From contig JAAOYC010000059.1 of NCBI GenBank assembly GCA_018221125.1, forward strand, positions 1-34,847: a stretch of 34,847 nucleotides of DNA, given 5' to 3'. Position 1 is the first letter of the stretch. Every line of letters begins with the position of its first letter. The notes beneath the pieces were generated by a model. The model made no database searches. It worked only from the letters and a program-made list of their open reading frames with translations, and had not been told where the DNA came from. The stretch comes from Candidatus Woesearchaeota archaeon. GTDB taxonomy: Archaea; Nanobdellota; Nanobdellia; Woesearchaeales; WJKL01. The position numbers and the translations under genes were made by a program. Positions 1 through 34,847 of the stretch are shown here, piece after piece.

Positions 1-1
1 G

Positions 2-2629
2 TCAAAACAGGAAGTATTAAGAGATTTGCATAGTTCAGAAAAAGGACTAAGCCAGGAAGAAGCAAACCTCAGGCTATCAAAATACGGCCCTAATGAGATC
101 AAGGAAGAAAAAAAGCATTCTCCTATAAAGATATTCCTCAGCCAGTTCAAGAGCTTTATTGTAGGGGTCTTGATCATTGCAGTTGTAATCTCTTTGGTCA
201 TAGACGAATATCTTAATGCAATTGTGATTGGAGCTATCCTGATTCTAAATGCTGTTATGGGTTTTGTCCAGGAATACAAAGCAGAAAAAGCAATTGAAGC
301 CTTGAAAAAAATGGCTTCATTAAAAGCAGTTGTAATAAGAGATGGAAAAGAAAAAAAGATTGATGCAAAAGAATTAATTCCAGGAGATGTTATCTTATTA
401 GAAACAGGAGAAAAAATTCCGGCAGATGCAAGACTGATAGAAGTTGTAAATCTCCAGACCCAGGAAGCAGCACTGACAGGAGAATCCCTTCCAGTCAAAA
501 AAGAAGAAGCTGCCCTAAGTGAAGATATTTCTGTTGCAGACAGGATAAACATGATTTTTTCTGGAACAATCATAACAAAAGGACGCGGCAAAGCAGTTGT
601 CACTTCTACTGGAATGAATTCAGAGATAGGAAAAATAGCAAAGATGATTCAGACAGCAGAAGCAGAGTTAACGCCATTGCAAAAGAAACTAAAGATTCTA
701 GGAGAATATATGGGGGCAGCTGCAATCCTGATAAGCATACTGGTTTTCCTCACAGGGCTGGTTCTTGGATTTAAATTATCCCATATATTCATGATTTCCT
801 TGTCACTAGCAGTAGCTGCAATCCCAGAAGGTCTGCCTGCAGTAGTTACAATGGCTCTTTCTTTAGGGACCAGCAGGATGGTAAAAAGAAATGCACTGAT
901 TAGAAAACTTCCATCTGTTGAAACACTGGGCTCAACAACAGTGATCTGCACAGACAAGACAGGAACATTAACCCTAAACCAGATGACTGTAAGAAAGATA
1001 TATGCAAATGACAAGATAATCTCTATATCAGGAAGAGGCTATGAAACAACTGGAAATTTCTACCATAAAAAAGAAAAGATCAACCCAAAAGAGATTGAAC
1101 TGCTATTAAAAACAGGTGTATTCTGCAATGACTCAAAGCTTTCAGAAGGAAAAGTCATAGGGGATCCTACAGAAGGAGCCCTGATTGTCTCAGCTGCCAA
1201 AGCAGGGATAGACAAGAAAGGATTAGAAGCAAAATACCCAAGAACATCTGAACTGCAATTTGACTCTGAAAGAAAGATGATGTCTACTCAGCATAGACTA
1301 AATAATAAGGTCACAATTTTCACAAAAGGAGCTCCAGACCTCCTGCTTGAAAAATGCAACAGGATATACAAGAATGGAAAGATAGAAAGACTGACAAGAA
1401 CAGATAAAAGAAAGATCCTGAAGATGAACGAGCTTTTTGCAGATCAGGCATTAAGGGTTCTTGGATTTGCTTATAATGAATCAGAAAAACTGGAAGAAAA
1501 AGATATGGTTTTCATTGGACTGCAGGCAATGATAGACCCTCCAAGAGAAGAAGCAAAAGAAGCAATAGAAAGATGCAAGACAGCTGGAATAAAAGTTGTG
1601 ATGATTACAGGAGATTTCAAGATTACTGCGCAGGCAATTGCCCGTGAACTCGGCTTAGAAGGGGCTGCTATTGACGGAAAACAACTGGAAAAGATGCATG
1701 ACCTGGAAGACCATGTTGAAAACATCGCTGTTTATGCAAGAGTTGACCCAAAGCACAAGGTACTTATCCTTGATGCCTTGAAAAAGCGCGGCCATATTGT
1801 TGCAATGACAGGGGACGGGGTAAATGATGCTCCTGCATTAAAAGAAGCAGACATAGGCATATCAATGGGAATCACAGGAACTGATGTTGCAAAAGAAGCC
1901 TCTGACATGATCCTGACAGATGACAATTTTGCTTCTATTGTTAACGCAGTTGAAGAAGGAAGAGGCATCTATGACAATATAAAGAAATTCGTTGAATACT
2001 TATTATCATCAAACTTAGGAGAAGTTCTCACAATACTTATCGCTATGGTAATATTTGCAGGCACAGGAGGAGCAGCATTAATTCCCTTGCTGCCGCTCCA
2101 GATTCTATGGATAAATCTTGTAACAGACGGCCCTCCAGCTTTAGCATTAGGAGTTGAACCTGCTGAGCCAGGGATAATGCAGCGTAAGCCCCGCAATCCA
2201 AAAGAAAATATACTGAAATCAAAATTATTGAGGATGTCTTTTATTGGAGTCATAATGATGGTCGGAACTCTTGCCTTATTCAAGGCATATAATCCTGAAG
2301 TCAATGAAGTCTATGCCCGAACAGTGGCTTTTTCAGTATTGATGATGTTCCAGATGTTTAATGTAATCAACAGAAGGTCTGACGATTATTCAATATTCAA
2401 GATAGGATTTTTCAAAAACAAAAAATTGCTTTTGGCTGTATTTGCTTCAATAGTACTGCAGATAATAATAATCCACACCCCTATAAGGAACATCTTCCAC
2501 ACAGTTCCATTAACAGGAATAGACTGGCTTTGGATTTTCCTTGTATCCTCCTCAGTGTTTGTATTTGATGAGGTATACAAACTAGTCAAAAGAAGAAGAA
2601 AAACGCAAGAGGAAGTTTACATAAAATAG
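2..2629 (+). CDS. P-type Ca2+-transporting ATPase (P2A, SERCA-like), 5' truncated
   Basis: This is a cation-pumping ATPase of the inner membrane that would export Ca2+ using ATP. The reading frame is open to the window edge, and the residues before the TTG at 26 (SKQEVLRDL) match the usual cation-ATPase N-terminal domain, so the true start lies upstream. Visible motifs are TGES (actuator loop), IPEGLP in M4, the phosphorylation site DKTGTLT near residue 310, and TGDGVNDAPALKEAD in the hinge. The Ca2+-binding residues of SERCA are kept: SSNLGE in M5 and LWINLVTDGPPALALG in M6 (N, T and D), which favours Ca2+ over H+ or Na+/K+. The 3' end is 7 bases from the first exchanger gene, so a cation operon is likely. 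Family assignment is confident; ion specificity is inferred from the conserved residues. Confidence 0.93.
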   Translation, partial: SKQEVLRDLHSSEKGLSQEEANLRLSKYGPNEIKEEKKHSPIKIFLSQFKSFIVGVLIIAVVISLVIDEYLNAIVIGAILILNAVMGFVQEYKAEKAIEALKKMASLKAVVIRDGKEKKIDAKELIPGDVILLETGEKIPADARLIEVVNLQTQEAALTGESLPVKKEEAALSEDISVADRINMIFSGTIITKGRGKAVVTSTGMNSEIGKIAKMIQTAEAELTPLQKKLKILGEYMGAAAILISILVFLTGLVLGFKLSHIFMISLSLAVAAIPEGLPAVVTMALSLGTSRMVKRNALIRKLPSVETLGSTTVICTDKTGTLTLNQMTVRKIYANDKIISISGRGYETTGNFYHKKEKINPKEIELLLKTGVFCNDSKLSEGKVIGDPTEGALIVSAAKAGIDKKGLEAKYPRTSELQFDSERKMMSTQHRLNNKVTIFTKGAPDLLLEKCNRIYKNGKIERLTRTDKRKILKMNELFADQALRVLGFAYNESEKLEEKDMVFIGLQAMIDPPREEAKEAIERCKTAGIKVVMITGDFKITAQAIARELGLEGAAIDGKQLEKMHDLEDHVENIAVYARVDPKHKVLILDALKKRGHIVAMTGDGVNDAPALKEADIGISMGITGTDVAKEASDMILTDDNFASIVNAVEEGRGIYDNIKKFVEYLLSSNLGEVLTILIAMVIFAGTGGAALIPLLPLQILWINLVTDGPPALALGVEPAEPGIMQRKPRNPKENILKSKLLRMSFIGVIMMVGTLALFKAYNPEVNEVYARTVAFSVLMMFQMFNVINRRSDDYSIFKIGFFKNKKLLLAVFASIVLQIIIIHTPIRNIFHTVPLTGIDWLWIFLVSSSVFVFDEVYKLVKRRRKTQEEVYIK

Positions 2630-2636
2630 ATTTAAG

Positions 2637-3605
2637 ATGGCCTTAGCAAATTTTATAGCAGCAAATCCCTTGATATTCCACATCCTTATTGGAATAGCCA
2701 GCTTTACCATCATGGTAAAATCTGCAGACATGATTGTCTATGGCATAGACAGGTATGCAAAAAAAACAGGCTTGTCAAATTATGTCATAGGATTATTAGT
2801 CATATCAATAACAGCTTCTGTTCCAGAATTTGTAGCTGCAATTACCGGGCTTTTGGCAGGAGATGAAGGAATTGTCTTTGGAACCATATTAGGCTCAAAC
2901 CTGACAGGAATCACATTAGTTTCAGGAGTTCTTGCATTAGTGGGAAGAAAACTGAAACTAGTGAACAAAGTCCTGGCAAAGATGGAAGTTGCTTTGTTTT
3001 TCATGATAATGCTCCCTTTTGTCTTAGGAGCAGACGGCTCTTTATCAAGATATGATGGGCTTATCCTGTCAGTAGTCTATATAATATATGCTGTAAAGAT
3101 ATGGAAAAGAGAAGAAGAAACAGGGCATGTTAGAAAAAGTGTTAAATTTAAGTTCTTATGGAAAAATATGCTGATATTCCTCCTCGCATTAGCAGCCTTA
3201 TTCCTCAGTTCAAGATGGCTTGTATTTTCATCAATCAGTGTCTCGAAAATCCTGAATATTCCGACATATATCATGGCTATACTCATCCTGGGAATAGCAT
3301 CTTCTCTTCCAGATATGCTGGTTGGAATAAGATCAATATTAGAAGGAGAAGCAGGACTTGGCCTTGGAAACACTCTTGGAAGCATAACAGTAAAATCTCT
3401 TTTGTTTCTCGGAGTCTTTGCCATGATAAGGCCCCTTTCAGTAGATTTCAGTACAATTGGAATTGCAGTATTAGCAACAATATTCTGCCTTGCATTTATG
3501 CTCTACCTTTCTGAAAAAGGGGAAATTAACTGGAAACATGGCTTGGTTTTATTATTCCTCTATATCGCATATATCTCAGTTGAATTAATAAGAGGTCTTG
3601 CATAA
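2637..3605 (+). CDS. CaCA-family sodium/calcium exchanger-like protein, copy 1
   Basis: A membrane cation exchanger of the CaCA family (YrbG-like), 322 residues, about ten hydrophobic segments. Two alpha-repeats are visible. The first, near residues 55-100, has the usual signature (ASVPEF and LGSNLTG). The second, near residues 215-260, is altered: ASSLPDMLVG has Asp where exchangers usually have Glu, and the usual GSN is GSI (LGSITVKSLL). The ATG at 2637 follows the ATPase stop by 7 bases. The next gene is a paralogue starting 1 base after this stop. The altered second repeat suggests changed ion binding or work as one half of a heteromer with the neighbour, which is inference. Confidence 0.85.
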   Translation: MALANFIAANPLIFHILIGIASFTIMVKSADMIVYGIDRYAKKTGLSNYVIGLLVISITASVPEFVAAITGLLAGDEGIVFGTILGSNLTGITLVSGVLALVGRKLKLVNKVLAKMEVALFFMIMLPFVLGADGSLSRYDGLILSVVYIIYAVKIWKREEETGHVRKSVKFKFLWKNMLIFLLALAALFLSSRWLVFSSISVSKILNIPTYIMAILILGIASSLPDMLVGIRSILEGEAGLGLGNTLGSITVKSLLFLGVFAMIRPLSVDFSTIGIAVLATIFCLAFMLYLSEKGEINWKHGLVLLFLYIAYISVELIRGLA

Positions 3606-3606
3606 A

Positions 3607-4557
3607 ATGCTGATTAATATAATAATATTTGTCTTAAGTATTCTTACATTAATAATCGCAGGTTCTTTGCTGGTAAGATCTTTATCAAAGATAGCAGCAT
3701 TCCTTCATATAAGTGAATATGTAATAGGATTTATACTTCTTGCCTTTGCAACATCTGTCCCGGAATTATTTATTGGAATCTCTTCTGCATTAAATAAAAA
3801 TACAGCAATTGCTCTTGGAACAGTTATAGGCTCAAACATAGCCAATCTGACAATAATAATTGGAATTCCCATTCTGCTTGCAAAAGGAATGAAGATTCAA
3901 AGCAGCAAAACAAAAAAAGATTCATTATATATGGTTGTTTTATCAATTCTGCCTCTTGCCCTGATGCTGGCAGGAGGTCAAATATCAAGAGTAGATGGAA
4001 TATTCCTGATTCTGGCATTTTTTATTTACATGAGGAAGATATACAAGGAAAGCAAAGAATTTAGCAAAGAGTTTAAAAATAAAATAAGCAAATGGAGTGT
4101 TATTGGCTCTGTTGCAATATTCATCTTTAGCTTGAATGTCCTCTTTTTTAGCGCAGATTTCCTGGTAAGATCTTCAAGTGCGCTGGCAATCATCCTTTCA
4201 CTCCCCCCTATATTGATTGGACTGTTCTTGATTGCAATAGGAACATCTCTTCCAGAGCTGGTTGTAGGAATCAGTTCTGTTATACATAAGCATACTGAAA
4301 TGAATCTCGGAAATATAATGGGAAGTAATATTGCAAATGCTACTTTAATCTTAGGGGTAACTGCTTTTATATATCCAATTACTTCAAATTTCTTATTGTT
4401 TATTACAAGCGGCGTTTATATGGTTTTAACCACATTTATCTTTGCAACATTCATAAGAAGTGGAAGCAAGGTAGATTGGGAAGAAGGACTATCCCTTATC
4501 CTGCTTTATGCATTTTTCATCATATTGGAAACATTCATAAAAGGTGCTATAGTATGA
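3607..4557 (+). CDS. CaCA-family sodium/calcium exchanger, copy 2
   Basis: A paralogue of the preceding gene, about 316 residues, with ten or so membrane spans. Both alpha-repeats are canonical: FATSVPELFIGISS with VIGSNIANL in the first half, and GTSLPELVVGISS with IMGSNIANA in the second. This supports real exchange of Na+ (or H+) for Ca2+ across the membrane. I chose the ATG at 3607 (MLINIIIF) over an in-frame TTG at 3598 because it sits just after the upstream stop and begins the first membrane span directly. The 3' end overlaps the start of the permease gene (ATGA). The cluster of a Ca2+ pump and two exchangers points to calcium or cation homeostasis. Confidence 0.88.
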   Translation: MLINIIIFVLSILTLIIAGSLLVRSLSKIAAFLHISEYVIGFILLAFATSVPELFIGISSALNKNTAIALGTVIGSNIANLTIIIGIPILLAKGMKIQSSKTKKDSLYMVVLSILPLALMLAGGQISRVDGIFLILAFFIYMRKIYKESKEFSKEFKNKISKWSVIGSVAIFIFSLNVLFFSADFLVRSSSALAIILSLPPILIGLFLIAIGTSLPELVVGISSVIHKHTEMNLGNIMGSNIANATLILGVTAFIYPITSNFLLFITSGVYMVLTTFIFATFIRSGSKVDWEEGLSLILLYAFFIILETFIKGAIV

Positions 4558-5678
4558 GGCAAAAAACATTATGGATAGCAATAGCAACTCTTGTCGGCAC
4601 AATAATAGGAGCAGGAATTCTTGGCCTCCCGTATGTCATTGCGCAGGCTGGATTCTGGACAGGAGTGATTGACATTGTTGTCCTGGGATTTATTGTCTTG
4701 CTTCTCTATCTTTATCTTGGAGAAGTTGTTCTAAGGACAAAAGGTCTGCATCAATTACCTGGCTATGCTGAAAAATATCTTGGAAGTATTGGGAAAAAAC
4801 TCATGGTATTTTCAATGTTCTTCGGCAATTATGGAGCATTGATTGCCTATATCATTGGAGTTGGAGCAGCAGCGTCTGCAATCTTTGGAGGCTCTCCCCT
4901 AACCTATTCGCTAATCTTCTTTGCTGTTGTTGCATTTATAATATTCATTGGACTAAAAGCAGTTGGTGAATCAGAATTATTGATGCTTCCTTTGATAATA
5001 GGGACTATCATCTTTATCCTGGCAGCTTCAACTTTTCACATCAATGTTGGTAATTTCACAATGTTTAATCTGGCAAAAATTCTTGTTCCATATGGAATCA
5101 TCCTCTTTGCCTTTTTAGGGGCCTCTGCTATCCCTGTCTTAAGAGAGCAGTTGATCAGGAATGAAAAACACATGAAAAAAGCAATTATTATTGGAGTCTT
5201 GATTCCTATAATCTCTTATCTTATCTTTGCAGTCGCAGTTGTTGGCGTTACTGGACTTTCAACAACAGAGGTTGCAACCATTGGCTTAGGACAGGTAATT
5301 GGAACATACATGATACTGATTGGAAATTTCCTTGCAATAATCACAATGACAACATCTTTCCTTGCTTTAGGATTGGCATTAAAAGAAACATATCATTATG
5401 ATTACAATGTAAACAAACATCTGGCATGGGCATTAACTGTCTTTATCCCATTAATGATTGCCTTGTCTGGCTTTACATCTTTCATAAAAGCAATTGGAAT
5501 CAGCGGAGTGATAGCAGGAGGCACAGAAGGCACAATGATTGTCCTGATGGCAATGAAAGCAAAAAAGCATGGAAACAGAAAACCTGAATACAAGATTCCA
5601 ATTAACTGGCTGGTTGCTATTGGCTTGATTGTTGTCTTCATCCTAGGAGCAGGTTATTATCTGTGGAGCATAATATAA
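4554..5678 (+). CDS. Amino-acid permease (APC superfamily, aromatic/HAAAP-like)
   Basis: A secondary amino-acid transporter of about 374 residues with about eleven membrane spans. The N-terminus carries the hallmark of this superfamily, GTIIGAGILGLPYVIAQAG, the broken first helix that binds the substrate backbone. The pattern resembles the tyrosine/tryptophan-specific HAAAP branch, but substrate cannot be fixed from sequence alone. An upstream in-frame ATG at 4476 would lie deep in the preceding gene and adds a non-membrane leader, so the ATG at 4554 (MRQKTLW), overlapping the exchanger stop as ATGA, is preferred. The stop overlaps the next start as TAATG. Such uptake fits a lineage with limited amino-acid synthesis, which is inference. 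Confidence 0.85.
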   Translation: MRQKTLWIAIATLVGTIIGAGILGLPYVIAQAGFWTGVIDIVVLGFIVLLLYLYLGEVVLRTKGLHQLPGYAEKYLGSIGKKLMVFSMFFGNYGALIAYIIGVGAAASAIFGGSPLTYSLIFFAVVAFIIFIGLKAVGESELLMLPLIIGTIIFILAASTFHINVGNFTMFNLAKILVPYGIILFAFLGASAIPVLREQLIRNEKHMKKAIIIGVLIPIISYLIFAVAVVGVTGLSTTEVATIGLGQVIGTYMILIGNFLAIITMTTSFLALGLALKETYHYDYNVNKHLAWALTVFIPLMIALSGFTSFIKAIGISGVIAGGTEGTMIVLMAMKAKKHGNRKPEYKIPINWLVAIGLIVVFILGAGYYLWSII

Positions 5679-6241
5679 TGGCAAAAAACGATTACTCAAC
5701 TTTACTAATAGTCTTGATTATCATTTGGATAGTTGTCTCTATTGTAGGGATAGGATTAGTTCTGCATAAGCAAAAAATAATAACAGGACATGCAACAGCT
5801 CAAGTTATGGTAAATGTAATCCCACCACCAGCTCCACCAGTCCCTCCAGTACCACCACCAGAAGTAGTAGCACCAAGACTAACAATCTGTGCAGAAGAAT
5901 GGAATTGTACTGATTGGGGATCATGCCTGCCAAATGGAACACAATTTAGACATTGCTGGGATTTAAATAAATGTGAAGGTCTTTATAATCAAAGGATTGT
6001 TACTCAGATAGAAAGAGCAATAAAGCCAGATGAAGTTAGGGCATGTGAATATATTTCTCCACCATCTATTGAAAAACCATCTCCATTATTCATAATTATA
6101 ACTCCAACAGTTATAATTAATTACATAATTTTATTTACTCTATTAATTATCTTGTTTATCATCTTATTTTATATTAGATATATGGTAAATAAAAAACCTA
6201 AAAAGTCAGAAAAAAAGAAACAGAAAATAAAAAAATCATAA
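5678..6241 (+). CDS. Membrane protein with two spans, Pro-rich linker and TSP1-like motif
   Basis: A small membrane protein of about 187 residues, not assigned to a named family. It has an N-terminal span (about residues 10-30), then a proline-rich stretch (PPPAPPVPPVPPPE), then a Cys/Trp module with EWNCTDWGSC followed by FRHCWDLNKC that resembles a thrombospondin type 1 repeat. A second long span follows at about 135-160, and then a Lys-rich tail. The Cys module would sit outside the cell, and such modules usually bind proteins or glycans. The ATG at 5678 overlaps the permease stop; the longer ATG at 5663 lies inside that gene. It ends exactly where the opposite-strand gene ends, with no gap. 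Confidence 0.75.
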   Translation: MAKNDYSTLLIVLIIIWIVVSIVGIGLVLHKQKIITGHATAQVMVNVIPPPAPPVPPVPPPEVVAPRLTICAEEWNCTDWGSCLPNGTQFRHCWDLNKCEGLYNQRIVTQIERAIKPDEVRACEYISPPSIEKPSPLFIIITPTVIINYIILFTLLIILFIILFYIRYMVNKKPKKSEKKKQKIKKS

Positions 6242-6661
6242 TCATCTGAATATTATTTTTAACCTTCCGGTGTGTTTTCCATGTTCTGCATCAGAAGGCG
6301 CATAAATTATAATTTCTATTTCTTTTGATTCATCTTTTATCAAAATAAATTCAGTCTCTGAAATAGAAGTCCATTCTGCAAGCTCTCCTGTTGGTTCAAT
6401 ATAAACATTATGAATATCTTCATCTATGTTTGTAATATTTATTATTCTCTTAGCATAACTAGAGGGAATAACTGTTCCAAAAATCAAAGCACTTGTATTA
6501 ATATCAAAACCAGTATAATTGCCAACAGTTAAATGCATATCAATTGTTCTTATTGCAGCTGGTTTAAGATTAGTATAAACCAGATATGTAAGTGCAGAAA
6601 CCACAACAGCAATTAACAGTAAATATATTACTGCTCTTTCTCTTTTGATTTTCTTCCCCAT
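6242..6661 (-). CDS. Single-span anchored secreted beta-domain protein
   Basis: A protein of 139 residues with a basic start (MGKKIKRER), one membrane span at about 10-30, and an outside domain rich in predicted beta strands. The phrase ALIFGTVIPSSYAKR followed by an ITN segment resembles the FGTIYQG / IIQN pattern of the larger secreted proteins upstream on this strand, so a shared Ig-like or pilin-like fold is possible. Function unknown. It overlaps the end of the upstream gene by 34 bases, implying translational coupling and membership of the same transcript. It could be an accessory subunit of a surface assembly, which is inference from context. Confidence 0.75.
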   Translation of the reverse strand: MGKKIKRERAVIYLLLIAVVVSALTYLVYTNLKPAAIRTIDMHLTVGNYTGFDINTSALIFGTVIPSSYAKRIINITNIDEDIHNVYIEPTGELAEWTSISETEFILIKDESKEIEIIIYAPSDAEHGKHTGRLKIIFR

Positions 6662-7770
6662 TTAGACCACGCAAGATAAGCTATTAATAATATCACTGCC
6701 CCTATAAGGACAATAATCCATAAATTTCCTTTTTTCTTGACTTCTATATCAAAACTCTTTTCAGAGGTTTTGTCTTTGTAATGCAGAATTGTTTTAACCT
6801 TGTATTCTCCAAAGCCTATCCCTGTTGAATCCCAAAATATCTCTATCTGTTCTTTGCCCCATGCAGAAATATCTATTTTCTTGCTTTCAGCACTGCCTAT
6901 AACTCTTCCATTTTCATAGATCTCAATTACAGCATAAATATCAGTTATCTTTTCATTCCATTTGCTTTCAACATCAAGTATAAATTTTGCAATCTCTCCT
7001 GGACTAAACTCATTTGTTTTAAGAGCAACTATCTCTATTAAAACATCTCCAACATTAAAACTTGTTCTAATCTCTTTTTCATTTCCATCATAATCAATTA
7101 AAGCTGCTGCTTGGTATGTTCCTGGTTTTGCATCCTTGGTATCCCATTGTGCTTTTAATTCACTGGTTTCTCCTGCTTTCAACTCCTTTTTATCAGCTGA
7201 TACTGTATCTATTTTCTTATCATCTGAATCATAGATATCAATTACAGCACTAACACTTGAAATATCCTCTTTTCCAAGATTAGAAATTCCTATAATTAAC
7301 TCAGCAGTTTCTCCTACCCTCACACTCTCAACAGCAATATTGGCTGATAGATACTTGCCTTCATAAGGAACCTCTATATATAATTGCGATTCAACACCTG
7401 CTTTTGCAGCAACCATTGCACCATCTGCGCCGATAGGAGATTCCAATGCTCCAATCCTAATGTCATTTGTTCCTGGCCTGTCTATTTTCTCAGGCAAAGC
7501 CAGATGAACAACAATAACCTGCGTCTTGCCTGGATTAAGTTTAAAAGAAGTCTTGTCAAAAGCAATATATTCTTTTAGGTCTCCTTTGACATACATGTCA
7601 ACATTAACAGGGCTTTGTATCGTATTGACAACAAAATATTCAATATCAATCTCCAGATTAGGCTCAAAATCTATTTTTATTCTAGGAGGGCCTATTCCAA
7701 TAGCACTTGCAGATAGCGCAGAACTTAGAATAAGCATGCAATAAACTATAAGTAAATAAAAATTTCTCAT
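6628..7770 (-). CDS. Secreted CARDB-like beta-sandwich protein with C-terminal anchor
   Basis: A 380-residue exported protein. A signal peptide (residues 1-23) is followed by an N-terminal beta domain containing GPPRIKIDFEPN, then two CARDB-like adhesion modules (about 140-240 and 245-340). A C-terminal membrane span at about 350-370 is followed by a positively charged tail (KWGRKSKEKEQ). The start is set by a Shine-Dalgarno-like GAGGTG at 7779-7784, eight bases before the ATG. CARDB modules serve in cell adhesion in archaea and bacteria, and the architecture is that of a surface protein facing outward. It probably shares a transcript with the neighbouring secreted proteins. Precise role unknown. 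Confidence 0.8.
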   Translation of the reverse strand: MRNFYLLIVYCMLILSSALSASAIGIGPPRIKIDFEPNLEIDIEYFVVNTIQSPVNVDMYVKGDLKEYIAFDKTSFKLNPGKTQVIVVHLALPEKIDRPGTNDIRIGALESPIGADGAMVAAKAGVESQLYIEVPYEGKYLSANIAVESVRVGETAELIIGISNLGKEDISSVSAVIDIYDSDDKKIDTVSADKKELKAGETSELKAQWDTKDAKPGTYQAAALIDYDGNEKEIRTSFNVGDVLIEIVALKTNEFSPGEIAKFILDVESKWNEKITDIYAVIEIYENGRVIGSAESKKIDISAWGKEQIEIFWDSTGIGFGEYKVKTILHYKDKTSEKSFDIEVKKKGNLWIIVLIGAVILLIAYLAWSKWGRKSKEKEQ

Positions 7771-7778
7771 CTAGATTA

Positions 7779-7784
7779 CACCTC
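7779..7784 (-). promoter_or_regulatory. Ribosome-binding site of the CARDB-like gene
   Basis: GAGGTG on the minus strand, eight bases before the ATG at 7770. Presence of such a site marks this as an internal operon gene, in contrast with the leaderless first gene. Confidence 0.65.
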
Positions 7785-7788
7785 TTTT

Positions 7789-7809
7789 AAAAAAAAATAA
7801 AAAAAATAA
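7789..7809 (-). terminator. U-rich tract between two secreted-protein genes
   Basis: A run of about 21 bases, almost all T on the minus strand, directly after the stop at 7817. It may end part of the transcripts so that the upstream secreted proteins are made in excess over the anchored ones. The next gene has its own ribosome-binding site but no clear TATA box, so some read-through is expected. Confidence 0.5.
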
Positions 7810-7816
7810 TTAAGTT

Positions 7817-8395
7817 TTAAGATTGTGTTGCTGTAAATACCAAAGTCTCGTTTTTTGATCCAATTGGTTCATCATTTGGAACATCTATCAACAAATCAAC
7901 TTCAGCTGTATCAGTTGCATCATTATATTTCAATTCATTCAACATATTATTTATTCCAGCTACACCTGGAACATTAGTCCATGTTGTAGTTGAAGCAGCA
8001 TAGTTAAATGAATTTGACTCAGTGCTGTTATCAATCTTAAATCTAAATGAAACTGTATTATCCCCTCCACCTGTTCCACTGAATAAAGCTGAGCTATTAG
8101 AATCTCTAGCAATAGAGACATTTACATCAACTCCGCCGTCATTCTGTATTATCAATGGTCCAGGACTATTATCAGTTGTATTATCAGTTGCTCCTTGATA
8201 TATTGTTCCAAAATCTACTGTACTTGTTGGCAATGATATTGCTACCACTGCTGTTACATCTACTTTTGCTACTCCTGTTGCTGCTCCTGTCATTGTTGGT
8301 TTTATTTTAGTTAACAACATTAGTGTTCCTCCTATTGAAACAATAATTGCCAAAGCAACTAAAACAGCCAACACTTTGTTTGATACTTCACTCAT
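7817..8395 (-). CDS. Secreted beta-rich protein with N-terminal anchor, paralogue A
   Basis: About 192 residues. A short basic N-terminus leads into a membrane span (LAVLVALAIIVSIGG), then an ectodomain with VDFGTIYQG, GPLIIQNDGG and a Gly-rich GTGGGDN loop. The same order of motifs appears in the protein encoded at 8678-9499, so the two are paralogues. Function is not established; secretion and beta-strand content suggest a filament or coat component. The start at 8395 is chosen over an upstream in-frame ATG at 8422 because a strong Shine-Dalgarno AGGAGG lies just before it (8403-8408). The stop is followed on this strand by a U-rich tract (7789-7809), so the message may partly end here. Confidence 0.8.
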   Translation of the reverse strand: MSEVSNKVLAVLVALAIIVSIGGTLMLLTKIKPTMTGAATGVAKVDVTAVVAISLPTSTVDFGTIYQGATDNTTDNSPGPLIIQNDGGVDVNVSIARDSNSSALFSGTGGGDNTVSFRFKIDNSTESNSFNYAASTTTWTNVPGVAGINNMLNELKYNDATDTAEVDLLIDVPNDEPIGSKNETLVFTATQS

Positions 8396-8399
8396 TTTA

Positions 8400-8609
8400 T
8401 TAACCTCCTTTTGGTTTTTCAATTACATTTACAATTGCTAATCCTGATGAAGAAGGCGGACCTGGCTGCTCTATGACCTCTACTTTCACTGTTCCTGTTC
8501 CTGCTTCATCCCCTTCTTCTTTTAGGCTATTCAATACTGTATAAGTACTCGTAAGAGAAATTATTATAACTGCTACAATCAAGGCAGCTAATATGTTTTT
8601 TGAAACCAT
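8400..8609 (-). CDS. Small single-span membrane protein
   Basis: A 69-residue protein with one membrane span near the N-terminus (ILAALIVAVIIISLTSTY), followed by a short tail in which a VKVEVIEQPG segment and a related IVNVIEKPKGG segment occur. No family is recognised. A strong Shine-Dalgarno AGGAGG at 8617-8622, seven bases before the ATG, supports that it is really translated. It lies between two paralogous secreted-protein genes, 4 bases before the start of the next gene, so it is probably made together with them. A role as a small partner or assembly factor is only a guess. Confidence 0.7.
   Translation of the reverse strand: MVSKNILAALIVAVIIISLTSTYTVLNSLKEEGDEAGTGTVKVEVIEQPGPPSSSGLAIVNVIEKPKGG
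8403..8408 (-). promoter_or_regulatory. Ribosome-binding site that sets the start at 8395
   Basis: AGGAGG on the minus strand, seven bases before the ATG at 8395. It rules in favour of this start over the in-frame ATG at 8422. It lies in the last codons of the preceding small gene, so translation is coupled. Confidence 0.7.
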
Positions 8610-8616
8610 TTTTAAA

Positions 8617-8622
8617 CCTCCT
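8617..8622 (-). promoter_or_regulatory. Ribosome-binding site of the 69-residue gene
   Basis: AGGAGG on the minus strand, seven bases before the ATG at 8609. Supports that this very small frame is translated. A TATATA-like stretch at 8625-8632 is too close to the start to be its leaderless promoter. Confidence 0.65.
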
Positions 8623-8677
8623 TTTTATATACTAATTATCTCCTTCTTTTTAAATTTTTCTTTTTAATTTTTGCAAA

Positions 8678-9499
8678 TTATCCTCTTGCGCATTCTTTGA
8701 AATCATTATTACAGTTCCTTCTGCAATCAGCACTAGTACAATTATCTTTGCATTCTTGAAGTTCAGAGATGCACCCCTCTCTTATGCAATGGCTATAAGC
8801 ATGTCCGCAGCTCAAATAACCATCACTATCATGGTCGCTGTAATCATCTAAGCATTCCCAAAATCTATCCTTGCAACTACCTTCTTCTGCTTCATCTCCA
8901 CATATAGCCCCTTCTGAAGGCGCAGCTATGAAATTCAAGGTTTCATTCTTCTTTCCAATCGGTTCGTTATTTGGAACATCTATCAACAGGTCAACTTCAG
9001 CTGAATCATGTTCATCAGAATATTTTAATCCATATATTGCTGTTAAGGGGGATGTTCCTGGAACATTTGTCCAGTTTGTCAGTGAGGCAGAATAATTAAA
9101 AGAATTTGTTTCATTTGTATTGTCTATTTTGAATTGGAAGCTTGATGAATTATCTCCCCCTCCTGTTCCATTAAACATTGGACTGCTGGATGCGTCCCTT
9201 GCTATTGTAACATCCACTCTAATGCCTCCATCATTCTGCACAACCATCGGCATTGGATTATCATCAGATGTATCATCAACATATCCCTGGGGAACAGCAC
9301 CAAAATTAACAGAATTAACAGGCAATGATATTGCAACCAAACATATAACTTCTACCTGAGCTACTCCTGAAACAGCTCCGGTTATAGAAGTCAATTCCTT
9401 TTGCCATTCTGTTAAAAAAAGTACAGTGGCTGACACAGAGATAAGAACAAATAAGATAGATAACACTAAGAAAGTCCTGACTGACACCTCTTTTGCCAT
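8678..9499 (-). CDS. Secreted beta-rich protein, paralogue B, with Cys-rich C-terminal extension
   Basis: A 273-residue protein. The first 200 residues mirror the paralogue at 7817-8395: N-terminal span (residues 9-29), VNFGAVPQG, PMVVQNDGG, GTGGGDN and VDLLIDVPN. It then adds about 75 residues rich in Cys (about twelve) and acidic groups, including DDYSDHDSDGYLSCGHAYSH, which the shorter paralogue lacks. That tail may be disulphide-bonded or bind metal such as Ca2+, which is inference. The gene is leaderless by appearance: a TATA-like box at 9523-9531 lies 28 bases before the ATG. It is the first gene of the minus-strand secreted-protein run. Confidence 0.8.
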   Translation of the reverse strand: MAKEVSVRTFLVLSILFVLISVSATVLFLTEWQKELTSITGAVSGVAQVEVICLVAISLPVNSVNFGAVPQGYVDDTSDDNPMPMVVQNDGGIRVDVTIARDASSSPMFNGTGGGDNSSSFQFKIDNTNETNSFNYSASLTNWTNVPGTSPLTAIYGLKYSDEHDSAEVDLLIDVPNNEPIGKKNETLNFIAAPSEGAICGDEAEEGSCKDRFWECLDDYSDHDSDGYLSCGHAYSHCIREGCISELQECKDNCTSADCRRNCNNDFKECARG

Positions 9500-9522
9500 T
9501 TTTATAATTTTAAGTTTAAGTG

Positions 9523-9531
9523 TTTATAAAT
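9523..9531 (-). promoter_or_regulatory. TATA-like box of the secreted-protein gene run
   Basis: ATTTATAAA read on the minus strand, centred about 28 bases before the ATG at 9499. This spacing fits an archaeal leaderless promoter. It probably drives the first secreted protein and, by read-through, the four genes after it. Confidence 0.7.
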
Positions 9532-9565
9532 ATTTTGGTAAAAACCAGGAGAAGATAGAACAAAC

Positions 9566-9575
9566 GTTTATAAAC
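9566..9575 (+). promoter_or_regulatory. TATA-like box of elp3
   Basis: GTTTATAAAC, a perfect palindrome, centred 27 bases before the elp3 ATG. The divergent minus-strand box lies about 40 bases away, so the 98-base gap carries two back-to-back promoters. Confidence 0.7.
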
Positions 9576-9597
9576 CCTCTTCTCTCCCTATTTCTTT

Positions 9598-11337
9598 ATG
9601 TCGCAAGAACTAATCTACAAAGAACTTATTGAAACAATCATAAAAGAACATCCATCAAAGATTAGATTAAATAGATTAAAGCATAGCATCTGCAGGAAAT
9701 ACAAAGTAAAAAAACATCCAACAGATATCCAGATTCTTCTTCATGCAACCTCAACACAAGCAAATAAGTTAAAACTCATCACAAAGCCAACAAGAACAAT
9801 CTCAGGAGTTGCAGTTGTTGCAGTCATGTCTTATCCATTCTCATGCCCTCATGGAAAATGTCTGATGTGTCCAGGAGGTCCTGATTCTGTCTATGGTAAT
9901 GTCCCTCAATCCTATACAGGAAAAGAGCCAGCAACAATGAGGGCATTAAGAAATGAATTTGACCCATACAGGCAAGTCATGAACAGGCTTGAACACTATA
10001 TTGTCATGGGACAGTCTCCTGAAAAAGTTGAATTGATCATAATGGGCGGAACTTTCCCTTCTTTCAACAAAAAATATCAGGAAAACTTTGTAAAATACTG
10101 TTTCAAAGCAATGAATGACTTCTCATCTTTGTTCTATAAAAAAGGAAAATTCAATTTCAAGAAATTCAAAGACTTTTTCGAACTTCCAGGAGCAGTAGAT
10201 GATCCACTAAGAGCAAAACACATCAAAGCAAAGCTAGTTAAACTTAAGAAAATCAAGCTAAGGAGGACGGAGGGGGTGGGAGAAGCAATGCTGCTGCGGA
10301 AAGGGCGGGCAAATTCAAGCTCTCTCCAAGCAGAACAAAAGAAAAATCAATCTTCAAACATCAAATGTGTTGGTTTAACATTAGAAACTCGGCCAGACTT
10401 TGCAAAGCTAAAGCAAGCAAATGAAATGCTAAAACTAGGCTGCACCAGAGTAGAGCTTGGAGTTCAGTCTGTATATGATAAAGCACTAAAAAAAATCAAG
10501 CGTGGACATTCTGTTCAAGATACAATAGAATCAATAAAGATTCTAAAAGATTTAGGATTCAAGATCAATGCTCACTACATGTTGGGCTTGCCTGGAATAT
10601 CTAAGAAAGAAGATTTAGATGGATTAAAAGAACTATTCAATAACCCAGATTTCAAGCCAGATATGCTAAAACTCTATCCATGCATGGTTGTAGAAGGAAC
10701 TAAACTCTATAATCTTTGGAAAAAGAAAAAATTCAAGCCAATGACAACAAAACAGGCTGCTAATCTAATTGCAAAAGCAAAGAAATTCATTCCAAAATAT
10801 GTAAGAATCATGCGTGTTCAGCGTGACATCCCAACCTATATGACCGCAGCAGGAGTTGACAGGACTAATCTAAGGCAGTATGTTGAACAGATAACAAAAA
10901 AACAAAAAATCAAATGCAAATGCATAAGATGCAGGGAAATAGGCAGAGCAAAAACAATAGCAAAACCAAAAATAAAAGTAATGTACTATAATGCTTCAAA
11001 TGGAAATGAATTCTTTATCTCAGCAGAAGACAAATACAATAATCTATTCGGATTCTGCAGATTAAGATTCCCAAATCAATCTTTAAGAAAAGAGATAACA
11101 GAAGACTCTGCTTTAATCCGTGAATTGCATGTTTATGGTCCTGCAACTGCAATTGGAAAAAAAGGAAAGATTCAGCATAAAGGAATTGGAAAAAAGCTCT
11201 TAAAACAGGCAGAAGATATAGCAAAGATGTATCATAAAGAAAAAATAATCATAATCTCTGGGATTGGTGTAAGAGATTACTATAAAAAATTAAAATATAG
11301 ATTAGAAGGACCCTATATGGTTAAGAGACTTATTTAG
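9598..11337 (+). CDS. elp3: Elp3, tRNA uridine(34) acetyltransferase/radical-SAM enzyme
   Basis: Archaeal Elp3, 579 residues, makes the carboxymethyl-type modification at wobble uridine 34 of tRNA. Domains in order are an N-terminal helical tRNA-binding region, a radical-SAM barrel with Cys83, Cys88 and Cys91 (CPHGKCLMCPGG), and a C-terminal GNAT acetyltransferase domain near residues 440-579 with the acetyl-CoA loop around HKGIGKKLLKQAED. The segment of about residues 222-253 (from RRTEGVGEAM to QKKNQSS) interrupts a variable region before the conserved VGLTLETRPD. It is encoded by an abnormally G-rich stretch that recurs in the gene at 31970. A palindromic TATA box (9566-9575) lies 27 bases before the ATG, implying leaderless transcription. 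The 3' end overlaps the opposite gene by 8 bases. Confidence 0.95.
   Translation: MSQELIYKELIETIIKEHPSKIRLNRLKHSICRKYKVKKHPTDIQILLHATSTQANKLKLITKPTRTISGVAVVAVMSYPFSCPHGKCLMCPGGPDSVYGNVPQSYTGKEPATMRALRNEFDPYRQVMNRLEHYIVMGQSPEKVELIIMGGTFPSFNKKYQENFVKYCFKAMNDFSSLFYKKGKFNFKKFKDFFELPGAVDDPLRAKHIKAKLVKLKKIKLRRTEGVGEAMLLRKGRANSSSLQAEQKKNQSSNIKCVGLTLETRPDFAKLKQANEMLKLGCTRVELGVQSVYDKALKKIKRGHSVQDTIESIKILKDLGFKINAHYMLGLPGISKKEDLDGLKELFNNPDFKPDMLKLYPCMVVEGTKLYNLWKKKKFKPMTTKQAANLIAKAKKFIPKYVRIMRVQRDIPTYMTAAGVDRTNLRQYVEQITKKQKIKCKCIRCREIGRAKTIAKPKIKVMYYNASNGNEFFISAEDKYNNLFGFCRLRFPNQSLRKEITEDSALIRELHVYGPATAIGKKGKIQHKGIGKKLLKQAEDIAKMYHKEKIIIISGIGVRDYYKKLKYRLEGPYMVKRLI
10265..10313 (+). repeat. G-rich element, copy 1, inside elp3
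   Basis: A 49-base stretch in elp3 that shares its first 23 bases exactly with the copy at 32144 (starting GGACGGAGGGGGTGGG), then differs in a 4 versus 3 base loop and two single bases. It contains the paired G-tracts GGGGG-T-GGG and GGG-C-GGG, with a short stem AGCA / TGCT between. Its base composition is far above the AT-rich surroundings. Read here as REV-type codons RTEGVGEAMLLRKGRA. A 7-base TCAAGCT occurs at 10253-10259 and again at 10315-10321. Whether it is an inserted element or a shared trait cannot be settled without other genomes. Confidence 0.8.
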
Positions 11338-11719
11338 GAAAATGTTTTCCTTTTCTTCTTGTTAATTTTAGTGTCCTATCTAAACAAGCACCATATTTTC
11401 TTGGACTAGAATGTTTATAGAGTTTTAAAGACTTGGGATTTTTAGTAAGTTTATGTTTCTTGTCATATTCTGCCTGAATATTCTCAAAATATATTCGCCA
11501 GCCACCTTCATAACCATGTGTTTTCAAAAAAACATTGATATCTTTAGGATAAATCTTTATGCCATATTGATTCTCTTTTGTAAGCATATCAGCAACATCA
11601 CCTGAATCTTTTACTCCTTGTTTTGCAATCTCTTCTAATCTGCCTTTTTCTCCAGAAATGCCTTCAATAAAAACATCTGCAATATTTTCACGTTTTTTTC
11701 CTACGTATCTTTTAGCCAT
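11330..11719 (-). CDS. Conserved-looking small protein of unknown function
   Basis: A basic protein of about 129 residues, soluble, with no membrane span or recognised domain. Visible features are a basic N-terminus (MAKRYVGKKREN), a middle segment KIYPKDINVFLKTHGYEGGW and a Lys/Arg-rich end (KLTRRKGKHFPK) consistent with nucleic-acid binding. The ATG at 11719 is preferred over the TTG at 11731 because a TATA-like box (11742-11750) lies 27 bases upstream of it, as expected for a leaderless message. It converges on elp3 with an 8-base tail overlap. Function unknown. Confidence 0.7.
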   Translation of the reverse strand: MAKRYVGKKRENIADVFIEGISGEKGRLEEIAKQGVKDSGDVADMLTKENQYGIKIYPKDINVFLKTHGYEGGWRIYFENIQAEYDKKHKLTKNPKSLKLYKHSSPRKYGACLDRTLKLTRRKGKHFPK

Positions 11720-11741
11720 ATTAAAAAACAAAATTACATTT

Positions 11742-11750
11742 ATTTATAAA
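11742..11750 (-). promoter_or_regulatory. TATA-like box of the gene at 11330-11719
   Basis: TTTATAAAT on the minus strand, about 27 bases before the ATG at 11719. It supports that start over the TTG at 11731, since no room would remain between the box and the TTG. Confidence 0.65.
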
Positions 11751-11770
11751 CCTGTGCCTCAAAAAGTAAC

Positions 11771-11780
11771 CTTTAAATAT
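11771..11780 (+). promoter_or_regulatory. TATA-like box of the 64-residue gene
   Basis: CTTTAAATAT centred about 27 bases before the ATG at 11803, preceded by AAAAAGTAAC, which could be part of a BRE-like purine tract. Supports a separate, leaderless message for this small gene. Confidence 0.6.
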
Positions 11781-11802
11781 AACCAATAAACTTCAACTAA
11801 CT

Positions 11803-11997
11803 ATGGGATCAATATATTTTTCAAAAAGAATACCAACAAGGACAGCAGTAAGAAGGGAAAGAGCTAGACCTAAGACTTTCAAGACAGAAGAAGCTGCAAA
11901 AGTTTATGCAGAAAAAAAAGGAATCAAAGATTACAAGCTTGTTAACCTAAAAAGTCCTGAAAGTAAGATAAAGAAGATTAAAGTTGTAGCTAAATAG
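11803..11997 (+). CDS. Small basic protein of unknown function
   Basis: A 64-residue, strongly basic protein (MGSIYFSKRIPTRTAVRRER... ending KKIKVVAK), probably a small RNA- or ribosome-associated protein on charge alone. No family is recognised. Support for expression comes from a TATA-like box at 11771-11780, centred 27 bases before the ATG, and from clean spacing between two other promoters. The Arg/Lys-rich N-terminal third and the helix-forming middle (TEEAAKVYAEKKG) are the only visible traits. Confidence 0.65.
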   Translation: MGSIYFSKRIPTRTAVRRERARPKTFKTEEAAKVYAEKKGIKDYKLVNLKSPESKIKKIKVVAK

Positions 11998-12007
11998 TTT
12001 TATAAAC
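11998..12007 (+). promoter_or_regulatory. TATA-like box of the NOL1/NOP2/Sun methyltransferase gene
   Basis: TTTTATAAAC immediately after the preceding stop, centred 26 bases before the ATG at 12029. Typical leaderless spacing. Confidence 0.65.
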
Positions 12008-12028
12008 TCATACTTTTTCTTATTTATT

Positions 12029-12976
12029 ATGCCTAAGATAATGCCTAATTGGAAAGAGATTAGATTCAAAGATAAATTTATAGAACATTATAAGCAACTA
12101 ACAGACTGGAAAGTATTCAAAGAATATTCTTTATCATTTCTAAGACGCTCAATCAGAGTAAATACATTAAAGATTTCAGTAGAAGAACTGAAAAAAAGAA
12201 TAGAAAAAGACTGGAAATTGACTCCAGTCCCTTGGTGCAAAGAGGGATTCTGGATTGAACATCAAAGAGAAGACAGGAGAGACATTGGAAATCTGACAGA
12301 ACATACTTTAGGATATTTCTATGTCCAGGAAGCTGCTTCAATGATCCCGCCTTTGGTTCTTGATCCTCAACCAGGAGATATTATCTTAGATATAGCAGCA
12401 TCTCCAGGCTCAAAAGCATCGCAGATTGCCCAATACATGAAAAACAAGGGAGTATTGATTGCAAATGATTACAAATATGACAGGATGATACCTTTGGATT
12501 TAAATCTGCAAAGAATGGGGATAACAAACTCAATAATCACTTTAATGGAAGGCAGAAGATTCAGGGATTTCCAGTTTGATAAAATTCTTGTAGATGCTCC
12601 TTGCTCTGGTACAGGAACAATAAGGAAATCATTGAAAACATTGCTTATCTGGAATCCAAACATGGTCAAAAGACTAGCAGGTACTCAAAAACAACTAATT
12701 GAAACAGCATTCAAAAACCTAAAAAAAGGCGGAACTTTAGTCTATTCAACCTGCACTCTAGAGCCAGAAGAAGATGAAGCAGTTATTAGCTGGTTCCTTG
12801 AACACCATGCAGATGCAAAACTAGAGGAAATAAAACTCCCAGGATTAAAAAGAAGTTCTCCTATAATAGAATTCAAAGGAGAAAAATTCAATCCAGAAGT
12901 TAAGAAATGCCTAAGAATCTGGCCGCAAGACAACGATACTGAGGGCTTCTTTGTAGCAAAAATAAAAAAGTTATAA
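12029..12976 (+). CDS. NOL1/NOP2/Sun-family RNA (cytosine-5) methyltransferase
   Basis: A 315-residue SAM-dependent methyltransferase that forms m5C in tRNA or rRNA. The N-terminal 90 residues form the RNA-binding part typical of archaeal Nsun/Trm4-like enzymes. The Rossmann fold starts with ILDIAASPGSKASQIA, and the two family cysteines are present in DAPCSGTGTIRKS and YSTCTLEPEEDE. The enzyme attacks C6 of the base with the TC-motif Cys and releases it with the PC-motif Cys. A C-terminal FFVAKIKK strand completes the fold. A TATA box at 11998-12007, 26 bases before the ATG, suggests a leaderless single-gene message. The RNA target cannot be set from sequence. Confidence 0.92.
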   Translation: MPKIMPNWKEIRFKDKFIEHYKQLTDWKVFKEYSLSFLRRSIRVNTLKISVEELKKRIEKDWKLTPVPWCKEGFWIEHQREDRRDIGNLTEHTLGYFYVQEAASMIPPLVLDPQPGDIILDIAASPGSKASQIAQYMKNKGVLIANDYKYDRMIPLDLNLQRMGITNSIITLMEGRRFRDFQFDKILVDAPCSGTGTIRKSLKTLLIWNPNMVKRLAGTQKQLIETAFKNLKKGGTLVYSTCTLEPEEDEAVISWFLEHHADAKLEEIKLPGLKRSSPIIEFKGEKFNPEVKKCLRIWPQDNDTEGFFVAKIKKL

Positions 12977-12988
12977 AATTTTAATATA

Positions 12989-13513
12989 TCATTCTTTTTT
13001 CTTTTCTTCCAGCATTTTTTTAAATTCAGCATAATTCCGCATAAACTCTTCTTTTGGACCCATATAAAATTTAAGATATTGGCGGTACCTAACATCAAGT
13101 TGGGAGCGGTCTATTGATGTATTTTCAAGAACTTTTTCTAAATCTTCTTTATCCTCAGCACCATATCTGTTAAGCTTAGTTAAAATTATATCATTTATAT
13201 TTAGAAGTCTTAATTCAACGTTTTCAAATTCAGAAGCATCAATGGAGTCTGCATTTTTAAAATAATCTTTAATTCTGATATTTTTAAATAATCCATCTAC
13301 AAAAAAATGAACTGGAATTCCATATTTTCTTTTATAATCAATACAAAATTGTTTTACATCCCTATCAGTAGAACTGATTGCAACATCTACATCTTTTGTA
13401 TGTTCCTTAATACCTAAAAAAGATAAAGCATTTCCTCCAATAACAACTATTCTAACTTTTCTTTTCAAAGAAGAATTAAGTCTTGACAAGAAATCATATA
13501 AGGGGTTTTTCAT
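12989..13513 (-). CDS. Small nucleotidyltransferase (AbiEii/DUF6036-like)
   Basis: A soluble protein of about 174 residues with the nucleotidyltransferase beta signature: IVVIGGNALSFLG followed by HTKDVDVAI, that is hGG...DhDh, plus a third segment LNINDIILTKLNRYGAEDKED like the C-terminal core of AbiEii-type enzymes. Such proteins transfer a nucleotide to tRNA or protein and are toxins in several two-gene modules. I chose the ATG at 13513 (MKNPLYDF), which leaves a 20-base overlap with the upstream gene; a longer start at 13576 would overlap by 83 bases. Tight coupling to a small upstream gene suggests a toxin-antitoxin-like pair, which is inference. Confidence 0.7.
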   Translation of the reverse strand: MKNPLYDFLSRLNSSLKRKVRIVVIGGNALSFLGIKEHTKDVDVAISSTDRDVKQFCIDYKRKYGIPVHFFVDGLFKNIRIKDYFKNADSIDASEFENVELRLLNINDIILTKLNRYGAEDKEDLEKVLENTSIDRSQLDVRYRQYLKFYMGPKEEFMRNYAEFKKMLEEKKKE

Positions 13514-13919
13514 AATAAATCTCAAAAATTCTTTTAAAGGACTTGTATGATATATCTGATAACTCGGGTTTATCATTAGGGTTGATGTCCAATTGCTGTA
13601 AAGCTTCTTCTAATTCTGAGCTTTCTCCGTCTCTCCCTGTTTGTGATAACAATCTTCTTGTAATCTCTAAAACATGTCTCGCTTGATAGTCTACACCTCC
13701 TTTTTTTGACAACTCTACAAATCTTTGATAATTACCACTATTTACCAAAACAGCAGGCAGAACCAATATCCTTCGTACGCCTTGTTTTCTGGATAAGATT
13801 GCTGACAAATCAGCAGAAGTACCATATAAAACAGCATTATGACTAATAAAATATGGGTCTACATATTCTAGATCAACAATTTTTCGAGATTGTAGTCTTT
13901 CAGCTACTTCGTCTTTCAT
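13494..13919 (-). CDS. Small soluble protein, partner of the nucleotidyltransferase
   Basis: A 141-residue protein with no family I can name. It is moderately charged, begins MKDEVAERLQSRKIVDLEYV, and has a helix-rich C-terminal half (ARHVLEITRRLLSQTGRDGE). A degenerate helix-turn-helix near the end of the protein is possible but not clear. It is transcribed from a TATA-like box at 13940-13949, about 26 bases before the ATG, and overlaps the nucleotidyltransferase gene by 20 bases, so the two are translated together. By position it could be the antitoxin or regulator of an AbiE/MenAT-like pair. Confidence 0.6.
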   Translation of the reverse strand: MKDEVAERLQSRKIVDLEYVDPYFISHNAVLYGTSADLSAILSRKQGVRRILVLPAVLVNSGNYQRFVELSKKGGVDYQARHVLEITRRLLSQTGRDGESSELEEALQQLDINPNDKPELSDISYKSFKRIFEIYYEKPLI

Positions 13920-13939
13920 CGTATGTATAATGGTCTCTA

Positions 13940-13949
13940 AATTTATAAA
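13940..13949 (-). promoter_or_regulatory. TATA-like box of the nucleotidyltransferase pair
   Basis: TTTATAAATT on the minus strand, about 26 bases before the ATG at 13919. It would drive both overlapping genes as one short message. Confidence 0.65.
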
Positions 13950-14000
13950 CCTTTCGTTTATCTCGAGGTAAAAAGAATAAAGTAAAAAGGGTTTTTCGTC

Positions 14001-14015
14001 GCAAAAATAAAAAAA
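14001..14015 (-). terminator. U-rich tract after the NTP-transferase-like gene
   Basis: Read on the minus strand this is a run of T broken by one A, directly after the stop at 14016. Archaeal transcription commonly ends at such U-rich tracts. No stem is needed or seen. Confidence 0.5.
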
Positions 14016-15392
14016 TTATGAATATTTTCTCTCAGAATATCTTTCTAAATCCCTCACACTTCTTTCAACAGCTTTCTCCAAACTTTCATCTGCATTAGGC
14101 TCTGCAATAAACTCTCCATTGTTATTAAAAGGTCTTTCTAATTTATAATCAAATCTTTTCTTCTTCAATCTAAACTGCACTCTATCAACTTTATCATTTA
14201 TCCTGTCAGGAAACTCAGCTAATGTACTTACTTCATCACGAATTCCAGAACCCTTCAAATACTCTGCAAAATCAACAATGCTATGGGCAACATGCTCTGG
14301 AAAAACATCTGCAAGATATCTTTCAACTAATCTTCTTACAAAAACATAATCGTGCATTGCATCAACATCTTTTAATCTCAAATAATCATCATGTTCTGTC
14401 TTGACTCTCACAGGAGACATATTAAGAAATTTAGTAAGACTCTCCAAATCCTCTTCATAATATTTTGGTATGTAATCAATTCCTAATTTTTTCAAACAAT
14501 AGTGGGATGTTTCTTTAGATACCCCTCCAAAAATAGTCCAGATGTCCATAAAAGATATCTTATGAGGATTTTTTAGCATATTCTTCCCAATCATGCCAAG
14601 AAAAGCTTTTACACCAAATCCTCCTTTAAGCCTGTTGTTATAAGTCTCATCAGATAATCCTAGATTAAATTCAGAACCAAGAGTCCAGACATTGGGCTCT
14701 TTGAAATGTACAACCTCTCCCTTCCTTGTAATCAATCTATGATAATAGTTTCTTGGAATTGGAGGATTTATTATCTCTAATCCATTAAAATCCATAATAA
14801 GAGAATGGTCAATAGAATCTCTATCATAAGCCACTCTCATGTAATCATAAAACAGAATATCCCCTGCTGCAAAAATAAATGCATCATCTTCTCCTAAATT
14901 TAAAGAACCTGCAAGCCTTGACATTGAATTGTTTAGAGTCAATTTTTTCCTATTATCAACTATAGTCTGTTTATCATTTTCATTAAATTCAATTCCATCA
15001 CATTCAGGCACCCATTTCAATCTCATAGCTGCCCCTTTCCTGTCTATAGATTTATAATAATCCTGCAGCTTCTTGACAAATTTCCCAACATCCTTGCTTC
15101 CAACAACAGAAACCAGCATCCCATGTTCAACAGCAGCTATAGTAGTTATAGCAAACAAAGGAACATCTTTGTAAACAGGAAATAATGCTTTGTTTTCATC
15201 AAAACCATCTAAGATAGAATCAGCAGTTCTCTTGAATTTCAAAGAAACCATTGAATTATTCTTCTTGTAATAGATTACACTGTTTGCTTCTATTTCATCT
15301 ACCCTCTTCTGGCTGCCATAAACATTCTGAGAAGCGCTTATAGCTACATGCTCTAAAGGAAAATTATGATTAGGTGTTATTATTTTAGCCAT
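14016..15392 (-). CDS. Divergent NTP-transferase-like protein
   Basis: A soluble protein of about 458 residues. Its N-terminal half has traits of the GlmU/MobA-like (GT-A fold) nucleotidyltransferases: a basic start followed by HVAISASQNVYGSQKRVDE, and an acidic metal-binding-like FAAGDILFYDYM segment near residue 155. The usual GGxGTR-type loop is not clear, so catalysis is uncertain. The C-terminal third is helical and charged (from about 330), ending ERSVRDLERYSERKYS. I prefer the ATG at 15392 (MAKIITPN) to an in-frame TTG at 15398. A perfect inverted repeat lies 10 bases upstream. Its substrate and pathway are unknown. Confidence 0.5.
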   Translation of the reverse strand: MAKIITPNHNFPLEHVAISASQNVYGSQKRVDEIEANSVIYYKKNNSMVSLKFKRTADSILDGFDENKALFPVYKDVPLFAITTIAAVEHGMLVSVVGSKDVGKFVKKLQDYYKSIDRKGAAMRLKWVPECDGIEFNENDKQTIVDNRKKLTLNNSMSRLAGSLNLGEDDAFIFAAGDILFYDYMRVAYDRDSIDHSLIMDFNGLEIINPPIPRNYYHRLITRKGEVVHFKEPNVWTLGSEFNLGLSDETYNNRLKGGFGVKAFLGMIGKNMLKNPHKISFMDIWTIFGGVSKETSHYCLKKLGIDYIPKYYEEDLESLTKFLNMSPVRVKTEHDDYLRLKDVDAMHDYVFVRRLVERYLADVFPEHVAHSIVDFAEYLKGSGIRDEVSTLAEFPDRINDKVDRVQFRLKKKRFDYKLERPFNNNGEFIAEPNADESLEKAVERSVRDLERYSERKYS

Positions 15393-15401
15393 TTTCAAAA
15401 T

Positions 15402-15419
15402 CTCTAGAATTGACTAGAG
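15402..15419. promoter_or_regulatory. Perfect inverted repeat upstream of the NTP-transferase-like gene
   Basis: CTCTAG-AATTGA-CTAGAG lies about 10 bases before the ATG at 15392. It could be an operator for a dimeric repressor or a short hairpin in the leader, as an AT-rich box (TTTTAAAAAA at 15435-15444) would place the transcript start near here. Six-base arms can also occur by chance. Confidence 0.45.
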
Positions 15420-15469
15420 GTCTATCTCTACCTCTTTTAAAAAACACAAGAAATTATATTTTAAAAAGC

Positions 15470-16015
15470 TTATGCTAATTTTCTCTTAGCAGCCTGAAAT
15501 CCATAAGCAGCGATTCCGCCGCCAAGAGCAGTTGTTAATTGAACAACCCCCATTGCAGTCAAGAACATGACAGGAATAATCCCTAATTTAAACAATAAAA
15601 AAGCAGCTCCAAACAAAAACAAGGATTTTGCTGTGCTTCCAACAACTAAAGTCAGAACATAATTCTTCTTCAACCTCAGTTTCAGCCATTTGAAAGCAAA
15701 AACAAGAATTGCATTTCCAATCCAGATAAATGGAATCAGATACAGCAAAAATACAGTAAACTTCCCAAACAACAATCCAGCTGATAAAGCACCTAAAGCA
15801 GGAGCCAAGATAACAGGCAGTAACTTATAGCCCTTCAGATTAAGCGCTGCTGTTATCAGCATAGCATTGACTATTATCCCAACAACAATCTGCGGATGCC
15901 CAATAACAATCGGCAAAAAGAAACTAACAACAGAATAAACAATCATCTCCATATTTTCAGCTAAATAGGATAATTCATATTCCTGTGAATTAACAATCTT
16001 ATTTAGATATTCCAT
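15470..16015 (-). CDS. Multi-span membrane protein divergent from the hydrogenase genes
   Basis: About 181 residues with five or six predicted spans, shaped like a small substrate-binding (ECF S-component-like) or channel protein: PVILAPALGALSAGLLFGKF, LLYLIPFIWIGNAILVFAFK and a Gly-rich C-terminal span (TTALGGGIAAYGF). No definite family. The ATG at 16015 is favoured over a TTG at 16024 because a TATA-like box at 16041-16048 sits 26-33 bases upstream. It is divergently transcribed from the NuoE-like gene with only 98 bases between them, so shared regulation with hydrogenase is possible. A role in hydrogenase support, such as cofactor or metal uptake, is only suggested by position. Confidence 0.65.
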   Translation of the reverse strand: MEYLNKIVNSQEYELSYLAENMEMIVYSVVSFFLPIVIGHPQIVVGIIVNAMLITAALNLKGYKLLPVILAPALGALSAGLLFGKFTVFLLYLIPFIWIGNAILVFAFKWLKLRLKKNYVLTLVVGSTAKSLFLFGAAFLLFKLGIIPVMFLTAMGVVQLTTALGGGIAAYGFQAAKRKLA

Positions 16016-16040
16016 CTCAATCAATTCTATAAATAACTGC

Positions 16041-16048
16041 TATATATA
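16041..16048 (-). promoter_or_regulatory. TATA-like box of the membrane protein gene
   Basis: TATATATA on the minus strand (its own reverse complement), centred about 29 bases before the ATG at 16015. It lies some 25 bases from the hydrogenase-operon box on the other strand. Confidence 0.6.
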
Positions 16049-16066
16049 AGTTTCTAAAACCCAAAC

Positions 16067-16108
16067 TTATATAAACAACCTATCTCTAAATTCATCTAAA
16101 AAGGGGTG
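16067..16108 (+). promoter_or_regulatory. Promoter and ribosome-binding site of the hydrogenase-glycolysis operon
   Basis: TTATATAAA at 16067-16075 as the TATA-like box, and AAGGGGTG at 16101-16108 as a Shine-Dalgarno-like site 5 bases before the TTG at 16114. This operon thus has a short leader, unlike the leaderless genes around it, and the strong site may compensate for the weak TTG start. Confidence 0.6.
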
Positions 16109-16113
16109 TAAAA

Positions 16114-16521
16114 TTGCCTGACTTATTACTAACAGAACTAAGAAAAATCCAGAAGAAAGATGGTTATATTTCTGAACAAGCTATTAAGAAACTAAACAAG
16201 AAAACAGGAATCCCTTTATCCAATATCTATGGAACAGCAACTTTCTACGCAATGCTTCACACAACACCTCAGGGAAAATATATCATAGAAATCTGCAACT
16301 CTCCATCATGCTTTCTAAACAACTCATTAAACATTATCAAATACATAGAAAATAAATTAAAAATCAAATCAGGCCAGACTTCTAAAGACAAAAAATTCTC
16401 ATTACATATTGGCTCATGCATTGGCTGCTGCGATAAAGCTCCTGCAATGCTCCTAAACAAAAAACAATACACAAATCTTACAAAAGAAAAGATAGATTTT
16501 ATCCTAAAAAAATTAAAATAA
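16114..16521 (+). CDS. hydC: NuoE-like [2Fe-2S] subunit of HydABC-type hydrogenase
   Basis: A 135-residue thioredoxin-fold ferredoxin of the NuoE/HndA family. It carries one [2Fe-2S] cluster and passes electrons between NAD(H)-linked and hydrogenase subunits. The four ligands are visible: Cys61 and Cys66 (ICNSPSC), and Cys102 and Cys106 (SCIGCC). It also has IYGTATFYAML, a family hallmark, and is shorter than typical NuoE at its N-terminus. The start is a TTG preceded by AAGGGGTG (16101-16108), a Shine-Dalgarno-like site, with a TATA-like box at 16067-16075. It is the first gene of a five-gene run: the NuoF gene starts 2 bases after its stop. Confidence 0.9.
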   Translation: MPDLLLTELRKIQKKDGYISEQAIKKLNKKTGIPLSNIYGTATFYAMLHTTPQGKYIIEICNSPSCFLNNSLNIIKYIENKLKIKSGQTSKDKKFSLHIGSCIGCCDKAPAMLLNKKQYTNLTKEKIDFILKKLK

Positions 16522-16522
16522 G

Positions 16523-17637
16523 ATGCAAATAAAAAAACAAACAAAAGGAAAAGCATTGGCAAAAGCAAAAAAGCTAGGCCAGAAAGCAACTATCAATCTA
16601 ATCAAAGAAAAAGTATTACTAGGAAGAGGAGGGGCAGGCTTTCCAACAGGAACAAAGTGGGAAATGGTCTATAACGAACCAGAAAAAGAAAAATATCTTA
16701 TCTGCAATGCAGATGAAGGTGAGCCAGGAACATTCAAAGACAAATTCATTCTTGAAAAAAATCCAGAACTGGTTATTGAAGGAATAAAAATAGCAATGTT
16801 TGCAATTGGAGCAAAAAAAGCATTCATATATCTAAGAGGAGAATATGAATATTTAGAAAACAGACTAAAAAAACTAATCAAAAAAGCAAATATAGAAATA
16901 GTAGTCGGAGCAGGAGCATATATCTGCGGAGATGAGACAGCAATTCTTGAATCAATAGAAGGAAAAAGAGGGCAAGCAAGATTAAAGCCTCCATTCCCAA
17001 CAGTAAAGGGTCTATACGGAAAGCCAACAGCAATCAACAATGTAGAAACATTAGCAAATGTTCCATTAGCAATCTATTACAAAGACTGGAATCCAAATCT
17101 TAGATTATATTCTTTATCAGGAAACGTAACAAAACCTGGAATCTATGAACTTCCATTAGGAACAAAACTTTGTGATTTAATCAAATTAGGAAAGCCAAAA
17201 AACAAAATCAAAGCAATTTATTTCGGATGTTTTGGAGGATGCATGCCTCATTGTGAAAAAACAAAACTAACACCAGATGATATCTGTGGAAAAGACTGCA
17301 TACATGGAGCAGGAACAATAATAGCTGTCGATGAAAAACATAGTATTGTAGATGTAGCAACAAACATTGCAAAATTCTATGAGTTTGAATCCTGCGGAAA
17401 GTGTACACCTTGCAGAGAAGGAACAATGAGAATCTTAGCATTACTGGAAAATATCTCATTAAAAAATGCAGATATGAAAGACCTAAACACACTGCAAGAG
17501 CTTGCAGAAGTGATCAAAGAGACTTCTTTCTGTGGATTAGGCCAGACATCAACTAATCATTTACTGACAGCCTTAAAATATTTCAGAAAAGAGTTTGAAG
17601 AAAGAATAAAAGAACAGAAAGACAGGAGAAGGATAAG

Positions 17638-17641
<4 letters not shown>
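16523..17641 (+). CDS. hydB: NuoF-like NADH/FMN subunit of HydABC-type hydrogenase
   Basis: A 372-residue flavoprotein that oxidises or reduces NAD(H) with FMN and one [4Fe-4S] cluster; in electron-bifurcating hydrogenases it is the bifurcation site. Visible are the FMN/NADH loop GRGGAGFPTGTKW, NADEGEPGTFKD, an SLBB-like middle, and the [4Fe-4S] ligands Cys291, Cys294 and Cys297 (CGKCTPC) with Cys337 (SFCGLGQ). It lacks both the N-terminal thioredoxin-like domain and the C-terminal two-cluster ferredoxin domain seen in many HydB/HndC proteins, so it is a minimal version. The stop overlaps the hydrogenase start (ATGA). Confidence 0.92.
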
Positions 17642-21511
<3,870 letters not shown>

Positions 21512-21537
21512 CATTACAAAGTAGTGAAAAGAGTAAC

Positions 21538-21547
21538 ATTTATATAT
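21538..21547 (+). promoter_or_regulatory. TATA-like box of the two large surface-protein genes
   Basis: ATTTATATAT about 50 bases before the ATG at 21596. The gap leaves a leader of some 25-30 bases that includes GGGGG and AGGG purine tracts, the latter about 8 bases before the ATG. It probably drives both surface genes. Confidence 0.55.
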
Positions 21548-21595
21548 CAAGCGAATTTCTAACTTCATATTGGGGGATATATATAGGGTATTAAA

Positions 21596-23893
21596 ATGGA
21601 AGATAATATAGAGATAAAATATTCAAATCATCCTAATCAGCATAAAGAACGTAGTTGGTTAGGGACTGCAGCAGCTGCAACATTGGTTGGACTCGTTCTT
21701 GCATTTGGTGGTAAAGCATCAGCAGAAGAAGCTCCGATTATACCTCCAAGAGTATCAAGGATGACAGCAGATGAAAAATTTGAATGGTTTATGAAAGAGA
21801 AGGAAAGAAGAGAAAAACTTGGCCTTCCATCTGTATCAGAAGCAATGCAAGCAAGAAATCTCAAAAAATTTACACCCGAAGATAGAAAAGAATTATCCGA
21901 TTTTATAGAAGTTGCATTAGCAAAAAAGTTTGATGACAAAATTGAATTAGAAGGACGTTTCATGAATTATCCATTGGGCTCTGTCTCAGAACATACTGAT
22001 GGAGAACAGATATATAATGTTCGTAGTGCAAATGGCACGCATCTGTTAAACATTACTGACAATGGAGATGGTAGTTACAGAGTTGCTCATTATGCATGGC
22101 AAAAACAACAAGGCATTGAAAGAATGTATCTGCCCACTATAACTATTAAACCAGGAGAAACTTATGAACCAGAAAAGATAAAACCAAAAGAAACTCCTGA
22201 AGTAGGACCAGAACCAAAACCAGAAGAAACAACTGTTGTTGAAAAACCAAAACCAGACCACAGTGTTTTGGAAGAAATAGAAAATACACCTGAAGTAAAA
22301 CCTGAGCCAAAACCAGAATATGTTCCACCTAAACCTGAAGTTGTTTCAAAACCTGAACCAATTACACCTGAACCAGCTATAAATGTAAGAGTTGTTGAAA
22401 AACCTAAAGAAGAACCAGCTAAAAAACCTTATACTCCTTATGTAGATCCACTATCAAAAGCTCAAGATGATAAAAAGAAAGAGGAGAGGCAAAGGAGAGC
22501 AAGAACACCTAGAAGAACAAGAAGAAGATATGTTGATACAAGTTATAATTTAGAAGAAAGAGCAAATGAAGTAACAACCAGAGCAGGACTAAATTCTGGA
22601 GACAGAGAAGGCGCAACTTACAGAGCAGAGTTGGAACATACATCTGAGGATGCAGGAAATATAAGAGCAATTTATGAAAGGTCAGAAACAAAATCATATG
22701 TTCCTGATGAAGATAAACCTACAAAAAGCAGACAAAATATATTTGTAGTTGAACATAAGTTTAAACCTAATCAAAACGGAAGAGAATGGAGGTGGAGGGT
22801 TGGAGCATCTTCCTTAGAAGATATATCTAAAGCACCTACAATCACTGTGGTGACTCCAGGAACACCCCTTACAGAGACAGAGATAACTAATGAAGAAGAT
22901 AATGACGAGAATATCCATGGCTCTGTAGAAGTAAGCGCTCCTATTGCAGAAATCCACAGAGTAAATCTAGGACTTGGTTTTCCATACTTATCAGAAAAAT
23001 CAGGACAAGATAATCTTACTATAAATGAAGGAGATGTATGGGACCCTACATGGGGATGGGTGCATTTCTATGATGATTCAAGAACATCAACTGACTTTGA
23101 GTTTAAAGATAAAGCAATCATTTTAAACTTGGAATACTTACTAAAGATAAACGGAAACGCAGAACTATCAGTTTTTGGAAGAGCAGAAAAAGGAAAAGCA
23201 TCAACAAACCTTAGGGTTATTGTCAATAATAATCCTATAGCTATTGCAAATCCTGAAGATGTAGAATATTTCAGACATATGTTCGGACTTGGGGGTCGAT
23301 ACACTACAGAAGAAGCTACAGGAATAGCAAAACTCTATGCAGCACAGGGAGATGGAATTCATACAAGAGCAAAAGTAGGAGCCCATCTTGGTGGAGCAAC
23401 AAGAATCGATGGAATTAGATTACTAGGATTAGATGCAGGTTATAGTGAAAGCGACCCTTCAGTTGGAGTGACATCAGTTTATCGCCCTAAAGGAGTTGAA
23501 ATAGATGATTATAATAAATTCATAGAATCCATAATAGCTGATATGATGCCGATGGATGTAAAATCAACAGAAGAAAAGGCATTGTTCAACAGAGCTCGTT
23601 ATGAAGAACTGGTTAAAGATGGCGGAATTGCATTCCACCTTAGAGCTACTTGGCAAATGGCTGGCGAGAGAGGAGAAGAAGATGGAAACATCCTTTACAC
23701 CGGAGGAATTGGTGTTGGCTGCCGTGGTACTGTGTTAAAATACGAAAGAACACAAGATAATATAAGCCGCATTGATTCAGTTGGATTATCAGTTCATAAG
23801 GATAGATTCAGTTCCTATATTGACTTTAAAGATTGCAATGATGATGGGGAAAGATTCCGGTTGTATATGATAGGATTTGGCACTAAATTTTAG
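21596..23893 (+). CDS. Large secreted protein: Pro/Lys-rich linker and beta-barrel-like C-terminal half
   Basis: A 765-residue protein of unknown function. A signal or N-terminal span (about 20-42, ending GGKASAEE) is followed by a globular region to about 195. Next is a long Pro/Glu/Lys-rich linker (about 195-300, for example EPKPEETTVVEKPKP) like the TonB periplasmic spacer, then an Arg-rich patch (ARTPRRTRRRY). The remaining 450 residues are rich in alternating beta-strand patterns, ending RLYMIGFGTKF with a terminal Phe and hydrophobic residues at -1, -5, -7 and -9, as in bacterial outer-membrane barrels. DPANN archaea have no known outer membrane, so the barrel idea is tentative. A TATA-like box lies at 21538-21547. 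The next gene follows after 4 bases. Confidence 0.75.
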   Translation: MEDNIEIKYSNHPNQHKERSWLGTAAAATLVGLVLAFGGKASAEEAPIIPPRVSRMTADEKFEWFMKEKERREKLGLPSVSEAMQARNLKKFTPEDRKELSDFIEVALAKKFDDKIELEGRFMNYPLGSVSEHTDGEQIYNVRSANGTHLLNITDNGDGSYRVAHYAWQKQQGIERMYLPTITIKPGETYEPEKIKPKETPEVGPEPKPEETTVVEKPKPDHSVLEEIENTPEVKPEPKPEYVPPKPEVVSKPEPITPEPAINVRVVEKPKEEPAKKPYTPYVDPLSKAQDDKKKEERQRRARTPRRTRRRYVDTSYNLEERANEVTTRAGLNSGDREGATYRAELEHTSEDAGNIRAIYERSETKSYVPDEDKPTKSRQNIFVVEHKFKPNQNGREWRWRVGASSLEDISKAPTITVVTPGTPLTETEITNEEDNDENIHGSVEVSAPIAEIHRVNLGLGFPYLSEKSGQDNLTINEGDVWDPTWGWVHFYDDSRTSTDFEFKDKAIILNLEYLLKINGNAELSVFGRAEKGKASTNLRVIVNNNPIAIANPEDVEYFRHMFGLGGRYTTEEATGIAKLYAAQGDGIHTRAKVGAHLGGATRIDGIRLLGLDAGYSESDPSVGVTSVYRPKGVEIDDYNKFIESIIADMMPMDVKSTEEKALFNRARYEELVKDGGIAFHLRATWQMAGERGEEDGNILYTGGIGVGCRGTVLKYERTQDNISRIDSVGLSVHKDRFSSYIDFKDCNDDGERFRLYMIGFGTKF

Positions 23894-23897
23894 ATAA

Positions 23898-26800
23898 ATG
23901 AAACAAAAAATACTATCTATAACAAGTATATTCTTATTTTTAATAGTTCTATTTGCATCCTCTGTTGCAGCAGTTGATAGTGCTGACTTGACAGCATCAG
24001 ATACTACAGTTGAGACAACTGTTACACTTGTTGCAACAGCTGTAGAAATAACATCTACGCTCGACAGCCTTATATTCTATAGAGATGATGCTGAAATAGA
24101 AACAATTGACTGCAATCACAGGCATTCTTGTGTTTATACAAGAACAGAGATAGAAACAAATGCAACAACTCATGAATACAAATTTAAAGCTATTGGTGAT
24201 GACCAAAGTGAAAAATGGTCAAGTGCAGTAGATATTACATTCACAGGATTTGTTTATGAACAACCTGAATGGTCAAATGCAAATGCAACACCTGCAACTC
24301 CAGCAATATACGACCCATTACAAGAATATACTTTCACAGTTGATTGGGAATTATCAGACTGGTATCCTGATGTAGAATATGTTTTCTTTGAAAGCAACAT
24401 AACAGGTTCATTGGCAAATGAATCAACAACAAGAAATTACCATACTTATACTTACACAATAACAGGACTTGATGTAGGCAATTATCTTTGGAGAATGCAT
24501 GCAAGCGATGAACAAAACAATACAAATGTTACAGATGATTTTACATATACAGTAATACCAGCAGACCCAGTAATAGCTCTTACATTAAATGGAGCTGCAG
24601 CTGACCTAACTGTAGTAAGACCAGCTACTGTTCTTGCAGAAGCTGAAATAGTTACAGGAGAAGCAGCAAGCATGAATCTTTATCAAAACACAACACTTCT
24701 TGGACCTGTTCAGGAAAATATACAATACCCAATTACTTTCAATGAAAGTGGTTATTTTGAAGTTATTCTAGAATACACTGGAACAAGTAATTATAATCCA
24801 TTTAATGTATCTTTGTTTGTTAATGTTACAGACAATGCAGCACCAGGCCCAATAACAAATGTAACATCTAATGTAACAGATTATTCAATAACATGGAATT
24901 GGCTACCTCCTGCAGATGATGACTTAAATCATACAACTGTAACACTTTATGATGATGCAACTAATACAACTGTATCAACTCAGACTGCTAATGCAACAGC
25001 AACATCTGTTATATTCACAGGACTTAACCATAATTCAACATACACAGCTAGTTTCCAGACATTTGATTTGGCTGGAAATACAGATACAGCAAATATTGTA
25101 AATCATACAGCTACAACACTTTATGATAGTTTCCCACCTTTATGGTCAAATGCAATTGCATCTCCAGTAAGTCCTATTGATTATGATGTATCACAAGCAT
25201 ATCAATTTAATGTAACTTGGACAGACCCAAGACTAGACATTGTATGGGTTGAACATAATTTCACAGGAGTTCCACAAAATATTACAGTTACAACAAACAG
25301 CAGCAATGAATATTATTATAATTATTCAGTACTTGGTGCAGGAAATTATTTCTGGAGAATGTTTGCAAATGATACTCTAGGAAATGTAAACAGCACAGAC
25401 ATCTTTTCATATATAGTAAACAAAGCAGCTTCTGTTGTAAATCTTTTATTGAATACAGTTGGAAGTGATCTAACAGTAACTTATCCAGATACTGTAAATG
25501 CGTCCTTCACTTCAAACAGCGGACTGGCTGTGATGTACAGAAACGGAACAGATGTAACATCAGAAAACAATCTTGATGTAATCCTAGGAGCAGGTTATTA
25601 TAATTACACTGTTGCTGTTCCTGATAATCAGAACACTACAGCAACATCTCAAACATTATTTGTAACAGTACTTCAAAACACATCATCCTGTACATTGACA
25701 TTCACACCATCAACAGGATTAGATGATTATACTCCAATTAATGCAAGCTGTGTTTGCACAAATCCAGAAGCTACTGAAACATTATACAGGGGCGGAATAG
25801 ATGTAACTGGTGCTGAAAATAACCAATACACAACATTATCAGCAGGAAACCATAGTTACATATGCAACGTAACAGCAACACAGAATTATACAACGGCAAC
25901 AGACTCTGCAACAATATCAGTTGCTTTAGCTCCAAGATTAACAGGAGACATACAGATTAATGAATTTATGGCAGACTCTTCAACAGAAAATGATTGGGTT
26001 GAACTTTACAATAATGATTCTGTTGCAATAAATATAACTAACTGGGAAATAAATGATACAGGAAGCGCTACTGCAGCAGCTACTCTAACTGGCCTATTAA
26101 ATCCAGGAGAATTTATACAAGTTTATGTTAGCAATAGATTAGATAACGGTGGGGGAGAATCTATTGAATTAATTAATACTACTGGAGGAGTTATTGATAC
26201 TTATGCTGTAGGAGCAGGAGTTCCTCAAACAGATGTATCTATTGGTAGATATCCAGAAGGAACAAGCAACTGGTATGACCAGGAATATCCAACACCAAAT
26301 GCTACAAACATTGGCCCTGATTCAGTAGCTCCAGTAATAAACTCAGTTTCAGATACACCAGACCCTCTTAATGAAGGACAGAACATTACTATAACAGCAA
26401 ATGTTACAGATAATATAGGTGTGGGCACTGTATTGGTTGAGATAGAAGGAACAAATTATACGATGGTTGCTGGAACAGGAGATTTATGGAATTACGATTT
26501 TAATACAACAGGCTTAGCAACTGGACTGCACAGCTACACAATCTATGCAGACGATGTTTATGCAACTCCTGCTGTTTCACAAGGAGGAAGTTTCACTATT
26601 TTAGATACAACAGCACCTGTAATAAATTCAAATACAGCTTTACCAGCTCCAGTTGAAAGAGGAACTGATATAACAATAACTGCAAATGTTACTGACGATG
26701 TTTTAGTCAACTCTGTTTTAGTAGAAGTAGCCGGAGTAAACTATACAATGGTTGCTGGAACAGGAGATTTATGGAACTATAATGTTCCTACAGGAGCATT

Positions 26801-28271
26801 ATCAACAGGAGCTAATGGTTATACTATCTATGCAGATGACAGTTCAGCAAATCCTGCAACTCCTGCAGTTGGAAGCTTTAATGTTCAGGACACAGCTGCT
26901 CCTTCAATAAATTCATCAAGTCCAACTGGAACTGTAAGCCCAGGTACAATAACTATCCAATTAACAACAAATGAGATAGCTGTCTGCAGATACAACACAA
27001 CAGATGAAGCCTGGGAAAATATGACTCAAATGCCAATAACAAATGCAATGAGCCATAGTTTAGACCAAACTTTATCAGATGGAAACTATAATTATTATTT
27101 CTTGTGTGAAGACAGCATTCCCAATAGGATGAATTCAAGCCACCATTTGCAATTCAGTGTATCAACACCTGCAAGTCCACCAAGCAGTTCATGTTTCCCT
27201 GCAGGAACTAAAATATTAATGGAAGGCAATACTGAAAAGAATATTGAAGATGTTGAAGTAGGAGATATTGTAATCGGATTTGATGGAAATAAAAATATCC
27301 CTGTTAAAGTTCTTGAATTAGAATCACCAATAAGAGATCATTTATACACTCTTACATTTGAAGACGAATCTACACTACAATTAACAGAAGAACATCCTCT
27401 TTATACAAGAAACGGTTGGAAATCAATCTCACCAGAAGCAACAGCTAAAGAAAATGCTCAATTAGATGTAGGTGAAATAAAGATAGGGGATGAAGTATTA
27501 AACAGCGAAGGAAAATTCATAGAAATAATTGATATGAGTTATGAAGAAAAAAGTGTTCAAACATATAATCTAAAAAGCGTATCTGAATATAATAATTTCT
27601 TTGCAAATGGTTTCCTTGCTCATAATAAAGGTGGAAGTTCAGGATCTAATACTTACTACATTGATTTAACAAAAGAAGGAGAATCAGTAATATTAGCAAG
27701 AAACGACAGAGCTGTATTTGATTTCAAAGATGAGCAATACGAAGCAAGGAATACAGAGATTAGATCAGGAGCAGTTACATTAAGAGTTGGCACAACAACT
27801 GCAGTATTCAGCCTAGGAGATGAATTGGAATTTGACCTGGACAGTGATGGTGAAAATGACATATCTATAATACTAAACGGATTGGGAACTAAAGCAACTG
27901 TATTGATAAAATTAGCAGGTGAAGAAGCTCCAGAGATAATAACAACTACAGCACCTTCAGAACCAAAAGAACCATCTAAACCAAAAACTCTTGCAAGAGT
28001 ATTCAAAGAAGAAGTTAAAGAAGAGATATCAGCAGTAGGAGGCGCTTCTATGTTCTTGTCAAAAATCCAAAGTGCGCTAAATTCTTTTTATATAAGATAT
28101 GTGATGATAGGAATAATAATCCTTCTGATTGTACTTGCTTTGCTCAGCAGCAAAATGGAAAAAGCAGGAGCAGTAGTTGCTAAAGTAAGCAGTAAAGTGA
28201 AAGGAGTTAACATAAAAGAAAAAGCCAGTAAAATAAAGAAAGCAGTTAAAAAGAAAATAAAAAAGAAATAA
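23898..28271 (+). CDS. Giant surface protein with FN3, lamin-tail, Ig-like and Hint domains
   Basis: A 1457-residue cell-surface protein. In order: signal peptide (1-24); two related Ig-like units of the LWRMHASD / FWRMFAND type; an FN3 domain at about 315-405; Ig-like units; a lamin-tail domain at about 680-805 (IQINEFMADS, GDIQ). Two near-identical Ig-like repeats follow at about 810-1000 (YTMVAGTGDLWNY twice). A Hint (intein-like) domain spans Cys1099-Asn1243, then a small beta domain (1245-1360), a membrane span at about 1402-1421, and a Lys-rich tail. There are many N-glycosylation sequons. Hint residues present are CFPAGTKI, TEEHPLY (TxxH) and terminal His-Asn, but the next residue is Lys. 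The domain could cut the ectodomain from its anchor. It is very likely co-transcribed with the previous gene. Confidence 0.9.
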   Translation: MKQKILSITSIFLFLIVLFASSVAAVDSADLTASDTTVETTVTLVATAVEITSTLDSLIFYRDDAEIETIDCNHRHSCVYTRTEIETNATTHEYKFKAIGDDQSEKWSSAVDITFTGFVYEQPEWSNANATPATPAIYDPLQEYTFTVDWELSDWYPDVEYVFFESNITGSLANESTTRNYHTYTYTITGLDVGNYLWRMHASDEQNNTNVTDDFTYTVIPADPVIALTLNGAAADLTVVRPATVLAEAEIVTGEAASMNLYQNTTLLGPVQENIQYPITFNESGYFEVILEYTGTSNYNPFNVSLFVNVTDNAAPGPITNVTSNVTDYSITWNWLPPADDDLNHTTVTLYDDATNTTVSTQTANATATSVIFTGLNHNSTYTASFQTFDLAGNTDTANIVNHTATTLYDSFPPLWSNAIASPVSPIDYDVSQAYQFNVTWTDPRLDIVWVEHNFTGVPQNITVTTNSSNEYYYNYSVLGAGNYFWRMFANDTLGNVNSTDIFSYIVNKAASVVNLLLNTVGSDLTVTYPDTVNASFTSNSGLAVMYRNGTDVTSENNLDVILGAGYYNYTVAVPDNQNTTATSQTLFVTVLQNTSSCTLTFTPSTGLDDYTPINASCVCTNPEATETLYRGGIDVTGAENNQYTTLSAGNHSYICNVTATQNYTTATDSATISVALAPRLTGDIQINEFMADSSTENDWVELYNNDSVAINITNWEINDTGSATAAATLTGLLNPGEFIQVYVSNRLDNGGGESIELINTTGGVIDTYAVGAGVPQTDVSIGRYPEGTSNWYDQEYPTPNATNIGPDSVAPVINSVSDTPDPLNEGQNITITANVTDNIGVGTVLVEIEGTNYTMVAGTGDLWNYDFNTTGLATGLHSYTIYADDVYATPAVSQGGSFTILDTTAPVINSNTALPAPVERGTDITITANVTDDVLVNSVLVEVAGVNYTMVAGTGDLWNYNVPTGALSTGANGYTIYADDSSANPATPAVGSFNVQDTAAPSINSSSPTGTVSPGTITIQLTTNEIAVCRYNTTDEAWENMTQMPITNAMSHSLDQTLSDGNYNYYFLCEDSIPNRMNSSHHLQFSVSTPASPPSSSCFPAGTKILMEGNTEKNIEDVEVGDIVIGFDGNKNIPVKVLELESPIRDHLYTLTFEDESTLQLTEEHPLYTRNGWKSISPEATAKENAQLDVGEIKIGDEVLNSEGKFIEIIDMSYEEKSVQTYNLKSVSEYNNFFANGFLAHNKGGSSGSNTYYIDLTKEGESVILARNDRAVFDFKDEQYEARNTEIRSGAVTLRVGTTTAVFSLGDELEFDLDSDGENDISIILNGLGTKATVLIKLAGEEAPEIITTTAPSEPKEPSKPKTLARVFKEEVKEEISAVGGASMFLSKIQSALNSFYIRYVMIGIIILLIVLALLSSKMEKAGAVVAKVSSKVKGVNIKEKASKIKKAVKKKIKKK
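26458..26790 (+). repeat. Tandem duplicated Ig-like unit in the surface protein gene
   Basis: The same run of bases (ATGGTTGCTGGAACAGGAG and beyond, about 28 bases) occurs near 26463 and again near 26749, about 287 bases apart, each in a copy of an Ig-like unit with YTMVAGTGDLWNY. The neighbouring units share the ITITANVTD phrase. This is a recent internal duplication, or one kept alike by gene conversion. Confidence 0.8.
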
Positions 28272-29531
28272 TTATAGGATTATACTGACTTCAATATTTA
28301 CTGTTTCTTTGATTTGTTCTTCTAATCCTTTCTTAAGAGATTCAATATTGATATGGCCATATTTTTTTTCAGTAAGTTCTACATCTTCCTTTAGCTTCTT
28401 CAGATTAAACAAAGTATGCTCAAGTTTGTATTCAAGCTCTTTAAGATTTGATTTTGCCGGATTTGAGCTTTGATTTCTCCTGATATCCTCTTTTTGCTCT
28501 AGCAAGCTGTTATATTCAGAAACAATGCTCTTTAATTTCTGGGGAAATACATATTCAATTCCCTTGAGAGTCTTCTCTCTTTTCCTGTCTCTTAAATCAA
28601 TTCCTCCTGATAAAATGCTTTTTTTCATGCTTTCTAGTATCTCCACTATCTTGAATTCCTTGTCTTTTAGCAAAGCTTTCATAGCAGAATCAGCATAATC
28701 TCCCACCATCTTTTCGTGCTCAAGAGTTATTCTCTTGAATTTCTTTAATCCTGTTTCAAGAGGGGAGAATAACTGAAGAGTTTCATTTTCTTTTTGCCTG
28801 ATCAATTCTCCAGTCTCTTCAAGCTCTCTGCTGTATTCCTCTAATCTTGAAAAATCCTTGCCTTGTTTAATCTCTTTGATTTTATCCTCAATCTCTTTTT
28901 TAGAATTTTCAGTCTCCAAGAGATTGCTTCCTTTTTCCCTAAGCTCAATGCTGATATTTTTCTTTTTTTCTATTGAATTTATTAATAGACTAATCTCCTT
29001 TTTTATCTTGTCAATCTCAACAACCTTGCTCTTCTGAATCCTTTCCCTGATCTGCTTTAACAAGTCATTTAATCTTTTCAGATATTTGGTAATCTTTTCC
29101 AGCTCGCTATGGAACAGATGCTGGACAGCCTGATAACTCTTTACTGTTGTCTTTGCTATTTGATTCAGGCTTTCTTCAATATCAAAACAAGTCCTATTTC
29201 CTTCTTCATAATCAATCTTTTCAGGAATATCAATCGAATCAACAAAATGAGACAACACCCTTACATAGCTTGCCCTGTGCCCAAGCACTATATGCTTTAT
29301 CTTGTCTTGAATCTTGTCTTCATCCTTGATTTCAGCCTTTTCCAGAACAGATAAATCATTTTTAAGATTATTCAGCAGCCCTCTAATTTCTTCAAAATCA
29401 TTCTCAAGTTCTGTATTCAAGCCTTCAAAAGCCTGTTTAGTGCTGCCAGAAAACCATGTAGAAATCTCACTAACATTAACTTCCTGTTTTTCCACTTCTT
29501 GTTTAAATAATCCTTTTAAAAACTCAAACAT
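28272..29531 (-). CDS. Long coiled-coil protein of unknown function
   Basis: A soluble protein of about 419 residues, mostly predicted coiled coil (about 110-260 and 330-400), with no membrane span. It begins MFEFLKGLFKQEVEKQEV and a segment TWFSGSTKQAFEGL follows. Function is unknown; cytoskeletal, envelope or partitioning roles are all open. The ATG at 29531 is preferred to an in-frame TTG at 29549 because a TATA-like box (29551-29560) lies about 25 bases upstream, the leaderless spacing. It ends directly against the end of the giant surface gene on the opposite strand. It is divergent from the RNase P gene, and one AT-rich box seems to serve both. Confidence 0.7.
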   Translation of the reverse strand: MFEFLKGLFKQEVEKQEVNVSEISTWFSGSTKQAFEGLNTELENDFEEIRGLLNNLKNDLSVLEKAEIKDEDKIQDKIKHIVLGHRASYVRVLSHFVDSIDIPEKIDYEEGNRTCFDIEESLNQIAKTTVKSYQAVQHLFHSELEKITKYLKRLNDLLKQIRERIQKSKVVEIDKIKKEISLLINSIEKKKNISIELREKGSNLLETENSKKEIEDKIKEIKQGKDFSRLEEYSRELEETGELIRQKENETLQLFSPLETGLKKFKRITLEHEKMVGDYADSAMKALLKDKEFKIVEILESMKKSILSGGIDLRDRKREKTLKGIEYVFPQKLKSIVSEYNSLLEQKEDIRRNQSSNPAKSNLKELEYKLEHTLFNLKKLKEDVELTEKKYGHINIESLKKGLEEQIKETVNIEVSIIL

Positions 29532-29550
29532 AATTATAGTAAATCGCAAA

Positions 29551-29560
29551 GATTTAAAAA
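29551..29560. promoter_or_regulatory. Shared TATA-like box between coiled-coil and RNase P genes
   Basis: GATTTAAAAA sits 25-28 bases from both divergent starts (29531 on minus, 29584 on plus). The TTTAAA core reads the same on both strands, so a single box may direct both transcripts. Confidence 0.5.
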
Positions 29561-29583
29561 GGTGATTGTAATCTAAGACAATA

Positions 29584-29919
29584 ATGGGAAAATACCAAAA
29601 AAAGCCTCAAAAGCAAAAAGAGATTGCAAGAGAAAGAATCAAAGTTTTATTTGAACAGGCAAAAAAAACATTTAGAAAAGATAAAAAACTCTCCAATAGA
29701 TATATCAAGCTAGCTCGGGAACTAGCAATGAAATTTAAGATAAGAATCCCATCAGAACTAAAAAGAAGATTCTGCAAGCATTGTTATTCTTACTTAATGC
29801 CTGGAAAAAATGTAAGAGTAAGAACTAGAGAGGGCAAAGTTGTCTATTACTGCCTAGAATGCAAAAAATACATGAGATTTCCTTATTTAAGAGAAAGGAA
29901 AGCAAAGAGGAAGAAATAA
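29584..29919 (+). CDS. rnp4: RNase P protein component 4 (Rpp21/Rpr2 type)
   Basis: A 111-residue protein of the archaeal/eukaryotic RNase P, which trims the 5' leader of pre-tRNA. The zinc ribbon is visible: RFCKHCYSYLMPG with YYCLECKKYMR, four Cys as CxxC...CxxC. Two N-terminal helices (KEIARERIKVLFEQAKKTF) bind its partner Rpp29. It ends in the basic tail RKAKRKK that contacts RNA. A TATA-like box at 29551-29560 sits 28 bases before the ATG. The stop overlaps the start of the dph2 remnant (TAATG). Recognition is confident from length and zinc ribbon. Confidence 0.9.
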   Translation: MGKYQKKPQKQKEIARERIKVLFEQAKKTFRKDKKLSNRYIKLARELAMKFKIRIPSELKRRFCKHCYSYLMPGKNVRVRTREGKVVYYCLECKKYMRFPYLRERKAKRKK

Positions 29920-30173
29920 TGCAATACGACTTAGAATTATCCAAAGCAATAGCAGAAATCAAGAAAACTAAAGCAAAGCTAGTCTGCATCCAGCTGCCAG
30001 ACGGATTAAAAACAGAAGCAAAGAATATACAAAAAGAAATAGAAAAACAAACAAATGCAGATGTTGTTATCTGGCTAGGAAGCTGCTATGGAGCATGCGA
30101 CACTCCAACAAATATTGAAAAGCTTGGCATTGACTTACTAATACAATGGGGGCATTCAAAGTGGACATATTAA
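29919..30173 (+). pseudogene. dph2: Dph2 N-terminal fragment (diphthamide synthesis), truncated
   Basis: This 84-residue frame matches the first domain of archaeal Dph2, the radical enzyme that starts diphthamide formation on elongation factor 2. Visible are CIQLPDGLKTEA and the cluster-ligand region GSCYGACDTPTN, ending in a Dph-like LLIQWGHSKW. Full Dph2 has about 330 residues in three domains, each giving one Cys ligand; here domains two and three are absent and a stop follows KWTY. The next gene begins inside the last 28 bases in another frame. A deletion or frameshift remnant is likely, but expression of the fragment cannot be excluded. Confidence 0.8.
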
Positions 30174-30889
30174 ACATAATTCTTGCAATAATAGTCTCAT
30201 TGTTAGGGCTCCCTGTAGGATTCCTCTTAGCAAAGATTGCAAAAGAAGAACTGGAATATGGAAAAATATACTTTCAGTGGATGCGAAGGATAATACTCAT
30301 TGCAGCTATTCTATTTGTTTTTTATTCATTTAATTTGAAGATAGGCACTTTTATCCTGATAGCAATCATGATAACAGGACTAATAATAAGATTTGATCCA
30401 AATGCAATAATAAGTTATTTTATCTTTAGTATACTTTTATTTAGGGTATTAGAAAATATTAATCTGCTGGTACTAACTTTTTCCCTTGTATTTTTATATG
30501 GGCTTCCAACAGGAGCCTTGATGATACTCAGAGGATTTGTAAATTACATGAGAGAAGAAATTGAAAACCCTATTAATATAGGATTTGGGAGAAAATTAAT
30601 GCAAAAAATAAAATATGTTCTTTGGGTAACAATGCTGGAGATTTTAACATTTCCATCGCTTTTCATGGAAAAGAAAAAGGGTGCATTATATCATCTAAAA
30701 TTTGTATGTCCTATCTGTCCGAGTTCTAGGAAAAAACACAGAGATGTCCATGGAAAAAGTACTTGCTGGTGGGAATACAACTGGCTAAAAGGAAAGTATA
30801 ATGTCCCAAAGCACTTTGGAATGATAAACTGGATAAAACAATATATTGGATATGGAACTAATCTAAAAAAATTCAGAAATTTCAAATAA
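30146..30889 (+). CDS. Multi-span membrane protein with Cys/His-rich tail
   Basis: A 247-residue membrane protein. The N-terminal part has about five spans (LNIILAIIVSLLGLPVGFLLAKIAKEEL, IILIAAILFVFYSF and more). The C-terminal soluble part is basic and has CPICPSSRKKHRDVHGK with a later Cys-Trp-Trp, a possible zinc site. The product is not assigned to a named family. The ATG at 30146 overlaps the dph2 fragment; an in-frame GTG at 30161, giving VDILNIIL, may be the original start, as it begins the family-like membrane segment. The gene may have lost its own upstream region when dph2 was cut. Confidence 0.7.
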   Translation: MGAFKVDILNIILAIIVSLLGLPVGFLLAKIAKEELEYGKIYFQWMRRIILIAAILFVFYSFNLKIGTFILIAIMITGLIIRFDPNAIISYFIFSILLFRVLENINLLVLTFSLVFLYGLPTGALMILRGFVNYMREEIENPINIGFGRKLMQKIKYVLWVTMLEILTFPSLFMEKKKGALYHLKFVCPICPSSRKKHRDVHGKSTCWWEYNWLKGKYNVPKHFGMINWIKQYIGYGTNLKKFRNFK

Positions 30890-30898
30890 CTCTTAGTT

Positions 30899-31435
30899 CT
30901 ACCACTTAACATCACTTAGCTTAGCATAATAAGCCAGATGATTTGCTATAACATGCAGTATAAAATTAATAACAACTATAGCAGCAATTATCTGCCAGGA
31001 TGGAATAAACACAATAAAAACAAACAATAAGCTTCCAATTGTATAATCTAATTGATCCCATGGGATAAACCTTTGCCCTGCTTTGACTCCAGCTCTTCTC
31101 TTAAAAAAACTTTTAACCAAATCTCCAATCAAAGCTCCAAACCCGAGCAAAAATCCCAAAGCCAGCCAATTTGAATAATCAACTAGACTAATGCTTGAAA
31201 AAAACGGATAAATATAAAGCAGCTTCTGCAGATAAGCAATAATTATTCCAGTAATCACTCCAAAAAATAATCCTCTCCATGTCTTATGGCTTCCAAAAAT
31301 AGGCTTTCCTTTGAACTTTTTGCCAAAATCAACAGGATAATTCAAAAACTTCAGTTTAGCAGCAAAAACAGGAATCATGTTTGCAAAATAAGCAGGCAGC
31401 ATGAAATAAATTGATATCAAAATAATCTCAATCAT
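30899..31435 (-). CDS. carS: CDP-archaeol synthase
   Basis: A 178-residue membrane enzyme that activates 2,3-di-O-geranylgeranylglyceryl phosphate with CTP to CDP-archaeol, the branch point of archaeal phospholipid synthesis. Signature segments: PVFGSHKTW-like (KPIFGSHKTWRGLFFG), LGFGALIGDLVKSFFKRR, and IPWDQLDYTIG, which resemble the CarS/CdsA catalytic region, with about five spans. The ATG at 31435 overlaps the stop of the preceding transferase gene by 4 bases (ATGA), so both lipid enzymes are translated together. The end converges on the membrane protein gene, 9 bases apart. Confidence 0.93.
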   Translation of the reverse strand: MIEIILISIYFMLPAYFANMIPVFAAKLKFLNYPVDFGKKFKGKPIFGSHKTWRGLFFGVITGIIIAYLQKLLYIYPFFSSISLVDYSNWLALGFLLGFGALIGDLVKSFFKRRAGVKAGQRFIPWDQLDYTIGSLLFVFIVFIPSWQIIAAIVVINFILHVIANHLAYYAKLSDVKW

Positions 31436-31926
31436 TTTTTTCCTCTAAAAAAATAACCAAAAGCAGGAATTGCCATCAAAAGTGTAAGTAGGACAAATAT
31501 ATAGTTATTCACAATTCCCCAGATTAATACTGCCAGAATAAGAAATTCCAATCCAAGAATAATTTTTCCAATTTTTGCTACTCTCAATTCTTTTTTAATA
31601 AAATACACATAACCAGTAACATATACTATTCCAAGGACTCCAAAAAAAACAAGCCAATACCAAAGCTGATATGTTATCAATATTCCAAGTAAACCAGTAC
31701 CAAAAAGTATCTTGTCTGAAATAGGGTCCATAATCCTTCCAAATGGAGTTCCCTGACCATTCTTTCTTGCAAGATAACCATCAAGGCCATCTGTAAAAAC
31801 TGCAATAGCAAACAAGATCAATGCAGTATAAGTCTTAGAAACAAGTATAAAATACAAAATAAAAGGAGTTATCAATAATCTTAATACAGTAAGTGCATTA
31901 GGAATATTAATCTCTTTTGTTGCCAT
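31432..31926 (-). CDS. CDP-alcohol phosphatidyltransferase
   Basis: A membrane enzyme of about 164 residues that swaps CMP for a polar head group on CDP-archaeol, giving for example archaetidylglycerol phosphate or archaetidylinositol phosphate. The family motif is clear: DGLDGYLARKNGQGTPFG followed by RIMDPISDK, that is DGxxAR...G...D...D. Four or more spans follow. The ATG at 31926 (MATKEINIPNALTVLR) is preferred to the ATG at 31950, because a TATA-like box (31951-31960) lies about 29 bases upstream and the next residues match the family start. Directly linked to carS, so head-group choice and CDP-archaeol supply are coupled. The exact head group is not readable. Confidence 0.88.
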   Translation of the reverse strand: MATKEINIPNALTVLRLLITPFILYFILVSKTYTALILFAIAVFTDGLDGYLARKNGQGTPFGRIMDPISDKILFGTGLLGILITYQLWYWLVFFGVLGIVYVTGYVYFIKKELRVAKIGKIILGLEFLILAVLIWGIVNNYIFVLLTLLMAIPAFGYFFRGKK

Positions 31927-31940
31927 AAAAACACAAAGGT

Positions 31941-31960
31941 TTTTAATCATATTTAATATT
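31941..31960. promoter_or_regulatory. Divergent promoters of lipid and radical-SAM genes
   Basis: TTTTTAATC at 31941-31949 (plus, about 26 bases before the ATG at 31970) and AATATTAAAT at 31951-31960 (minus, about 29 bases before the ATG at 31926). The two boxes are next to each other, so the two start sites probably compete. Confidence 0.5.
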
Positions 31961-31969
31961 TTCTAATTC

Positions 31970-33478
31970 ATGATTACAATATTAGATTGTTATACAGATG
32001 AACCAGCTGGATTAGGTGTCCCACCTTATCTAGGCACATATCCAAGATACATTGCTGGCAGTCTTGACAAAATTCCAACATATCTAACAATAGATGACTT
32101 GAGACTGTATAAGCTGCAACTCAAGCAGCAGCAAGAACAAGGTGGACGGAGGGGGTGGGAGAAGCAGTTTGCTGCGAAAAGGGTGGGCAAAGTAATTAAG
32201 CCTTCTCAAAAAACAGACATAAAAACCTACAACCTAACTAAGAACTTCGAAAACATCCAAGATATTCTAAACAACACCAAGGAACTAATAATAATAGCTG
32301 GAGTCCATACACCAGGAAAATACCTATCTGCTGTTCCAGGAACATTAAAAGAAATCATAAAGCTGACAAAAGACATATCCTGCAAAAAAATATTAACAGG
32401 TCCAGCAGTCTATGGCACATCAGCAGAAGGAGGAAAATTCTTTGAACGTGTAGATTTATCAAACTTCCAAAAAATAAAATTCTTCAATCCATCATATGAT
32501 GAAATAAGAGATTTTGCTGTCAAAGGAGCAGAAATCATAAAGCAGATTCCCGACTTGAGAATCATTGAATTAGAAACTTCAAAAGGCTGCTCAAGAGCAA
32601 AGCACTGCAGTTTTTGCACAGAGCCTCTGAAAAACAGAATTTCATTCAGGAAAAAATCAGATATTCTAAAAGAAGTCAAAGCTCTAAGCAGACTAGGAGT
32701 AAAACATTTCAGATTAGGAAAACAATCCTGCTACTACAGCTATCCAGAAGCAGTTGAAATCATAAAAGAAATAAGAGAAAAGTTCAATCCAAAAGTTCTG
32801 CATATAGACAATGTAAATCCTGCTAATGTTATAACAAAAAAAGGAGAAGAAATAACAAAAGCTATTGTCAAATACTGCACAGAAGGAAACACAGCAGCTT
32901 TCGGAGTAGAATCATTTGACCCAGAAGTTATAAAGCAAAACAATCTTAATTCAGACCCGGAAACAACTTACAAAGCTGTAAAACTAATCAACAAATATGG
33001 CAAAACTCCAGGACCAAATGGAATGCCAAAATTCCTGCCAGGCATCAACCTATTATTCGGATTGATTGGAGAAAGCAAGACAACAAATGAACATAATACT
33101 AAATGGCTAAAGAAATTTCTCGACGAAGATTTGCTGCTAAGAAGAATCAACATAAGGCAGGTAGATATCTTTGAAGGAACTCCTTTATACAATACTGTGG
33201 GGAATAAATTCATAAAAAAGAACAAAAAATATTACTGGAAATGGAGAAATCAAGTAAGGCAGGAAGTTGACTGGCCAATGTTAGAAAAAATTACTCCAAA
33301 AGGAACTATTTTAAAAGATGTTAGAACAGAAATTTGGGATGGAAAAACAACTTTCGCTAGGCAAATAGGAACTTATCCATTAATAATAGGAATAAAGCAG
33401 CGTCTAGAATTAAACAAATTCATCAACATTAAAGTAACAGGACATATGTTAAGAAGTATTATTGGAGAGGTTGTTTAA
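31970..33478 (+). CDS. Radical-SAM protein, YgiQ/UPF0313-like
   Basis: A 502-residue radical-SAM enzyme of unknown reaction. The cluster motif is C-x5-C-x2-C (GCSRAKHCSFC, Cys207, 213, 216), a wider spacing than the usual C-x3-C-x2-C. The segments GVHTPGKYLSAVPG and FGVESFDPEVIKQNN and the barrel pattern resemble archaeal relatives of YgiQ, and a C-terminal TRAM-like end (NIKVTGHMLRSIIGEVV) may bind RNA. Residues about 58-74 (GGRRGWEKQFAAKR) are encoded by a G-rich stretch nearly identical to one in elp3. A TATA-like box at 31941-31948 lies 26 bases before the ATG. The 3' end overlaps the opposite gene by 4 bases. Confidence 0.8.
   Translation: MITILDCYTDEPAGLGVPPYLGTYPRYIAGSLDKIPTYLTIDDLRLYKLQLKQQQEQGGRRGWEKQFAAKRVGKVIKPSQKTDIKTYNLTKNFENIQDILNNTKELIIIAGVHTPGKYLSAVPGTLKEIIKLTKDISCKKILTGPAVYGTSAEGGKFFERVDLSNFQKIKFFNPSYDEIRDFAVKGAEIIKQIPDLRIIELETSKGCSRAKHCSFCTEPLKNRISFRKKSDILKEVKALSRLGVKHFRLGKQSCYYSYPEAVEIIKEIREKFNPKVLHIDNVNPANVITKKGEEITKAIVKYCTEGNTAAFGVESFDPEVIKQNNLNSDPETTYKAVKLINKYGKTPGPNGMPKFLPGINLLFGLIGESKTTNEHNTKWLKKFLDEDLLLRRINIRQVDIFEGTPLYNTVGNKFIKKNKKYYWKWRNQVRQEVDWPMLEKITPKGTILKDVRTEIWDGKTTFARQIGTYPLIIGIKQRLELNKFINIKVTGHMLRSIIGEVV
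32144..32191 (+). repeat. G-rich element, copy 2, inside radical-SAM gene
   Basis: A 48-base stretch in the YgiQ-like gene, near identical to the copy in elp3. It is translated in another frame (GRRGWEKQFAAKRVGK), so the likeness is at the nucleic-acid level and not due to shared protein function. It has G-tracts GGGGG-T-GGG and GGG-T-GGG around a stem AGCA / TGCT with a GTT loop. Similarity may continue past the core (AAGCCTTCTC here, AAGCTCTCTC in elp3). It sits between the conserved TIDDLR segment and the next conserved strand of the host protein, where an insertion would be tolerated. Confidence 0.8.
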
Positions 33479-34821
33479 GCTACACTTCTCTCTTCATTCT
33501 TTCTTAATGCTTCTCCTTGAATAATCCAATTGATTAATTTATCAGCATCAACCCAAAGCATTCCTCCTCTTGCCCCATGTTTCAACAACCAGTCAAATTG
33601 TTCTCTTGATTTAACTCTTCCTGCAAAATGATATTTATTAGCAGATGTTGATTTGCTTATCTGTTTTATAATCTTTTTTTCAGATTTCTTAGCTGGACTT
33701 GATAAAACATCTACAAAACCGAGATTTCCTGCAGAAACAAAAAAACCCCATTTTTTTATGCTTTCAAAAGGTCTGTTAAAAGGAAATTGTATTACAGAGC
33801 CGCCAGGACCTCTCCAGCAAATAACAATAGTCAAAGCATTAGGAAGTTTTGCTTTGAGATAAGACAAAACCCACACAGAAAAACAATAAAAGATTATATT
33901 ATTCTCCAAATGATAAGATTTTACCATTTTCACTAGCTCATCTAATGCATTTGTATCAGAGCCCCATCCTGACTTGACTTCAACAGCAAGTTTTATCTTG
34001 CCGATCCTTGCAAAAAGCCATTTTGGAATCAAAAGCCCTTTACGTTTCAGGATATTCTCTGCAGATGTTTCTCCACGCCTCATATTCAATATTTTTTTAG
34101 CTCTTCCTGGAATCATTCCATGAGGCGCATGCCCTAAAAATCCAGAAATCTTTCCATGATGTTCTATCCAGAAATAATCAGCTTCAAAAGCATATTCCAG
34201 TTTCCTTCCCATATAATATTCAGGCAAAGCATGCCTTGCTGCAAGAATAGAATTCACATATGTTTTCTGGTTTGCACTGTGAAATAAAATCAAGAATGGT
34301 TGTTTGTTTAGAGAAGTTTCAAGCACTTCTTCTCCTTCCTTTCTCTCTTCTACAATCACTTCCTCTGCAGATATTCTCTTGAATTCCTTTTCTAAATGCC
34401 CTAATAAAACCAACATCGGGCTTATGCCTTCTTTCATCACAGCATCAACTTCACTATTTATCTTGTCATAATTAGTCTCTCTTTCTTTCAATAATTTGAT
34501 TATAGTTCCATCAACATAAGAAACCCTTTTGAGAATATTCTTGTTATATAATTTCAATTTTTCCTCTGTCTCAAATAAAGCCTGATTCCAGCTAGGAAAA
34601 ATTTTTCTTAGAAAATCAGTTATCTTAAGAATTCTCTTTTCAAACTGATTTATTCTGCTTTCAGCTCTTGCAGCCTTTTTTTCAAATCTTCTGATTAGAT
34701 TCAAATCTTTGATTTTGATTGCATATTTTAGCTTTTGGATATATCTGCTTTCTAGAAGTAACCAATCTCTTTCTTTCATAGCACTTTTCAATGCCTTTTT
34801 TAACACCTCTTTTGTTTCCAT
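33475..34821 (-). CDS. Coiled-coil protein with divergent GDPD-like domain
   Basis: A 448-residue soluble protein. The N-terminal 160 residues are coiled coil with many Lys/Glu. The rest resembles a glycerophosphodiester phosphodiesterase (PLC-like TIM barrel): LFHSANQKTYVNSILAARHAL, LEYAFEADYFW, and FLGHAP as the H...E-x-D...H pattern, LAVEVKSG, and an end like HGARGGMLWVDADKL. The usual His-Arg pair is His-Ser and the ENT turn is missing, so activity on glycerophosphodiesters is doubtful. It may use another phosphodiester, or be a binder. The start at 34821 is followed upstream by TATATC at the window edge (34842-34847), about 25 bases away. Confidence 0.55.
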   Translation of the reverse strand: METKEVLKKALKSAMKERDWLLLESRYIQKLKYAIKIKDLNLIRRFEKKAARAESRINQFEKRILKITDFLRKIFPSWNQALFETEEKLKLYNKNILKRVSYVDGTIIKLLKERETNYDKINSEVDAVMKEGISPMLVLLGHLEKEFKRISAEEVIVEERKEGEEVLETSLNKQPFLILFHSANQKTYVNSILAARHALPEYYMGRKLEYAFEADYFWIEHHGKISGFLGHAPHGMIPGRAKKILNMRRGETSAENILKRKGLLIPKWLFARIGKIKLAVEVKSGWGSDTNALDELVKMVKSYHLENNIIFYCFSVWVLSYLKAKLPNALTIVICWRGPGGSVIQFPFNRPFESIKKWGFFVSAGNLGFVDVLSSPAKKSEKKIIKQISKSTSANKYHFAGRVKSREQFDWLLKHGARGGMLWVDADKLINWIIQGEALRKNEERSVA

Positions 34822-34847
34822 ATATCTTAATTGACAAAGAAGATATA

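Follow-up and report, generated by a model that had tools for sequence, protein, structure and literature searches.

The window analysed here, a stretch of 34,847 nucleotides, is contig C40 of a draft genome of 965 kb in 68 contigs, which is AT-rich (35% GC) and 79% complete. Judged by its gene content and relatives, the organism is probably a DPANN archaeon. It carries two radical-SAM genes, each with one copy of a G-rich unit inside its coding sequence (Table 1). The first is elp3, encoding the radical-SAM/GNAT enzyme for modification of tRNA U34. The second belongs to the YgiQ/UPF0313-like group, and we take YgiQ-like to be the appropriate name for it. In the YgiQ-like protein, the insert is located on the N-terminal side of the radical-SAM domain (residues 202-347).

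Table 1. Host genes, copies and central stems of the G-rich unit, in window coordinates
Feature	Position	Strand	Description
elp3, host of copy 1	9598..11337	+	TIGR01211 E = 2.5e-196; Pfam Radical_SAM, Radical_SAM_C, ELP3_N
G-rich unit, copy 1	10260..10313	+	54 nt, inside elp3, codons RRTEGVGEAMLLRKGRA
Short stem, middle of copy 1	10284..10295	+	AGCA-(ATGC)-TGCT, direct reading
YgiQ/UPF0313-like radical-SAM gene, host of copy 2	31970..33478	+	Pfam Radical_SAM E = 3e-11
G-rich unit, copy 2	32139..32191	+	53 nt, inside YgiQ-like radical-SAM gene, codons GGRRGWEKQFAAKRVGK
Stem, copy 2	32163..32173	+	AGCA-(GTT)-TGCT, direct reading
Insert segments in the two genes			RRTEGVGEAMLLRKGR and GGRRGWEKQFAAK

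Three other regions of the window were noted. By motifs read by eye, three genes at 16114-19314 resemble those for NuoE, NuoF and the catalytic subunit of [FeFe]-hydrogenase, here in an archaeal genome. A motif reading of 23898-28271 suggests a large secreted or surface protein; towards its C-terminus it would contain a Hint/intein-like segment (CFPAGTKI... to FFANGFLAHN). The short ORF at 29859-30173 is similar to the start of diphthamide synthase (LVCIQLPDGLKTEA...GSCYGACD), ends at an early stop and may be a truncated gene.

Structure of the G-rich unit

The similarity between the two copies starts with an exact core of 23 bases (10265-10287 and 32144-32166), followed, after a spacer of 5 nt in copy 1 and 4 nt in copy 2, by a second block of 21 bases with two mismatches (10293-10313 and 32171-32191). 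Both blocks were present exactly as given in the preliminary description. Upstream of the core, 5 further nucleotides (AAGG and one mismatch) were aligned, and with these included the shared element is slightly longer than the approximately 48 bp originally proposed. The complete alignment consists of 48 identities, 5 mismatches and one 1-nt gap, corresponding to a divergence of about 10%, and gives the consensus AAGG[A/T]GGACGGAGGGGGTGGGAGAAGCA(3-4 nt)TGCTGCG[G/A]AAAGGG[C/T]GGGCAAA. In 100 dinucleotide shuffles of the window, no match to the 23-base core was observed even with up to 3 mismatches allowed. Within 240 kb of the organism's own genome, the copy pair gave E = 2.8e-11 by self-BLAST, and the two copies were the top G-rich 48-mers, the remaining G-rich 48-mers of the sampled sequence lying within ordinary coding sequence. 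The GC content of the copies, 67% and 60% against the background of 35%, agrees with the earlier view of G-rich segments in an AT-rich genome.

In the middle of each copy, a 4-bp stem AGCA/TGCT is placed between two pairs of G-runs, which in copy 1 are GGGGGTGGG and GGGCGGG, a layout compatible with a G-quadruplex. Of the six differences between the copies, three (the 1-nt gap and two mismatches) fall in the stem loop (post-hoc hypergeometric p = 0.003). By G-quadruplex-aware folding, a quadruplex was predicted in both copies (about -25 vs. -5 to -7 kcal/mol). By ordinary folding, the flanked region was no better than shuffles (plus-strand z-scores, 0.47 and 1.31), and an ordinary hairpin was rejected on this ground. 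The layout GGGGNGGG...GGGNGGG was found sporadically in relatives; it is not diagnostic, because the reversed control pattern was also found there. As far as these folding predictions go, the central stem and the G-runs may have some role.

Terminal inverted repeats were not detected, the ends AAGG and CAAA not being inverted repeats. Target-site duplication consistent between the two insertion sites was not observed either; an old one could have decayed. The elp3 copy is flanked by a 7-bp repeat TCAAGCT (10253 and 10315), which was rejected as a target duplication because, at 62 nt, its offset is not in frame and ygiQ has no counterpart of it.

Reading frames and state of insertion in orthologues

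In each half of the unit, the codon phase of copy 1 was found to differ from that of copy 2. As previously proposed, the two copies are read in different frames, indicating that their homology is at the level of DNA and is not explained by protein homology. Each copy is free of stop codons in all six frames, a state observed for 0.3% of random 54-mers of the window and for 9% and 2% of shuffles of the same composition. With all six frames open, an open reading frame is easily kept after insertion, and both host ORFs are indeed open across the insert.

Orthologues of the two host proteins were drawn from 60 genomes belonging to the family and order of this archaeon. The insert sequence was absent from every orthologue covering the site, 29 of 29 for Elp3 and 25 of 25 for the YgiQ-like protein, including the same-family relatives G002 (Elp3, 64% identical) and G001 (YgiQ-like protein, 76%). 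Both inserts fall in variable loops, in agreement with the variable stretches noted in the preliminary description. The modal net gain was 19 amino acids (57 nt) in both genes (16/29 for Elp3 and 14/25 for the YgiQ-like protein); the difference in length was 18-21 residues against every Elp3 orthologue and at least 19 residues against 22 of the 25 YgiQ-like orthologues. The remaining three YgiQ-like orthologues (L047, L050 and L060) carry unrelated additional residues in the same loop, indicating that this loop is tolerant. In either gene, the shared identity stops abruptly at AAGG on one side and CAAA on the other. Since the net gain is close to the length of the shared unit and the ends coincide in both genes, the inserted thing is the unit itself, as would be expected of a discrete entity. 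At an offset of 57 nt, no match in frame was detected. Judged from the aligned sequences, the segments in elp3 and the YgiQ-like gene are real insertions and not ancestral sequence. The same sequence was inserted twice, in different frames and with identical ends, and is absent from the relatives.

The draft state of the genome, with its 68 contigs, might suggest that a chimeric or contaminating stretch was placed in the two genes by assembly or binning. Such an artefact would tend to give broken frames and identical copies, but here six positions, the indel among them, distinguish the two copies, and each gene is still in frame with the insert at a loop; we consider this explanation scarcely credible.

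AlphaFold models of the two host proteins gave mean pLDDT values of 87.4 for Elp3 and 86.5 for the YgiQ-like protein. Both models were thus confident as a whole, and in each the main part with low confidence (pLDDT<50) coincided with the insert, at residues 220-239 in Elp3 and 65-78 in the YgiQ-like protein. In the alignment of Elp3 to the solved Elp3-family structure 6ia8, residues 177-238 of the query, containing the insert, were absent. Low pLDDT would be expected at segments without homologues, so it is partly trivial and counts as weak evidence.

Both copies are on the sense strand and both keep the G-quadruplex layout, as might be expected if the unit were selected for a function in mRNA or protein, either as a G-quadruplex that slows translation, as an in-frame translational bypass or as a spliced RNA segment. 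In-frame bypass has been demonstrated in synthetic constructs (PMC5009743). Against a selected function, the relatives lack the insert in both genes, ordinary folding of the flanked region does not exceed that of shuffles, and an insert of in-frame length requires no removal. We therefore judge a selected function to be very unlikely.

Search for further copies, sources and machinery

By pattern and sequence-model searches, only the two copies were found in the 79% of the genome that was recovered. No copy was detected in 145 and 381 genomes of relatives, a set without a same-genus genome, or in a phylum-wide sample of 371 genomes; recent copies in close (same-genus) relatives are possible. 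The search with the core, as suggested in the preliminary description, recovered the two known copies and none further. Of the two findings that together would have spoken against the reading in the preliminary description, only one was obtained: the copies number just two, but neither insert is present in any orthologue. One extra model match, in G067 (L068), is located within an unrelated gene, in its coding sequence, and was taken as chance.

The composition of the unit, foreign to this genome, would fit the capture of one outside template twice by end joining, the template being either DNA of a virus, a plasmid or a partner organism, or a structured RNA of which a DNA copy was made. Searches of viral contigs, phages and plasmids gave matches at chance level only: 16-mer matches in viral contigs had only the G-rich start in common, and the matches to a Synechococcus phage and to plasmids had E > 1. 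Among GTDB species contigs, a single exact 19-mer match was found, on a Gemmatimonadetes contig (L003), and was regarded as chance. No Rfam family reached the gathering score, and relaxed thresholds gave chance matches only; a structured-RNA origin was rejected for lack of a real match in this search. For the same 54 nt to be captured on two occasions, each time with the same ends, a discrete small source molecule is also required. With no source found beyond chance, double capture is improbable.

With respect to machinery, neither a Y1 (HUH) transposase (PF01797 search of G000) nor a reverse transcriptase was found in the genome, 79% of which was recovered. A sample of 205 kb of the organism's own sequence showed no clear second case of one unit in two unrelated genes, and the other short repeats were mostly intergenic or confined to one gene.

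Several of these other repeats were recorded. An intergenic repeat of about 53 bp, GGGC...GCCC (GGGCGGATTGTTTTTGGTTAGTGCCCC), is present in the same genome as two copies nearly in tandem, with a third, inverted, on another contig (L084:6160-6282 and L076:4661-4713). A mostly intergenic repeat of 66-73 bp is present in three copies, 85-92% alike (L085:5380-5454, 5800-5872 and 6815-6880). The motif CACTGGTCACTGGACAT or its complement is located between genes on three contigs (L087:2035-2055 and 2928-2948; L086:3292-3318; L088:17471-17497). Finally, a LAGLIDADG endonuclease gene (L087 2085-2885, minus strand, contig C39; Pfam LAGLIDADG_3) is flanked by two 73-bp direct repeats, 97% identical, the second of which overlaps the 3' end of a tRNA gene with a long intron (2964-3128, minus strand). 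This region, L087:2014-3128, has the appearance of a small element that integrated at the end of a tRNA gene.

Comparison with known short elements

Rickettsia palindromic elements (RPEs), with which the unit was compared in the preliminary description, are palindromic repeats of 100-150 bp that are inserted in frame in unrelated genes and encode a conserved peptide (PMC10969869, PMC3767692). Like RPEs and the Wolbachia palindromic elements, the present unit is a short repeat in frame in unrelated protein genes and is tolerated in the protein. In other respects the comparison did not hold. The unit, with its core of 54/53 nt, is half the size of RPEs; RPEs form a palindrome or stable hairpin over most of their length, whereas the unit has only the 4-bp central stem; RPEs are present in many copies per genome, as compared with two in the recovered 79% here; and the RPE peptide is conserved, whereas the unit is read in two frames. 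RPEs also constitute multi-copy families, and orthologues from related species carry them at the same locus, in contrast to the absence of the unit from relatives.

Closest to the unit in size and composition are the GC clusters of yeast mitochondria, which are mobile, GC-rich sequences of 30-80 bp, some of them located in rps3/VAR1 and altering the size of the protein (PMC4464245). Both are GC-rich units in an AT-rich genome. GC clusters are, however, palindromic and number about 120 per genome, whereas the unit, in an archaeal chromosome, has two copies and no long palindrome. Although the unit would work in the manner of a GC cluster or an RPE, it was classed neither as an RPE, with which only in-frame genic insertion is common, nor as a GC cluster, given the palindromes and abundance of the latter. 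The translational bypassing elements (byps) of Magnusiomyces mitochondria, for which an origin from GC clusters has been proposed, are likewise short blocks inside coding genes; in most cases they break the reading frame, and the ribosome skips them. Prokaryotic MITEs and REP/RAYT are small non-autonomous units able to fuse in frame with host genes (PMC10969869). Unlike these, the unit was found without terminal inverted repeats, target-site duplication, multi-copy state or Y1 transposase.

Origin of the unit

The two copies are located 21.9 kb apart on the same strand of the same 35-kb contig, and by our own arithmetic (34.8/965 kb) the chance of a second copy falling on the same contig is about 3.6%. 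This arrangement counts in favour of the main rival to a mobile unit, as do the low number of copies (two in 79% of the genome) and the lack of transposition hallmarks. The rival is a one-off templated insertion without any mobile element: a sequence, whatever its origin, would first have entered either gene, and about 54 nt would subsequently have been copied to the other when the polymerase switched templates during repair. Templated insertion by microhomology-mediated template switching is an established outcome of repair in human cells (PMC8421209). For this to apply here, the copied tract must match the borders of the first insert and carry along no sequence of the host gene, but the identity ends sharply at AAGG and CAAA with the same net gain in both genes; the divergence of about 10% further indicates that the copying was not fresh. 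We regard templated insertion as somewhat unlikely.

The explanation to which we give about an even chance is a low-copy, lineage-specific, mobile or copyable short insertion unit that is tolerated in coding DNA. According to this model, a discrete G-rich unit of about 54 nt would have entered the chromosome twice, once in elp3 and once in the YgiQ-like gene, and both insertions would postdate the split of this lineage from all sampled relatives. Each would have added 57 nt (19 codons) net in a loop, leaving both proteins full length and probably still working, with a disordered additional loop. Being G-rich and free of stops in six frames, the unit would be tolerated where the net insert is a multiple of three, while insertions of other lengths would have been purged. 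The unit may have been moved by machinery acting in trans, and the G-runs and central hairpin, a possible G-quadruplex, may take part in the movement. The short mobile element put forward in the preliminary description thus stands as a unit inserted twice in frame, and its mobility is what we infer.

A mobile family distributed genome-wide is disfavoured by the presence of only two copies, on the same contig and strand, with no hallmarks of transposition. The wider proposal is that the unit represents an undescribed family of G-quadruplex-forming mobile units of about 54 nt in a DPANN-like archaeon, which insert into coding sequence and survive by means of six open frames. Its other copies would then lie in the 21% of the genome that is missing, or in strains of the same genus outside the present sample. 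We find this proposal rather unlikely at present; two copies are a lead and not yet a family.

In-frame insertion of short repeats into working protein genes is known mainly from Rickettsiales and from the genomes of organelles. A clean case in a small archaeal genome, where dozens of orthologues have the site empty, would show that proteins of such an organism can gain a loop via a short repeat, and the 54-nt unit may serve as a probe for finding the machinery.
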